Source: Dyella acidisoli
GTDB taxonomy: Bacteria; Pseudomonadota; Gammaproteobacteria; Xanthomonadales; Rhodanobacteraceae
Reading direction: 5' to 3'
Assembly (NCBI RefSeq): GCF_030160295.1
Contig: NZ_BSOB01000050.1
Location: 62,001-126,000 of the forward strand
Length of the DNA: 64,000 nucleotides
Below, one piece after another: positions 1-64,000 of the stretch; position 1 is the first letter of the stretch; every line of letters begins with the position of its first letter. Both the position numbers and the translations under genes were made by a program. The notes below the pieces were generated by a model that was given only the letters and a program-made list of their open reading frames with translations, did no database searches and was not told the DNA's origin.

Positions 1-315
1 GCCTGCATTGCGTACGAATGACTTGCTGCAAGCTGGCGTAAGCATGTGCAAGCGGATACGGCGCGTCTTGAATATTTGAGGCACGACAAATGCATATTTC
101 GGCACAAGCTTGCTGCGCGGTGAAAATGCATCAATGTCTAGAAAGGTTTAGGAGTATTGAGTGCGGAATTCTGCACAATGTGCTTGCTGCTTCGCAGCAG
201 CTAAATGCAGGGGCACTTGCACGAATGTGCAGAAAACTGCTTAAGATGCAGCACCGGACGATGATGTGAAGGTCCGCAGCGTTATCATCCACTTGCTAGC
301 TTGCTTCTTGTCACC
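1..315. promoter_or_regulatory. Upstream region of AraC-type gene, repeat-rich, no gene seen
   Basis: No convincing ORF. The stretch holds three copies of CTTGCTGC at 22-29, 109-116 and 183-190 (74-87 bp apart) and two dyads with GCAC/GTGC half-sites: GCACAATGTGC at 173-183 and TGCACGAATGTGCA at 218-231. A small hairpin is formed by GCTGCTTCGCAGCAGC near 186-201. Regularly spaced repeats just before a regulator gene suggest binding sites, perhaps for autoregulation. That role is inference; no clear -35/-10 pair was identified. Confidence 0.4.
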
Positions 316-1014
316 ATGAAGATTTCTGCCGATGAGCTGGAGCCCTTGTTCGACGTTCTGCCGGATGTCGTGTTTTTTGTGAAAGACACGGAAGGGCGAT
401 ACACACATGCCAATCTCACTTTGGTGCGCCGTCTTGGTTTGAAACAGCGCAACGAAGTGATTGGCAAAGACGTGACCGAGCTTTTCCCAAGCGCGATGGG
501 CGGTTCCTACGCGGCGCAGGATCAACGTGTGTTGATGGGAGAGGTGATCGAAAATCAGCTGGAAGTGCACATGTTCGCCAACCGCGCGTCGGGATGGTGT
601 CTCACCTGTAAACGTCCATTGCTGATACGCGGCAAGATTGGCGGCGTGATCGGCATTTCACGTGATCTTGGGCTGCCGGATGGGCGTCATCCCGTCTACG
701 ATCGACTGAAGCGCGTGCTGACTTATATGCAGGATCACTATGGCGACGCCATCCGCATACCGATGCTGGCCGAGCTGGCGGAACTTTCCGTTGCGCAATT
801 CGAGCGCCATTTCCGTCGCGTATTCCAGCTCACTCCACAGCAGGTACTGATCAAGCTACGCATCGAGGCTGCCATGCGCATGCTGCACACCGACGATAGC
901 GTGGCCTCGATCGGCATTGCGTGCGGTTTCGTCGATCAGAGTGCGTTTGCGCGCCAGTTCAAGGCGACGGTGGGGATGACGCCCAGCGCGTATCGTTCGC
1001 TCGTGCAGGCGTAA
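316..1014 (+). CDS. PAS domain-containing AraC-family transcriptional regulator
   Basis: 232 aa from the ATG at 316; a TTG at 301 in frame is the alternative, and neither has a clear Shine-Dalgarno. Residues about 8-110 look like a PAS sensor domain (DVLPDVVFFVKDTEGRY, then a GVIGISRDL end strand), and residues about 128-230 are an AraC-type double helix-turn-helix ending in the usual IAxxxGFxDQSxFxRxFK...GxTPSxYR pattern. PAS domains bind small ligands, haem or flavin; the signal here is unknown. The gene stands alone and its TAA stop lies inside the palindromic repeat that follows. Repeated motifs upstream may be its own binding sites. Confidence 0.85.
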   Translation: MKISADELEPLFDVLPDVVFFVKDTEGRYTHANLTLVRRLGLKQRNEVIGKDVTELFPSAMGGSYAAQDQRVLMGEVIENQLEVHMFANRASGWCLTCKRPLLIRGKIGGVIGISRDLGLPDGRHPVYDRLKRVLTYMQDHYGDAIRIPMLAELAELSVAQFERHFRRVFQLTPQQVLIKLRIEAAMRMLHTDDSVASIGIACGFVDQSAFARQFKATVGMTPSAYRSLVQA

Positions 1015-1082
1015 GTTGGGGTGCAAACCCCAACACGAAGGCCACAAACATGGCGATGTTGGGGTTTGCACCTCTGACTTAC
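1011..1082. repeat. Palindromic doublet repeat, family 1 copy A
   Basis: Two inverted arms carry the core TTGGGGTGCAAACCCCAA; each arm is itself palindromic, and the element is bounded by GTAAG and CTTAC. Further copies lie at 15164-15238 and 45833-45906. It sits between the convergent ends of the AraC-type gene and arsC and supplies the TAA stop of the former. The architecture resembles REP doublets (BIMEs); a terminator or mRNA-stabilising role is inference. Confidence 0.85.
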
Positions 1083-1087
1083 GGACT

Positions 1088-1432
1088 TTAGAGGATATCC
1101 AGCACTTTTTCCGGAGGGCGAGCGATTACGGCCTTTCCGTTGGCGACTACGATAGGCCGCTCTATCAGACGCGGATGCTCCACCATAGCCGCAATCAGCG
1201 CCTCTTCGCTTAGCGATGAATCATCAAGCCCAAGCTCGCGATATTCATCCTCACCAGCACGCAGCAATTGCCGCGCCGTGATGCCGAGCTGCGACAGCAG
1301 CGTTTTCAGCTCAGTGGCGGTGGGTGGCGTTTCGAGATAGTGGACTACCTCGAACGGCTTCCCAGTCTGCTCCACTAAAGCGAGCGCGCTGCGCGATTTT
1401 GAGCAGCGGCTGTTGTGATAGATGCGGATCAC
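1088..1432 (-). CDS. arsC: ArsC-family (glutaredoxin-dependent) arsenate reductase-like protein
   Basis: 114 aa, the usual ArsC length. Cys10 in NSRCSKSR matches the catalytic Cys of E. coli ArsC, and the three arsenate-binding arginines of the family appear as Arg58 (LLRAGE), Arg92 (ERPIVV) and Arg105 (IARPPE). Such enzymes reduce arsenate to arsenite with glutathione and glutaredoxin in the cytoplasm. There is no arsR or arsenite pump nearby. The gene is the last of a minus-strand run scpA-scpB-rluB-arsC, starting 8 bp after rluB. The housekeeping context means a general thiol or oxidoreductase role cannot be excluded. Confidence 0.85.
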   Translation of the reverse strand: MIRIYHNSRCSKSRSALALVEQTGKPFEVVHYLETPPTATELKTLLSQLGITARQLLRAGEDEYRELGLDDSSLSEEALIAAMVEHPRLIERPIVVANGKAVIARPPEKVLDIL

Positions 1433-1440
1433 GCGATAGT

Positions 1441-2814
1441 TCAGCGATTACCGGAACGACCGCCGCCACCACCACCATGCGGTCGGTTACCGCGTTGCGG
1501 ACGACCACCTGGACCTGGACGGTTGCCGCCGCGGTTGTTGCGATTGGCGTTGCCGCCACCACTACCGCCGCCGCCGCCGGCATTGAATCCGCCGTAAGGG
1601 TTCGTGCCGCCGGAACCGCCTCCGCGACGATTGCCGCGTGCTTGCTGTTGTTGGCCACCGCCATGAGCGCGCCCGCCTTCGCGGTTTTCACCTGCGAACC
1701 AGGTGCGTGCGGGAGGCAGTTCCTGGCCGGGACCGATACCGCGCTTCTTCTTGTTGTGGACCTTCTTCTTCTGGCGCTCGGGTGTGGCCACATTGCCGTT
1801 CACTTCGCGATTCGGATTTGCGCGGCGGCGCTGCTTGCCATACGCGGGGGCTTCTTCGCGAATGCGGTCAAAGGCGCGCAGTTCGCGTGCTTCGTCGTGA
1901 TAGCCGCCGCTCCAATTAGCCCCGCCACCTTTTTCGGGACGATATTCCACGACGTTGCGCGGAGCGCGGCGCTGGTGCAGCACCGGGCTCAGCGTCAGCA
2001 CTGGTTGCGGAGCGCCGAGGCCGGCGCTCTTGCGCAGTTCCTTTACTGCTTCTTCGTTCAGTGTTTCGCAATCGCCACGGCGCAGCATGCGCGGCAGTTC
2101 GGTGGCGCCGTAACGGATACGCTTGAGGCGGCTGACAAGGAAGCCTTGCGAATCCCACAGGCGGCGTACTTCGCGGTTGCGTCCTTCGCGGATTACCACA
2201 CGGAACCAGCTATGGCTGCCGCCGCGGCTGATGATGGCGATCTCGTCGAAGCGGGCAGGGCCGTCTTCCAGTTCTACGCCGGCCTTGAGTTTCTCGATGA
2301 CTTCATCGGGAACTTCGCCATGCACGCGGCACAGGTATTCGCGTTCCAGGCCGCTACGCGGATGCATCAGCGCATTGGCGAGGTCGCCGTCGGTGGTAAG
2401 CAGCAGCAGGCCGGTGGTGTTGATGTCCAGGCGACCCACAGCGACCCAGCGCGCGCCTTTCAATCGCGGCAGCTGTTCGAACACGGTGGGACGGCCTTCG
2501 GGATCTTCGCGCGTGGTCACCACACCCTCGGGCTTGTGGTAGACCAGTACTTCAGCATCGTCGCGGTTGTCGGTGGCGACGACGAATTGCTTGCCGTCGA
2601 TCACGACGCGATCGCCTGCATGGACGCTTGCACCGATGGTGGCGGGGCTGCCGTTCAACTCGACCTCACCGGCCTGGATGCGTTGCTCCAGCATGCGGCG
2701 CGAGCCAAGCCCGGCGTTAGCGAGTACTTTGTGCAAGCGCTCTTCGATCTGCGGTGCGTTTTCGGCCGGTGCGGCGCGCTTGAGGCTCAATACGGATTTT
2801 TGCGGCGCATTCAT
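1441..2814 (-). CDS. rluB: 23S rRNA pseudouridine(2605) synthase RluB with a long Gly/Arg/Asn-rich tail
   Basis: 457 aa. An S4 RNA-binding domain (about residues 25-75, RLHKVLANAGLGSRR) precedes the RsuA/RluB catalytic domain; Asp130 in VGRLDINTTGLLLLT is the catalytic aspartate. The product isomerises a uridine in the peptidyl-transferase region of 23S rRNA. E. coli RluB is about 290 aa; here about 165 extra residues follow, first basic and charged, then a run of Gly, Asn and Arg with RGG/RGN-like units (about 395-457), typical of disordered RNA-binding tails. The start overlaps the scpB stop by 4 bp (ATGA), implying translational coupling. Confidence 0.95.
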   Translation of the reverse strand: MNAPQKSVLSLKRAAPAENAPQIEERLHKVLANAGLGSRRMLEQRIQAGEVELNGSPATIGASVHAGDRVVIDGKQFVVATDNRDDAEVLVYHKPEGVVTTREDPEGRPTVFEQLPRLKGARWVAVGRLDINTTGLLLLTTDGDLANALMHPRSGLEREYLCRVHGEVPDEVIEKLKAGVELEDGPARFDEIAIISRGGSHSWFRVVIREGRNREVRRLWDSQGFLVSRLKRIRYGATELPRMLRRGDCETLNEEAVKELRKSAGLGAPQPVLTLSPVLHQRRAPRNVVEYRPEKGGGANWSGGYHDEARELRAFDRIREEAPAYGKQRRRANPNREVNGNVATPERQKKKVHNKKKRGIGPGQELPPARTWFAGENREGGRAHGGGQQQQARGNRRGGGSGGTNPYGGFNAGGGGGSGGGNANRNNRGGNRPGPGGRPQRGNRPHGGGGGGRSGNR

Positions 2815-3749
2815 GCGCGGTACTCCTCGGTGTCTTGCTCGGCGGTGCCGTGATCGGCATCCGCTGGGTTCGCTGCCTCGTCGGCAGTGGTGGAATGGGT
2901 TTCGACGGCAGCGCTCACTTCATTCGTGGGCTCGTCGTGCTCGGGTGCAGCGTGTTGCGAATGGGGCGATGGCTCAGAACTTTCCTGGCCTTCGTCCGAA
3001 GGTGATTCGTGAATGTGCGTTTCAGCAGGTGCCGCGTCTGTGGTTTCTTCGCTGGCATGCGGCTCGCCGTGTTCTGTGCTGATGGTTTCTTCTTCTTCTT
3101 CTTTGGTCAGTGCTTCGTCACTGGGTGTTTCGCCGTCGATTTCTTCTGCGTCTGGATCAATGGGCAGGTTACGTATCGGCTTGGGCGGGAAGGAATCGTC
3201 GTCCAGCCGTAGCTGCGGATCTTCCATGTCGCGGATTTCGGAGAGCGGCGGCAGCTCATCCAGCGATTTCAAATTGAAGTAATCGAGAAAGGCGCGGGTG
3301 GTGCCGAACAGCGCAGGTTTGCCAGGTACGTCGCGATGGCCGACGATGCGAATCCATTCGCGTTCCTCCAGCGTCTTGATGATGTTGGAGGACACCACCA
3401 CGCCGCGGATCTGTTCGATTTCCGGGCGGGTGATCGGCTGCCGGTAGGCGATCAGTGCCAGCGTTTCCAACAGCGCGCGCGAGTAACGGCTGGGTTTTTC
3501 CGTCCACATGCGTGAGATCCACGGGTGCACGTCCTGACGCACCTGATAGCGAAAGCCGGAAGCGACTTCTTTCAGCTCTACGCCGCGGCCTTGGCAATCT
3601 TCAGCCAGGGCTTCGAGTGCCATGGCGATCTGCGCGCGGTCGACCTCGTCTTCCTCCACGAACAGCTCACCCAGCTGCGCTACGGTCAACGGCTGGCTGG
3701 CGGCCATCAGGGCGGCTTCGATAATCGGTTTGAGTTGCTCGATCTGCAT
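2811..3749 (-). CDS. scpB: Segregation and condensation protein B (ScpB)
   Basis: 312 aa. Residues 1 to about 175 form the paired winged-helix ScpB fold (IEAALMAASQPLTVAQLGELF near the start; RPITRPEIEQIRG in the middle). ScpB dimers bind ScpA and Smc to make the bacterial condensin. The family is usually near 200 aa; about 120 C-terminal residues here are a low-complexity acidic tail rich in Glu, Asp, His, Ser and Thr. The gene lies 51 bp after scpA and overlaps rluB by 4 bp, the scpAB-rluB order common in proteobacteria. Confidence 0.93.
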   Translation of the reverse strand: MQIEQLKPIIEAALMAASQPLTVAQLGELFVEEDEVDRAQIAMALEALAEDCQGRGVELKEVASGFRYQVRQDVHPWISRMWTEKPSRYSRALLETLALIAYRQPITRPEIEQIRGVVVSSNIIKTLEEREWIRIVGHRDVPGKPALFGTTRAFLDYFNLKSLDELPPLSEIRDMEDPQLRLDDDSFPPKPIRNLPIDPDAEEIDGETPSDEALTKEEEEETISTEHGEPHASEETTDAAPAETHIHESPSDEGQESSEPSPHSQHAAPEHDEPTNEVSAAVETHSTTADEAANPADADHGTAEQDTEEYRA

Positions 3750-3800
3750 GGCCTTAGGATCGGGTATCCATAGCGGTTGCGTTTCTTGTAGGGCTGCGTG

Positions 3801-4736
3801 TCATTCGCCGCCGGAAGCGGCACTCGGTTCTTCGAACACGTCGTCGCCACCGAAGTCCTCCACCACGGCGGCTTCGCCAGCCGGGGCGACATTGGCCTTC
3901 ACGTAAATCGGCGCCAACGCTTCTTCCTGCACGATGCTGATCAGAAATTCCTTGGCCAGCTCCAGCATGGCAAGGAAGGTGACCACCACGCCCAGCCTTC
4001 CTTCGCTCACATCAAACAGCGACTCAAAGCGGTGGAACTGGGTGTCGTCGAGCCGGCTGAGCAACTCGCCCATGCGCTGGCGCACACTCAGCGCCTCGCG
4101 CTTGATGGCGTGGTGCCCAAACAATTCGGCCCGATGCATCACGTCCTTCAGGGCCAGCAGCATTTCCTTCAGATCCAGCGGCGGCGGCAACTTGATCACG
4201 TTGCGCTCGCCCGTATCGGCCTGTGCCACCACGGTGTCGCGTTCCAGGCGAGGCAGGGTGTCGATGTCTTCGGCCGCTTTCTTGAAGCGCTCGTACTCTT
4301 GCAAGCGGCGCACCAGTTCGGCGCGGGGGTCTTCCTCTACCCCTTCTTCCGATGGCGGCCGCGGCAACAACAGTCGCGATTTGATTTCGGCCAGAATCGC
4401 TGCCATCAAAAGGTATTCGGCAGCCAACTCCAGGCGCATCACGTCGCGCATCATATCGATGTATTCCATGTACTGCCGGGTGATCTCGGCGATCGGAATA
4501 TCGAGAATGTCCAGGTTCTGCCGGCGAATCAGGTACAGCAGAAGATCCAGCGGCCCTTCGAATGCCTCCAGGATGACTTCCAATGCATCCGGTGGAATGT
4601 ACAGATCCTGCGGCATCTGCAGAATCGGTTCGCCGCGCACGACTGCCAGCGGCATTTCCTGCTGCTGCGGTACCCCGGCGAACGCATTTTGCGTTGCTTC
4701 TATTGGCTGAGACTCGGTTGGCTCAGTGCTCATCAA
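3801..4736 (-). CDS. scpA: Segregation and condensation protein A (ScpA)
   Basis: 311 aa kleisin subunit of the Smc-ScpAB complex, which compacts and segregates the chromosome. The kleisin N-terminal signature FEGPLDLLLYLIRRQNLDI is at about residues 78-97, and the C-terminal winged helix contains the VVTFLAMLELAKE segment. A short Gln/Pro-rich extension precedes the domain. It is the first gene of scpA-scpB-rluB-arsC; its promoter must lie in the unusually long 778-bp upstream gap. Confidence 0.95.
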   Translation of the reverse strand: MMSTEPTESQPIEATQNAFAGVPQQQEMPLAVVRGEPILQMPQDLYIPPDALEVILEAFEGPLDLLLYLIRRQNLDILDIPIAEITRQYMEYIDMMRDVMRLELAAEYLLMAAILAEIKSRLLLPRPPSEEGVEEDPRAELVRRLQEYERFKKAAEDIDTLPRLERDTVVAQADTGERNVIKLPPPLDLKEMLLALKDVMHRAELFGHHAIKREALSVRQRMGELLSRLDDTQFHRFESLFDVSEGRLGVVVTFLAMLELAKEFLISIVQEEALAPIYVKANVAPAGEAAVVEDFGGDDVFEEPSAASGGE

Positions 4737-5514
4737 TGCATGTCATTGGCCCGCCCGATATGGGCTGGCATTCGTTCTGTTGACGACTCAGAACCCTTTT
4801 TTCCGGTACGCAGAAGATTAAGGGTTCATGCCTGGAATGCCCGGTTTCTTGAGGTCATTCCGATAAAGCCACTGTACGGTGCCCAGCCGAGCGTGCGGTT
4901 TCCCGCAATTGCTGGCCCTGATGAATCCACATGCGTGGTTCGTGTCAGGCTGACGGCCGCCGGGTGCCGGGTCGGTGAAGATACGATCAGGCAAAAACCG
5001 GCGTGACGCCGCTGGCGTCGCCCGCGATTCGTAAAAGGTCGGCTGAGTACATCGGGTGAAGACCATTCCAACCGGGGTTCCCGGCGACCATCCATGCATG
5101 GCCCCACGCGCGAGTTACAGATTAACGGCACTGTTGCGGCATGTCCAGCGAACGCTTCAGCTGCGGTAGCGGGTTGTCAAGAAAATGCCTGCGGCAGCGC
5201 CGGACAGCAAAAATGCGCCTGTAGGCACCGAAGAGTGGCCTGATTCGCCATTGTTCGAGCTACGGCAGCATGTGACCCTTTGTGTCCGCCGCGAGTCAGC
5301 GGGTGCTGGAAACAGACACTATCGCGCACTGAAACGTAGCTGTAGCAGTGGCATGTGGCTTGCTTCATCATATGCGCACATCTGGGGACGCCAGCAGGAA
5401 TACGCTGGTGCCGACGAGTGACGGAGGAGCCACCGAAAGTGCGGGTTTCATTGCAGCGCAAGTCGGATCTGGGCGTCGCATCGACGGCGTTGAGCGGGTA
5501 GGGAGCTAAAAAGC
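4737..5514. other. 778-bp gap without a recognisable gene
   Basis: The space between divergent scpA and the PilZ gene. Several short frames are open, but none shows a recognised domain, a consistent Shine-Dalgarno or a plausible amino-acid composition (they are rich in Arg, Cys, His and Pro). I looked for RNase P, tmRNA, SRP RNA and riboswitch signatures and saw none. Small dyads such as GGCGTGACGCCGCTGGCGTCGCC near 5000-5023 are present. Expected contents are two divergent promoters; the excess length could hide an sRNA or a decayed gene. Confidence 0.5.
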
Positions 5515-5886
5515 ATGAACACAAAACGTGACGATGCCATGGACGGTTCAGGCAAGGACCATCTGCGCCCTGCGCGGATGCGCATCAAGACCACGGTCCT
5601 GATGAGCCATGGTGACGAATCGCACCCGACCGACCTGATTGATATTTCAGCGACGGGCGCTCTGGTATTGCGCCCGAACGAATGGTTCGGCAACGCGGGC
5701 GAGAGCTGGGTGCTGGATATGATCTTCGGTGATGATCTGCACATTCACCTGGAAGCGAAGGTGGCGCGCGTGTCAGAACGGCATATCGGTTTTGCCTACA
5801 CGCGTATTCCCGAAGATAAGCAGGTGCCGCTGTGGAATCTGCTTGGTGGCTATGCCGACATTCTGGAGATGTGGCACGACCAATAG
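5515..5886 (+). CDS. PilZ domain protein
   Basis: 123 aa, essentially one PilZ domain. An Arg-rich start (RPARMRIK) and the DISATGALV motif correspond to the RxxxR and D/NxSxxG motifs that hold cyclic-di-GMP in this family, followed by beta-strands (VLDMIFGDDLHIHLEAKVARV). GGGAG lies about 11 bp before the ATG. Monogenic, facing convergent fadD. It probably acts as a c-di-GMP receptor for surface behaviour; the exact RxxxR spacing is imperfect, so binding is not certain. Confidence 0.8.
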   Translation: MNTKRDDAMDGSGKDHLRPARMRIKTTVLMSHGDESHPTDLIDISATGALVLRPNEWFGNAGESWVLDMIFGDDLHIHLEAKVARVSERHIGFAYTRIPEDKQVPLWNLLGGYADILEMWHDQ

Positions 5887-5894
5887 GCAGGAAT

Positions 5895-5938
5895 CGTAAA
5901 CCGTAAAAAACGGGACTTCTCGCCTTTTACGATTTACG
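5895..5938. terminator. Probable bidirectional terminator between PilZ gene and fadD
   Basis: Stem of 13 bp with one mismatch: CGTAAAcCGTAAAA pairs with TTTTACGaTTTACG around a 16-nt loop. A/T-rich stem ends give U-rich tracts in both directions. It lies between convergent gene ends, 8 bp after the PilZ gene stop and about 20 bp before the fadD stop. Confidence 0.6.
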
Positions 5939-5957
5939 ACTCCCGATTTGTGAACAC

Positions 5958-7646
5958 TCAGCCCGCTACCGCGGGCTGTTTCTTTTCATCGCGCAATTCA
6001 CGCCGCAGAATCTTGCCCACGTTGCTCTTGGGCAGCGCGTCCCGGAACTCGATGATCTTCGGACGCTTGTAGCCGGTGAAGTTTTCGCGGCAGAACTCCT
6101 TGAGCTGATCCACCGTGAGGCTTGGGTCCTTGCGCACCACGAACAGCTTCACTGCCTCGCCCGAATGTTCGTCGGGCACGCCGATGGCGGCGACCTCGGC
6201 TACGCCGGGGTGCTTCATCACCGTATCCTCGATCTCGTTCGGATACACGTTGAAGCCCGACACAAGGATCATGTCCTTCTTGCGGTCGACGATGTACACG
6301 TAGCCGTTCGCATCCATCTTGGCGATGTCGCCGGTGTGCAACCAGCGGTCGTCGGTGAGCACCTTGGCGGTTTCGTCGGGGCGCTTCCAATAGCCTTTCA
6401 TGACTTGCGGGCCGTGCACCATCAGCTCGCCCACTTCGCCAATAGGCAGTGGTTGGTTGTCTTCGGACCAGATCGCCACGTCAGTGGATGAAATCGGCAG
6501 ACCGATGGAGCCGTTGTATTCCTTCAGGTCCAGCGGATTGATGCAGGCTGCCGGTGATGTTTCAGTAAGTCCGTAAGCTTCGGCCAACGTGCAGCCGGTG
6601 ACTTTCTTCCAGCGCTCGGCCACGGCGCGCTGTACCGCCATGCCACCGCCCAGGCTCAAGTGCAGATTGGAAAAATCGACACTTTCAAAACCAGGCGTAT
6701 TGAGCAGTCCGTTGAACAACGTGTTGACGCCGGTAATCACCGAGAAGTGCGAATTGCGCAGTTCCTTCACGAAGGCGGGCATGTCGCGCGGATTGGTGAT
6801 GAGAATGTTCAAGCCACCCAGGCGCAAGAACACCAGGCCGTTCGCGGTAAGCGAAAAGATGTGGTACAGCGGCAGCGCGGTGATCACGATCTCGCGTTCT
6901 TTCGTGAGATTGGCACCGATCCAAGCGCCAGCCTGCATCATGTTCGCCACCATGTTGCCATGGGTGAGCATGGCGCCCTTGGCCACGCCCGTGGTGCCGC
7001 CGGTGTACTGCAGGAATGCGATGTCGTCATGCGTGACGGAGGGCTTCGGCGCCTCGTGCTTTGCGCCAGCGGCCAACGCATCCTTGAACCGTACCGCGTG
7101 TGGCAGCGAGTACGGTGGCACCATCTTCTTCACGTGCTTGAGCACAAAATTGATCAGCACGCCCTTGGGACCGAGCAGATCGCCGATGCCAGTGGTTACG
7201 ATGTGCTTGACGTGCGTTTCTGCAACGACTTGCTGCAAGGTGGCCGCGAAGTTGTCCAGCACCACGATCGCCACGGCGCCCGAATCTTCCAGCTGATGCT
7301 TGAGTTCGCGTGCCGTGTACATGGGGTTGGTGTTTACCACCACCATGCCGGCGCGAAGCGCGCCAAATAGGGCAATCGGATACTGCAGGATGTTCGGCAG
7401 CATGATCGCAACGCGGTCACCCTTGGTGAGCTTCAGCTCCCCGGTGAGGTAAGCGGCGAATTGCTGGCTCAGGGTGTCGACTTCGCGGTAGGTCAGCCGT
7501 TTGCCGAAGCTGGAGAAAGCGTCGCGATCGCGGTATCCGTCAAAAGCCTCTTCCAATACCGCCACCACCGACGCGTACTGGTTGATGTCGATTTCTGCGG
7601 GAACACCATCCGGATAGTTATTCAGCCACGGACGCTGATTACTCAT
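5958..7646 (-). CDS. fadD: Long-chain-fatty-acid--CoA ligase
   Basis: 562 aa from the ATG at 7646, chosen over an upstream in-frame start because GAGGAG sits about 10 nt before it. It is an ANL-superfamily adenylating enzyme: the AMP/ATP P-loop motif [24 protein letters not shown], and a C-terminal [13 protein letters not shown] with the catalytic lysine. It activates free fatty acids to acyl-CoA at the inner membrane, the first step of beta-oxidation, and complements fadB/fadA at 53-57 kb. No CAAAC-N4-GTTTG operator was seen upstream, unlike the psrA promoter. Divergent from the lipoprotein gene. Confidence 0.93.
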
Positions 7647-7797
7647 GTTCGATCCCAAGCTCCTCAAATACATACCGTTGGTGGTGGCCGCGCGCATCGT
7701 GCATCATGCGGGCGAAGCATTGGAGCATACGCTAGCGTACAGCGGCAAGCCGCGTCGCAGCGAGCACTCCTTGGGAAAAGCTGCCGGACGATCGACC

Positions 7798-8232
7798 ATG
7801 AAATATCTGTACCGTTTTGCGTTTCTGGCCTTGTTGGTGGTGATGGCAACCGGCTGCCACCGCGCGCCGGACGAGGTGCTGATCCGGCAAGCCATCGACA
7901 AAGTGGCCCAGGCTACCGAGCAGGTCGACGCTTCTGCGGTGGTCGCCCCATTGACCGATGATTTCGACGGCAATGGCGGCGGGATGACTCGACAGGACAT
8001 CGGCAATTTGCTGCGGGCGGCGAAATTCCGTAGCGAAACCTTGCATGCCGTGCTGGGTCCGGTGGATGTGCAGCCGCGCGGTGAGCGGTACGTGGCCAGT
8101 TTCACCATCACACTGACCAGCGGTGGAAAGTTGTTTCCTTCGGAATTGGGCGTCTACAAAGTGGAAACTGCGTGGCGCAGGGAAGGGCATGATTGGCGCT
8201 GTTATAGCGCGACGTGGACGCAGCAGATTTGA
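7798..8232 (+). CDS. Putative lipoprotein, NTF2/SnoaL-like fold
   Basis: 144 aa. The ATG at 7798 begins a typical lipoprotein signal: MKYLYR, a hydrophobic stretch, then the lipobox VMATGC, so Cys19 would be lipidated. An open frame continues upstream to 7645 but overlaps the fadD start and lacks a signal peptide. The mature part (IRQAIDKVAQATEQVDASAVV, then strands ending WRCYSATW) resembles small NTF2-like proteins with a helical start and curved sheet. Function unknown; possibly envelope-located. Divergent from fadD. Confidence 0.75.
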   Translation: MKYLYRFAFLALLVVMATGCHRAPDEVLIRQAIDKVAQATEQVDASAVVAPLTDDFDGNGGGMTRQDIGNLLRAAKFRSETLHAVLGPVDVQPRGERYVASFTITLTSGGKLFPSELGVYKVETAWRREGHDWRCYSATWTQQI

Positions 8233-8255
8233 CGCGAGCAGATATTGCGCTGCCT

Positions 8256-8278
8256 CCCCTCTCCCGGTGGGAGAGGGG
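8256..8278. repeat. CT/AG palindrome, family 2, single arm
   Basis: CCCCTCTCCC-GGT-GGGAGAGGGG forms a perfect 10-bp stem between the convergent ends of the lipoprotein gene and acnA. The same palindrome appears paired or alone at 11300-11456, 25766-25902, 39222-39248, 49359-49494 and 52936-53072. No T-run follows, so it is a weak intrinsic terminator at best. Confidence 0.85.
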
Positions 8279-8287
8279 CTTATCCGA

Positions 8288-11038
8288 TCAGGCCGCTTTT
8301 TTACCTGCAAGTTGTCGCAACACGTATTGCAAGATGCCACCGTGCCGGAAGAACTCGCGCTCCTTCGGCGTAAGCAGCAGCACCTTCACGGTAAAGGTCT
8401 TCTCGCCCTTATCGCTCTTGGCCACCACCTTGGCTTCCTTCGCCTCGCCATCCTGCAAGCCAGTGATCTCGAACGTCTCCTTGCCGGTTAGGCCAAGGGA
8501 CTTGGCATTCTCGCCATCCTTGAACTGCAGCGGCAGCACTCCCATGCCAACCAGGTTGGAGCGATGGATGCGCTCGAAGCTTTCCGCAATCACGGCTTTT
8601 ACGCCGAGCAGCAGTGTGCCCTTGGCGGCCCAGTCGCGCGAGGAGCCGGTGCCATATTCCTTGCCGGCAATCACGATGAGCGGTGTTTTGTCCGCCTTGT
8701 ACTTCATGGCTGCATCGTAGATGGCCAACTGTTCGCCAACCGGCACATACAAGGTGTAACCACCTTCCACGCCATCCAGCATGAGGTTCTTGATGCGGAT
8801 GTTGGCGAACGTGCCGCGCACCATCACGTCGTCATTGCCGCGGCGGGAGCCGTAGGAGTTGAAATCCTTCGGTTCCACTCCTTTGGAGATCAGGAAGCGG
8901 CCGGCTGGGCTGTCTTTCTTGATCGAGCCAGCGGGCGAGATGTGATCAGTAGTGATCGAGTCGCCGAACAAGCCGAGCACGCGCGCACCGTGAATGTCTT
9001 CGATCTTGCCCGTCTCCATCGTCATGCCTTCGAAGTAGGGCGGGTTCTTGATGTAAGTAGACTCGCTCCACTTGTAGACCGAACCTTCCGGCGAGGCGAT
9101 GCTGTTCCAGCGGCTGTCGCCTTTGAACACATCGGCATAGTTCTTGGTGAACATCCCAGGGTTGATCGCACCGGCGATCACATCGGAGATTTCCTTGTTG
9201 CTCGGCCAGATGTCTTTGAGGTACACCGGCTTGCCGTCGCTGCCGGTACCGAGCGGATCGCTCGACAGATTCACATCCAGCGAACCGGCCAACGCATAAG
9301 CCACCACCAGCGGCGGTGAGGCCAGGTAGTTCATTTTGACTTCCGGATGCACGCGACCTTCGAAGTTGCGGTTACCGGAAAGTACGGACGCCACGGCGAG
9401 ATCGCCTTCGCCAATGCCCTTGCTGATTTCCTGGGGCAATGGACCCGAGTTACCGATGCAGGTGGTGCAACCGTAGCCGACGATATAGAAGCCGACTTTT
9501 TCCAGTTCCTTCAATAAGCCCGTTTTTTCCAGGTAATCGGTGACCACCAGCGAGCCAGGTGCGAGCGAGGTTTTCACCCACGGCTTGGCTTTCAAGCCTT
9601 TCTCCGCGGCTTTCTTGGCGAGCAGGCCGGCGCCAAGCATCACCGCTGGATTGGATGTGTTGGTGCATGAGGTAATCGCAGCGATCACCACTGCGCCATC
9701 CTGTAGATGAAAGTTTTCGCCATTCATCGATACATGCGGCCCCTTCGCCAGCGCACTGGCGTCATGGCCCACCGCGGTGCCACCGCCTTCGCCGGCAAGG
9801 CGCGCTTCAGCGCGTACTTCGCCGCCGTTCTTGCGGTTGGCGGTGAGTGTGGCGAGGCTATCGTGATAGCTCTTCTTTACGTCTTCGAGCAGCACGCGAT
9901 CCTGCGGACGCTTGGGGCCAGCCAGCGATGGCTTCACATCGGCGAGATTGAGTTCCAATGTGGTGGAGAACTGTGCATGCGGTGTGTTCTCGTCATGCCA
10001 CAGACCTTGTGCCTGTGCGTAGGCTTTGACCAGCGCGATCTGATCTTCGCTACGACCTGACAGATGCAGGTAGTTGAGCGCTTCCTGGTCGATCGGGAAG
10101 ATGCCACAGGTTGCGCCGTATTCCGGCGCCATGTTGCCGATGGTGGCGCGATCGGCGAGCGGCAGGTGTCTCAGACCCTCGCCAAAAAACTCCACGAATT
10201 TACCCACCACGCCAAGCTTGCGCAGCATCTGCGTGACGGTAAGCACGAGGTCGGTGGCGGTCACGCCTTCCGGCAACCTGCCAATGAGTTTGAAGCCGAC
10301 CACTTGCGGGATCAGCATCGAAGATGGCTGCCCGAGCATCGCCGCTTCGGCTTCGATACCGCCCACGCCCCATCCCAGCACGCCAAGACCGTTGACCATG
10401 GTGGTGTGCGAGTCGGTGCCGAACACAGTGTCGGGATAGGCCCAGTCGGCGCCATCCTTCTGGCCAGTGAACACCACGCGGGCAAGGTGTTCCAGGTTCA
10501 CCTGGTGCACGATGCCGGTGCGCGGCGGTACCACTTTGAAATTATTGAACGCCTTCTGGCCCCAGCGCAGAAACGAGTAGCGCTCATGATTGCGCTCGAA
10601 CTCGATCTCGACGTTCTTCTCCAGCGCCGAAGGTGAGCCGTAGGCGTCGACCTGCACGGAGTGGTCGATCACCAATTCTGCGGGTGCGAGCGGGTTGATC
10701 TGCTTGGCGTCACCGCCAAGCTTCACCACCGCGTCGCGCATCGCAGCGAGGTCCACGACGCAAGGCACGCCGGTGAAATCCTGCAGCACGACGCGTGCGG
10801 GCATGAACGAGATTTCGGTATCCGGCTCGGCCTTGGGATTCCACTTGGCGACCGCTTCGATTTCCTTTTTAGTGACGTTGACGCCGTCCTCATGGCGCAA
10901 CAGGTTCTCCAGCAGGATCTTCATCGAGTAAGGCAGGTGCTTCAGATCGAACTGCTGGCCGAGCTTAGTAAGGCTGGCGATCTGATACGAGCTGCCGTTG
11001 ACCTTGAGGGTGTCGCGGGTGGCAAATGAGTCCAGCAT
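8288..11038 (-). CDS. acnA: Aconitate hydratase A
   Basis: 916 aa from the ATG at 11038, preceded by AGGAG at 7 nt; this matches the usual AcnA length, so the longer upstream frame is rejected. It interconverts citrate and isocitrate through a [4Fe-4S] cluster held by cysteines in [10 protein letters not shown] and [22 protein letters not shown] is the substrate-binding arginine loop of the C-terminal swivel domain. AcnA is normally the stress-resistant isozyme, and apo-AcnA binds mRNA in other bacteria. Divergent from acnB across 462 bp. Confidence 0.97.
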
Positions 11039-11500
11039 GGGGTAGCTCCTGTTGCTTGAAGACTGGCGGACGCACGCGGCGTAGCAGGGGAATGCTAGAA
11101 CAGCGGACGTTAGGGGAATTGCAAGGAGGCTTGCGTTCCGTCTTGGCGATGCCGCGAAAGTTTGGGCCAATTCGGTAACCGTGCAAGCCACTTTCGAGCG
11201 ATTTGGCCACGATCACATTGCAAGATTTCGAACGCAGCCGGAAACAGGTTTTCGTTGCTGGGCTTTGGGGGCGGCTGGCAAAATATGCGAGTTCACTGCT
11301 CCCTCTCCCCTCCGGGGAGAGGGTTGGGGTGAGGGGATGGGCTTGCCGAAAACTTGATCAATGCTTTGAAGCTTTTGCTCCTTCTCCCTCGCGCCACAAA
11401 GCCCATCCGCAAGATTGGCCCCTCACCCTAGCCCTCTCCCCAGAGGGGAGAGGGGACTGGTTCACTGCAACTTGTAGCCTCCCGAACAGGATCCGATCGC
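11039..11500. promoter_or_regulatory. Shared intergenic region of divergent acnA and acnB
   Basis: A 462-bp space that must hold both promoters. The acnB-proximal half is occupied by a composite family-2 repeat (11300-11456) ending about 44 bp before the acnB start; the acnA-proximal half has no recognisable operator. No convincing -35/-10 pair was found. No gene. Confidence 0.5.
11300..11456. repeat. Composite CT/AG inverted repeat, family 2, type B
   Basis: Left arm CCCTCTCCCCTCCGGGGAGA continuing GGGTTGGGGTGAGGGG, and right arm CCCCTCACCCTAGCCCTCTC continuing CCCAGAGGGGAGAGGGGAC, are inverted with respect to one another and each forms its own hairpin. Just inside, GATGGGCTT (11336-11344) pairs with AAGCCCATC (11399-11407). 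A second copy with the same arms and a different core is at 49359-49494. BIME-like; mobilisation by a RAYT-type transposase elsewhere in the genome is possible but not shown. Confidence 0.85.
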
Positions 11501-14092
11501 ATGCTCAACGCCTATCGTCAACATGTCGCCGAGCGCGCTGCGCTGGGCATTTCGCCTCTGCCGCTGTCGGCCCAGCAAACCGCCGACCTGATCGAGCTGT
11601 TGAAGAACCCGCCCGCGGGCGAAGAGGCCTTCCTGGTCGATCTGATCACGAACCGTGTGCCGGCCGGTGTGGACGATGCGGCTAAGGTCAAGGCGTCCTA
11701 CCTCGCCGCCGTGGCATTCGGCACCGAGAAGTGCTCGCTGATCAGCCGCGAGAAAGCGACGGAACTGCTGGGCACCATGCTCGGCGGCTACAACATCCAT
11801 CCGTTGATCGAACTGCTGGACGATGCGCAAGTGGGCGGTATCGCGGCGGAAGCGCTGAAGAAAACCCTGCTGATATTCGACGCCTTCCACGACGTGAAGG
11901 AGAAAGCGGACAAGGGCAACACCAACGCAAAGTCCGTGCTGCAGAGCTGGGCGGATGCCGAATGGTTCACCAGCCGGCCGCAGGTGCCGGAGAGCCTCAC
12001 CATCACCGTGTTCAAGGTGCCGGGCGAAACTAACACCGACGATCTCTCGCCGGCACCTGATGCCACCACGCGTCCGGACATCCCGCTGCACGCGCTCGCC
12101 ATGTTGAAGAACAAGCGCGACGGTGCACCGTTCCAGCCGGAAGAAGACGGCAAGCGCGGCCCGATCCAGCTGATCCAGGATCTCAAGCAGAAGGGCCACC
12201 TGGTCGCCTACGTGGGTGACGTGGTCGGTACCGGTTCCAGCCGCAAATCAGCGACCAACTCCGTGCTGTGGTGGACCGGCGAAGACATTCCCTTCATTCC
12301 TAACAAGCGCTTCGGCGGCGTGTGCCTGGGCAGCAAGATCGCCCCGATCTTCTACAACACGATGGAAGATGCCGGTGCGCTGCCGATCGAGCTGGATGTT
12401 TCCAGCATGGACATGGGCGATGTGGTCGAGTTGCGCCCTTATGAAGGCAAGGCGCTGAAGAACGGCCAGGTGATCGCCGAATTCCAGGTGAAGTCCGACG
12501 TGCTGTTCGATGAAGTGCGTGCCGGTGGCCGCATTCCGCTGATCATCGGCCGTGGTCTCACCGCCAAGGCGCGCGAAGCGCTGGGCCTGCCGCCGTCCAC
12601 GCTGTTCCGCCTGCCGCAGAGCCCGGTCGACACCGGCAAGGGCTACACGCTGGCGCAGAAGATGGTCGGCCGTGCTTGCGGTTTGCCAGAAGGCAAGGGC
12701 GTGCGTCCAGGTACCTATTGCGAGCCGAAGATGACCTCCGTGGGTTCGCAGGACACCACCGGCCCGATGACGCGCGACGAACTGAAGGATCTGGCGTGCC
12801 TTGGTTTCTCCGCTGACCTGGTGATGCAGTCGTTCTGCCACACCGCCGCTTATCCAAAGCCCGTGGACGTGAAGACGCACCATGATCTGCCGGCCTTCAT
12901 TTCCACCCGCGGCGGTATCAGCCTCCGTCCGGGTGATGGCGTGATCCACTCCTGGCTCAATCGCATGCTGCTGCCCGATACGGTCGGCACCGGCGGCGAC
13001 AGCCACACCCGCTTCCCGATCGGTATTTCGTTCCCGGCGGGTTCCGGCCTGGTGGCCTTCGCGGCTGCCACGGGCGTGATGCCGCTCGATATGCCCGAAT
13101 CGGTGCTGGTGCGCTTCAAGGGCGAACTGCAACCGGGTGTCACGCTGCGCGATCTGGTCAATGCGATTCCGCTGTATGCGATCAAGCAGAATCTGCTCAC
13201 GGTCGCCAAGCAGGGTAAGAAGAACATCTTCTCCGGCCGCATTCTGGAAATCGAAGGCTTGCCGAATCTGAAGGTGGAGCAGGCGTTCGAGCTGTCCGAT
13301 GCGTCCGCTGAGCGTTCCGCCGCCGGCTGCACGGTGAAGCTCAACAAGGAGCCGATCATCGAATACTTGAACAGCAACATCACGCTGCTGAAGTACATGA
13401 TCGCGCAGGGCTACCAGGACGCTCGCAGTCTGCAGCGCCGAATCAAGGCAATGGAAGCATGGCTGGCTAATCCACAATTGCTCGACGGCGACAAGGATGC
13501 CGACTACGCCGCCGTGATCGAGATCGACCTCAACGACATCCATGAACCGATCGTGGCATGCCCGAACGATCCGGACGACGTCAAGACGCTGTCTGATGTG
13601 GCCGGCGCGAAGATCGACGAAGTATTCATCGGTTCGTGCATGACCAACATCGGCCACTTCCGCGCCGCGTCCAAGCTGCTTGAAGGCAAGCGCGACATTC
13701 CCACGCGTTTGTGGGTGGCTCCGCCGACCAAGATGGACCAGAAGCAGCTCACTGAGGAAGGTCACTACGGTGTACTCGGCACGGCCGGTGCGCGCATGGA
13801 AATGCCGGGCTGCTCGCTGTGCATGGGCAACCAGGCGCAGGCGCGCGAAGGTGCCACGGTGTTCTCCACCTCAACCCGCAACTTCCCGAACCGCCTGGGC
13901 AAGAACACCAACGTGTACCTGGGTTCGGCGGAACTCGCCGCGATCTGCTCGCGTCTCGGCCGCATCCCGACCCAGGAGGAATACCTGGCCGACATCGGTG
14001 TGATCAACGCGAATGGCGAGAAGATCTATCGCTACATGAACTTCGATCAGATCGCTGATTTCAAGGAAGTGGCGGATACGGTCACTGCGTAA
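11501..14092 (+). CDS. acnB: Bifunctional aconitate hydratase 2 / 2-methylisocitrate dehydratase
   Basis: 863 aa, the normal AcnB size. An N-terminal HEAT-like domain (1 to about 160) and swivel domain come before the Fe-S catalytic domains, the AcnB order that differs from AcnA. Cluster ligands lie in [13 protein letters not shown] and [10 protein letters not shown] near the C-terminus. It runs the TCA-cycle aconitase step and can dehydrate 2-methylcitrate in propionate breakdown. AGGA is about 10 nt before the ATG. Divergent from acnA and followed by an intrinsic terminator. Confidence 0.97.
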
Positions 14093-14131
14093 ACCGCGAA
14101 CGATCCCTTCTTTCCCAAGAAGAGATACGAA

Positions 14132-14156
14132 GCCCGGCCAAGTGCCGGGCTTCGTC
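14132..14156 (+). terminator. Intrinsic terminator after acnB
   Basis: GCCCGGC-CAAGT-GCCGGGC hairpin (14132-14150) followed by TTCGTCGTTT, 40 bp after the acnB stop and before the LysR gene. Confidence 0.75.
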
Positions 14157-14192
14157 GTTTATGCTTTGCCGTGACGTACTTAGGGCCACACG

Positions 14193-15092
14193 ATGATCTC
14201 CACCCACCTCTCGGCAGTTTCCTTGCGTGACCTGATTCTTGTGCAGGCCGTGCATCGCCACGGCAGCTTCAACAGCGCCGCGCGTGCCATGCACATCAGC
14301 GCGTCGGGCCTCTCGCATCAGGTTCAGAAAGTGGAGCAGGCCCTCGGTGCGCCATTGTTCGAGCGCGGCGGGCGGCGCGTCGTGCCAACGGCAGGCGGGC
14401 AACGCCTGCTGGAGCAGATCGATGCGGTATTGCTTGCTGCAGAACATTTGCAGCAAGCAGCGCGTGCCGGTGACACTGCATTCGGCGGTGAACTGCGGCT
14501 GGGTGTGTTGGCCACTTTGGGGCCTTATCTGTTGCCGCATCTGATCGAACCGTTCCCACAGCACTTTCCTGGTGCGCGCTTGAGTCTGTCGGAAGGTAAA
14601 CCGCGAGGGTTGCTGCGTCGATTGCATGAAGGTGAATTAGATGCCGTGCTTGCACCGCCAGCGTCTTCGCTGAGCGGCATCGTGATGTGTCCGCTGTTCT
14701 TCGAACCCTGGGAAGTCTTGTTGCGCGCGGATCACGCTTTGGCCGGCAAACGCACGATCTCGATGGATCAGCTCGATGCCAGCCAGGCGATCTTGATGGC
14801 GGAAAGCCATGCTGATGACGAAGGCTATGTGCAGGATGTCAGCCTGGAGAGTCTCGCTGCCCTGGTGACGCTACGTGGTGGGCATGCGTTGGTGCCAGCG
14901 CTTGCGCATGATCGCTTGGCATCGATGCCGGATATTGTGCTGGCGAAGATCAAGGGCGAGGCGCCAGGGCGGGAGATTGCGCTGTATTGGCGCGAGGCGT
15001 CGCCATGGCATGGCGATCTGCAGGCTTTTGCAGAATTGCTGCGCAAGCTGGCCAGACAACGCCCCGGTTTGCACCTTATTGATGCGATGTAA
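14193..15092 (+). CDS. LysR-family regulator, OxyR-like but lacking the redox loop
   Basis: 299 aa. The N-terminal winged HTH (LRDLILVQAVHRHGSFNSAA, residues about 11-68) and substrate-binding-like effector domain are clear. The effector half follows OxyR closely (LRLGVLATLGPYLLPHLIEP; DVSLESLAALV...LVPALA), yet the stretch that carries the two peroxide-sensing cysteines in OxyR is shortened: only about ten residues separate ILMAESH from DVSLESL. The only Cys is in MCPLFF. It is therefore unlikely to sense peroxide by an OxyR disulfide. It sits after acnB behind a terminator, so it is probably transcribed alone. Target and ligand unknown. Confidence 0.85.
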   Translation: MISTHLSAVSLRDLILVQAVHRHGSFNSAARAMHISASGLSHQVQKVEQALGAPLFERGGRRVVPTAGGQRLLEQIDAVLLAAEHLQQAARAGDTAFGGELRLGVLATLGPYLLPHLIEPFPQHFPGARLSLSEGKPRGLLRRLHEGELDAVLAPPASSLSGIVMCPLFFEPWEVLLRADHALAGKRTISMDQLDASQAILMAESHADDEGYVQDVSLESLAALVTLRGGHALVPALAHDRLASMPDIVLAKIKGEAPGREIALYWREASPWHGDLQAFAELLRKLARQRPGLHLIDAM

Positions 15093-15163
15093 CGAGGCCG
15101 GGCCGATTGCATGGCGGATGTGCAGCGTCGCAAGCTCTGACGCTGCGTTTTCGACGCAGCGCT

Positions 15164-15238
15164 GCAGGTTGGGGTGCAAACCCCAACATTGCTATGCATG
15201 TGCGCGGTGCCATGTTGGGGTTCGCACCCCAATCTACA
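15164..15238. repeat. Palindromic doublet repeat, family 1 copy B
   Basis: Arms TTGGGGTGCAAACCCCAA and TTGGGGTTCGCACCCCAA in inverted orientation around a 22-nt spacer, ending AATCTAC. It lies between the convergent ends of the LysR gene and hflD; the CTA of its right edge supplies the hflD TAG stop. See copies at 1011-1082 and 45833-45906. Confidence 0.85.
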
Positions 15239-15866
15239 AAGTTGTACCGGTCAACAACCCGCGCGCCAACATCGTGCATTGCCGCCGATGCAGCAGCAGT
15301 TGCCACTGACGTCCACCGATCTGTCGCCACAGCACTGCCGAACGCACCGCGGCCAACAGACTTGCACGTACCCGTTCGACCAGGGCGGGTTGCTGCAACC
15401 ATTGCGGATTGCCAGTGACCATCACGCGTGGCCTCAGCGTTGAGAGCGTGGTCGCATACAGCTCAGCCAAGCGGCTGTAAACCTGCGGCGAATTCAGCCC
15501 GAAATGATCGACCTGCCGCTTGGCAGAAACGATGCCTTGCTGCAGTTGATCCAGCAGGTCTTTGCGATGGGCCAGGCTGCGTTCGAGGCGCATCACGGTG
15601 ACCACCATGCGGGTGATCGCCATGTCGCGGCCGTTTTCGTCAAGTTGCCCGATCAGGGTGCGCAGACCCAGACGAATGCCCGATACGTTGCCGTACACCC
15701 CGACCACCGACGGTGCATCGATGCGGAACACGCTGGCCAAGCTGGCGTCGAGTGCGAGATCGTCGCAGCGCCCCTCATTGGCGAGCTGGTGGGCGAGGGC
15801 GGAAGCCTGGAACAATCCGGCCAGCGCCAGCACCCGTTCCTCGTTGATGGCGAAAGCTTTAAGCAC
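15234..15866 (-). CDS. hflD: High frequency lysogenization protein HflD
   Basis: 210 aa all-helical HflD family member ([17 protein letters not shown] near the start, [19 protein letters not shown] near the end). In E. coli HflD is a membrane-associated protein that influences phage lambda CII; its housekeeping role is unclear. GTG start at 15866, overlapping the mnmA stop by 8 bp, so the mnmA-hflD (trmU-ycfC) pairing known from gammaproteobacteria is kept. The stop codon is inside a dispersed repeat. Confidence 0.92.
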
Positions 15867-16986
15867 GCTGCGTCATATCCTTTGTAGTTGGGTGGGCAAG
15901 GCCGCCATACGCGGCATCGGTGGCTGCGATCACCGCGCCGCCCAGGCATTCCTCACCGGCGTAGAACACCACTGATTGGCCAGGCGTGACAGCTCGCTGT
16001 GGTTCGTCGAACCGTACTTCCAGACCGTTATGGTGTATTGACACCATGCAGGCCTGATCGTGCTGTCGGTAACGGGTCTTGGCCGTGCAGCGGAATTCCT
16101 TTGCCGACGGCGTACCTGCCACCCAGGTAGGTGTTTCGGCGAGCAGCCGCCGGGACTGCAACCATTCGTTCTCACCGCCCTGGGCCACGTACAGCACGTT
16201 GCGGGCGACATCCTTGCCGACCACATACCAGGGCTCGCCGCCGGTATTTTGGCGTCCACCGATCCCCAGGCCATTGCGCTGCCCGAGCGTGTAATACATG
16301 ACGCCCTGGTGCTCGCCGATCAGACGACCGTCCGGGCTGCGCATCTCGCCAGGACAGGCAGGGATGTATTGGGTCAGAAACTGACGGAAATCGCGCTCGC
16401 CGATAAAGCAAATGCCGGTGGAATCCTTCTTGGCGTGCGTGGGCAAGTTCGCCTTGCGCGCCATGTCGCGCACCTGGGATTTCTCGATCTCGCCTACCGG
16501 GAACAAAGTGGCGGCGAGTTGTTGCTGGCCCAGCGCATGCAGAAAGTAGGTTTGATCCTTGCCGGCGTCGACCGCGCGCAGCAGTCGGTAGCGTCCGTCC
16601 AGGCAGTCCACGCGTGCGTAGTGGCCAGTGGCGATCTTTTCTGCGCCCAAGGCGCGCGCTTCGTCCAGGAAGGTCTTGAACTTGATTTCGCGATTGCAGA
16701 GCACGTCCGGGTTGGGCGTGCGTCCCGCGCGGTATTCGGCCAGGAAGTGCTCGAATACACCATCCCAGTACTCGGCGGCGAAATTGCGGGCGTGAAAAGG
16801 AATACCCAGGCGGCCGCAGACGGCGACGGCATCCTTGCGGTCCTGGTCGGCGGTGCAGGGGCCGTTACGGTCGTCTTCCTCCCAGTTCTGCATGAAAAGG
16901 CCTTCCACTTCGTGGCCGGCTTGTTGCAGCAACAGTGCAGCGACGGAGGAATCGACACCACCTGAAATGCCCAGCATCACTTTCAT
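15859..16986 (-). CDS. mnmA: tRNA-specific 2-thiouridylase MnmA
   Basis: 375 aa. The PP-loop ATPase motif [15 protein letters not shown] opens the protein; [12 protein letters not shown] carries the nucleophilic cysteine and [12 protein letters not shown] the second catalytic cysteine. It adenylates and thiolates U34 of tRNAs for Lys, Glu and Gln in the cytoplasm, using persulfide from the Tus relay. The middle gene of NUDIX-mnmA-hflD, overlapping its neighbours by 4 and 8 bp, which indicates one coupled transcript. Confidence 0.97.
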
Positions 16987-17474
16987 GACGCATCACTGCC
17001 GGGCATCAGGCTGGTGACCACCGACAGCGGTAGTCGCTGACCGGCGAGCCATTCGTCGATGCTCATCAACACCATCGGGCTGCGCAGGCGGTCGCCCAGC
17101 GCTGCGATTTCGGCGCGTGTCAGCCACAGCGCGCGACGAATTCCCGCGTCGAGCGGTTGCTGAGGATCGTGGCTCAAGGGCTTGGCCGCAAAGCTGAAAC
17201 GCACGATGACCTGGCCGTGTTCCTTGCTGCGCCACTGATGCACGCCAATTAAATGGGTCAGTGACACTGTCCAACCGGTTTCTTCACGTGTCTCGCGCAC
17301 GGCCGCCTGTTGCAGACTCTCGAGGTCGTCCAGATGACCTGCGGGCTGGTTGTAAGCCACGCAGCCGTTGACCTCCTCTTCAACCATCAGGTAGCGGTCG
17401 CGGTCTGTTACAACGCAGGCCACTGTCACATGCGGACGCCACACGTCACAGCTTGAGTTATCGGGTGTTGTCAT
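16983..17474 (-). CDS. NUDIX hydrolase, NudJ-like
   Basis: 163 aa with a complete Nudix box: G-x5-E-x7-REUxEExGU, read as [20 protein letters not shown] followed by TGW. Upstream lies [20 protein letters not shown], typical of the NudJ/YmfB subgroup that hydrolyses nucleoside di- and triphosphates and thiamine pyrophosphate precursors. In E. coli nudJ also directly precedes mnmA (ymfB-trmU), so context agrees. It overlaps mnmA by 4 bp. Confidence 0.9.
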
Positions 17475-17610
17475 CGTCGGGTCAAAGAACCCTGGGGAGG
17501 GGGACTGGAAATGGCGTTATTGTGCCATTACCTCAAGCGCACCCGCCGGGTAGCAAAATAATCCCCAGGCGTATACTTAACTCGAACAGGCCGAATCCAT
17601 TTTTCAGAGC

Positions 17611-17937
17611 ATGGCGAACGAATCCGATCAAGAACACGGCAGTGGGCATGGGCTCACAGTAGAAGTGTCAAAACCTGAGGTGGCGCGACCGCCGCTGTTT
17701 CAGGTGTTGCTGTTGAACGACGATTTCACACCGATGGACTTCGTAGTTGAGGTACTGCGTATGTTCTTTGGCATGGACCAGGAGAAAGCCGTACAGATCA
17801 TGTTGCACGTACACACTCGCGGTAAGGGTGTGTGCGGGGTGTTCACGCGTGAAGTGGCCGAAACCAAGGTCACCCAGGTGAACGAGTATTCACGTGCCAA
17901 CCAGCATCCTCTGTTGTGCACGATGGAAAAGGTTTGA
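17611..17937 (+). CDS. clpS: ATP-dependent Clp protease adaptor ClpS
   Basis: 108 aa. The core fold begins at [20 protein letters not shown] and includes the N-degron pocket residues of the family (NDD, and [19 protein letters not shown]). ClpS delivers N-end-rule substrates to ClpAP. It precedes clpA by 122 bp in the usual order. A TATACT hexamer at 17572-17577 could be the -10 of its promoter, though no good -35 accompanies it. Confidence 0.96.
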
Positions 17938-18059
17938 GGATCTGTTCAACTTTTCGTCAAGACGGCTCTTGTGCGGAAGATATTGATCAGGTCTTTTTGG
18001 CCCCCATCTTGCATCTATCGCGGTGAAGCCGCCCAACATTGCTAGTGGAGTAGGTCCGG

Positions 18060-20330
18060 ATGTTCAGCAAGGATCTCGAAGTCACCATCGGCCAGTGCTA
18101 CAAGCAGGCCCGCGAACAGCGCCACGAGTTCATGACCGTGGAGCACTTGCTGCTCGCCCTCACGGAAAACCAGTCGGCGTTGGGCGCCCTGCGCGCCTGC
18201 GGCGCGGACCTTCCGCGGCTGACCCATGAGCTGGAAAAGATCATCGCCGAGACCGTGCCGGTGCTGCCGCACGGTGACGAACGCGATACGCAGCCCACGT
18301 TGGGTTTCCAGCGCGTGCTGCAGCGGGCGGTGTACCACGTGCAGTCTTCCGGCCGTAAGGAAGTCACCGGCGCCAACGTGCTGGTGGCGATCTTCGGTGA
18401 AAAGGACTCCCATGCGGTGTATTTCCTGCATCAGCAAGAAATCACGCGCCTGGACGTGGTCAACTACATCTCGCACGGCATCGCCAAGATCGGCGACGAG
18501 CCTTCCAGCGGCATCTCCGGCAGCGAGCGCGATGCCGAGGAAGGCAGCGAGGGCAAAGGCAATCCGCTCAGCGAATACGCCAGCAACCTCAACGAACTGG
18601 CACTGGAAGGCAAGATCGATCCGCTAATCGGCCGCCAGGACGAAATCGAACGCACCATCCAGGTGCTATGCCGTCGCCGCAAGAACAACCCGCTCTATGT
18701 CGGTGAGGCTGGTGTGGGTAAGACAGCGCTAGCCGAAGGTCTGGCCAAGCGCATCGTCGACGGCGAAGTACCGGAGGTGCTGGAAAACGCGACCATCTGG
18801 GCGCTGGACTTAGGCGCGCTGGTGGCTGGCACCAAGTATCGCGGCGACTTCGAGAAGCGCCTGAAAGCCGTCATCGGTCAGCTGAAGAAGCAGTCGGGCG
18901 CGATTCTCTTTATCGACGAGATTCACACCATCATCGGCGCTGGTTCTGCGTCAGGTGGCACCATGGATGCCAGCAACCTGATCAAGCCCATGCTTGCTTC
19001 GGGCGAGTTGCGCTGCATTGGTTCCACGACATTCCAGGAATTCCGCGGCATCTTCGAAAAAGATCGCGCGCTGGCGCGCCGCTTCCAGAAGATCGACGTG
19101 GTCGAGCCCAGCGTGGCCGACAGCCTGGAGATCTTGAAGGGTTTGAAGTCGCGCTTCGAGGAACACCACAACGTGTCTTACACGCTGGAAGCGCTGAAGG
19201 CCGCAGTGGATCTGTCAGTGAAGCACATTCCCGATCGCCTGCTGCCCGATAAGGCCATTGATGTGATCGACGAGGCCGGCGCACGCCAGCGCTTGCTGCC
19301 GATCGAACAGCGCACTGGCAAGGTCGACGTGCCGGAAGTCGAATACATCGTTGCCAAGATGGCGCGTATCCCGGCCAAGCAAGTGTCGGCATCTGATCGC
19401 GACGTGCTGAAGAATCTGGAACGCAACCTCAAGATGGTGGTGTTCGGGCAGGATCCGGCGATCGAAGCGCTGGCGGCATCGATCAAGATGGCGCGCTCGG
19501 GTCTGGCCGATCCTTCCAAGCCGATCGGCTGCTTCCTGCTCGCCGGCCCCACCGGCGTGGGCAAGACGGAGGTCACGAAGCAGTTGGCCATGCAGCTTGG
19601 CATCGAGATGATCCGCTTCGACATGTCCGAGTACATGGAAGCGCATTCGGTGTCGCGTCTTGTGGGTGCGCCTCCGGGTTACGTCGGCTTCGATCAGGGT
19701 GGCCTGCTGACGGAGGCCGTCACCAAGCATCCGCATGCCGTGCTGCTGCTGGACGAAATCGAGAAGGCACATCCGGATGTGTTCAACATCCTGCTGCAGG
19801 TGATGGACCGCGGCGTGTTAACCGACACCAATGGTCGCGAGGCGAACTTCAAAAACGTGATCGTGGTGATGACCACCAATGCCGGCGCGCAACAGGCTTC
19901 GCGCCGCAGCATCGGCTTCGTGAAGCAGAACCACACCATGGATTCGATGGAAGTGATCCGCCGTACCTTCACCCCCGAGTTCCGCAATCGCCTGGATGCG
20001 ATCATCCAGTTCAACGCGCTGGACTTCGAGCACATCTTGCGGGTGGTCGACAAGTTCCTGATCGAACTGGAATCGCAGCTCAGCGAGAAGCACGTGTCGC
20101 TGGACGTCGACGCCGATGCACGCCGCTGGCTGGCCGAGCACGGTTTCGATCCGCAGATGGGAGCTCGCCCGATGGCACGCGTGATCCAGGAGAAGATCAA
20201 GCGAGTGCTGGCCGACGAGCTGCTGTTTGGCAAGCTGGCCGAGGGTGGCAAGGTGAGCCTGAGCGTTAAAGAAGGCCAGCTGGCGGTGAACACCGAAGCG
20301 GCCGAACCGGTGCCGGCGACGATCTCCTGA
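18060..20330 (+). CDS. clpA: ATP-dependent Clp protease ATP-binding subunit ClpA
   Basis: 756 aa AAA+ unfoldase. The Clp-N double repeat (1 to about 145) is followed by two ATPase modules with Walker A motifs [15 protein letters not shown] and [15 protein letters not shown] and Walker B motifs [10 protein letters not shown] and [10 protein letters not shown]. It partners ClpP (not in the window) to unfold and feed substrates, including those brought by ClpS. A strong hairpin with T-runs follows the stop. Confidence 0.97.
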
Positions 20331-20350
20331 CGTTGATCGGTCGCCATAAT

Positions 20351-20380
20351 AAAAAAGCCGCGCAGATGCGCGGCTTTTTT
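20351..20380. terminator. Bidirectional intrinsic terminator between clpA and infA
   Basis: AAAAAAGCCGCGC-AGAT-GCGCGGCTTTTTT is a perfect stem with a run of T on either side. It serves clpA on plus and infA on minus, whose stop is at 20400. Confidence 0.95.
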
Positions 20381-20399
20381 ATTTGGAAACTTGTCAGGC

Positions 20400-20618
20400 T
20401 CACTTCATGCGGTAGGTAATGCGGCCCTTGGTAAGGTCATAGGGGGTCATTTCCACCTTCACCTTGTCGCCAGTGAGAATGCGAATGTAATGCTTGCGCA
20501 TGCGGCCGGAGATATGGGCAATCACGACATGGCCATTTTCCAGCTTCACTCGAAACATGGTGTTGGGTAGGGTCTCTACGACCGTACCATCCATTTCAAT
20601 GACGTCGTCTTTGGCCAT
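20400..20618 (-). CDS. infA: Translation initiation factor IF-1
   Basis: 72 aa from [13 protein letters not shown] at 20618, exactly the IF-1 length; an in-frame start 15 codons upstream is rejected on length and homology. One S1/OB-fold domain ending [12 protein letters not shown]. It binds the 30S A site during initiation. The clpS-clpA / infA convergent arrangement is conserved in gammaproteobacteria. A Shine-Dalgarno is not obvious. Confidence 0.97.
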
Positions 20619-21004
20619 GCGTTCCGGGAGGTGTGCGCGGGCCACCATGGCCGCGTAAGCCATCCATTATGCCACGTAACAGGGGCGGGTCAAAGAAATT
20701 AGGCTGAGGGATGCTCTGATCTATTCCACGCACCCGTCACCGCACTGTATGCGCGCAGCAGTTTGTCGCAGCGGGGAAGGCAGACTGGCTGTCTGTCGAG
20801 ACGCTGGGGCAAACTGCTGCGCGCATACAGTGCGGCCCCAACGTGTTGAATTTAATGGCGGGGTGACCTCCAGAAGGCTCGCAGGCTGTGCCGCGTGGCT
20901 TGAACAGGCCAGTCTGCCCTGCGCCACGCAACACACCCTGCGGGCCTTCTGGACGTCATGCCGGGTACGTGGAATAGATCAGAGCATCCCTAAGATCCAA
21001 ACAC
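20619..21004. other. 386-bp gap upstream of infA, mostly filled by a nested repeat element
   Basis: Apart from about 88 bp next to infA, where its promoter should be, this space is occupied by the element at 20707-20991. Frames open through it are short, Cys/Arg-rich and follow the palindromes, so I do not call a gene. Confidence 0.6.
20707..20991. repeat. 285-bp nested inverted-repeat element with two inner hairpins
   Basis: The outer ends are a perfect 24-bp inverted repeat (20707-20730 with 20968-20991; begins AGGGATGCTCTGATC). Inside, hairpin 1 has a perfect 26-bp stem (20740-20765 with 20810-20835; begins CCGCACTGTATGCGC). Hairpin 2 has a 16-bp stem with one mismatch (20870-20885 with 20937-20952) and an inner stem GCGTGGC/GCCACGC (20893-20899, 20923-20929). 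The loop of hairpin 1 contains GGCAGACTGGC (20779-20789) and the loop of hairpin 2 its exact complement GCCAGTCTGCC (20908-20918). A second copy was not noticed in this window. Candidates are a MITE-like element or a structured RNA. Confidence 0.85.
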
Positions 21005-21283
21005 TCAGGAGAAATGTTCGTCCAGCTTGCGCCGGATCTCCTGTTCAATCATGCCCTTGAGCGGGGAAAACAGCATGCCCAGCTGCGCGCTCACTTGGAT
21101 TTCATCGCCGCCGATAGCGATCTTGCCGTTGATGCCGGGGCGGTCGAAGCTCAGCGTGCTGTCGTTCTGCCATTGTGTCTGGACCTGGAACTTCTCACGC
21201 ATGCGCGTGGCAACCTGGTCAATCACGGCGTGTGCTTCGGCAGCGGACAAACGGTGCGGACGGCGGATTTCGATACTGGGCAT
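21005..21283 (-). CDS. Polyhydroxyalkanoic acid system family protein
   Basis: 92 aa, whole-length match in character to the PHA_gran_rgn family (PSIEIRRPHRLSAAEAHAVID, then SFDRPGINGKIAIGGDEIQV and a C-terminal EQEIRRKLDEHF). Members occur near polyhydroxyalkanoate genes but also alone in xanthomonads; no PHA synthase is present here. Monogenic; the nested repeat element ends 13 bp after its stop. Molecular function is not known. Confidence 0.75.
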   Translation of the reverse strand: MPSIEIRRPHRLSAAEAHAVIDQVATRMREKFQVQTQWQNDSTLSFDRPGINGKIAIGGDEIQVSAQLGMLFSPLKGMIEQEIRRKLDEHFS

Positions 21284-21384
21284 GGATGCTGCTCTAACAG
21301 ATTAACTAGGCATGATAAACGCAAATCCTGTCGATATTTTTCATGCATCTGGTAGAGTCGCGCCGTCATATAATTGATCATTTC

Positions 21385-22158
21385 ATGCGCATCGAGTTTC
21401 CCCATTCCACCCGAGCGGATTTCCGCTGGAGCCAGCCGGTGTTGCGCATCGGCAGTGACTCCGGCAACGACCTGGTGCTGGGGACTGGCCAAGCTGCGGC
21501 GCATCACCTGCAGATCAGTCAAGACAAACGTGGCTGGGTGCTCGATGTGCTGCCGGATGCCAATCGCATTTATGTCAATGCGCGCCCGGTGCGCGAGCGT
21601 GCCATCCTGCATCCGGGGGACATGCTTAGCGTAGGCGACTGTCGCATGCTGTTGTGTGCGGATGAAGCACCTGTCGGACGCACATCGCCCGAAACGCCCG
21701 CGCAGGAGCGTTGCACCGTGGCACTTCGCGCCGTGGCTGGGCCGCTCTCAGGTCAGGTACTGCCGCTGGCCGATCGGCTGGAATTGGGGTCGCAAGGTCG
21801 TGTTCCGCTGGACTTGCCGCAGGGCGAAACGGCCACGCTGACGATTTTCTGGCGTGATGGTCAGTTGCGCATGGAGTCCAGTCAGCCCGCCGATGGGCGT
21901 TATCCAGCCCGGGTCAACGGCATCGTCGCGCAGCAGACGGTGCTGCTTCCGGGCGACCAGATTGGCATCGGCATGCACCGCTTTCTGATCGATGCGCCGG
22001 GCCTGGAGCGCGAACCGGAAATCGTGCTTCCACCTGAGCCCGCAAACCCCTTGCCGGAAGATGCAGCCGGGCCGCGTGGGGAAGTGTGGTGGCTGATTGC
22101 CACCGCAGCGGTGCTGGCCTTAGGCATTGCACTCCTGTTGTTGTTGCACGCGCATTGA
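21385..22158 (+). CDS. Double FHA-domain protein with C-terminal membrane anchor
   Basis: 257 aa from the ATG at 21385; a start at 21343 is possible. A TATAAT hexamer at 21369-21374 would place transcription at or beside 21385, favouring a leaderless message. Residues about 10-85 are an FHA domain (LRIGSDSGNDLVL...HHLQIS, the GR/S/H pattern binding phosphothreonine). Residues about 120-205 look like a second, degenerate FHA (LELGSQGRVPLDL...YPARVNG). A single hydrophobic helix WWLIATAAVLALGIALLLLL ends the protein. No Ser/Thr kinase or phosphatase is adjacent. It probably scaffolds phospho-signalling at the inner membrane. Confidence 0.8.
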   Translation: MRIEFPHSTRADFRWSQPVLRIGSDSGNDLVLGTGQAAAHHLQISQDKRGWVLDVLPDANRIYVNARPVRERAILHPGDMLSVGDCRMLLCADEAPVGRTSPETPAQERCTVALRAVAGPLSGQVLPLADRLELGSQGRVPLDLPQGETATLTIFWRDGQLRMESSQPADGRYPARVNGIVAQQTVLLPGDQIGIGMHRFLIDAPGLEREPEIVLPPEPANPLPEDAAGPRGEVWWLIATAAVLALGIALLLLLHAH

Positions 22159-22216
22159 CGTTTTGTTGCTGCGTCGCGGCATAATGCGGCGATCATTACA
22201 AGACGGGAAGCGGTGC

Positions 22217-23302
22217 GTGAGCAGGGTTTGGAACTTCAGTGCAGGTCCGGCGGCATTGCCCTTGTCGGTGCTTGAACGCGCGCAGCGCGAGCTGCTGGAC
22301 TGGAACGGCAGTGGCGCTTCGGTAATGGAGCAGTCCCATCGCGGCAAGCGCTTCATCGCCATGGCACAGCAGGTGGAAGCGAATCTGCGCGAGCTGATGG
22401 ACATCCCGGATGACTATGCTGTGTTGTTCGAGCAAGGCGGGGCTACGCAGCACTTCGCGCAGATTCCCATGAACCTCGCGGTCGAAGGTGACAGCGCCGA
22501 CTACATCATCACCGGTCATTGGAGCGAAAAAGCCGCCAGCGAGGCGGCGCCCTACGTGCGCGTGAACGTTGCGGCCACCAGCAAGTCTGAAAGCTATCTG
22601 CGCATGTCGGCGCGTGAGACATGGAAGCTCGACCCCAACGCTTCGTACGTGCACATCGCCACCAATGAAACCATTCACGGCGTGCAGTTCAAGCAGCCCC
22701 CTGATGTGGGCAATGTGCCGCTGGTGGCGGATATGTCGTCGGACATTCTTTCCGGCCCCGTCGATGTGCGCCGCTACGGCCTGATCTATGCCGGCGCGCA
22801 GAAGAACATCGGCCCTTCCGGTCTGGTGCTGATCATCATCCGTCGCGATCTGCTCGAACGGCCGACGCGCCCGATGGCAAAGATCTTCCGCTATGTCGAG
22901 CACGCCGCCCATGATTCGATGCTCAACACGCCCAACACGTGGGGCTGGTACCTGGCCGGGCTGACTTTCGAATGGCTCAAGGACAACGGCGGTCTTGCCG
23001 CGATGGCTGAGCTCAATCGCCAGAAGTCCGAACTGCTCTATTCGACGATCGATGGTTCCGGTGGGTTCTACGCTAACCCTATCGATCCGCCGGTACGGTC
23101 GCGCATGAATGTGCCATTCACCCTGCACGATAGCGCACTCGACGCTGCCTTCCTGCAGGAATCGGAGGCCGCGGGTCTACTCGCGCTGAAGGGACACAAA
23201 GCACTGGGCGGCATGCGCGCATCGCTGTACAACGCGGTGCCATTGCAGGCCGTGCAAGTGCTGGTGGATTTCATGCACGACTTTGCACGCCGGCATGGCT
23301 GA
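22217..23302 (+). CDS. serC: Phosphoserine aminotransferase
   Basis: 361 aa from the GTG at 22217 (VSRVWNFSAGPAALPL), which gives the family length; an upstream frame is rejected. PLP-dependent class V aminotransferase: the lysine in YAGAQKNIGPSGL forms the Schiff base. It converts 3-phosphohydroxypyruvate to phosphoserine and also serves pyridoxal phosphate synthesis. First gene of serC-pheA-aroA, a grouping seen across gamma- and betaproteobacteria. Confidence 0.97.
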   Translation: MSRVWNFSAGPAALPLSVLERAQRELLDWNGSGASVMEQSHRGKRFIAMAQQVEANLRELMDIPDDYAVLFEQGGATQHFAQIPMNLAVEGDSADYIITGHWSEKAASEAAPYVRVNVAATSKSESYLRMSARETWKLDPNASYVHIATNETIHGVQFKQPPDVGNVPLVADMSSDILSGPVDVRRYGLIYAGAQKNIGPSGLVLIIIRRDLLERPTRPMAKIFRYVEHAAHDSMLNTPNTWGWYLAGLTFEWLKDNGGLAAMAELNRQKSELLYSTIDGSGGFYANPIDPPVRSRMNVPFTLHDSALDAAFLQESEAAGLLALKGHKALGGMRASLYNAVPLQAVQVLVDFMHDFARRHG

Positions 23303-23350
23303 TACACTGCCGTACCGAAACGGACATCCTTACGTTTGGACATCCATCGC

Positions 23351-24439
23351 ATGAACGAACCCAAGCTATCGCTGGTGCAGGTGCGTGACCGCATCGACAG
23401 CATCGACCGGCAGATCCAGGAGCTGATCTCCGAACGCGCCAACTGGGCCCGCGAAGTGGCCAAGGTGAAAGGCGAGGGGCTTTCGGCGATCGACTATTAC
23501 CGTCCCGAACGCGAAGCGCATGTGCTGCGTATGGTGGTGGACCGCAACAGCGGCCCACTTTCCGACGCGGAGATGGTGCGATTGTTCCGCGAAATCATGT
23601 CTTCCTGCCTGGCGCAGGAAGATCCACTTAAAGTCGGTTATCTCGGTCCCGAAGGCACCTTCAGCGAACAAGCCGTGCGCAAGCATTTCGGTCACGCCGC
23701 TTATGGGCTTCCGCTGGGCAGCATCGAGGAAGTGTTTCAGGAAGTTGCTGCCGGTCATGCGGATTTCGGCGTGGTGCCGGTGGAGAATTCCGGGCAGGGC
23801 ATGATCCAGGTGACACTGGATATGTTCCTCACCTCCGAAGCGCGCATCTGTGGCGAAGTGGAGCTGCGCGTTCACCAATGCCTGCTGTCACAGCGCGACT
23901 CGGTTGAAGGCATCAAGCAGGTTTACGGGCATGCGCAGTCGCTGCAACAGTGCAAGACCTGGCTGCGCGTGAACCTGCCGGATGCCGAATGCATCGCCGT
24001 GCACAGCAATGCAGAAGGCGCGCGCCTGGCGCGTCATGCTGACGATGCCGCTGCGATTGCCGGCGCTACGGCGGCGAAAGTTTATGGTTTGAAGATCATC
24101 GAGCAGGCGATCGAGGATCGCGCCGACAACACCACACGCTTCCTGGTGATCGGTCGCTCGCTGTTTCCACCTTCGGGTAATGACCGCACTTCGCTCTTGA
24201 TTACGGTCAACGACAAACCGGGCGCGCTCTACGAAATACTGAGTCCGTTCGCCAAACATGGTGTCAGCTTGAATCGCATCGAATCCCGCCCGGCGCATAC
24301 CGGCAAGTGGCAATACGCTTTCTTTATCGACGTTTCCGGTCACATTGACGACGTACCCCTGCAGGCAGCCTTGAAAGACATGGGGCCACACGCCGCTCAG
24401 GTGCGCGTACTCGGCGCCTACCCGGTGGCCTTGCCATGA
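23351..24439 (+). CDS. pheA: Bifunctional chorismate mutase / prephenate dehydratase (P-protein)
   Basis: 362 aa from the ATG at 23351. An AroQ chorismate mutase helix bundle (about 8-90, VRDRIDSIDRQIQELISERA) is followed by the prephenate dehydratase domain (VGYLGPEGTFSEQAV; active-site NTTRF at about 257-262) and a C-terminal ACT domain (SLLITVNDKPGALYEIL...SRP) for phenylalanine feedback. It makes phenylpyruvate from chorismate. The stop overlaps the aroA start by 4 bp (ATGA). Confidence 0.97.
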   Translation: MNEPKLSLVQVRDRIDSIDRQIQELISERANWAREVAKVKGEGLSAIDYYRPEREAHVLRMVVDRNSGPLSDAEMVRLFREIMSSCLAQEDPLKVGYLGPEGTFSEQAVRKHFGHAAYGLPLGSIEEVFQEVAAGHADFGVVPVENSGQGMIQVTLDMFLTSEARICGEVELRVHQCLLSQRDSVEGIKQVYGHAQSLQQCKTWLRVNLPDAECIAVHSNAEGARLARHADDAAAIAGATAAKVYGLKIIEQAIEDRADNTTRFLVIGRSLFPPSGNDRTSLLITVNDKPGALYEILSPFAKHGVSLNRIESRPAHTGKWQYAFFIDVSGHIDDVPLQAALKDMGPHAAQVRVLGAYPVALP

Positions 24440-25743
24440 GTGGTGCGCAGCGTCTGAACTGGGTCAGCCGGCCTGCAACGGCCCTGCGTGGCGACGTGGT
24501 AGTGCCCGGCGACAAGTCCGTATCGCATCGTTCGATGATGCTTTCGGGCATCGCAGAAGGTACCTCGTATATTCGCGGTTTTCTGGAAGGTGAAGACACG
24601 CGTGCGACCGCTGCCGTACTGGCGCAACTCGGCGTAGCGATCGAAGCGCCTTCTGCCGGCGAGCGCATCGTGCATGGCGTGGGCTTGCATGGTCTGCGTG
24701 CTTCGAACCAGCCGCTCGATTGCGGCAACGCCGGTACTGGTATGCGACTGCTAGCGGGTTTGCTTGCCGGACAAGCTTTCGATAGCACCCTGATCGGTGA
24801 CGAGTCACTTTCCAAGCGTCCGATGCGCCGTGTCACGGATCCGCTCGCAAAGATGGGTGCACAGATCGATACGCAGGATGGCCTGCCGCCGTTGCAAGTG
24901 CGTGGTGGCCGTAAGCTGCATGGTATCCGCTACGAACTGCCGGTGGCGAGCGCACAGGTGAAATCCGCGCTGCTGCTTGCAGGACTGTATGCCGAAAGCA
25001 GCACCGAAGTGATCGAACCGCATCCCACGCGCGACTACACCGAGCGCATGTTGCAGGCCTTCGGTTGGCCGATCGAATTCTCACCCGGTTACGCCAAGCT
25101 TGAAGGCGGTCATCGCTTGCGTGCGACGGATATCGTCGTGCCAGCGGACTTTTCTTCCTCGGCGTTCTTTCTGGTTGCAGCCAGCATCTTGCCCGGCTCC
25201 ACCTTGCGTTTGCCGGCGGTGGGTTTGAATCCACGTCGCACCGGCTTGCTTGAAGCGCTGCGCTTGATGGGGGCCGATATCAGCATTGAAAACCAGAGCA
25301 AAAGCGGCGGAGAAGCCGTGGGCGATCTGATCGTGCGCCATGCGCCGTTGCACGGTATCGAACTGCCCGAAGCGCTTGTACCGGACATGATCGACGAGTT
25401 CCCGGCGTTGTTCGTTGCTGCCGCGGTGGCGAAGGGACGTACCGTAATTCGCGGAGCTGCGGAGTTGCGTGTGAAGGAATCGGATCGCATCGCGACGATG
25501 GCGGCTGGGTTGCGCGCGCTTGGCGTACGCATCGAGGAAACGCCGGACGGCGCGATCATCGACGGAGGCATCATCAACGGCGGCACAGTGGACAGCCACG
25601 GCGACCATCGTATAGCGATGAGTTTTGCGGTAGCGGGCTTGGTGGCGCGTGATGCGATAACGATTGGCGATTGCGCGAATGTGGCTACGTCGTTTCCGGG
25701 TTTTTTGGAGTTGGCCAATAGTTGCGGGTTTTCGCTGGGCTAA
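24436..25743 (+). CDS. aroA: 3-phosphoshikimate 1-carboxyvinyltransferase (EPSP synthase)
   Basis: 435 aa. It shows the family motifs GDKSVSHRSMML, LDCGNAGTGMRLLAGLLAG and RVKESDRIATM, with GDHRIAMSFAVAG near the C-terminus. It transfers enolpyruvyl from PEP to shikimate-3-phosphate in aromatic amino-acid synthesis. Translationally coupled to pheA. Sequence class II features were not distinguished. A 176-bp gap holding a composite repeat separates it from kdsB. Confidence 0.97.
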   Translation: MSGAQRLNWVSRPATALRGDVVVPGDKSVSHRSMMLSGIAEGTSYIRGFLEGEDTRATAAVLAQLGVAIEAPSAGERIVHGVGLHGLRASNQPLDCGNAGTGMRLLAGLLAGQAFDSTLIGDESLSKRPMRRVTDPLAKMGAQIDTQDGLPPLQVRGGRKLHGIRYELPVASAQVKSALLLAGLYAESSTEVIEPHPTRDYTERMLQAFGWPIEFSPGYAKLEGGHRLRATDIVVPADFSSSAFFLVAASILPGSTLRLPAVGLNPRRTGLLEALRLMGADISIENQSKSGGEAVGDLIVRHAPLHGIELPEALVPDMIDEFPALFVAAAVAKGRTVIRGAAELRVKESDRIATMAAGLRALGVRIEETPDGAIIDGGIINGGTVDSHGDHRIAMSFAVAGLVARDAITIGDCANVATSFPGFLELANSCGFSLG

Positions 25744-25765
25744 ATCGCCATCTTCCTGAGTGAAT

Positions 25766-25902
25766 CCCTCTCCCTCCTGGAGAGGGTGCCGAGAGGCGGG
25801 TGAGGGTGCGGTCGGAGCGTGATGCTGATTTCTTGCGCAAGCCTTTATCATCGCGCGCTGAGCGAACCCTCACCCCAACCCCTCTCCCAGAGGGAGAGGG
25901 GC
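25766..25902. repeat. Composite CT/AG inverted repeat, family 2, type A
   Basis: Left arm CCCTCTCCCTCCTGGAGAGG, then GTGCCGAGAGGCGGGTGAGG; right arm CCCTCACCCCAACCCCTCTC then CCAGAGGGAGAGGGGC. The roughly 55-nt core (GGAGCG...TTGCGCAAG...CATC..GCGCTGA) is closely similar in the copy at 52936-53072, so the whole unit, not only the arms, is conserved. It ends 17 bp before the kdsB start and occupies its leader. Confidence 0.85.
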
Positions 25903-25919
25903 TTTGCTGCGAGTTCTCA

Positions 25920-26690
25920 ATGCCGACCACGCCCAATTTCATCGTCGCTATCCCCGCCCGCTACGGTTCCACCCGCCTTCCAGGCAAGCCGTTACGCCCC
26001 ATTGCGGGTGTGCCGATGGTGGTACGCGTCGCGCAGCGAGCCCAGCAGGCGGGGGCTTCGCAAGTAGTGGTAGCAACAGACGACGAGCGCATCGCCGATG
26101 CTCTGGCCGCGCAAGACGTGGATGTCTGCATGACCCGGAGCGACCACGCATCCGGCAGCGATCGCCTGGCTGAGTGCGCGGCCTACTATGGCTGGTCGCC
26201 CGAAACCATCGTGGTGAACCTGCAAGGCGACGAACCTTTCGCCCCCGCAGCGGGCATCCGTGAAGTGGCGCAGGCGCTGGCCGAAGACAATGCGCCGATG
26301 GCGACGCTCGCGACGCCGATCACCGATGCGCACGAATTGTTCGATCCCAACGTGGTGAAACTGGTTCGCGCCGCCAACGGCCGTGCGCTGTATTTCAGCC
26401 GCGCACCGCTGCCTTGGGCGCGCGATGCCTTCGCAACGGATCGCAATGTGCTGCCGGATGAAATACCTTTTCTAAGGCATATCGGCATCTACGCCTACCG
26501 CGCCGGTTTTTTACTGCAATACACCGGCTTATCACACACACTCTTGGAACAGACCGAATCACTGGAACAATTGCGTGTGCTGGAACATGGCTATTCCATC
26601 GCTGTTCGCCTAGCGCCGGAGCCATTTCCACCCGGGATCGACACCGAAGCGGATTTGCAGCGTGCCGAAGCATGGATGAGCCGTCGGTGA
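25920..26690 (+). CDS. kdsB: 3-deoxy-manno-octulosonate cytidylyltransferase
   Basis: 256 aa from the ATG at 25920 ([21 protein letters not shown]), the standard KdsB length and N-terminus. The upstream open frame is only a translation of the repeat element. The nucleotidyltransferase motif [12 protein letters not shown] and the VNLQGDEPF metal-binding segment are intact. It activates KDO as CMP-KDO for lipid A inner-core assembly. No strong Shine-Dalgarno is visible; the purine-rich right arm of the repeat is about 18 nt upstream. It overlaps the next gene by 19 bp. Confidence 0.96.
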
Positions 26691-27154
26691 TCGCGCGCAG
26701 CATTTTGTTCGTGTGCTTGGGCAATATTTGCCGCTCGCCGTTGGTGGAAACGGTGGCGCGTAAACAGCTAGCCGATGCTGGATTGGACATCGAGGTTGCA
26801 TCATGCGGCACTGGCAGCTGGCATGTTGGCGAGCAGGCAGATCCGCGCATGCGCGCTGCCGCAGTGAAAGCGGGGTATGAGTTGGAGGCACATCGCGCGC
26901 GTCAATTGCACGCCACCGACTTTGACCACTATGACTTGCTGTTGGCGATGGACAGCAACAACCTGCGTGACATGCTGAATGCATCCAGAGAGAAGGCGAG
27001 TGATCGTCTGGCTCTGTTCCTGGAATGGGCAGGTGTGACGCCGCTAAGGGATTTCCCAGATCCGTATTACGAAGAGCTCACCGCTTTTACGCAATCCGTC
27101 GCCTTGGCCGAGCGCGGCATCCGGGGACTGATCGAGCGACTGCGCACCGGCTGA
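26672..27154 (+). CDS. Low-molecular-weight protein-tyrosine phosphatase
   Basis: 160 aa. The P-loop CLGNICRS (C-x5-R-S) near residue 15 and the general-acid loop DFPDPYYEE near residue 125 define the family. These enzymes dephosphorylate tyrosine kinases of capsule export or act on arsenate; no BY-kinase is beside it. The ATG at 26672 lies inside kdsB; a GTG at 26687 is a possible shorter start. kdsB-LMW-PTP coupling is frequent in xanthomonads by my recollection. Confidence 0.9.
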
Positions 27155-27207
27155 ATTGTTTCAGGGGCAGGGGTTGGAAATCCGCCAAACGGGCTAAAAT
27201 CGTCCGT

Positions 27208-29034
27208 ATGCAGCCCGCTCCCCTCCAGGCCTTCGACGGCAAGGTCTTCGTCAGCACGCTCACTACGTCTCCCGGCGTCTATCGTTACTTCGACGAGGAC
27301 GGCGAGCTGTTGTACGTGGGTAAGGCCAGCAACCTCAAGAAACGGGTTGGCAGCTACTTCCTGAAGCCGCGTATGGAGCCGCGTATTGCGGCGATGGTGT
27401 CGCAGATCGCTCGCTGCGAAATCACTGTCACGCGCACGGAAGCCGAAGCGCTGCTGCTGGAATCCCAGCTGATCAAGGCGCTGAAGCCGCGCTACAACAT
27501 CCTGCTGCGCGACGATAAAAGCTACCCATACATTTATCTCTCCGGTGGCGAGGATTACCCGCGCCTGGCGTTCCATCGCGGTGCGCGCAATCAGCCGGGA
27601 CGCTATTTTGGGCCGTTCCCCAGCGCCTTCGCCGTGCGTGAAAGCCTCAATCTGATGCAGAAGCTGTTCAAGGTGCGGCAGTGCGAGGATAGCTACTTCC
27701 GCAACCGCTCGCGGCCGTGCCTGCAATACCAGATTGGTCGCTGCACCGGGCCGTGCGTGGGCTTGATCAGCGCGGAGGATTACCGCAGCGACGTGCGCCA
27801 CGTGGAGATGTTTCTTGAGGGTCGCGGGAATGCCGTGATCGACGAGCTGGTCGCGTCGATGGAGCAGGCCAGCACCGCGCTGAATTTCGAACGCGCTGCC
27901 GCCTTGCGCGACCAGATTGCAACATTGCGCAAACTGCATGCGCAGAACCACGTGCAAGGCGCCACCGCGGACATGGACGTGATTGCCTGTCGCATCGAAG
28001 CCGGCATTGCCTGCGTCAGCGTGCTGTTCTTCCGTAACGGCATCAGCCTGGGTACGCGTGATTTCTACCCACGCCTGCCGCTGGATGCAGAACCGGCCGA
28101 CGTACTGGCGCAGTTCGTGGCGCAGTACTACTTGGATCGTCCGGTGCCGCGCGAAATCATCCTCGGTGAGCCGATCGAAGACGAACAACTGCTGAGCGAG
28201 ATGCTGACCCAGCAATGCGGTCATGCTGTGGAAATCAAGACACGCGTGCGCGGCGATCGTGCGCAGTTTCTACAGATGGCCGAGCGCAATGCGCAGGCCT
28301 CGCTCACTTCGCGTATCGCCAGCCGGCAGACGCTGGGTGCGCGCTTCGATGATCTGCAAAACGTACTCGAGCTGGACGAACCGCCCAAGCGCATCGAGTG
28401 TTTTGACATCAGCCACACGCGCGGCGAAGCCACGGTTGCTTCATGCGTAGTATTCGGGCCGGAAGGGCCGGAGAAATCGCATTATCGTCGCTTCAATATC
28501 ACCGGCATCACGCCTGGCGACGATTACGCAGCCATGCATCAGGCGCTCACCCGCCGTTTCCGCAAAGTGGCGGAAGGCGAGGGCGCACGGCCGGACGTAT
28601 TGCTGATCGACGGCGGCACCGGCCAAGTGGCGCAAGCACTGGACGTATTGCGGGAACTGGGTATCACCGGTATCGAAGTCGTGGGCGTAGCTAAGGGCCC
28701 GGGGCGCCGTGCCGGCGAAGAAACACTGATATTGGCCGGGTCGAATCGTGAAATTCACCCGGGCCCCACGTCGCCTGCGTTGCACTTGGTGGCTGCGGTA
28801 CGCGACGAGGCCCATCGCTTCGCCATCAGCGGGCACCGCAAGCGTCGCGAAAAAGCGCGCGAGCGCAGCGTCCTCGAGGACGTGCAAGGTGTCGGTGCAC
28901 GTCGTCGCGCGGCGCTGCTGAAAGCGTTCGGCGGCCTGGCCGGTGTAGAGGCTGCGGGTGTCGAGGAGTTGATGCAGGTCAAAGGCATTGATCGCGGCTT
29001 GGCCGAGCGCATCTATGACGCACTCCATGCCTGA
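27208..29034 (+). CDS. uvrC: Excinuclease ABC subunit C
   Basis: 608 aa from the ATG at 27208. A GIY-YIG nuclease domain (SPGVYRYFDEDGELLYVGKA, about 18-100) makes the 3' incision; a Cys-rich linker and UvrB-interacting UVR motif (about 205-240) follow. An RNase H-like domain (FDISHTRGEATVASCVVF; LLIDGGTGQ) makes the 5' cut, and tandem HhH motifs close the protein. It acts in nucleotide excision repair with UvrA/UvrB. uvrC-pgsA-tRNA is a conserved order in gammaproteobacteria. Confidence 0.97.
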   Translation: MQPAPLQAFDGKVFVSTLTTSPGVYRYFDEDGELLYVGKASNLKKRVGSYFLKPRMEPRIAAMVSQIARCEITVTRTEAEALLLESQLIKALKPRYNILLRDDKSYPYIYLSGGEDYPRLAFHRGARNQPGRYFGPFPSAFAVRESLNLMQKLFKVRQCEDSYFRNRSRPCLQYQIGRCTGPCVGLISAEDYRSDVRHVEMFLEGRGNAVIDELVASMEQASTALNFERAAALRDQIATLRKLHAQNHVQGATADMDVIACRIEAGIACVSVLFFRNGISLGTRDFYPRLPLDAEPADVLAQFVAQYYLDRPVPREIILGEPIEDEQLLSEMLTQQCGHAVEIKTRVRGDRAQFLQMAERNAQASLTSRIASRQTLGARFDDLQNVLELDEPPKRIECFDISHTRGEATVASCVVFGPEGPEKSHYRRFNITGITPGDDYAAMHQALTRRFRKVAEGEGARPDVLLIDGGTGQVAQALDVLRELGITGIEVVGVAKGPGRRAGEETLILAGSNREIHPGPTSPALHLVAAVRDEAHRFAISGHRKRREKARERSVLEDVQGVGARRRAALLKAFGGLAGVEAAGVEELMQVKGIDRGLAERIYDALHA

Positions 29035-29079
29035 ACAAGTGCGTTCGTGAGACACTGAACGGAAAAACGGAAAGAGCTC

Positions 29080-29697
29080 ATGCGCATCAATTTGCCGACT
29101 TGGCTGACGCTGTTCCGCGTAGCGCTGCTGCCGGTGATGGTGCTGGTGTTCTATCTACCATTTCGCGGCCACAACATCGTCGCCGCCATCGTGTTTACGT
29201 TGGCTGGCATTACGGACTGGCTCGACGGTTATCTCGCCCGACGTTTAGAGTTGACGTCCAAATTCGGCGCCTTCCTAGACCCCGTGGCGGACAAGCTGAT
29301 GGTGGCCGTCACCCTTTTCCTGCTGGTGGCCTCCCACCGCGGCGACTGGTCCGGCATTGTGATGGCTGTGACCTCGGCCGTCATCGTGGGGCGCGAAATC
29401 AGTATCTCGGCATTGCGCGAGTGGATGGCGGAGATCGGCATGCGCTCCACAGTGCGCGTGGCCTTCCTAGGCAAGCTGAAAACCGTCATGCAGATGGTGG
29501 CCTTGATCGTGCTGATCCTGCAGCACGAAAAAGATGCCGAAGCGTTGCGCCTGTATCACATCGGCGAAGGCTTGCTGGTACTGGCAGGCATACTCACCAT
29601 CTGGTCCGGTCTGTATTACGTGCGCGCTGCCTGGCCGTCCCTGCGCGACGACGCGCCAGCTGTCGCATCCACGCCCGAGCAGGACCGAAACGCTTGA
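29080..29697 (+). CDS. pgsA: CDP-diacylglycerol--glycerol-3-phosphate 3-phosphatidyltransferase
   Basis: 205 aa inner-membrane enzyme with several hydrophobic helices. The CDP-alcohol phosphotransferase signature D-G-x2-A-R-x8-G-x3-D-x3-D is read in DWLDGYLARRLELTSKFGAF followed by LDPVADK. It makes phosphatidylglycerophosphate, precursor of PG and cardiolipin. GGAAAGAG precedes the ATG. Its TGA stop lies within the TTGACG -35 box of the first tRNA-Gly promoter. Confidence 0.96.
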   Translation: MRINLPTWLTLFRVALLPVMVLVFYLPFRGHNIVAAIVFTLAGITDWLDGYLARRLELTSKFGAFLDPVADKLMVAVTLFLLVASHRGDWSGIVMAVTSAVIVGREISISALREWMAEIGMRSTVRVAFLGKLKTVMQMVALIVLILQHEKDAEALRLYHIGEGLLVLAGILTIWSGLYYVRAAWPSLRDDAPAVASTPEQDRNA

Positions 29698-29721
29698 CGG
29701 TTTTGTTTCACACGTTAAAAT
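29694..29721 (+). promoter_or_regulatory. Promoter of first tRNA-Gly gene
   Basis: TTGACG (29694-29699), 16-bp spacer, TAAAAT (29716-29721), 13 bp before the mature tRNA 5' end. The -35 box overlaps the pgsA stop codon. Confidence 0.7.
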
Positions 29722-29734
29722 GCGCGGCTCCGAT

Positions 29735-29810
<76 letters not shown>

Positions 29811-29819
29811 GTTTTCAGA

Positions 29820-29852
29820 CAAGGCCTCGGCCACACGCCGGGGCCTTGTTGT
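29820..29852 (+). terminator. Intrinsic terminator after first tRNA-Gly
   Basis: CAAGGCCtCGGC-CACAC-GCCGgGGCCTTG stem followed by TTGT, 10 bp after the tRNA. Confidence 0.75.
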
Positions 29853-29914
29853 ATCGGCACTTCAAGTATGTGTTGCAAGTAGCTTGAAAGGCTGAAAAAA
29901 AGCAGACACGGCTA

Positions 29915-29942
29915 TTCACATTCAACCGGGTTCTGCTATAGT
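29915..29942 (+). promoter_or_regulatory. Promoter of second tRNA-Gly gene
   Basis: TTCACA (29915-29920), 16-bp spacer, TATAGT (29937-29942), 13 bp before the tRNA 5' end, the same distance as in the first copy. Confidence 0.65.
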
Positions 29943-29955
29943 TACACGCTCCGAT

Positions 29956-30031
<76 letters not shown>

Positions 30032-30040
30032 GTTTCAAGC

Positions 30041-30070
30041 AAACCTCGGTGAGCCGGGGTTTTGTTTTTT
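30041..30070 (+). terminator. Intrinsic terminator after second tRNA-Gly
   Basis: AAACCTCGG-TGAG-CCGGGGTTT hairpin running into TTGTTTTTTT. Confidence 0.85.
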
Positions 30071-30112
30071 TAAAGCGGATCCGGACCTGTTATGGTTGCG
30101 GTTCAGCGCACT

Positions 30113-30186
30113 GGCCAGGTGGCAGAGTGGTCATGCAGCGGCCTGCAAAGCCGTGTACGCCGGTTCGATTCCGACCCTGGCCTCCA
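30113..30186 (+). tRNA. tRNA-Cys (GCA)
   Basis: 74 nt with encoded CCA. Acceptor GGCCAGG/CCTGGCC, anticodon loop CTGCAAA giving GCA, T loop TTCGATT. TATGGT at 30091-30096 may be its -10 box. E. coli has cysT after glyW in the same place; the leuZ that follows there is absent here. Confidence 0.97.
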
Positions 30187-30202
30187 ATGCGAACGCGAAA
30201 GT

Positions 30203-30228
30203 CAGCGCCCTTGTGGCGCTTTCTTTTT
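30203..30228 (+). terminator. Intrinsic terminator after tRNA-Cys
   Basis: AGCGCC-CTTGT-GGCGCT hairpin followed by TTCTTTTT. Confidence 0.85.
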
Positions 30229-30253
30229 GCGTGTACCGGGCAATAACGCACAA

Positions 30254-30913
30254 CTATTTACGTGCGTCTTCACGCTTGCTCAGAAAGACATGTGTCGCGC
30301 GTTCGCCCGCCAAGCATTTCGTGCATTCGTACCCGAGCGCATGCGCATCGAGACCGTTCCATAGATGTTCGCCATGGCCGAGCAATAAGGGGCGAACAGC
30401 AAGGTGAAGCTCGTCGATCAGACCTGCTTGCAGATATTGGCGCACGGTAGCAACGCCGCCGCCTAGTCGAACGTCGCGTCCACCTGCTGCAGCGATGGCT
30501 TGTTCGAGTGCAGCGTGGATGCCTTCGGTGACGAAGAAAAACTCCGTGCCACCTTTCATCTTGAGTGGCGCGCGCGGGTGATGCGTGAGTACGAAGACAG
30601 GGGTGTGGTAGGGCGGTTCCTCACCCCACCAGCCGCGCCAACTTTCATCCGGCCACGGGCCGCGCACGGGACCGAACATGTTGCGTCCGATGATCCACGC
30701 GCCGATGTTCGCGAAGCCTTGCTCGGCGATACTGTTGTCGATACCCGTTTCGCCGTCGTCAACGCCTTGCATGTGTTTCCACATGTGCGTGTGGAAGAAC
30801 CACTCCATCAATTCGGGGCCACGAATGCCGAGTGGTTGGTCAAGACTTTGATTAGGGCCGGCGCCGTAGCCGTCGATGGAAGCCGTAAAGCTGCGTACGC
30901 ACAGTTTGGGCAT
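30254..30913 (-). CDS. Dihydrofolate reductase-family protein (RibD C-terminal type)
   Basis: 219 aa. Start MPKLCVRSFTASIDGYGAGP is typical of the RibD_C/DHFR-like clade; GRNMFGPVRGPWPDESWRGW is the central loop, VFVLTHHPR a strand of the NADPH fold, and GGGVATVRQYLQAGLIDELH the C-terminal signature. Members are NADPH-dependent reductases of unclear substrate, and only some reduce pterins or riboflavin intermediates. Monogenic, converging on tRNA-Cys. Folate or riboflavin function should not be assumed. Confidence 0.85.
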   Translation of the reverse strand: MPKLCVRSFTASIDGYGAGPNQSLDQPLGIRGPELMEWFFHTHMWKHMQGVDDGETGIDNSIAEQGFANIGAWIIGRNMFGPVRGPWPDESWRGWWGEEPPYHTPVFVLTHHPRAPLKMKGGTEFFFVTEGIHAALEQAIAAAGGRDVRLGGGVATVRQYLQAGLIDELHLAVRPLLLGHGEHLWNGLDAHALGYECTKCLAGERATHVFLSKREDARK

Positions 30914-31136
30914 GAACTTCTCGCTGCTGTGGGATGTGGTCGGGCAGTTTTTTAGTTATCACGATTCAAGTTCGTCCATCGATGGATCACGTCGTCAAGG
31001 AAACGTGAAGGAATCAATTGCGCTATTGCGTGGCCGAATTGTCGGTGTTTACACCGGAAAAATTCCCCAACTTATGAACGATTCCCCTGCTACATTCTGG
31101 CCTCCGGTAGGCGAACTACCATACCAGGGGAAGCCC

Positions 31137-31586
31137 ATGTCCCGCACTCAAGGAAGCTTTATCCGTAAAGCAGCATTCGCCGCCCTGACTGCTCTTTGCG
31201 TGACCTCCATCGCCTCTGCTCAAACGTCGACGCCCGCAACAGGGCTTGGTCAAGCGTGGCCAAACGCTGCAGACGTCAGCGCCAGTCCGAATTACCACGT
31301 TTACGTGTTCGTGTTGAACGGAATCAAGTACATCCAGATCAACGATCTGAATGGCACTGTGCATGCCGCGGTCGGTACCGCCAATGGAACGTCGATCGTA
31401 TTGCCGGTGGGTGTGGATTCGCAGAACGTCGTAACGTCATCGACGACAAATTCGTCTTCGACGGAGACGGTTTATAGCGACAGCAGCACTACGGTGACGG
31501 CTACGCCCCAGAGCAATGGGACAAGATTTACCGTGGTTGATACAACGACATGTCCGAGTGGATGCTCAGGCGGCGGCGGTTCTTAA
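31137..31586 (+). CDS. Secreted Ser/Thr-rich small protein of unknown function
   Basis: 149 aa from the ATG at 31137, preceded by AGGGG; an upstream frame that would make it 236 aa lacks support. A Sec signal peptide (RKAAFAALTALCVTSIASAQ) should be cleaved after ASA. The mature part has a short domain (YHVYVFVLNGIKYIQINDLN) and then a Ser/Thr-rich stretch (SSTTNSSSTETVYSDSSTTV), ending in CPSGCSGGGGS with two cysteines. I do not recognise a family. It faces the MASE1 gene tail to tail with 19 bp between stops. Confidence 0.7.
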   Translation: MSRTQGSFIRKAAFAALTALCVTSIASAQTSTPATGLGQAWPNAADVSASPNYHVYVFVLNGIKYIQINDLNGTVHAAVGTANGTSIVLPVGVDSQNVVTSSTTNSSSTETVYSDSSTTVTATPQSNGTRFTVVDTTTCPSGCSGGGGS

Positions 31587-31605
31587 GTAGATGCGGAGGA
31601 ACTCG

Positions 31606-33255
31606 TTATTTCACCCACAAGCGCAGCGGAGGGGCAGAGCGCAGTTCTGGCCTCTGCTCCTCCTGCATGGCGTCATGCAGTAGAGCCGTAATCTGAAGAT
31701 GGCCCGCGGGCATGCGAAGGTGCAGTAGCCCATCGAAAATGTGCACGTGATCGCGCATTTCCGGAATATCCAGCATGCTCGCTCCGAGCTTCGCACCCAA
31801 GCGCTTGCGCTCGTCCGAATGGTATACGGCGCTGGCGACACCGGTTTCTTCCAGCACACCTTCCACGCGCAGCACGACCCAACGTTTACCGTGCGTTTCG
31901 CCGCCGCGAAGCATGAGATTCACGCGTGTACACGCAAGTCGGGAAGTTACGTAGACGACGGCTTCGCAAGCTGTTCGATAAGTGGCGGTGAGAACGGCAG
32001 GTGCCAAGCGGGTAAAGCCGCGCCCGTTGATTTCACAACGATAAGCGATGCCAGCTTCATCCAATGCGCGAGCGATCGTTTCATTGAGTGCAGCGGGTAA
32101 TCCGCGTTCACGCCATGCCACGGGATGCATGCTTTCCGCCAGGCGATAGACTTGGTTTTGCGTAGCAACGGCTTGCTTGTAGAAAGCATGGCTTTCGATG
32201 TTGGGGACGATACGGCGCATCTGATCGAGCAAGCGGCCATTTGTTATGTGCAAAGTCCCGGCCAAATATTCGAGCGCCTGCGAGGTTTGCCGCATACGCT
32301 GCTCGCTGAGCTGAAGGCTCTGCCTGGCCAAGCGTTGCACGCTGACTGCGCTGTTTCTTTCCTTTTCTTCTTGTACCAATTGGACGCTTATGCGTGCGCC
32401 CAGCGCAAACAGACAGCTGACGCCGATGGCGAGAAATGTCTGTATCGCAAAGGTCTTGGTATCGAAGTCGTCGTAGATGGATATTTCCAGCGAAATGCAC
32501 GCGATGGCCAGCGGGCCTGCGACGGCAGCGGCGCGCCAGCCATGCTTCAACGTAAGCCAGGCCATAGGAAGGAACATGGCGAGTGGCGCAATTTGCTTGA
32601 CCTGATCGTTCCCGGCAACGCTCATCCACGTGAGAACGGCAAACGTGGGAACTAGCAACGCGACGGTATCCAGAAACAATCGGCTTGAGAGTATTTGGCC
32701 TATCTGCTCACGCAAGTGGCCTTCTCGATAATCGAGTTTCGCCATCAATACCCATGGCACCACAGACAGAATGGCGAGATAGGGTCCCAAGAAGAAGGTG
32801 ACTGCGCTTATGAGAGCAAACGGCGTGGAGGGGTGTAGTTCTACGGCGTGCGCGGCGGTGCTGTAAATCATCCCGCCTATGGAAACCAGCAATCCGCAAA
32901 CCAACAGCGCCTTGATATCCACCAAATTCTTCGCGGGAAGCGGAGGCATCCAGGTTCGGCAGGCCCATACGATCGGCATCGCGACCGCAAAGGGAGGAAT
33001 GGATTTGATGGCTACCCAGGTAGGACCGAGCGAGTCGAGGCACTGGAAAGCTTCGTAGCCGTTCGGCACCGCTTCGCCAAGAAGTAGTGCGGGCCAGAAT
33101 CGATAAGGAACTAACAGAAGGCAGGCAAGACGCACACCGGCATGAATGGGCCAGTGTGAGCTGGAGTAGGGATGGATAACGAGGTAAAGCAACCCGTAGC
33201 CGACCGCGACGCTCAGCTGCAGTAGCCAATCGTTAGTCCACCACCGCTTTCCCAT
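31606..33255 (-). CDS. MASE1-domain membrane sensor with a degenerate histidine-kinase core
   Basis: 549 aa from the ATG at 33255, with AGGGGA 9 nt upstream. Residues 1 to about 310 carry roughly eight to ten hydrophobic segments in the MASE1 pattern (YGLLYLVIHPYSSSHWPIHAG). A coiled linker precedes an HisKA_3-like region: GTLHITNG resembles the H-box but lacks the acidic residue after His, and MHPVAWRERGLPAALNE matches its C-terminal end. The ATPase part is poor: the N-box equivalent YRTACEAVVYV lacks the Asn and no DxGxG is visible. No response regulator is adjacent. Probably a non-catalytic or divergent sensor. Confidence 0.75.
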   Translation of the reverse strand: MGKRWWTNDWLLQLSVAVGYGLLYLVIHPYSSSHWPIHAGVRLACLLLVPYRFWPALLLGEAVPNGYEAFQCLDSLGPTWVAIKSIPPFAVAMPIVWACRTWMPPLPAKNLVDIKALLVCGLLVSIGGMIYSTAAHAVELHPSTPFALISAVTFFLGPYLAILSVVPWVLMAKLDYREGHLREQIGQILSSRLFLDTVALLVPTFAVLTWMSVAGNDQVKQIAPLAMFLPMAWLTLKHGWRAAAVAGPLAIACISLEISIYDDFDTKTFAIQTFLAIGVSCLFALGARISVQLVQEEKERNSAVSVQRLARQSLQLSEQRMRQTSQALEYLAGTLHITNGRLLDQMRRIVPNIESHAFYKQAVATQNQVYRLAESMHPVAWRERGLPAALNETIARALDEAGIAYRCEINGRGFTRLAPAVLTATYRTACEAVVYVTSRLACTRVNLMLRGGETHGKRWVVLRVEGVLEETGVASAVYHSDERKRLGAKLGASMLDIPEMRDHVHIFDGLLHLRMPAGHLQITALLHDAMQEEQRPELRSAPPLRLWVK

Positions 33256-33638
33256 GCGATTTTTTTCCCCTAAAAGAGGTCCACAAATGACTAAAGCGCT
33301 GTCTAGTGTTTCCCCGCCAGCTTGGACCAAGAATAAAACAATCTCAGCCGTGAAGCCTGCGTGACCTTTTTAGGAATATCGGCTGCCGACTGTCGTAGTT
33401 GAGACGCGCGACACGGGGAGAGGGCTCTGGGAACGCCATGGGGACAGCCGACAAGTAGGACTATAGAAACAATTTCTTGCGAAATTAGCGAGATCAGGGA
33501 GCCTTGCCCGCTCCGGGAATAGGGCGGGCGACGACGGTAGAGGCGATTGCTGGGCGAGTTTTCCCACAAAGAGTGCGCTAAGCAAAGGCAGTTAGCCTTT
33601 ATCCCGAAACGATCAGAGACCAGGGCGGAGATTTACAC
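33256..33638. promoter_or_regulatory. 383-bp divergent intergenic region between MASE1 gene and RND operon
   Basis: No credible gene. It should hold promoters for both directions. TCGGCTG (33379-33385) and CAGCCGA (33445-33451) could pair over 59 nt, but the stem is short. The 80 bp before the outer-membrane-factor gene are comparatively A/T-rich. Nothing else is supported. Confidence 0.4.
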
Positions 33639-35051
33639 GTGCGGTTGCTTCGTAAGGATTTGCCAAATGGCCGGGTAGTACCCCCGGTGCATGCATGGCG
33701 TCTGAGTGCCTTGGCCTGTGTGGCGTGGCTGGCTGGCTGTGCGACCTATTCGCCGTTGCCGCTGGGCGAGGGGCAGGGGGCGAAGGAGGTGTCGCAGCTC
33801 TCCGCCGACACATCGACCATGCCGCTGCCTGAGCTACGCACGCATCGCGTGGACCTTTCCCACGGTATGGACGTCACCGACGTGGCGATCCTGGCGGTTG
33901 CCAATAACCCGGATCTGAAGGTGATGCGCGATCAGCTGGGCATTGCGCGCGCGCAAGCCTTTCAGGCGGGGCTGCTGCCCGATCCGCAGATCTCCCTCAA
34001 CCAGGAATACCTGACGCATCCCATTCCGGGGTTCCGCACATCCTCCGCTTATGGCATCAGCGAGGACATCACCAGCCTGCTGTTGCGCTCCACCCGCAAG
34101 GCGGCTGCGAACGCCCAAGCCGATCAGGTGAACCTGGACCTGCTCTGGGCGGAGTGGCGAACCATCGCCCAGGCCCGGCAACTGTTCAATCAGGTGGTGT
34201 CCCTGCGCGATCAGCAGCAACGGCTCGCCGCGGAGCAAGCTGCCCTGGTGTCCGTGGATGGCTATGTACGCAAGGCGCTGCAGGACGGCAATCTCACCTA
34301 CGACGCTGCCAGTGCTGGGTTGAATGCCTATGCCGATGCCAGCAAGCGGCTCTCTGATAACACGGTGCAATTGCACCAGGCGGAGCACGATCTGCGCCTG
34401 CTGCTAGGACTTGCGCCGGATGCCCCCCTGGATCTGACCGGCGAGCCATTCCAGACATCGCCCACACCTGATCAGGTGGAAGTCGCATTGGCCAGCCTGC
34501 CGCAGCGGCGTCCGGATCTGCTCGCCCTGCAAGCGGGCTACAAAGCGCAGGAAGCCACGCTGCGTGGCGCGATCCGCGCGCAGTTCCCCGCGCTGACGTT
34601 CGGCGTTGATCGCCAAAGCGACAACTCCGGCGTGCTTTCCCACGGCATCAACATCGGGTTCACCTTGCCATTGTTCGATCGCAATCGCGGCAACATCGCT
34701 ATCGAGAAAGCCACGCGGCAACAGCTCAAGGACGACTACGAAAATCGTGTGCTCACCACGCGCAATGACATCAGTCAGTTGATGGCCGACCAGGACACGC
34801 TCAGCAAGCAACGCGAGCAATCGAAAGCCCATGCACAGCACCTGGATGAGGCGCGCCGCGCCGCCGAGAGCGCCTGGCAGAAGGGGCTGCTCGACTGGCC
34901 GACCTATCTCTCCATTCGCGCGAATGCGCTCGGCGCCGACATGGACGCCATCGCCGCACGCGATCAGCAGTCGCTGCAGGCTATTGCATTGGAAACCTTG
35001 CTGGGCAGCACCGACCTCCAACCGTCTTCCGCATCGACATCAAAACCATGA
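33639..35051 (+). CDS. RND efflux outer-membrane lipoprotein (TolC/CusC-like OMF)
   Basis: 470 aa, GTG start. A lipoprotein signal ends in the lipobox WLAGC (Cys about 34). Two OEP repeats of the TolC fold follow, with long helices (LGIARAQAFQAGLLPDPQIS; KATRQQLKDDYENRV). It should form the trimeric outer-membrane channel of a tripartite pump. Right after the lipobox lies SPLPLGEGQGAKE, a Gly/Glu stretch unlike the rest that recalls translated CT/AG repeats. It overlaps the adaptor gene by 4 bp. Confidence 0.88.
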   Translation: MRLLRKDLPNGRVVPPVHAWRLSALACVAWLAGCATYSPLPLGEGQGAKEVSQLSADTSTMPLPELRTHRVDLSHGMDVTDVAILAVANNPDLKVMRDQLGIARAQAFQAGLLPDPQISLNQEYLTHPIPGFRTSSAYGISEDITSLLLRSTRKAAANAQADQVNLDLLWAEWRTIAQARQLFNQVVSLRDQQQRLAAEQAALVSVDGYVRKALQDGNLTYDAASAGLNAYADASKRLSDNTVQLHQAEHDLRLLLGLAPDAPLDLTGEPFQTSPTPDQVEVALASLPQRRPDLLALQAGYKAQEATLRGAIRAQFPALTFGVDRQSDNSGVLSHGINIGFTLPLFDRNRGNIAIEKATRQQLKDDYENRVLTTRNDISQLMADQDTLSKQREQSKAHAQHLDEARRAAESAWQKGLLDWPTYLSIRANALGADMDAIAARDQQSLQAIALETLLGSTDLQPSSASTSKP

Positions 35052-36166
35052 ATCGATTTGTCTTTACGCGTGCCGCGCTGGCGGCATTGATGCTTGCTGT
35101 GTTGGCCGGGTGCGGCAAGGGCGGCGGCGCCGATGATGAAGAAGCACCGGAAGTGAAGGGCACCGTGCTTGTCACGACGGCATCGCCGGCAAGCCAGACC
35201 TTCCACGACACCATCCAGGCCTGGGGTACTGCGGTGGGCGATCCGCACCGCGCCAGTACGATCAGCCTTGGTCACGGTGGTTTAGTGATCGGCCTGTCGG
35301 TAGCTGCGGGGCAAACCGTGCAGCGTGGCCAGGCTTTGCTGCGCATAGCGCCCGATCCGGTGGCGCGAAATGCTTTCCTGCAAGCGCAAAGCGCGCTCGA
35401 TCTGGCCAGTGGCGAACTTAAGCGCACCGAGCAGATGGCGGCACAGCATTTGGCCACGCAATCGCAGGTGGCGACGGCGCGCAAAGCGTTGGACGACGCC
35501 AAGGCAGGACTGGAGGCGCAGCGCGCGCTCGGCGGTGGTACTACCGAAGAAGCTGTCAGCGCGCCCGCTGATGGCGTGGTGACGGCGCTCAACGTCAATC
35601 TCGGCGATCGCTTCCAGGCGGGCACGGCGTTGTTGACGTTCGCGCCGGCGCAAGCATTGGTCGCACGCCTTGGCGCGCAACCGGAACAAGGTTCTCGCCT
35701 CAAAGCAGGTATGTCAGTGGACGTACAAGGCGCTTACGGTGATGGCGAAACCCTGCATGGCCGCCTGGATATGGTCGGTCGTGCCGTTGATGCACAGACG
35801 CATTTGCTGCCGCTGCAAGTCAGCTTGCCGCCGGAAGCAGGCAACGTGTTGGTGGCTGGTGCCGCCGTGCAGGCCAATATTGCCACCTCCAACTACACGG
35901 CCTGGGCACTCCCGCGCGATGCGGTGTTGCATGACGACAAGGGCGACTATGTGTTCATCGTCGATCATGACAAAGCCAAGCGCGTCGACGTCACGTTGAA
36001 GCACCCGGACGGCGATACCGTCGGCGTGCAAGGTTCTCTGGATGCCCAAGCGCGCGTCATCGTGAGCGGTAACTACGAGCTCAACGATGGTGATGCTGTG
36101 CGTGAGCACGAGGAATCAGCGAAAGAATCACCGACAGCTGCCAAGGACCAGGAGTCGGCCAAGTGA
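35048..36166 (+). CDS. RND efflux periplasmic adaptor (membrane fusion protein)
   Basis: 372 aa with lipobox VLAGC at about residues 19-23. A barrel-sandwich hybrid domain (HGGLVIGLSVAAGQTVQRGQ and SAPADGVVTALNVNLGD) flanks a helical hairpin rich in Ala/Gln (about 115-165). Beta-barrel and membrane-proximal domains follow. It bridges the permease and the outer-membrane channel. No metal-binding His/Met-rich tail is present; the C-terminus is charged (Glu/Lys). Coupled by 4-bp overlaps on both sides. Confidence 0.9.
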   Translation: MNRFVFTRAALAALMLAVLAGCGKGGGADDEEAPEVKGTVLVTTASPASQTFHDTIQAWGTAVGDPHRASTISLGHGGLVIGLSVAAGQTVQRGQALLRIAPDPVARNAFLQAQSALDLASGELKRTEQMAAQHLATQSQVATARKALDDAKAGLEAQRALGGGTTEEAVSAPADGVVTALNVNLGDRFQAGTALLTFAPAQALVARLGAQPEQGSRLKAGMSVDVQGAYGDGETLHGRLDMVGRAVDAQTHLLPLQVSLPPEAGNVLVAGAAVQANIATSNYTAWALPRDAVLHDDKGDYVFIVDHDKAKRVDVTLKHPDGDTVGVQGSLDAQARVIVSGNYELNDGDAVREHEESAKESPTAAKDQESAK

Positions 36167-39100
36167 GTGTTGCCACATGGATGCAGCGCCATTGGCGCTC
36201 GCTGCTTTTCCTCGTTGTGATGCTCGCTGCCGGCGGTATTGCCAGCGCGGTGTTCATGCCAGTCGCCATGTTCCCGAACGTGGCGTTTCCGCGCATCATG
36301 CTTTCGCTCGATGCTGGCGATCGTCCCGCAGATCAGATGGCAATCGCGGTGACTACGCCGATCGAAACGGCCTTGCGTCGAGTACCCGGTGTGCGAGACA
36401 TCCGCTCGACCACCAGCCGCGGCAGCGCGGATGTATCGATCAGCTTCGACTGGGGCACCGATATGAGCCGCGCGTTCGGCGATGTCAGCGCCGCCGCCAG
36501 CCAGGTGCTGCCCGAATTGCCGGCAGGTACGCAACTCACCACGCGCCGCATGGACCCCAGTTCGTACCCCATGCTGGCCTACAGCCTGCGTTCGCATACG
36601 CTGTCGCCCAGCGCGTTGTACGACTTGGCGCAATATCAGTTACGCCCCTTGCTTAGCGGCATTCCCGGCGTAGCACGCATCCAGGTGCAGGGTGGGGAAG
36701 TTGCCGAATTCCATGCCGACGTGGATCCGAACCGTCTGCGTGCGCAGGATTTGAGCCTTAGCGATGTGGCGACCGCAGTCAGTCACGCCGCCACCATCGA
36801 AGCGATGGGGCACGTCTCCGATCACTACAAGCTCTATCTCTTGCTGGCCCAGAACCAGCCTCGTACGGTGGATGCTTTGCGCCAGGTTGTGGTGCGTGCA
36901 GATAGCCATGGCATCGTGCGCCTTGGCGATATCGCCAATGTGACGTTGAGCCACGTGCCGCAGTGGATACGGGTGACTGCCGACGGGCAGGATGCCGTAT
37001 TGATCCAGATCCTGCAGCAACCCGACGGCAACAGCGTGCAGATCGCGCGTGATGTGAAGCAGCGCCTGCAGGATTACTCCCCCCAAATGCCGGCCGGTGT
37101 GGAAATCGCCAACTGGTACGACCAGTCGCAACTCGTCACCGGTTCGGCGAACAGCGTGCGCGACGCAATCCTGATCGGCATCGTGCTTGCGGGCCTGGTG
37201 CTGTTTGTTTTTTTGCGCAATACCCGCGTCATTTTCGTCACCATGCTGGTGGTGCCGGCGGTACTGGCCATCACCGTGTTGCTGCTGCACGTGTTGGGCA
37301 TGAGCTTCAACATGATGACGCTGGGTGGCATGGCCGCTGCGGTGGGCCTGATCATCGACGACGTGATCGTGATGCAGGAACACATCATGCGTCGGCTGCA
37401 CGGTGCCACGGGGAACGTGAGTGAGCGCATCGGGCGCGCCGCGTGGGAATTCACGCGCCCGCTGACCGGCTCCAGCGGAGCGACCGTAGTCATCTTTTTG
37501 CCGCTGGCGTTTCTCACCGGTGTTACCGGTGCGTTCTTCAAAGCACTGTCGCTCACCATGGCCAGCGCGCTGGTGATTTCCTATCTGCTGACCTTGATCG
37601 TGGTGCCGTTGCTGTCGGAGCGACTGCTGGACCAGCGTCATATCGCTGATCATTCGGCAACAGGTTTTACGCAGCGTATCAAACATGGGTATGAAAACGT
37701 GCTGCAGCGCTGGTTGAAGCGGCCGGTCTGGGTCGTGGTGATCGTGCTGCCGCTGGTGGCGCTCGGCGCGCTGGCCTTCAGCCAAGTGGGTACCGGCTTC
37801 ATGCCGGCGATGGACGAAGGCGGCTTTACGTTCGACTACCTTTCCAAGCCAGGTACGTCGCTGGAAGAAACGGGACGCCTGCTCAATCAGGTGGAAGCCA
37901 TCATCCGCGCCAATCCCTATGTGGATACGTATTCGCGCCGCACCGGGTTGCAGCTTGGCGATGCACTGACGGAAGCCAACACCGGCGACATTTTCATCCG
38001 TCTGAAGAATGGTTCGCGGCCTTCCACCGAAGAGGTGATGAACGACATCCGCACGGAGGTGGAAGAAAAGGTGCCGGGGCTCGACGTGGAAGTCTCGCAG
38101 CTGATCGAAGACATGGTCGGCGATCTGGTCTCTGTGCCGCAGCCAATCGAAATCCAGCTTTACAGTGACAACGCGGATGAGCTCAACGACACGGCGCAGC
38201 GCGTGGCCGATGCGCTAGGCAAGATCAACGGCGTCAACGGCGTGCTGCCCGGCATCAACCCCGCGGGTGATGCGCTGGTCATGACGGTGGATCCGGCCAA
38301 GGCTGCGCTGCAGGGGCTCGATCCTACGGCAGTCAAGGAACAGGTCGACGCGGCCGTGGAGGGTACCGTCGCCACGCAGCTTCCGACGAACGGCAAGATG
38401 GTTGGTGTGCGTGTGCGCTTGCCGGCTTCGTCATACAAACGTCTGGAGCAAGTGGAAGCCCTACCGATTCGTGCGGCGGACGGTCATCTGTTGCCGCTGT
38501 CGCAGATAGCAAGCTTGCAGATCGTACAGGGGCAGCCGGAAATCACGCGCAGCAATTTGAAGCGCATGGTGGCTGTCACGGGCCGCATCAGCGGACGCAG
38601 CATGGGTGCGGTGATCAACGACGTGAAAGCCATGCTGGCCAAGCAAGGCATGCTGCCCAAGGGCATGTATTACCAGTTAGGTGGCCTGTATCAGCAGCAG
38701 CAAGAAGCATTTCGCGGCTTGACCGTGGTGTTGCTCGCTGCGATCGCACTGGTGTTTACGCTGCTGCTGTTTCTCTACGAAAGCTTCCGCGTGGCGCTGG
38801 TGATCATGCTGATGCCGTTGTTGGCGATCGGTGCCGTGTTCATGGGGCTGTGGGTGACCGGCATCGAACTCAACATCTCGGCGATGATGGGCATGACCAT
38901 GATCGTCGGCATCGTTACCGAAGTGGCCATTTTCTATTTCTCCGAACTGGAAGACGTCGCGGCCGACATGCCGTTGCATCAGGCATTGCTGGAAGCGGCA
39001 CGGCATCGCATGCGCCCGATCCTGATGTCCACCATGGCGGCCATTCTGACTCTGTTGCCGCTGGCGCTGGCGCTGGGTTCCGGCTCGCAGATGCAGCAGC

Positions 39101-39216
39101 CGCTGGCGGTGGCGATCATTGCCGGCATGCTGGTGCAGGTGCCGCTGGTGTTGCTGGTGATGCCGGTGTTGTATGCGGTGTTGATGCGTGGGCGGAAGAC
39201 GGCCGCCGCGTCATAA
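36163..39216 (+). CDS. RND efflux permease
   Basis: 1017 aa inner-membrane proton antiporter with the 12-helix RND layout: TM1 at about 12-32, a large periplasmic loop (about 35-330), TM2-6, a second loop (about 545-840) and TM7-12. The TM4 proton-relay region reads AVGLIIDDVIVMQEH with two acidic residues. N-terminal FPNVAFPRIMLS and the GSADVSISFDWGTDM segment resemble CzcA/CusA or related uncharacterised groups. Methionine and acidic metal-relay motifs were not clear, so the substrate (metal or organic) is open. GTG start overlapping the adaptor stop by 4 bp. Confidence 0.9.
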   Translation: MSVATWMQRHWRSLLFLVVMLAAGGIASAVFMPVAMFPNVAFPRIMLSLDAGDRPADQMAIAVTTPIETALRRVPGVRDIRSTTSRGSADVSISFDWGTDMSRAFGDVSAAASQVLPELPAGTQLTTRRMDPSSYPMLAYSLRSHTLSPSALYDLAQYQLRPLLSGIPGVARIQVQGGEVAEFHADVDPNRLRAQDLSLSDVATAVSHAATIEAMGHVSDHYKLYLLLAQNQPRTVDALRQVVVRADSHGIVRLGDIANVTLSHVPQWIRVTADGQDAVLIQILQQPDGNSVQIARDVKQRLQDYSPQMPAGVEIANWYDQSQLVTGSANSVRDAILIGIVLAGLVLFVFLRNTRVIFVTMLVVPAVLAITVLLLHVLGMSFNMMTLGGMAAAVGLIIDDVIVMQEHIMRRLHGATGNVSERIGRAAWEFTRPLTGSSGATVVIFLPLAFLTGVTGAFFKALSLTMASALVISYLLTLIVVPLLSERLLDQRHIADHSATGFTQRIKHGYENVLQRWLKRPVWVVVIVLPLVALGALAFSQVGTGFMPAMDEGGFTFDYLSKPGTSLEETGRLLNQVEAIIRANPYVDTYSRRTGLQLGDALTEANTGDIFIRLKNGSRPSTEEVMNDIRTEVEEKVPGLDVEVSQLIEDMVGDLVSVPQPIEIQLYSDNADELNDTAQRVADALGKINGVNGVLPGINPAGDALVMTVDPAKAALQGLDPTAVKEQVDAAVEGTVATQLPTNGKMVGVRVRLPASSYKRLEQVEALPIRAADGHLLPLSQIASLQIVQGQPEITRSNLKRMVAVTGRISGRSMGAVINDVKAMLAKQGMLPKGMYYQLGGLYQQQQEAFRGLTVVLLAAIALVFTLLLFLYESFRVALVIMLMPLLAIGAVFMGLWVTGIELNISAMMGMTMIVGIVTEVAIFYFSELEDVAADMPLHQALLEAARHRMRPILMSTMAAILTLLPLALALGSGSQMQQPLAVAIIAGMLVQVPLVLLVMPVLYAVLMRGRKTAAAS

Positions 39217-39221
39217 ACCAA

Positions 39222-39248
39222 AACCCCTCTCCCATCGGGAGAGGGGTT
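39222..39248. repeat. CT/AG palindrome, family 2, single arm
   Basis: AACCCCTCTCCC-ATC-GGGAGAGGGGTT, a perfect 12-bp stem placed 6 bp after the RND permease stop and 33 bp before the stop of the convergent LytTR gene. It may terminate or protect both transcripts. Confidence 0.85.
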
Positions 39249-39280
39249 GGCTGCGTAGGCCAGAGGGACGCACAACGCAC

Positions 39281-40036
39281 CTACATCCCGCGAAACCGCT
39301 GCGCATAACTTGAGCCCACCGGCAACACTTCTTTCCTCTGCTTCAATACCAATTCGAACTTGCCCAGCTCGTTTTTGCGCAAGCGTTCGATCGCTGAAAC
39401 ACGCACCACGATACCGCGTTGCACCTGCCAGAACGTGTCGGGGTCCAGGCCCGCGATCAATTCTTTCAGCGGCGTGCGGATCGCCACTTCACCGCTACCG
39501 GTCATGACTCGCACGTATTTCTCATGCGCCTGGAAGTAGATGACTTCGTCGATGTCGAACATGCGCACGCTGTCGCCGACGCTGGCGGTGATCCAGCGAA
39601 TCTGTGTCGACCGAGTCATCTCCAGGTTCTGTGAGAGCTGCTGGAGCCTCGCGACAAGATCACCCGCGGGTTCGGCAAGACGTTGACGCAATCGTGCGAC
39701 GCTTTGTTGCAGGCGTGTATCTTGAATGGGTTTCAATAGGTAATCGATGGCGCCGGCCTCGAATGCCTGTATCGCGTATTCGTCATAGGCGGTGGTGAAA
39801 ACGACCAGACCGCCTGTTTCTGCCACCGCGCAGGCGACGTCCAGTCCGCTCGCTCCCGGCATACGGATATCGAGGAAAGCGACTTGCGGGCGGCATTGCG
39901 ATACCGCTTCCAGTGCTTCGCTGCCATTTTCGCAGGCAGCGACAAGCTGCAGCTCGGGCCAATACGCGCGCAACTTTGTGCACAAATCTTCCCGTTGCGG
40001 GGCTTCGTCTTCGGCGATTAACCCGCGTATCGTCAT
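39281..40036 (-). CDS. LytTR-family response regulator
   Basis: 251 aa. Receiver domain (1 to about 118) with Asp56 in FLDIRMPGASGLD as phosphoacceptor, acidic pocket AEDEA and Lys in LLKPIQD. A LytTR DNA-binding domain (about 145-250) shows FDIDEVIYFQAHEKYVRV and FWQVQRGIVVRVSAIERL. It is the output of the kinase encoded directly upstream, overlapping by 4 bp. Targets are unknown; members of this class (AlgR, LytR) control exopolysaccharide, virulence or transporter genes. Confidence 0.93.
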   Translation of the reverse strand: MTIRGLIAEDEAPQREDLCTKLRAYWPELQLVAACENGSEALEAVSQCRPQVAFLDIRMPGASGLDVACAVAETGGLVVFTTAYDEYAIQAFEAGAIDYLLKPIQDTRLQQSVARLRQRLAEPAGDLVARLQQLSQNLEMTRSTQIRWITASVGDSVRMFDIDEVIYFQAHEKYVRVMTGSGEVAIRTPLKELIAGLDPDTFWQVQRGIVVRVSAIERLRKNELGKFELVLKQRKEVLPVGSSYAQRFRGM

Positions 40037-41244
40037 GTCGGATCCTCGTCGGGTACGCTCAGTATCGCTTCGGTGCCGCCACCAGTGGGACTGCTAAGCG
40101 TGAAATGAGCTCGATCGCCATAGCGCGCGACGAGTTGTTCACGCAAGTTGCGTAGTCCGGTTCCGCTGCCGCTACTGGGGCGCAGGCCGATGCCATCGTC
40201 GCATACACGTACCCGTATGCGACGCTCTTCATCGCGATCAGCGCGCAAGTTGATATGGCCAGGTCCGGGGCGGGGCTCTACCCCGTGCTTGACGGCATTT
40301 TCCACCAGCGTGAGCAATAGCAGTGGCGGGAAACTGCGCTTACGTAATCCACGATCCGCTTCAATCTCGTAATCGAGCCGCAAACCGGTGCGTAAACGCA
40401 TCAGTTCAAGATAACCCCCACAAAGATCGAGCTGTTGACCGAGCGTGGAAGCCACGCCATCGCCGGTATCGCGTAGTCGTGGAATGATACCGCGCAAATA
40501 ATCCCCTAGCGTATCGATGGCGTGTTCGGCGAGCGTTGGATCAACGCGCACAAGCGAGCGGATCGATGCCAGCGTATTGAAAAGGAAGTGCGGCTCAACC
40601 TGCGCCTGTAACAGTCCAAGCCGCCATTCGGCCTGCTGGCGTTGCTCACGTAAAGGTTGCAGTTCCTTTTCGCGAGTCCAGGCGGCCCATCGGTGACGCT
40701 CATCCAGATAGCTCAACCATGCCAGACCGCCGCCAAGCAGGCTGTACAAGCATGCGCGAATAACGATGTTGACCAAACGCGTAACGATGGCGGCGGACGG
40801 ATCCATTCGCGGAACAACAGACAGTGAGCTGCCCAAATGGCGTAAGACATTGGCGATTTGGGCAGAACCGTACTCGTCTACAGCGAAACTAAGCGCTATG
40901 CCGGCTAGCAATGCGAGCATGATCGCCCGGCGCTCGCTGCTTGCGGGCCAGCGCCGGCTTCGCATGATCGTCGCCAGCGCTGGACCCGCACAACAAACCG
41001 TCGCGAAGGAGATGAGCAAAGTTGTCGCAACGATTAGACCTGGACGTATATCGCGCGCCATCATCGTGAAGCTCAGCCCGGTGAGCGCACTTAATGTGCC
41101 GATGCAGATCCCGAATCGCAGGCTGCGTCCCAGCAGCCAGCGCAGACTGAACACCGGATAGCGGCGATAACGCGACCACCAGCGGGAACTGTTGGTCATC
41201 ACCGCAGAGGGTAGGGGTAGATCAAGCGAGTAATCCGGTTGCAT
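40033..41244 (-). CDS. Membrane sensor histidine kinase, LytS/AlgZ-type (HisK_4)
   Basis: 403 aa. Four hydrophobic segments occupy residues about 30-165, followed by the PF06580-type kinase: the phosphoacceptor is in VEPHFLFNTLASI, the N-box in LTLVENAVKHGVEP, and a G-box in VCDDGIGLRPSSGSGTGL. It should autophosphorylate on His and pass phosphate to the LytTR regulator. No extracellular sensory domain is apparent, so sensing is within the membrane helices. It is the first gene of this two-gene unit, 26 bp after the serine hydrolase gene stop region on the same strand. Confidence 0.92.
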   Translation of the reverse strand: MQPDYSLDLPLPSAVMTNSSRWWSRYRRYPVFSLRWLLGRSLRFGICIGTLSALTGLSFTMMARDIRPGLIVATTLLISFATVCCAGPALATIMRSRRWPASSERRAIMLALLAGIALSFAVDEYGSAQIANVLRHLGSSLSVVPRMDPSAAIVTRLVNIVIRACLYSLLGGGLAWLSYLDERHRWAAWTREKELQPLREQRQQAEWRLGLLQAQVEPHFLFNTLASIRSLVRVDPTLAEHAIDTLGDYLRGIIPRLRDTGDGVASTLGQQLDLCGGYLELMRLRTGLRLDYEIEADRGLRKRSFPPLLLLTLVENAVKHGVEPRPGPGHINLRADRDEERRIRVRVCDDGIGLRPSSGSGTGLRNLREQLVARYGDRAHFTLSSPTGGGTEAILSVPDEDPT

Positions 41245-41270
41245 GGGCTCAGATCTCGATGAAGGGTTGA

Positions 41271-42917
41271 TCAGTGCTTTTCGGCGTGATGACGAACGCC
41301 ATTCTGAACCAGCGTGAGCGCGACGACTTTATTTTCTTTGCGCTCAAAGTCGATCTCAGCGGCTACCACTTCAAATTTGAATGTGTCGGCCGCGACCGCT
41401 TTCAACACCACGCGAGGTTGTCCGGTGGCTTGCGCATAAAGCTGGTGCCCATCGCTGGTGATCGAGATGACGAAACCCGGTGCAAGCGAATAGTCGCCGG
41501 TATATGCCTGAAGCTGGGTCGAGTTGGGCGCCAGTGACGCCACAGACTTGGATGAGTCGACTCGCTCTGCGCTAAATGCACCGCCGCCTTGCGTCCAGAC
41601 AAAACTGTAGCGGCCCTTTGCGTCGCGCTGTGGATGCAGCAAGGCATCGAGTTGAAGCGGATAGAAATCTCCCGCGCTGTCGTAGCCCATCTCGAATTCT
41701 GGCTGCCCAGGTACTTGAGCTGTCAGGCCGCTATGACGATGACGCAAGCTGATGTGCATGCCGTTTGCGAATACGTATTCGCCTGCTAGGCCATCAAGCA
41801 GAGCATCGGTAGGCGTTGCCGGCTTGCGTGGCGATCCAAGTGGCTCTGCAGGGTCGAGCAGATGCATACCCAATCCCTTACCCAGACCATCCATGGAATT
41901 GAGTGCGGTATCGGACAACAACACAACGCCGCGCTGTTTGTCGGGATCGAAGCCGACGAACGAAGAGAAGCCGCCCGTGCCGCCTCCATGGATCACCAGC
42001 GAGTGCGGCGACTGATGCGGGACAAGCATCCAGTTCATGCCCATCGCTTTCCCCGATGATTGGGAAACCGGCTGCTGCGTGAGCTTGAGCGCTGGGGTGA
42101 GCGGTGTGTCGAGCAGGCCGAGTTCACCCTGCACATAGCGCACCATGTCATCCAGCGTGGCGTGTACGCCGCCGACGCCGGCGAGATTGGTTGGGATGGT
42201 CCATGCAGCCGTTGTTTTGCCATTAGGTAGGTGTCCGGCAGCTGCTTTCACGCCGTCAGGCGCTTTGTCGAGATACGCGCTGCGCATACCCAGCGGTTCG
42301 AATAGATGCTGCCGCAACAGGCTGTCCATATCCTTGCCGTAGCGGCGGGCCACTGCATCCGACAGCACCATCATGGCGAAATTGGAATATTCGAAATGCG
42401 TGCCGGGCACTGCGTTGAGTTTCACGTCGGCCAGTGACGTCAGCACGGTGGATTCGTCCAGGTCCGCATACGGATTGTCTGGATGGCGTATTTGCATGCG
42501 CGGCGGCAGCCCAGGCAGGCCTGACGTGTGGGTAACGATATGGCGTAGCAGGATGGGCTGACCGTTGAAGTCCGGAACATTGGTGCCGGAAGGCAGCCAG
42601 GACGAAAGCGGATCGTCCAGCGACGCCTTTCCCTGTTCGATCAGCTGTGCCAGCAGGGCCGCCGTCATCGTCTTGCTGACTGAGCCGATTTCGAACGCGC
42701 TGTGTTCATCAATGCGTCGATCGTCGGCAGGATCTGCACAAACGCGGGCGCGTGCCACCTGCTTGCCTTCGATCACGGCAGCGGCAACGCAGGCGCCGGT
42801 GCGGTCGCCGCGAAGCCGTTGTTCCAGCACATGTTGCAACTGGTCATTGGTCATCGCGGTGGCCGAGCCGGCGTAGAGTGCTGCGGCAATGAGCGAGTAA
42901 CGTAACGTACGAGCCAT
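41271..42917 (-). CDS. Serine hydrolase, class C beta-lactamase / PBP-like, with C-terminal extension
   Basis: 548 aa with a signal peptide (LIAAALYAGSATA). The beta-lactamase fold has the Ser-x-x-Lys pair in GSVSKTM (residues about 79-82), YSN in FEYSNFAMM, and HGGGTGG in place of KTG. About 150 C-terminal residues look like a lipocalin/DUF3471-type module (LAGEYVFANG; LQAYTGDYSLAPG). Such periplasmic proteins are usually esterases or D-aminopeptidases rather than antibiotic-resistance enzymes. It is upstream of the kinase/regulator pair by 26 bp and may share its transcript. Confidence 0.85.
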   Translation of the reverse strand: MARTLRYSLIAAALYAGSATAMTNDQLQHVLEQRLRGDRTGACVAAAVIEGKQVARARVCADPADDRRIDEHSAFEIGSVSKTMTAALLAQLIEQGKASLDDPLSSWLPSGTNVPDFNGQPILLRHIVTHTSGLPGLPPRMQIRHPDNPYADLDESTVLTSLADVKLNAVPGTHFEYSNFAMMVLSDAVARRYGKDMDSLLRQHLFEPLGMRSAYLDKAPDGVKAAAGHLPNGKTTAAWTIPTNLAGVGGVHATLDDMVRYVQGELGLLDTPLTPALKLTQQPVSQSSGKAMGMNWMLVPHQSPHSLVIHGGGTGGFSSFVGFDPDKQRGVVLLSDTALNSMDGLGKGLGMHLLDPAEPLGSPRKPATPTDALLDGLAGEYVFANGMHISLRHRHSGLTAQVPGQPEFEMGYDSAGDFYPLQLDALLHPQRDAKGRYSFVWTQGGGAFSAERVDSSKSVASLAPNSTQLQAYTGDYSLAPGFVISITSDGHQLYAQATGQPRVVLKAVAADTFKFEVVAAEIDFERKENKVVALTLVQNGVRHHAEKH

Positions 42918-43057
42918 GACTTGTTCCCCATCTGAGTGAAGGTTTCAGCCACGATAGGGATGCGCTACGTTTCGCGCCCGGCGATGCGATAAAGCGGGCT
43001 TACAAGGTGATGAATGGGTGTTTGTTGGCGACGGAGCGATCAGCCGTGGCGTGCACG

Positions 43058-44260
43058 CTAGGCGCTGCCCACTTCCGTCGAAGGTGTTGCCTTCACAGCT
43101 CGCTTCAACAACCAAGCCAAAATCGGTGGCGTCACCATTGCTGTCAGTAGCGACATCGCCACGATGATCGCGTACATCTGATCGCTGAAAACGCCCGCGG
43201 CAAGTCCCAAGCTCGCGATTACCACACCTACTTCGCCACGCGGCACCATGCCGAAGCCGACGATCGAAGCACTTGTGCGACCCAGCGACAGCGAACCCAG
43301 GAAGCCACCAAGCAACTTGGACACGATCGCGATCAGCGTCACCACTAGCAGTGCGATTAACGCATCGGCATTGGCGAGTTGATGCAGGTCGATTTTGCTA
43401 CCGGTGAGCACGAAGAAGAATGGTGTGAGCAGCGCGAGCAACGGCTGGAATTGTTGCTCCAGCGTATGCTGTTGCCGCGTTTCAGATGCAATCATGCCGG
43501 CCAAGAAAGCGCCGATGATGGCGGCCAATCCAAACAGCGTGGATACGTAGGCCAACCCCAGGCACAACGCCAGCACGATCAACAACGGCGAATAGACGCT
43601 GCGCGGTTTTTCCAGCCAGGTGGAATTCCAGCGCATCACGCGCGTGCCGCCCCAGCCGATCACTGCGATAAAACCGATCGCACCCGCCAGCACCATGATC
43701 AGATGCATTGGATCGAAACCTGCGCCGCCCTGCAGCGACACCACCACGCCGAGCAGCAACATCGCCAGGATGTCGTCGATCACGGCCGCGCCGAGAATCA
43801 CCTTGCTTTCCACACGCTGCAACACGCCCAGTTCCTGCAGCACGCGCGCCGTGATGCCTGCGGACGTGGCCACGAACGCTGCCGCGACGAACAGTGACTT
43901 GCCCCAGTCGAAACCGCTGGCATGCGCCCAGAAACCGCCCATGCCGAAAGGAAGCAGTACACCCAGTACGCCGACCAGGAAGGCGGATTTGCCCACCTTC
44001 TTCAGATCTTCCAGCCGTGTTTCCAGGCCCACTGAAAACAGGAGCAGCACTACGCCGATCTCGGCCAGCACGTCCAGCGGCGTACCGGGGGCGATCTGCT
44101 CGGGGGTGACCCAGCCCATGACCGAAGGGCCAATGACGCAGCCTGCGGCGATCTCGCCGACCACGCCAGGCAGCTTCAGGCGCTGTGCGATCTCAGCGCC
44201 GATCTGCGCGGCGACGAACACAATGAAAAGCGCGAACAGAATTTCATTGGCGTGGTGCAT
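43058..44260 (-). CDS. Cation:proton antiporter, CPA2 family
   Basis: 400 aa, about 12 hydrophobic helices (Na_H_Exchanger domain). Characteristic stretches are LKLPGVVGEIAAGCVIGPSV, the VIDDILAMLLLGVV segment with the two conserved aspartates, and MVPRGEVGVVIASLGL. It lacks the C-terminal TrkA-N/RCK domain of KefB/KefC, so glutathione gating is unlikely. It probably exchanges K+ or Na+ for H+ at the inner membrane. Monogenic, with the CPA gene ending 140 bp before the hydrolase gene start. Confidence 0.9.
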   Translation of the reverse strand: MHHANEILFALFIVFVAAQIGAEIAQRLKLPGVVGEIAAGCVIGPSVMGWVTPEQIAPGTPLDVLAEIGVVLLLFSVGLETRLEDLKKVGKSAFLVGVLGVLLPFGMGGFWAHASGFDWGKSLFVAAAFVATSAGITARVLQELGVLQRVESKVILGAAVIDDILAMLLLGVVVSLQGGAGFDPMHLIMVLAGAIGFIAVIGWGGTRVMRWNSTWLEKPRSVYSPLLIVLALCLGLAYVSTLFGLAAIIGAFLAGMIASETRQQHTLEQQFQPLLALLTPFFFVLTGSKIDLHQLANADALIALLVVTLIAIVSKLLGGFLGSLSLGRTSASIVGFGMVPRGEVGVVIASLGLAAGVFSDQMYAIIVAMSLLTAMVTPPILAWLLKRAVKATPSTEVGSA

Positions 44261-44304
44261 GGTCGGAATCCTTCGATCATGAGCATGCCCGACATGCTAC
44301 CCGC

Positions 44305-45768
44305 TCATGCGCTGGATGACACGCTGCGGGCTGTAGGCGATATCTTGTCAAGTTTGGCGAATACGCGACTGGCCACCGCGGTAATGACGGCAAGCACGAT
44401 CACAGTCCAGCGGAACGCCACGACATAAGCGTGGCTGTCCTGACCGTGTAGCAGGGTTTGCATCAGCAGCGTTGCCAGCGCGATGCCGAAGCTCATCGAC
44501 AAATACTGCGTTGTTGAGGCCATCGACGACGCCATCGATGCATGCTTGATGTCCAGATCGGTGTAGATCAGCGTGTTCATCACGGTGTACTGCATGCCCA
44601 TGAAACCGCCGTAGACGAACACCAACAAGGCGGTCAGCATCATCGGTGTATGCGGCCCAAGCAGCGCGAACATCGCCAGCAACACTGCGACGATCAGCGT
44701 ATTGCCGAACAGCAGGCGTCGATAACCCAGCCGGATCAGCATACGATTCACCAGCCATTTTGCGCTGATCGAACCGAGCGCCTGCGGTACCATCATCAAG
44801 CCAGCCATGAGCGGCGACCAGCCGCAGCCCACCTGCAAAAACAGCACAATCAGCAGGAACATGCCGCTTACGCCGAGGCGCGTCAGCAGGTTGCCTGACA
44901 GCGATACCCACACGCTACGTACACGCAGCAGGCTCAGATCCGCCACCGGATGATCAGTACGGCGGCTATGCCATACGTAGGCCGCGCCGAACGCGATGGC
45001 CAGCAGTACCAGAGCGCCCATGGCGCCCCAGCGGATGGTTTCGTCCGATGCGAATTCCGAAGCGGTCAAAAGCAAAGCGGACGATGCGGCAAACAGCAGG
45101 AAGCCGAACAGGTCGAAACGGTTGGCCGTATCCAGCCGGTACTCGGGCATTTCGCGCTGATTGAGCCACAGGCCCACGATGCCGACCGGCACATTGAGCA
45201 GAAAGATCAGCCGCCAGTTGGTGTATTCCACTAACGCGCCGCCTAGCAACGGCCCGAGCACCGAACCAAGCAGACCGAACGTGGCGACGGTGCTCATGAC
45301 TTGCACGAAATCGCGCTTGTCGATACTACGCGCCAGCACGTAGCGACCCACTGGCATCAGCGCGGCGCCACCGCAGCCTTGTAGTACTCGCGCTATGACC
45401 AGTTCCGGTAGCGTTTGCGAAACACCGCAGAGCAGTGAACCGATGGCGAACACGCCAATGGCAACACCGAATACGCGTCGCGTACCGAAGCGGTCGCACA
45501 GCCAGGGGCTGGCCGGAATCAGGATCGCCAGCGTCAGCACATAGCTGGTGAGCGCGCTGCGCATATTCAGCGGCGACTCGTTCAAGGCCGAGGCGATCGC
45601 CGGCACCGCGGTGTTGACGATGGTGGAGTCCAGCGCCTGCATGAAGAACGCCGCCGAAACCAGCCAGATCAGGCCGCTGTAGTGTTCGCGTGAGGGGAGG
45701 GACGAGGCTGCTTCGTCCGTCATTGCCGTGGCAACGGTGGTGGAGGAAGCGGCTGACGAGGAGGGCAT
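44305..45768 (-). CDS. MFS exporter, DHA2 (14-TM, EmrB/QacA-like) family
   Basis: 487 aa. After a Ser/Ala-rich cytoplasmic start come about 14 hydrophobic helices; motif D1 appears as LDSTIVNTAVPAIASAL and motif A/C regions as CDRFGTRRVFG and GSVLGPLLGGALV. DHA2 proteins export drugs, fatty acids or siderophores using the proton gradient. No membrane-fusion partner (EmrA) or regulator adjoins. It runs divergently from ligA, with a dispersed repeat in the shared promoter region. Confidence 0.88.
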   Translation of the reverse strand: MPSSSAASSTTVATAMTDEAASSLPSREHYSGLIWLVSAAFFMQALDSTIVNTAVPAIASALNESPLNMRSALTSYVLTLAILIPASPWLCDRFGTRRVFGVAIGVFAIGSLLCGVSQTLPELVIARVLQGCGGAALMPVGRYVLARSIDKRDFVQVMSTVATFGLLGSVLGPLLGGALVEYTNWRLIFLLNVPVGIVGLWLNQREMPEYRLDTANRFDLFGFLLFAASSALLLTASEFASDETIRWGAMGALVLLAIAFGAAYVWHSRRTDHPVADLSLLRVRSVWVSLSGNLLTRLGVSGMFLLIVLFLQVGCGWSPLMAGLMMVPQALGSISAKWLVNRMLIRLGYRRLLFGNTLIVAVLLAMFALLGPHTPMMLTALLVFVYGGFMGMQYTVMNTLIYTDLDIKHASMASSMASTTQYLSMSFGIALATLLMQTLLHGQDSHAYVVAFRWTVIVLAVITAVASRVFAKLDKISPTARSVSSSA

Positions 45769-45807
45769 GGACGGTATGATACCTGCTGTGGCAGTTATCT
45801 GGCTTAA

Positions 45808-48339
<2,532 letters not shown>

Positions 48340-48362
48340 GCAATAAATAAGGCAACGTCGCT

Positions 48363-49334
48363 ATGGACGCCACCAATAACATCACCCCTTTCCGTCTGCG
48401 TCTGCAAGGTCGCGCGAAGCTCTATGCACTGATCCGCAACTTCTTCGCCGATCGCGGCGTACTGGAAGTGGAAACGCCCATCCTTTCCGCGGCAGGCAAC
48501 ACTGATCCCAACATCGAAAGCTTCAACGCGCCTTTTCATGGTCACGTCGATGCGGGTTCGCGTGAACGGTGGCTGCGCACGTCACCGGAATATCCTTTGA
48601 AGCGCTTGCTTGCGGATGGCGTGGGCGATTGCTACGAACTGGGACGCGTATTCCGTAATGGCGAAGCAGGGGAGCGGCACAACCCCGAATTCACCATGCT
48701 GGAGTGGTACCGCGTCGGCTGGAATCATCGACAGCTGATGGAGGAGGCGATTGCATTGGTCGAAGCTGCGCTGGCGATGGTAGGGCGGCGCGTCGAGGTG
48801 GTGATCGAAGGCTACAGGCAGCTGTTTCTTGATGAGCTGGGCCTGGACCCGTTGCATGCCGATATCGAGGAGTTGCGCAAGCCGTTGGCGCAATATGGCA
48901 TCGAGCCTTCCGGTCTGACCCGCGACGATTGGCTTGATCTGTTGATTACGCACAAGCTGCAGCCGGCGTTTCCGCGTGATCGCATCACGGTGATCCACGA
49001 TTATCCTGCGAGTCAGAGCGCACTGGCTCGCATTCGCCCCGGTGAACCGCCGCTAGCCGAGCGTTTTGAGCTGTACCTTGGGCCGTACGAACTGGCCAAC
49101 GGTTATCACGAACTCAACGATGCGGTGGAGCAACGCTCGCGATTCGAGCGGGACAATGCGCGCCGTCGTGAGCGTGGCTTGCGCGAAATGCCGATCGACG
49201 AACAACTGCTGGCAGTGTTGGGGCGCATGCCTGATTGCGCAGGCGTGGCGATGGGCATCGAGCGTTTGCTGATGTGCATGGCGGGTACGGACAAGATCGC
49301 CGACGTGCTGGCGTTTCCGTTTTCAAAGGCCTAG
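48363..49334 (+). CDS. epmA: Elongation factor P--(R)-beta-lysine ligase
   Basis: 323 aa, a stand-alone class II LysRS catalytic core without the anticodon-binding domain (also called GenX/PoxA/YjeA). Motif 2 region FRNGEAGERHNPEFTMLEWY and motif 3 GVAMGIERLLM are intact. It attaches (R)-beta-lysine to EF-P to relieve ribosome stalling at polyproline. Neither efp nor epmB is in the window. It follows ligA by 23 bp, so read-through is likely; a composite repeat ends the unit. Confidence 0.95.
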   Translation: MDATNNITPFRLRLQGRAKLYALIRNFFADRGVLEVETPILSAAGNTDPNIESFNAPFHGHVDAGSRERWLRTSPEYPLKRLLADGVGDCYELGRVFRNGEAGERHNPEFTMLEWYRVGWNHRQLMEEAIALVEAALAMVGRRVEVVIEGYRQLFLDELGLDPLHADIEELRKPLAQYGIEPSGLTRDDWLDLLITHKLQPAFPRDRITVIHDYPASQSALARIRPGEPPLAERFELYLGPYELANGYHELNDAVEQRSRFERDNARRRERGLREMPIDEQLLAVLGRMPDCAGVAMGIERLLMCMAGTDKIADVLAFPFSKA

Positions 49335-49358
49335 GAAAACCTAGAGCACCGTAACGAC

Positions 49359-49494
49359 TCCCTCTCCCCTCCGGGGAGAGGGTTGGGGTGAGGGGCCAAG
49401 GCTTGCCTCAAACTTCATAAGAGCCGCGCTCTGATTGGCACGTATCGCAAGAGTGCCCCCTCACCCTAGCCCTCTCCCCGGAGGGGAGAGGGGA
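49359..49494. repeat. Composite CT/AG inverted repeat, family 2, type B
   Basis: Same arms as 11300-11456: CCCTCTCCCCTCCGGGGAGA then GGGTTGGGGTGAGGGG, and CCCCTCACCCTAGCCCTCTC then CCCGGAGGGGAGAGGGGAC. The core differs. It fills the space between the convergent epmA and quinone oxidoreductase genes. Confidence 0.85.
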
Positions 49495-49500
49495 CATGAG

Positions 49501-50508
49501 TTACCAGCGCAGCAGAATCTTCCCAATATGCGTGCTGCTTTCCATCAACGCATGGGCTTGTGCTGCTTCGTGCGCAGGAAAGACTTCGTGGATGATCGGG
49601 CGAAGACGCTTGTCCGCGAACAATGGCCACACACGTTCGTGAAGCTTCTCAGCAATCGCCGCTTTGAAAGCTACGGGGCGTGGTCGCAAGGTGGAGCCGG
49701 TGATGCTCAGGCGCCGGTGCATCAGCTTGCGGATATCCAGCTCGGCTTTCATGCCGCCGAGTGTAGCGATGAATACCAGCCTGCCATCGTCGGCGAGTGC
49801 ATCTATTTCGCGTGGCAGGTAGTCGCCGCCGACCATGTCGAGGATCACATCAACGCCGCGGCCATCTGTCCAGGCTTTCACGCGTTCCACAAAATCTTCA
49901 GTACGGTAGTTGATGGCGCGTGCGCCAAGCATTTCGCAAGCGCGGCATTTTTCATCGTTGCCTGCGGTGGCGAACACGGGATGACCCAGAGCGTGCGCAA
50001 GCTGGATGGCCGTGACACCGATGCCGCTGGAGCCGCCCTGTACCAGCAGGCTTTCCTTGTTGCCGTCTTCGCGTAGGCCCAGGCGACCGCGATCGAACAC
50101 GTTGCTCCATACGGTGAAATAATTTTCCGGCAATGAACCGGCTTCCAGCACGCTCAAACCTGCGGGCACGGGAAGGCATTGGCCCAGCGGCGCTACGACA
50201 TATTGCGCATAGCCGCCGCCCGCGAGCAGCGCGCACACGGCATCGCCCGGTTTAAGCCCGAAAGGATTCCTGCCGCTGAAATCGCCCTCCACCAACTCGC
50301 CGGCCACTTCCAACCCAGGCAGGTCGGAAGCGCCGGGCGGTGGGGCATAGTGCCCCTGACGCTGAAAGACATCCGGCCGGTTCACGCCCGATGCGACGAC
50401 CTTGATCAACACCTCGCCGGTGCCGGGTTGAGGTATCGGACGCTCGACGGGCTGCAAAACTTCCGGACCACCAAAATGCGGGATTTCGATGGCTTGCATG
50501 GATGTCAT
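49501..50508 (-). CDS. NAD(P)H-quinone oxidoreductase, zinc-independent MDR family (PIG3-like)
   Basis: 335 aa. GroES-like N-terminal half (MQAIEIPHFGGPEVLQ; ASGVNRPDVFQRQGHY) without the catalytic zinc ligands, then a Rossmann half with the dinucleotide motif VQGGSSGIGVTAIQLA. This matches the quinone oxidoreductase / TP53I3 subgroup, which reduces quinones with NADPH. A start at residue 4 (50499) is equally possible. It is 21 bp downstream of the pirin gene on the same strand. Confidence 0.9.
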   Translation of the reverse strand: MTSMQAIEIPHFGGPEVLQPVERPIPQPGTGEVLIKVVASGVNRPDVFQRQGHYAPPPGASDLPGLEVAGELVEGDFSGRNPFGLKPGDAVCALLAGGGYAQYVVAPLGQCLPVPAGLSVLEAGSLPENYFTVWSNVFDRGRLGLREDGNKESLLVQGGSSGIGVTAIQLAHALGHPVFATAGNDEKCRACEMLGARAINYRTEDFVERVKAWTDGRGVDVILDMVGGDYLPREIDALADDGRLVFIATLGGMKAELDIRKLMHRRLSITGSTLRPRPVAFKAAIAEKLHERVWPLFADKRLRPIIHEVFPAHEAAQAHALMESSTHIGKILLRW

Positions 50509-50529
50509 CAGCAGAACTCCTCGGGTTGA

Positions 50530-51231
50530 TTACGGGCTGGTATCTACCAACACCAGTTCGGCATCTTCCAGTGCCTTCACTTCGAGCGAAGTCTCGTCGC
50601 GAATCGCCGCACCATCACGCGTATCGAGACGAACGCCGTTCACCTCCACAACGCCCTTGGCCGGCACAAGATAGGCATAGCGCCGTTTGTCCAGCGTGTA
50701 CTGCGCCGTCTCCCCAGCCTTGAGCGTGGCGCCGAGCACGCGTGCGTTGGTACGCAAGGGCAGGGCATCCGCATCGCCGTCCATGCCGCTGGCCAGGGCT
50801 ACGAAGCGCCCGGAGCGATCGCCGGCGGGGAAGGGCTTCGTACCCCAGGATGGTGCGCGGCCACGTTCGTCAGGAATGATCCAGATCTGGAAGATGCGCG
50901 TGGCGTCCTGTTCCAGGTTGTACTCGCTGTGCATGATGCCGCTCCCTGCGCTCATCACTTGCACGTCGCCGGCCACGGTGCGCCCCTGGTTGCCAAGGTT
51001 GTCGCGATGGGTGATCGCGCCTTCACGCACGTAGGTGATGATTTCCATGTCCGCGTGCGGATGCGCGGGAAAACCGGTTTGCGGCGCGATGGTGTCATCG
51101 TTCCATACGCGCAGCGCACCCCAGCCCATGCGCTTGGGGTCGCCATAGCTGGCAAATGAGAAGTGATGCTTGGCTTTGAGCCAGCCGTGATCGGCTCCGC
51201 CAAGGCTGTCGAATGTGCGCCGTTCGATCAT
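50530..51231 (-). CDS. Pirin family protein, YhaK-like
   Basis: 233 aa from the ATG at 51231, with GAGG 7 nt before it. Bicupin fold: the N-terminal HGWLKAKHHFSFASY and HPHADMEIITYVREGAITH carry the metal-binding His residues, and GDVQVMSAGSGIMHSEYN the rest of the first cupin. YhaK-type pirins respond to oxidative or nitrosative stress and some have quercetinase activity. Next to a quinone oxidoreductase, a redox-related role is reasonable but inferred. Confidence 0.88.
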   Translation of the reverse strand: MIERRTFDSLGGADHGWLKAKHHFSFASYGDPKRMGWGALRVWNDDTIAPQTGFPAHPHADMEIITYVREGAITHRDNLGNQGRTVAGDVQVMSAGSGIMHSEYNLEQDATRIFQIWIIPDERGRAPSWGTKPFPAGDRSGRFVALASGMDGDADALPLRTNARVLGATLKAGETAQYTLDKRRYAYLVPAKGVVEVNGVRLDTRDGAAIRDETSLEVKALEDAELVLVDTSP

Positions 51232-51319
51232 GGGATACCTCACTCGTTTCGGAAGCCGGCAAGATAGGGCCAGCGTTCGCCACAGAGAACAGCCGCCAGA
51301 GAAACAGTGTGTTGCTTAC

Positions 51320-52762
51320 TCAACGTTGCCGATGTCCGCTCATTTCGTGGCCTGCATCGTGAGCGAAGGCGCGATGCCAATAGGTGGAGCTGAGCGAAAC
51401 CAAGGTGACGACCAAAAAGGCTATGGAAAAATTCAGCCGGCTCGGTTCGGTGTTGTGGCTTGCGGCCATGGCGAGCTTGAGGATCAGCGCGCCGCAACAC
51501 ACGCCCACCGACAGCATCAGCTGCTGCAAGGTTGAGTAGAAGCTGTTGGCGGCACTCATGCGATCGGTCGGTACGGCTTCGTAAGCAATGGTGTTGTAGG
51601 CGGTGAACTGGATCGACATGATGACGCCGCAGCACACGAGCAAGCCGAACATCAACCAGAACGGCCAATCAGCCTGGAAAAACGCGCAAACGGCGTAACT
51701 CAGGCCCGCGAGAACGCCGTTGTAGACCATCACGCGGCGAAACCCGATCCAGCGCAGCAAGCGCGTGGTGACGCCGCGGGCCATCAGCGCACCCAGCGAA
51801 ATCGCCAGGATCAATTGGCCACTACGCAGTGCAGAGAAGCCAAGTCCGATCTGCAACAACAGCGGTAGCAGAAACGGTTGTGCGCCTTGCGTAATGCGCA
51901 TCAGCGAACCGGAGATCACCGATAGCCGGAAGGAGTCGATGCGCAGCAAAGTGAGATCCACAGCCGGATGCTCGCGACGCTTGGCATGCAGCACGTAAGC
52001 CAGGCACGCCGCGGCGCCGACGGCTACAAGCAGCACTCCGTTGCGCATGTCGGTGTTCTCGCCGAACATTTCCAATCCGAATAGCAGGCATCCAAGTCCG
52101 ACGCTGCAAAGCGCGAAGCCCAGCCAGTCGAATGGTGCTGGCCGTGCTCCACAATGCACCACCGGAATGTAGCGGCGCACTAGCCAGTAACCCAGCACGC
52201 CGATTGGTACGTTGATGTAGAAGATCCAGCGCCAGTCGAGGAATTGGACGATAAAGCCGCCCAGCGGCGGTCCGGCCATGGTGCCGAGCACGGCAGGTAT
52301 CAGCGTCCACATCATGGATGACACCAGATGTTTACGTTCCACCGTGCGCAGGATGACCAGACGACCCACCGGCGCCATCATCGCGCCACCCGTACCTTGC
52401 AGCAGACGCGCCGCTACCATCATCGGCAGGCTGCGAGTGAGCGAGCACAGGATCGAGCCGATGATGAAGACCACGATGGAACTGTTGAACACGCGCTTTG
52501 CGCCGAAACGGTCGGCCATGGCGCCGCTCACCGGGATCAGGATGGCCAGCGCGAGTAGATAACTGGTCACGGCCACGCTCATGGCCGGCGCGGAAACACC
52601 GAAGTCGCGTGCCATAGTGGGCAAGGCGGTGGCGAGCACGGTGCCGTCGACCTGCTCGAGGAAGATCGCGCAACCGACGATCAAGGAAATGACGCGGTAA
52701 TCGGGATACGCCGGCTGCACAACCGCCGGTATGTCCAGCTTTTCCTCACTCAACGCGCTCAC
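51320..52762 (-). CDS. MFS exporter, DHA2 family, second copy type
   Basis: 480 aa from a GTG at 52762 with AGGTAA upstream. About 14 hydrophobic helices; motif D1 reads LEQVDGTVLATALPTMARDF, followed by MADRFGAKRVF and LGTMAGPPLGGFIV. It shares architecture with the exporter at 44.3-45.8 kb but the sequences differ through most of their length, so this is not a recent duplication. Substrate unknown. Same strand as pirin and quinone oxidoreductase, 88 bp upstream. Confidence 0.88.
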   Translation of the reverse strand: MSALSEEKLDIPAVVQPAYPDYRVISLIVGCAIFLEQVDGTVLATALPTMARDFGVSAPAMSVAVTSYLLALAILIPVSGAMADRFGAKRVFNSSIVVFIIGSILCSLTRSLPMMVAARLLQGTGGAMMAPVGRLVILRTVERKHLVSSMMWTLIPAVLGTMAGPPLGGFIVQFLDWRWIFYINVPIGVLGYWLVRRYIPVVHCGARPAPFDWLGFALCSVGLGCLLFGLEMFGENTDMRNGVLLVAVGAAACLAYVLHAKRREHPAVDLTLLRIDSFRLSVISGSLMRITQGAQPFLLPLLLQIGLGFSALRSGQLILAISLGALMARGVTTRLLRWIGFRRVMVYNGVLAGLSYAVCAFFQADWPFWLMFGLLVCCGVIMSIQFTAYNTIAYEAVPTDRMSAANSFYSTLQQLMLSVGVCCGALILKLAMAASHNTEPSRLNFSIAFLVVTLVSLSSTYWHRAFAHDAGHEMSGHRQR

Positions 52763-53088
52763 AAATCGTTACCTGCAATGAGCGCAGCTTGCCGATGCCG
52801 CGTGGGCGAATATGCGAGAAGCGCTCGAGATGTGGGCGCATCGGGGTGTGCGCCGCAGCTGTCGCATTATTCGCTGGCGGGGAGATTCGGACAAGCGTGG
52901 AGTGCACACGCTTATAACAAGATGTTCCTTAGTGAGCCCCTCTCCCTCCGGGAGAGGGTGCCGAGAGGCGGGTGAGGTTCGGGCGGAGCGCGGTGCTGGG
53001 TTCTCGCGCAAGTTTTTTCATCACGCGCTGATCGCACCCTCACCCCAACCCCTCTCCCAGAGGGAGAGGGGCCGCTTCAGGCAAGTGA
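52763..53088. other. 326-bp gap between thiolase gene end and MFS exporter start
   Basis: Both flanking genes are on minus. The gap holds a composite repeat (52936-53072) and about 170 bp upstream of the MFS start, where its promoter should be. No gene and no clear promoter hexamers were found. Confidence 0.5.
52936..53072. repeat. Composite CT/AG inverted repeat, family 2, type A
   Basis: Second copy of the unit at 25766-25902: the same arms, the same GTGCCGAGAGGCGGGTGAGG inner left part, and a similar core (GGAGCGCGGTGCTG, CGCGCAAG, CATCACGCGCTGATCG). It ends 17 bp before the fadA stop, the same distance at which the other copy ends before the kdsB start. Confidence 0.85.
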
Positions 53089-54294
53089 TCAGACGGCTTC
53101 GAAAATACCCGCCGCACCCATGCCGGTACCGATGCACATCGTCACCATTCCGTACTTCTGCTTGCGACGGCGAAGGCCGTGCACCAGCGTCGCGGTACGC
53201 ACGGCACCGGTGGCGCCGAGCGGGTGACCGAGGGCGATAGCGCCACCGAGCGGGTTCACCTTGGTCGGGTCGAGGCCGAGATCGCCGATCACCGCCAGCG
53301 CCTGTGCAGCAAACGCTTCGTTAAGTTCGATCCAGTCGAGCTGATCCTGCTTGATGCCGGTTTGCTTGAGCGCCTTCGGAATCGCTTCCTTCGGACCGAT
53401 GCCCATGATGTCCGGACGCACGCCGGCCACCGAATAGCCCACGAAGCGGGCGAGCGGGGTGAGGCCGTATTCCTTGATCGCCTGTTCGCTGGCCAGCAGC
53501 ACGGCGGCTGCGCCGTCGGAAGTCTGCGAGGAATTGCCGGCCGTCACGCTGCCGCCGAACTGGCCGTTGCGGAACACCGTCTTCAGCTTGCCCAGGACTT
53601 CGGGTGTGCTGCCGGCGCGTGGGCCTTCGTCGGTATCGATCAGGCGACTGTCGGTCTTGATGCCGCGCGTGGCGAGATCGGGGTAGTGGTCATCGAGTTG
53701 GAACGGCGTGATCTCGTCCTTGAATTCGCCGGTCTTGATCGCAGCCAGCGCGCGATCGTGGCTTTGCGCGGCGAAGGCGTCCTGCGCTTCGCGCGAAACT
53801 TTCCACTGCTTGGCGACGTTCTCCGCGGTAATGCCCATGCCGTAGGCGATGCCGATGTGCTCGTTGTCGAAGATGCCAGGGTTCATCGCCACTTTGTGGC
53901 CCATCATCGGCACCATGCTCATGCTTTCGGTGCCGGCGGCGATCATGAGATCCGCCTCGCCCAGGCGGATGCGGTCGGCGGCCTGGGCGACAGCCTGCAA
54001 GCCGGACGAGCAGAAGCGATTGATGATGACGCCCGGTACGGTGTCAGGCAGGCCGGCCAGCAGCAGGCCGATACGTGCCACGTTCATGCCTTGCTCGGCT
54101 TCCGGCATGGCACAGCCGACGATCACGTCGCCGATGCGATGCGGATCGACGCCCGGCGCTTGCGCCATCACAGCGCGGATCACGTGCGCGAGCAGGTCGT
54201 CGGGGCGGGTGTTGCGGAATACGCCGCGCGGCGCCTTGCCGACCGGTGTGCGGGTGGCGGCGACGATGTAGGCGTCTTGCACTTGCTTGGTCAT
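53089..54294 (-). CDS. fadA: Acetyl-CoA C-acyltransferase (3-ketoacyl-CoA thiolase)
   Basis: 401 aa from the ATG at 54294 (GGAG 9 nt upstream); the longer frame only translates a repeat. The thiolase motifs are present: nucleophilic Cys in NRFCSSGLQAVAQA, GHPLGATGAVRT with the catalytic His, and CIGTGMGAAGIFE with the second Cys. It performs the thiolytic last step of beta-oxidation with FadB. A hairpin GCGTCGC/GCGACGC lies at 54310-54333 in its leader. The label FadA rather than FadI is by context. Confidence 0.93.
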   Translation of the reverse strand: MTKQVQDAYIVAATRTPVGKAPRGVFRNTRPDDLLAHVIRAVMAQAPGVDPHRIGDVIVGCAMPEAEQGMNVARIGLLLAGLPDTVPGVIINRFCSSGLQAVAQAADRIRLGEADLMIAAGTESMSMVPMMGHKVAMNPGIFDNEHIGIAYGMGITAENVAKQWKVSREAQDAFAAQSHDRALAAIKTGEFKDEITPFQLDDHYPDLATRGIKTDSRLIDTDEGPRAGSTPEVLGKLKTVFRNGQFGGSVTAGNSSQTSDGAAAVLLASEQAIKEYGLTPLARFVGYSVAGVRPDIMGIGPKEAIPKALKQTGIKQDQLDWIELNEAFAAQALAVIGDLGLDPTKVNPLGGAIALGHPLGATGAVRTATLVHGLRRRKQKYGMVTMCIGTGMGAAGIFEAV

Positions 54295-54348
54295 GGTCTT
54301 TGCTCCGTGGCGTCGCGCGAATCGCAGCGACGCGCTTTGGTGTGTTCG

Positions 54349-54430
54349 CCGTCCCGGCGAAGGCCGGGACCCAGTGTCTTTTGTTGATGCGTGCGGAAAG
54401 TCGCTGGGCCCCGGCCTTCGCCGGGGCAAC
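54349..54430. repeat. Palindromic doublet repeat, family 3, between fadB and fadA
   Basis: GTCCCGGCGAAGGCCGGGAC with CCAGTG, and CGCTGGG with CCCCGGCCTTCGCCGGGG, form two GC hairpins in inverted arrangement around a 30-nt spacer. The element is inside a likely operon, between the fadB stop and the fadA leader. Related PAKAGTQ-encoding palindromes are widespread in xanthomonads as far as I recall. It may protect fadB mRNA and set the fadB:fadA ratio (inference). Confidence 0.8.
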
Positions 54431-54436
54431 GAGCGT

Positions 54437-56854
54437 TTAGTTCCTCAGCGGTTTGCCGGTTGTCATCGTGTGAGCGATGCGTGCCTGCGTTTTCTCTGTC
54501 TGCGCGAGTTCCACAAAGTGCTTGCGCTCCAGATCAAGCAGCCATGCCTCGTCGACGAGTGAACCGCGTTCGATTGCGCCGCCGCACAGCGTGTCGGCAA
54601 TGCGTGTGGCGATGGCAACGTCGTGCTCGGAAGCGAAATAACCGGCTTGCAGATTGGCGAGCGAAGCTTTGAACGTGGCAGTGCCAACATCACCGGCCAC
54701 CGGGATGTTGCGTGCGTACAGCGGTGCGCGCCAGCCGCTTTCGGCAAGCGACGAGGCCACTTGCTTGGCGACATAAAGCAATTCGTACGCGTTGAACACC
54801 ACGATGTCGCTGTCACGCAGCAGGCCCAATTGCTTGGCTTCCAGCGCGCTGCCGGAAACCTTCGCCATTGCCACCGTTTCGAACACTTTCTTCAGAGATT
54901 CGAATGGATCGTTGGGATTGCTCTGCGCGGCACGAATGGCCAACTCGTGCAGACCACCGCCCGCAGGCAGCAGGCCCACGCCGGCTTCGACCAGGCCGAT
55001 ATAGCTTTCCAACGAGGCTACTGTGCGCGCCGAATGCATCTGGAATTCGCAACCGCCGCCCAGGCACAGACCACGCACCGCCGACACCACCGGCACCAGC
55101 GAGTGCTTGATGCGCATGCTGGTGCGCTGGAAGTTCGCGACCATCGCATCGAATTCCTTGACCTTGCCGGCCTGCAGCAAGCCCAGCGCGCCCTTGAGAT
55201 CGGCGCCGGCAGAGAACGGCTCGGCGGTCTGCCAGATCACCACCGCTTTGAGCTTTTCTTCCGCGATGCCGATGGCATGCTGGATGCCATCGAGCACATG
55301 GTCGTTGACCGTGTTCATCTTGGTCTTGAAGGAGATGATGCCGACACCGTCTTCGCCAAGCGTCCAGAGGCGGACGCCGTCGTTCTCCCACACTGTGGTG
55401 CCCTGGTCGAAGCGTTCGCCAAGGATGGCGTCGGGGAACAGCTGGCGCTTGTACACGGGGTGTTGCGAACGCGGCTTGTCGGCGTTGGCGGCGGCTGAGT
55501 ACGAGCCGCTCTTGCCGTGCACGCCGTTACGGCCGTCAGTGACCCACTTTGGCAGCGGCGCTTTACTCATCGCCTTGCCGGCGTCGATGTCTTCCTGGAT
55601 CCACTGCGCGACCTGCTGCCAGCCGGCAGCCTGCCAGGTTTCGAACGGACCGAGCTTCCAGCCATAGCCCCAACGGATGGCGAAGTCGACGTCGCGCGCG
55701 GTGTCGGCGATGTCGGCCAAGTGATAGGCGGTGTAGTGGAACAGGTCGCGGAAGGTCGCCCAAAGGAACTGGGCTTGCACGTCGCTCGACGCGCGCAGCT
55801 TGCCGAACTTCTCGGCCGGGTCCTTGATGGCGAGGATGGCGGACACTTCATCTGAGGCTTTCTGTTCGGACGGGCGGTAGTCGCGCTTGGCGACATCCAA
55901 CACCACGATGTCCTTACCGGCTTTGCGGTAGAAACCGGCGCCGGTCTTCTGACCCAGCGCGCCTTGTTCGATCAGGCCACTCAGCCACACTGGCGCCTTG
56001 AAGTACTCGTGCCACGGATCATTGGCCAGTGTATCGGCCATGGTCTTGATCACGTGCGCCATGGTGTCCAGGCCGACGACGTCGGCCGTGCGATAGGTGG
56101 CGCTCTTCGGGCGGCCGACAGCCGGGCCGGTCAGCGCGTCCACGATGTCGAAGCCGAGCTTGAATTGCTCGGTATGGTGCATGGTGGCCAGCATTGAGAA
56201 TACACCGATGCGGTTGCCGATGAAGTTCGGCGTGTCCTTCGCGTACACCACACCCTTGCCGACGGTGGTGGTGAGGAAGGCTTCCAGGCCTTCGAGCACG
56301 CGGGCATCGGTGAGCTTGGTCGGAATCAGCTCGACCAAGTGCATGTAGCGCGGCGGATTGAAGAAGTGCACGCCGGTGAAGCGGTGGCGCATTTCTTCCG
56401 GCAGCGCTTCGGCCAAGCCGTTGATGGAAAGGCCAGACGTGTTGCTGGCCAGCACGGCGGTGGGCGAGACGTGCGGCGCGATCTTCTTGTAGAGATCCAG
56501 CTTCCAGTCCATCCGCTCGGCGATCGCTTCGATTACCAGGTCCACATCCTTCAGCTGGTCGAGGTCTTCGTCATAGTTGGCTGGGATGATCGCCGCGGCG
56601 CGGTTGCTGTCGGCCAGCGGGGCCGGTGACAGCTTTTTGAGGTTCTCGATGGCCTTCAGTGCGATGCCGCTCTTGGGGCCTTCTTTAGAGGGCAGATCGA
56701 ACAGCACGGTTTCGACGTCGGCATTGGTCAGGTGCGCGGCGATCTGCGCGCCCATGACGCCGGCGCCGAGCACTGCGGCCTTGCGAATGCGCAGTGCGGT
56801 CTTGGCTTGGGCCGAACCCGGGGTGTCTGAGTGCGTTCGAGTTAGGTCGTTCAT
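54437..56854 (-). CDS. fadB: 3-hydroxyacyl-CoA dehydrogenase / enoyl-CoA hydratase fusion
   Basis: 805 aa. The NAD-binding dehydrogenase comes first (RKAAVLGAGVMGAQIAAHLT, about residues 25-210), then its C-terminal domain, and the crotonase hydratase domain near about 490-690 (AEPFSAGADLKG; GLCLGGGCEFQMHSAR). This order is the reverse of E. coli FadB and matches FadN-type proteins. It carries out hydration and NAD-dependent oxidation of acyl-CoA intermediates. GGAG precedes the ATG. It lies between psrA (82 bp upstream) and fadA. The symbol is used loosely. Confidence 0.93.
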   Translation of the reverse strand: MNDLTRTHSDTPGSAQAKTALRIRKAAVLGAGVMGAQIAAHLTNADVETVLFDLPSKEGPKSGIALKAIENLKKLSPAPLADSNRAAAIIPANYDEDLDQLKDVDLVIEAIAERMDWKLDLYKKIAPHVSPTAVLASNTSGLSINGLAEALPEEMRHRFTGVHFFNPPRYMHLVELIPTKLTDARVLEGLEAFLTTTVGKGVVYAKDTPNFIGNRIGVFSMLATMHHTEQFKLGFDIVDALTGPAVGRPKSATYRTADVVGLDTMAHVIKTMADTLANDPWHEYFKAPVWLSGLIEQGALGQKTGAGFYRKAGKDIVVLDVAKRDYRPSEQKASDEVSAILAIKDPAEKFGKLRASSDVQAQFLWATFRDLFHYTAYHLADIADTARDVDFAIRWGYGWKLGPFETWQAAGWQQVAQWIQEDIDAGKAMSKAPLPKWVTDGRNGVHGKSGSYSAAANADKPRSQHPVYKRQLFPDAILGERFDQGTTVWENDGVRLWTLGEDGVGIISFKTKMNTVNDHVLDGIQHAIGIAEEKLKAVVIWQTAEPFSAGADLKGALGLLQAGKVKEFDAMVANFQRTSMRIKHSLVPVVSAVRGLCLGGGCEFQMHSARTVASLESYIGLVEAGVGLLPAGGGLHELAIRAAQSNPNDPFESLKKVFETVAMAKVSGSALEAKQLGLLRDSDIVVFNAYELLYVAKQVASSLAESGWRAPLYARNIPVAGDVGTATFKASLANLQAGYFASEHDVAIATRIADTLCGGAIERGSLVDEAWLLDLERKHFVELAQTEKTQARIAHTMTTGKPLRN

Positions 56855-56936
56855 AGGCTTCTCCGTGGTACGAATGCGTAGCAGGTGAATGAAAAGCAGG
56901 GTGCGGGAGGCTCATGGCCTCCCGATGACAGAAAGT

Positions 56937-57551
56937 TCAGGGTGTGCGCAGACCGGCGGCGGCAAAGCGGATCAGGTGCTCGGCGGTTTGTTCGCGATGA
57001 ATGGTTTCGCTGACGTCGCTCTTGCGCTGGATGATGCCGAAGCCAGACATGGCGTGTGTCAGGGCGCCGGTGACCAGATCGATGCGCCAATACAGCTCTT
57101 CCTTGCTCAGGTCCGGTAACAGGCGGGCGAACTCGGCGGTGAATTGCCGCATCACATGGCCATAGTTTTCTGACAAAAACTTGCGGAGGCTGTCATCGTG
57201 CTCAGCGAAGGCCCGGGCCAGCACGCGCATGAACAGGCCGCCACCGCCATCGTGGGAAAGATCCAGGGCAGGGCGAATGAAGGCCGACAGCACGTCCTCC
57301 AGGGTCGTCTCTGACTGCCCGGTAATGTGCTTGAGAGCCGCCAGGCGGCGCGCATTGAGCTGGTCCAGGCGACGCTTGAAGACCTGCTCGACCAGATGAT
57401 CCTTGGAACCGAAGTGGTAGTTCACCGCGGCCAGATTGACGCCAGCGGCGGCGGTGAGCTGGCGCAGTGAGGCACCTTCGAACCCACGCTGGGCGAACAA
57501 AGATTCGGCTGCGGTGAGGATGCGTTCCTTCGTAGAAGCGGAGCTGTTCAC
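56937..57551 (-). CDS. psrA: TetR-family regulator, PsrA-like
   Basis: 204 aa from the GTG at 57551; GTG at 57557 is an alternative, and a TTG at 57575 would place the start inside the operator. TetR HTH: KERILTAAESLFAQRGFEGA then LRQLTAAAGVNLAAVNYHFG, nearly the same as PsrA of Pseudomonas, and the C-terminal half keeps its pattern (FMRVLARAF; YWRIDLVTGALTHAMSG). PsrA represses beta-oxidation genes and itself, binds G/CAAAC-N2-4-GTTTG/C and is released by fatty acids. Two such sites are upstream, so autoregulation of psrA-fadB-fadA is expected. Confidence 0.85.
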   Translation of the reverse strand: MNSSASTKERILTAAESLFAQRGFEGASLRQLTAAAGVNLAAVNYHFGSKDHLVEQVFKRRLDQLNARRLAALKHITGQSETTLEDVLSAFIRPALDLSHDGGGGLFMRVLARAFAEHDDSLRKFLSENYGHVMRQFTAEFARLLPDLSKEELYWRIDLVTGALTHAMSGFGIIQRKSDVSETIHREQTAEHLIRFAAAGLRTP

Positions 57552-57572
57552 GGGCACGCCTGTCGTATGGTT

Positions 57573-57586
57573 CAAACGATCGTTTG
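57573..57586. promoter_or_regulatory. PsrA-type operator 1
   Basis: CAAACGATCGTTTG, a perfect palindrome (extending to TCAAAC...GTTTGA) matching the CAAAC-N4-GTTTG consensus. It sits about 21 bp upstream of the psrA start codon at 57551. Confidence 0.8.
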
Positions 57587-57613
57587 AGGATACGCGCGGG
57601 CGCCTGGAGCAGT

Positions 57614-57627
57614 CAAACAGTCGTTTG
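57614..57627. promoter_or_regulatory. PsrA-type operator 2
   Basis: CAAACAGTCGTTTG has intact half-sites and an N4 centre, 41 bp (about four helical turns) from operator 1, consistent with cooperative binding or a second overlapping promoter. Confidence 0.7.
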
Positions 57628-57783
57628 CATGGCGCTCGGGTCGGGGTTGCTTATGGGCTAGAATCTGTCAAACTTTCGTGAGCTAAATCCGCATTCCGAT
57701 ACGTATTTAGTTCTATCTTCCTCTCTGACGTTGTCCCGTCAGGCCGCCCGTTCAACCAGTCCGCATAACCCGGAGCAGACCGC

Positions 57784-58209
57784 ATGGCGCTGGAGCGCAC
57801 CCTTTCCATTATCAAACCCGATGCCGTTGCTAAAAATGTTGTCGGTGAAATCTACGCACGCTTCGAAAAGGCGGGGCTGAAAGTCGTTGCAGCAAAGATG
57901 AAGCATCTTTCGCGTAAAGAGGCAGAAGGCTTCTACGCGGTGCATCGCGAGCGTCCGTTCTTCAACGCGCTGGTGGAATTCATGATCTCCGGCCCGGTGA
58001 TGATCCAGGTGCTGCAGGGTGATAATGCGGTCCTCAAGAATCGCGAACTGATGGGCGCGACTAATCCGAAGGAAGCTGCACAGGGCACGATCCGCGCCGA
58101 CTTCGCCGAGTCGATCGATGCGAACGCCGTGCACGGTTCGGATGCTGCCGAAACAGCCGCTGTCGAAATCGCTTATTTCTTCGCGACAACTGAAGTTTTC
58201 CCGCGCTAA
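57784..58209 (+). CDS. ndk: Nucleoside diphosphate kinase
   Basis: 141 aa, the usual length. [20 protein letters not shown] is the conserved start, and His117 in ANAVHGSDA is the phosphorylated residue. It balances NTP and dNTP pools by transferring the gamma phosphate. First of ndk-rlmN-pilW-rodZ; the next gene starts 13 bp after its stop. A possible divergent promoter shares the space with psrA. Confidence 0.98.
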
Positions 58210-58222
58210 CAGATCAACGCAC

Positions 58223-59341
58223 GTGAACCAGGTGGAAAAAGTCAATCTGCTCGATTTTGATCGCCAGGGCCTGCGCGAATTTTTTGCGCAGCTCGGCGAA
58301 AAGCCTTATCGCGCCGAGCAGGTGATGAAGTGGATTTATCACCGCCTGGAAAGCAACTTCGAAAATATGACCGACGTAGGCAAGGCGCTGCGCACCAAGC
58401 TCGAAGCTTCGTGCTACGTCGGTCCGCCCAACACGCTGTTCGATAAAGGTGCTGCCGACGGCACGCACAAGTGGCTGTTGGGCATGGATGGTGGCAACGC
58501 CGTCGAAGCGGTCTACATTCCCGAGCCCACCCGCGGCACGCTATGCGTGTCTTCGCAGGTGGGCTGCGGTTTGAACTGCCAGTTCTGCTCCACCGCCACG
58601 CAGGGCTTCAATCGCAACCTTGCCACCTCCGAAATCATCGGGCAGATGTGGGTGGCGGCGAAGCATCTGGGTAACGTCACGCATCAGAACCGCCGCATCA
58701 CCAATGTGGTGATGATGGGCATGGGCGAGCCGCTGCTGAATTTCGACAACGTCGTGAAGGCAATGAGCCTGATGCGCGATGATCTCGGCTTCGGTCTGGC
58801 TTCCAAGCGCGTCACGCTGTCGACCGCCGGCCTGGTGCCGATGATCGACAAGCTTTCCGAAAGCATCGACGTGTCGCTGGCGGTGTCGTTGCACGCGGCC
58901 AACGATGAGCTGCGAACCGAATTGGTGCCACTCAACAAGCGTTTCCCGATCGCCGAACTGATAGCGGCGTGCCAGCGCTGGATCGCGCGCAAGCCGCGGA
59001 CGTCCATCACGTTCGAATACACGTTGATGAAGGGCGTGAACGATCAACCCGAACACGCGCGCCAGCTCATCAAGCTGATGCGCAAGCTGCCGACCTGCAA
59101 GGTCAATCTGATCCCGTTCAATCCATTCCCTGGCACGCGTTTCGAGCGCTCCGATGCGGATACCATTCGCGCATTCCAGACGCAGCTGCTCAACGCAAAC
59201 ATCCTCACCATGCTGCGTCGTACGCGTGGTGACGACATCGACGCTGCATGCGGTCAGCTGAAAGGGCAGGTGCTGGATCGCACGCGTCGTCAGGCCGAAT
59301 TCCGCAAGCGCTTAGATGAGGGGACTGCTCATGCGGCGTGA
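58223..59341 (+). CDS. rlmN: 23S rRNA/tRNA (adenine-C2)-methyltransferase RlmN
   Basis: 372 aa from GTG at 58223 ([20 protein letters not shown]); GTG at 58232 is another option. Radical SAM motif C-x3-C-x2-C in [27 protein letters not shown], and the mechanistic Cys near the C-terminus ([10 protein letters not shown]). It methylates A2503 of 23S rRNA and A37 of some tRNAs. The stop overlaps pilW. Confidence 0.97.
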
Positions 59342-60125
59342 TCGCATCTTGCTCGGTATCTTTCTGGCCACAATGTTGGCTGGTTGCCACCGGTCGATGA
59401 CGGCGCCCAACCCGCCCCCCGAACCTTCGCTGCCTACGCAGACCAAAGCGCAGAAAGCAGAGAGCGCTGCGGACGTACATACGCGTCTCGCGCAGCACTA
59501 CATCGAGATCGGCGATCTCCAGGGCGCGCTAGAGAAGAGCAAGCTCGCGGCGCAGGACGACCCGAATTTCGTTCCGGCGCAGACGGTCATGGCGTACATC
59601 TACGAGCGCATCAACGACACGTCGAATGCGGAAGTCCATTACCGCCGGGCAGAGGAACTGCAGCCCGACAAGGGCGATACCAACAACAACCTGGGACAGT
59701 TCTTGTGTCGCATCGGCAAGGGGCAGGATGCCATACCGTATTTCGCCAAGGCGCTTGCTGATCCGTTCTACAAGACGCCAGACATGGCCTTGACCAATCA
59801 GGGCATGTGCCAGATGCAGATGGGTGACCGTGCAGGCGCTGAGGTCAGTTTGCGCAAGGCGATCCAGCTCAACAAGGACAACGCCAACGCATTACTGCAG
59901 CTCGCCCACGTGCTCTACCTCAATCAGGATTACTTTCATGCCAGCGCTTTTCTGCAGCGTCTCGATACGATGGGGCAATTCAATGCCGATTCGCTGAAGC
60001 TTGGCTACGACATCGAATCTCGCTTGGGCAACAGGGATGCGGCCCAGAACTACAGCAAACGGCTGCTTAGCCAGTTCCCGGATTCGGAACAGGCCCAGGC
60101 CCTCAATTCATCCGTACGCCCATGA
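59331..60125 (+). CDS. pilW: Type IV pilus biogenesis/stability lipoprotein PilW (PilF)
   Basis: 264 aa from the ATG at 59331, within rlmN; an ATG at 59316 is possible. Lipobox LAGCHRS puts the lipid on Cys18. Six or so TPR units follow ([39 protein letters not shown]). It is the outer-membrane pilotin for secretin PilQ and supports pilus stability. The gene is at the classical position before rodZ, overlapping it by 4 bp. No pilus structural genes are in the window. Confidence 0.93.
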
Positions 60126-61171
60126 CTTCCGAGCAGTCCAATCCGGCAACGCATGAGGAGTCTCACTCCGAAGTGCACGCCACGACCGCAGCGAACATGG
60201 AACAGAGCGCTGCCGAATTCCGTTTCAACGATGCTCCCGGTTTTGGTTCGCGTCTGCGCGCCGTGCGCGAAGCACGCGGGCTGGATCTGGAAACTTGCGG
60301 TCACGCATTGCATCTACCGGTGCGCGTGCTGCGGCAGCTGGAAGGCAGTGACTTCGACGGCATCGACTACCAGGTGTACCTCGGTGGCTATCTCCGTAAA
60401 TACGGTGGCTATCTCGGGATCGATGAAAGCGAAATCGAAGCGGCCATCGCCAAGTCCCGACCGGCGCAGCCGAAGCTGGTAGCAACTGGGGGCGTCTCAC
60501 ATTCGCGCTATTTGCTGGATCAATACGCCAAGGCTGCTACCTACGTCGTGCTGACTCTGGTGATTGCGGTGCCGACGGTGTGGCTGGGTATGCGCGGGAC
60601 GCTCTCGCGCGACATGAGTCGCCTGGCTCCGCTCGACGCTACACCCGTCGCGCAGCAGGATGCGCCACCACCGGTGGTGCCGGCTGCTTCGAGCAGCGCC
60701 GCCAAGACGGTCGTCGGTACATCAGCGCTGGCCCAAGCAGCAATGCCTGCTACCGCACCCGCTGCAGCCGCATCTGCACCCAATACCGCCGCCACACAGC
60801 CCTTGCTGGCCTCGATGGTACCGGTGCCCAATCTCGATACTGACGCGGCAGTTACGCCGCCTCCGGCCAGTAACGTTCCCGCAGCGCCTGTTGGTGCGGG
60901 CGCACACAGCCTGACGTTGGAATTGGTCAACGCGAGCTGGGTGGAAGTAGTGGGCAAAGACGGTACTCGTCTGGAATACGGCCTGTTGCAGGCTGGCACC
61001 AGCAAGACATACCACAGCGACCAACCGCTCGAAGTGCGACTTGGCAATGCTACGGGGGCTCAGGTGAGCGTCGATGGACAACCGGTGACGCTCGATCCCT
61101 ATCGCCGTTCCAACATTGCGCATTTCCGCGTCGATATTCAGAACGGCAAGGCCACGCCTGCCGGCGCCTGA
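60122..61171 (+). CDS. rodZ: RodZ-like membrane protein (HTH plus DUF4115)
   Basis: 349 aa. A cytoplasmic Xre-like HTH (about 40-115, GSRLRAVREARGLDLETCGH), one transmembrane helix (about 141-160, YVVLTLVIAVPTVWLGM), an Ala/Pro/Thr-rich periplasmic linker and a C-terminal DUF4115 domain (LELVNASWVEVVGKDGTRL). RodZ links MreB to the elongasome and keeps rod shape. In E. coli rodZ is followed by ispG and hisS; here yfgM comes next. Confidence 0.92.
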   Translation: MTSEQSNPATHEESHSEVHATTAANMEQSAAEFRFNDAPGFGSRLRAVREARGLDLETCGHALHLPVRVLRQLEGSDFDGIDYQVYLGGYLRKYGGYLGIDESEIEAAIAKSRPAQPKLVATGGVSHSRYLLDQYAKAATYVVLTLVIAVPTVWLGMRGTLSRDMSRLAPLDATPVAQQDAPPPVVPAASSSAAKTVVGTSALAQAAMPATAPAAAASAPNTAATQPLLASMVPVPNLDTDAAVTPPPASNVPAAPVGAGAHSLTLELVNASWVEVVGKDGTRLEYGLLQAGTSKTYHSDQPLEVRLGNATGAQVSVDGQPVTLDPYRRSNIAHFRVDIQNGKATPAGA

Positions 61172-61237
61172 GCGCTTGCCGTGCTGTATCGGGTGGGCTT
61201 GGTAGCCTTCGTCCCCCTTCGATCGGTTATGCTTGCG

Positions 61238-61290
61238 CATTGCCCGCCCGCCGGGTGGGCAATGCCGGCTGCCGCTGGACAGCGGTGGCA
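61238..61290. promoter_or_regulatory. Hairpins in the rodZ-yfgM spacer
   Basis: CATTGCCCGCCC/GGGTGGGCAATG (61238-61264, 3-nt loop) is followed by TGCCGCTG-GA-CAGCGGTGGCA. A T7 run lies a little downstream (61301-61307). It may terminate rodZ transcription, so yfgM-bamB-der would have its own promoter. Confidence 0.5.
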
Positions 61291-61343
61291 ATCGAACGTC
61301 TTTTTTTGACGCCTGACGGCGTTTCTTGCGATACGGTGATTGC

Positions 61344-61994
61344 ATGGCATTCAATGCTTACGACGACTACGAACAGAGCGAACGCGTACAAAAATGGCTG
61401 CGGCAGAATGGCCTGTCGATCGCTGTGGGTGTCGTCATCGGCCTGATTGCCATCTTCGGTTACCAGCAGTGGCGCAATCATCGCGTCGGTCATCAGATGC
61501 AGGCATCTGGCCTCTATCAGCAACTGCAAGGGGTGATCGACACCGGCAACACCAATGCGGTGGATGTCATCACGCAACAGCTTATGAAGGATTACGCCGA
61601 CACGCCTTACGCGCTGTTCGCGGTCAGCGACCGTGCGCGTCGGCAGGCGGAAGGCAAGCAGTTCGACAAAGCGCTCGATTCGCTCGCCTGGGCTGAAAAG
61701 AACGCACCCAGCGCGGAACTGAAGGCGCTGGTGCAACTGCGCATCGCACACGTGCAAATGGCCAAGGGCAACGCTCAGGAAGCGCTGAATGCGCTGGACC
61801 GCATGCCTGCCGCCAGCTATGCCATCGAAAGCCAGGAACTACGCGGCGATGTGCTGGTCAAGCTGGGACGGCGCGATGACGCCCTCAAGGCTTATCAGGC
61901 TTCAGTGAGCGCCATGGGGCCGCACGCATCACAAGACAATGAAGTGCAAATGAAAATCGACGATCTGGCCACGGCCGGGAAGCAGGGTGCATGA
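61344..61994 (+). CDS. yfgM: YfgM family protein (ancillary SecYEG subunit)
   Basis: 216 aa from the ATG at 61344. An N-terminal membrane helix (about 24-44, LSIAVGVVIGLIAIFGYQQW) anchors a periplasmic TPR domain (ALDSLAWAEKNAPSAELKAL; ALNALDRMPAASYAI). E. coli YfgM associates with SecYEG and the chaperone PpiD and also modulates RcsB. Overlaps bamB by 4 bp. yfgM-bamB-der is a conserved order. Confidence 0.93.
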   Translation: MAFNAYDDYEQSERVQKWLRQNGLSIAVGVVIGLIAIFGYQQWRNHRVGHQMQASGLYQQLQGVIDTGNTNAVDVITQQLMKDYADTPYALFAVSDRARRQAEGKQFDKALDSLAWAEKNAPSAELKALVQLRIAHVQMAKGNAQEALNALDRMPAASYAIESQELRGDVLVKLGRRDDALKAYQASVSAMGPHASQDNEVQMKIDDLATAGKQGA

Positions 61995-63190
61995 AACGTT
62001 TTTGGCTGATCGTAGTGACGGGTTCGCTGGTGGCGCTGGCGGGCTGTCATTCCTTCAAGAAAGAAAACATCCAGCCGCCGACGCCGCTGGCCAAGGATTT
62101 CAAGCCGACCGTGCAGGTCACGCGCGTATGGAAGGATCGTGTCGGCCATGGCGCCGGCATGAGCGGCATCCGCATGCAGCCTACTGTCGCGGACGGTGTG
62201 TTGTACGCCGCCAGCACCGATGGTGTGATCGCCGCCTATGACGCCAACAGCGGCAAGAGCCTGTGGGAAAAGAAAACCCGTACGCACGGCTGGTTCGGCT
62301 GGGGCGACAAGAAGCGCAAAGACGCGTTCTATTCCGGCGGCCCGGCGGTGGCGGGCGATTTGCTCGTGATCGGCACGCTGGATGGTCACGTTTATGGCTT
62401 GAACACGAAGGACGGCAGCGATCGTTGGACCGCCACGCTTCCCTCGGAAGTCGTCGACACGCCCGCCATTGCCGGCGCGCTGACGATCGTGCGCACCCAG
62501 GACGGTCGCGTTTACGGCTTGGACAGCGCCACCGGCGAGCGCCGCTGGGTGAACGACCAGGGCAACGTGCCACTGCTCAGCCTGCGTGGCAACGGTCCGT
62601 TGCTGATCACCAATGGTGTGGTGTTTTTCGGCAGCGACGACGGCAAGCTGATCGCATTGCGTCAGGACAACGGCGACAAGCTGTGGGAACAGAAGCTCGC
62701 CAGCGGTGAAGGTCGTACCGATATCGATCGCATGAGCGACGCTGACGGTGGCATCGTGCTCGATGGCAGCACGCTCTACGCATCGGCTTATCACGGCAAC
62801 CTTACCGCCGTGGATGGCCCGAGCGGTCGTCCGTTGTGGGCTCGTCCGTTCTCCACCTACACCTCGGTGGTGCTCACGGGCAACAGCTTGTTTGGTGCCA
62901 ATACCGATTCGCAGGTGTGGGCGTTCGACAAGAGTAGCGGCGCTGACATGTGGAAGAACGACGACCTGAAGTACCGCTGGGTGACTGCGCCGGCCGTGCA
63001 GGGCAATTACGTCGTCGTCGGTGATTCCGAAGGCTATGTGCATTGGCTGCAGACCGGTGATGGCGCGCTGGCCGGTCGCGAACGCCTTTCGAAGAAAGCC
63101 ATCCGTGCACAGCCGGTGGTGGCAGGTGACCTGGTATACATCGAAGATGTACTGGGCCACATCGCCGCTTATCGCGTTGGTGCGAAGTAA
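61991..63190 (+). CDS. bamB: Outer-membrane protein assembly factor BamB
   Basis: 399 aa lipoprotein with lipobox VALAGC (Cys about 18). An eight-bladed PQQ-type beta-propeller repeats the motif LWEKKT, DRWTATLP, ERRWVNDQG and so on. BamB binds BamA POTRA domains and helps outer-membrane protein folding. 18 bp before der. Confidence 0.96.
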   Translation: MKRFWLIVVTGSLVALAGCHSFKKENIQPPTPLAKDFKPTVQVTRVWKDRVGHGAGMSGIRMQPTVADGVLYAASTDGVIAAYDANSGKSLWEKKTRTHGWFGWGDKKRKDAFYSGGPAVAGDLLVIGTLDGHVYGLNTKDGSDRWTATLPSEVVDTPAIAGALTIVRTQDGRVYGLDSATGERRWVNDQGNVPLLSLRGNGPLLITNGVVFFGSDDGKLIALRQDNGDKLWEQKLASGEGRTDIDRMSDADGGIVLDGSTLYASAYHGNLTAVDGPSGRPLWARPFSTYTSVVLTGNSLFGANTDSQVWAFDKSSGADMWKNDDLKYRWVTAPAVQGNYVVVGDSEGYVHWLQTGDGALAGRERLSKKAIRAQPVVAGDLVYIEDVLGHIAAYRVGAK

Positions 63191-63208
63191 TCGCTGGAAC
63201 GATGTTTC

Positions 63209-64000
63209 GTGCTGCCCGTCATCGCCCTGGTCGGTCGTCCCAACGTCGGTAAATCGACCCTCTTCAACGCGCTAACGCGCAGCCGCGACGCCTTGGTGGC
63301 CGATATGCCGGGCGTTACACGTGATCGCCATTACGGCGTGTGCCGCACTGGATCACGCCCGTTCGTGGTGGTCGATACCGGCGGTTTGTCCGGTGTCGAA
63401 GAAGGCATCGATGCACTCACCGCGCAACAGGTGCGCCTGGCCATCGATGAAGCGCAGGTGTTGGTGTTCGTCGTCGATGCGCGCGATGGCCTGCTGCCGC
63501 AGGATCGCAGCATCCTCGATGAACTGCGTCGCAGCGGCAAACCCATCATCGCTGCAGTCAACAAGACCGACGGCCTGGACGAGCAGAATGCGCTGGCGGA
63601 ATTCGCAGTATTCGGGATTGCTCAGACCTTGCCGCTGTCTGCCGCGCACAACCGTGGTACCGAGGAGCTGATCGCAGCTGTATTGCCGCGATTGCAGGAA
63701 GATGCGCACGAGGAACTCACGCCGGAGGACGAGGGCAGTATCCGCGTCGCCATCGTCGGCCGTCCGAATGCCGGCAAATCCACCTTGATCAATCGCTTGC
63801 TCGGCGAAAACAGGCTTATCGTTTCTGATGTCGCCGGCACCACGCGTGATCCGATCCGCGTGCCATTGGAGCGTGACGGGAAGCGTTACACGCTGATCGA
63901 TACGGCTGGCGTGCGACGCAAATCGAAAGTCGACGAGGGTGTAGAGAAATTCAGCGTCATCAAGACGCTGCAATCGATGGCTGCTGCGCAGGTCGTGGTG
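63209..64000 (+). CDS. der: Ribosome biogenesis GTPase Der, 3' end cut by the window
   Basis: 264 codons from the GTG at 63209 (VLPVIALVGRPNVGKSTLFN); the gene continues past the window. The first GTPase domain (about 1-165) has GRPNVGKST, DTGG and NKTD motifs, and the second (from about 180) has GRPNAGKSTLI, DTAG. Tandem G domains are unique to Der/EngA, which acts in 50S assembly. The C-terminal KH-like domain is outside the window. Starts 18 bp after bamB. Confidence 0.97.
   Translation, partial: MLPVIALVGRPNVGKSTLFNALTRSRDALVADMPGVTRDRHYGVCRTGSRPFVVVDTGGLSGVEEGIDALTAQQVRLAIDEAQVLVFVVDARDGLLPQDRSILDELRRSGKPIIAAVNKTDGLDEQNALAEFAVFGIAQTLPLSAAHNRGTEELIAAVLPRLQEDAHEELTPEDEGSIRVAIVGRPNAGKSTLINRLLGENRLIVSDVAGTTRDPIRVPLERDGKRYTLIDTAGVRRKSKVDEGVEKFSVIKTLQSMAAAQVVV

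Follow-up and report, generated by a model that had tools for sequence, protein, structure and literature searches.

An IS5-Type MITE of Dyella and Its Relatives with an Interior Predicted To Fold as a Four-Way Junction

INTRODUCTION

Short mobile repeats are usually regarded as deletion products of transposons, with ends that are selected and an inside that drifts. Among the described families closest to the element reported here, Correia/NEMIS, ERIC, RUP, and BOX are intergenic and give long stem-loop transcripts; in the accessible text of the sources, NEMIS and ERIC are reported to influence mRNA cleavage and BOX is modular (PMC2229807, PMC3049150). A second group, the REP sequences with their REPIN and BIME arrangements and the TnpA-REP (RAYT) proteins, is built on two inverted palindromic units, each with a sense strand (accessible text of PMC8266576).

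We examined a repeat element in a 64,000-nt stretch of Dyella acidisoli DNA (the window) and compared it with its copies in other genomes. In this element it is the inside that is conserved, and the ends vary between clades. By its ends, copies, and target duplications, the element is a MITE of IS5 type, and selection appears to hold its interior to an exact fold with four arms. Our main reading, to which we give a probability of roughly 0.55, is that it belongs to a superfamily of MITEs mobilised by IS5-type transposases, inside which selection maintains a structured module of RNA (or single-stranded DNA) able to act in either orientation; the function of that module is one we infer. No description of this repeat family was found in the non-subscription literature searched.

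RESULTS

Structure of the copy in the window

The element, one copy of the repeat, occupies positions 20707 to 20991 (285 bp, no strand assigned), as delimited by its sequence, its other copies, and a site that is empty in relatives. Its coding capacity consists of overlapping short frames only. The first 24 bases are the exact reverse complement of the last 24, as the preliminary description had stated, and they belong to a left terminal inverted repeat that doubles as the 5' side of a terminal stem (20707 to 20739, plus strand) and a right one that doubles as its 3' side (20959 to 20991, minus strand; delimited by arm and fold analysis). The window copy is predicted to fold as a four-way junction with the closing pair 20739/20959 and three branches: hairpin A (20740 to 20835, plus strand), whose tip is a TGGCT loop with a mini-stem; a small centre hairpin (CCCC..GGGG; 20836 to 20863, no strand assigned), present in both the alignment fold and the window fold; and hairpin B (20864 to 20958, minus strand), which in the window copy is short of 3 nt of tip stem.

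The other features first noted in this copy are all present. The perfect 26-bp hairpin has arms at 20740 and 20810 without mismatch, and the complementary loops are as described: GGCAGACTGGC lies at 20779, and the sequence at 20908 is its exact complement. The second hairpin, given as 16 bp and near-perfect, is present, but its length had been understated: the arms span 41 nt (20859 to 20899 with 20923 to 20963) and are 83% complementary. The minimum free energy of the element was −210.8 kcal/mol, against a mean of −114.1 (SD, 4.8) for dinucleotide shuffles (z = −20; equalled by 0 of 200 shuffles). Hairpin A had a predicted energy of −81.6 kcal/mol as the plus strand versus −67.4 as the minus strand, and hairpin B (20862 to 20958) one of −76.5 kcal/mol as the minus strand versus −63.4 as the plus strand. 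At the gathering score, Rfam gave no family for the window stretch, for 6 loci, or for 20 loci.

Copies and distribution

A blastn search of the element's own genome gave 58 matches, and the best 24 of these fell in 23 distinct places. The end sequences, sought in the same genome with up to 3 mismatches, were found 23 times in forward and 24 times in reverse orientation (47), compared with 0 and 0 for a reversed-pattern control. In total, 22 of the 61 genomes searched (own included) carried the element: 15 of 16 in the genus and 7 others. The 19-base tip core was found in at least 108 stretches of genome contigs, and the 80 listed titles with this core were mostly Dyella and Rhodanobacter, along with Frateuria, Mizugakiibacter, and unclassified bins of Lysobacterales; among the few remaining titles, L159 and L185 are chance matches, and L135, from an Eremiobacteraeota bin, carries a genuine copy. 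Five of 109 core matches (L159, L185, L189, L206, and L217), which were chance-like and without hairpin arms, were dropped before counting. A phage or plasmid origin was rejected: the plasmid and phage collections held no match to the element at an E value of 1e-5, and one viral contig has the 19-mer but no hairpin arms.

Both ends could be placed in 114 elements. By length these group around 267 and 285 bp, and 8 of them, with 149 to 160 bp, have a single hairpin. The same interior carries two kinds of ends, GGATGCTCTGATC and GGCAACGCTGATCAAG.

Target sites and an IS5-type partner

CTAG and TTAA were the commonest target flanks of these 114 elements. YTAR was found on both sides in 34 of them and as an identical 4-mer in 28, while identical flanking 4-mers of any kind were found in 30, compared with 9.1 expected by shuffling (maximum, 18). 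The flanks of the window copy are degenerate (TGAG/CTAA). At the homologous site the element was absent from all 13 genus relatives compared, 12 of which have just 3 to 34 nt between the flanks; one such empty site reads GATCTAGGATCC. At the homologous infA site of L254 there are ∼170 nt of different sequence, perhaps another insertion there.

A MITE was among the candidates of the preliminary description, and the properties by which such elements are recognised were all found, namely, inverted ends, a non-coding interior, multiple dispersed copies, YTAR target duplications, and empty sites. Ends in common with an IS5-family element were found in relatives, where IS5_4-family transposase elements have GGATGCTCTGA-type ends with YTAR duplications. 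One of these (L269) has the ends GGATGCTCTGAACAATTA and GGATGCTCTGATTTATTC, and another (L270) has GGATGCTCTGATTTATTCCC and GGATGCTCTGATCAATGAAG with CTAA on both sides; L270 is the best partner, and its genome also holds the repeat. The transposase frame of L083/L269 ends short of the profile end. Within the element's own genome, no partner insertion sequence with matching ends was found: two PF05598 genes there encode proteins 34 to 37% identical to the L083 transposase, and their ends do not match. Two solo end sequences of that genome, read for frames as possible ends of autonomous copies, had no transposase.

Two further repeats were seen in the course of these comparisons. In G046, a genome from the same order but a different family (L063, L064, L065, and other loci), an unrelated MITE of ∼265 bp with the ends GGAAGCTCTGATCAATTC has the end type of the Dyella element and a different interior. 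In a same-genus genome (L059 to L062), short palindromes such as GGAAGCTCTGATTTATTCAGAGCTTCC resemble two joined ends without an interior.

Covariation across copies

From the 114 elements we drew 58 non-redundant ones of 275 to 296 bp and aligned 57 of them (L136 was left out). RNAalifold predicted 97 pairs in four helices, with no unpaired columns at the junction. Across the 57 copies, 97.6% of cells were paired, and 73 of the 97 pairs had double changes, against up to 43.7 in shuffles and at most 38 in slid structures; the fold was predicted from the same alignment that was used for these counts, and the copies are related by descent. Covariation was 0.437, compared with 0.136 for shuffled alignments and at most 0.068 for slid structures. 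Mean pairwise identity was 0.95 and 0.92 at the junction, 0.83 to 0.92 at the tips, and 0.48 to 0.79 in the stems. The stems vary yet stay paired, and the junction and tips are conserved. The preliminary description would have left the element as a chance or an artefact if neither homologues nor compensatory changes existed; both were found. The predicted four-way-junction fold is well supported, and covariation across the 57 copies backs selection on a folded single strand.

A second clade of elements

A second clade has the same overall plan at ∼265 bp, with other ends (GAGCCTG, GGGCGTG, or similar) and a left hairpin unrelated to A. A search for this clade gave at least 54 loci, with the strict motif in 30 and ends in 28; 20 copies of 262 to 269 bp were aligned, one of which (L308) lies in the genome of a different family. 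The same gapless four-way junction was predicted, 71 of 107 pairs had double changes, and the stems were paired in 373 of 380, 319 of 340, and 262 of 278 cells. Covariation, as expected of a structured RNA, was above controls in both clades. A covariance model of hairpin B, built from 33 of 46 sequences, had matches in 24 of 151 genomes of the order at an E value of 1e-6; 11 of the 14 loci from this search were read, and weak matches fell in further families (f4, f5, f8, f9, f10, and f12). A DUF4096 (PF13340) transposase was considered as the partner of the second clade and is not supported, because it was seen in just 1 of 12 genomes. One genome (G028) carries seven copies (L342 to L348) whose hairpin B outer stems and terminal stems differ from copy to copy, each matched to itself.

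A nested 46-nt repeat, YACGCGGGGAG-N4-CATGGATG-N4-CGGCTTTGAGGAGCGAGGA, was seen inside three unrelated palindromic repeats, with a stem that is hypervariable yet complementary (L136, L183, L208, L218, L226, L312, and other loci). Of the 44 copies seen, 19 interrupt hairpin A at G|A sites, while CCCTCTCCCC..GGGGTGAGGGG contains 16, CGTCATTCC..GGAATCC contains 6, and 3 are in other places. Hairpin C and the centres of second-clade elements contain it as well, and it is a repeat parasitising other repeats.

Opposite strand preferences of the two hairpins

By predicted energy, hairpin A was more stable on the plus strand in 56 of the 57 copies and hairpin B on the minus strand in 55; because the copies have common ancestry, 56 of 57 does not amount to 57 independent tests. 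In the second clade, the left hairpin preferred the plus strand and B the minus strand in 20 of 20 copies each, and the preference of B extended to all 28 copies with ends found. Of the second-clade loci without ends, L309 agrees on the B strand and L305, a false motif match, does not.

These preferences come from the inner stems. The inner part of the left hairpin tolerates G-U and not A-C on one strand, and that of the right hairpin does so on the opposite strand. For the groups of hairpins used (102 of 138 A tips, comprising 71 "old" and 31 "new," and 67 of 81 B tips), inferred changes to G-T versus A-C in the inner stems, on the sense strand of each hairpin, were 71:4 in B, 48:13 in old A, and 22:12 in new A, compared with 7:5, 15:13, and 6:3, respectively, in the outer stems. 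G-T and A-C mismatches present in the outer stems were similarly even, at 16:16 (old A) and 8:6 (B). Changes from A-T parents in the inner stems gave G-T in 30 cases versus A-C in 8, and a plain C-to-T bias therefore does not account for the preference; within the new A group, A-T-parent changes do not favour G-T (3:5). A crude count over unaligned arms gave no preference for hairpin A (G-T, 165; A-C, 174) and a strong one for B. The preference of A emerged once the count was restricted to paired columns; among the excluded columns are some fixed for G-T and, at the base of the stem, for A-C. Mismatches between the left and right ends lean to G-T (91 versus 50), mainly at positions 23 and 24, while end-duplex energies are equal between strands (25 versus 26 elements) and the outer arms and terminal stem have little preference.

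The same data bear on two other accounts of the element. The main rival, an account of low probability, is a single-stranded DNA substrate whose hairpins a protein would read as folded DNA in replication or transposition, like the REP/iREP pairs of REPINs and BIMEs or other folded recombination sites, with the IS5-like ends as cleavage sites or a later shell. Two similar inverted hairpins, each with a sense strand, are the REP/iREP arrangement (accessible text of PMC8266576), folded DNA likewise tolerates G-T better than A-C, and the 46-nt repeat recurs in hairpin A internal loops (19 of the 44 copies seen). Against these points, a survey of 30 Y1-transposase loci out to 1.5 kb found neither the 46-mer nor the motif of hairpin A or C at any of them (the matches there were a single loose one to the B tip at L373 and a single 12-mer at L380), no GTAG-type guide was noticed by eye beside the hairpins, and the outer stems are without strand preference. 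A REPIN/BIME or REP/RAYT element proper was rejected, given the lack of association at the 30 Y1 loci, a different unit size, and no GTAG guide by eye. An integron cassette site (attC) is disfavoured by the target duplications and the IS5-like ends.

Next after folded DNA, and also improbable, comes a passive MITE in which correction between the arms, through template switching or gene conversion, would keep the palindromes perfect and give paired changes without selection. Such correction fits the long perfect arms, the equality of G-T and A-C in the outer stems of old A and B, and arms that are hypervariable but matched within one genome. Arm correction would not be expected to conserve a junction without gaps, the internal loops, and the tips, or to give the inner stems opposite strand preferences.

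Hairpin tips

Complementarity between the two loops had led to the proposal of a kissing-loop RNA. Hairpins A and B have the same tip, TGGCY with a short closing stem, inverted relative to each other, and the loops are complementary because of this arrangement. The exact 11-nt complement is found in the window copy and in 17 of 86 two-tip elements, of which 83 and 80 have intact local stems. In the 57 copies, double changes are absent from all 11 loop-loop pairs, pairing between the loops is equal to that of the shuffled control (90.5 versus 90.5%), and 32 copies fail to pair at column 81-226. The local tip stems do covary (29 double-change cells), including at 212-226 (A-T, 31; C-G, 25), which involves the same column that breaks in loop-loop pairing. 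The kissing idea fails: each "loop" is a tip that has a mini-stem of its own, and as a result no loop-loop pair covaries and one is broken in 32 of 57 copies. We regard the idea as very improbable.

Gene context

To the left of the element lies the infA (IF-1) reading frame (20400 to 20663, minus strand; identified by frame and domain), whose usual start is probably an inner Met near 20618, judging from the usual IF-1 N terminus. The upstream neighbour is a PHA_gran_rgn protein gene (21005 to 21283, minus strand) with its stop codon 14 bp from the element's right end. A sigma-70-like promoter, probably that of infA, was assigned by consensus match at 20666 to 20693 (minus strand), 14 bp beyond the element's left end; 1 match was found versus 0.4 expected by chance, and each of the two hexamers is conserved in 12 of the 13 relatives without the element. 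That the element is a cis-regulatory leader RNA of infA, an earlier suggestion in keeping with its place upstream of infA on the coding strand, is the least probable account of all, since the probable infA promoter separates it from the gene, the site is without the element in the 13 relatives compared, and copies adjoin many other genes.

By crude gene calls, 57 of 96 classified copies lie between codirectional genes, 28 between divergent ones, and 11 between convergent ones. By the same calls, among the codirectional copies the side turned to the 3' end of the upstream gene is B in 39 and A in 18. Over all 96, the A side points to gene starts in 67 cases versus 29, and convergent gaps show no enrichment (11 of 96 versus a background of 97 of 518). 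Given these last two counts, a pure 3'-end role is not indicated.

DISCUSSION

Under our main reading, that of an IS5-mobilised MITE with a selected structured module, an IS5-family transposase supplied in trans would move the element by its ends, and the module would fold alike in either orientation and act on RNA. A transcript entering from the left would meet A in sense first, and one entering from the right would meet B first; a module acting on RNA in either orientation is favoured because each entering transcript meets its own-strand hairpin first. In the window, a minus-strand PHA_gran_rgn transcript would enter via hairpin B, 14 bp past the stop codon. The simplest role would be that of a folded 3'-end or intergenic barrier or a processing site, and a host factor would presumably read the tip (UGGCY loop and CRAG internal loop) together with the junction.

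A more specific version is tentative and more likely wrong than right. The elements may constitute a mobile superfamily of double-sided RNAs in which each strand is a four-way-junction RNA with a conserved recognition tip on its 5' hairpin, working whichever way it is inserted, and which has spread by changing its IS5-type ends through several Xanthomonadales genera. An inside that is conserved while the ends differ between clades suggests that selection acts on the structured module as its unit, with the transposases as interchangeable carriers. If true, this would be a route for a structured RNA module to spread and land beside many genes. Hundreds of natural variants with compensated stems make the reading testable, and the opposite strand preferences predict which hairpin matters for each direction of transcription.

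Compared with the REP, REPIN, and BIME elements served by RAYT proteins, which it resembles in its two inverted palindromic units with a sense strand each, the Dyella element differs in having units of ∼95 nt rather than 20 to 50 nt, IS5-like ends, target duplications, and no Y1 association (30 loci). It shares with Correia/NEMIS, ERIC, RUP, and BOX an intergenic, mobile, stem-loop character; those families are listed at ∼100 to 200 bp and were compared by description only, and their descriptions in the accessible text contain no four-way junction, covariation, or strand-opposed hairpins (PMC2229807, PMC3049150). With IS5-mobilised MITEs it has in common a non-coding length of 150 to 330 bp, IS5_4-like inverted ends, YTAR duplications, empty sites, and many copies. 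It differs from them in its four-way-junction fold with hairpins on opposite strands, in a junction and tips more conserved than the stems, and in the several end types found on one interior. In its fold and its conservation, the element is unlike the MITE families compared by description, as these appear in the accessible text of the sources (PMC2229807, PMC3049150, PMC8266576).
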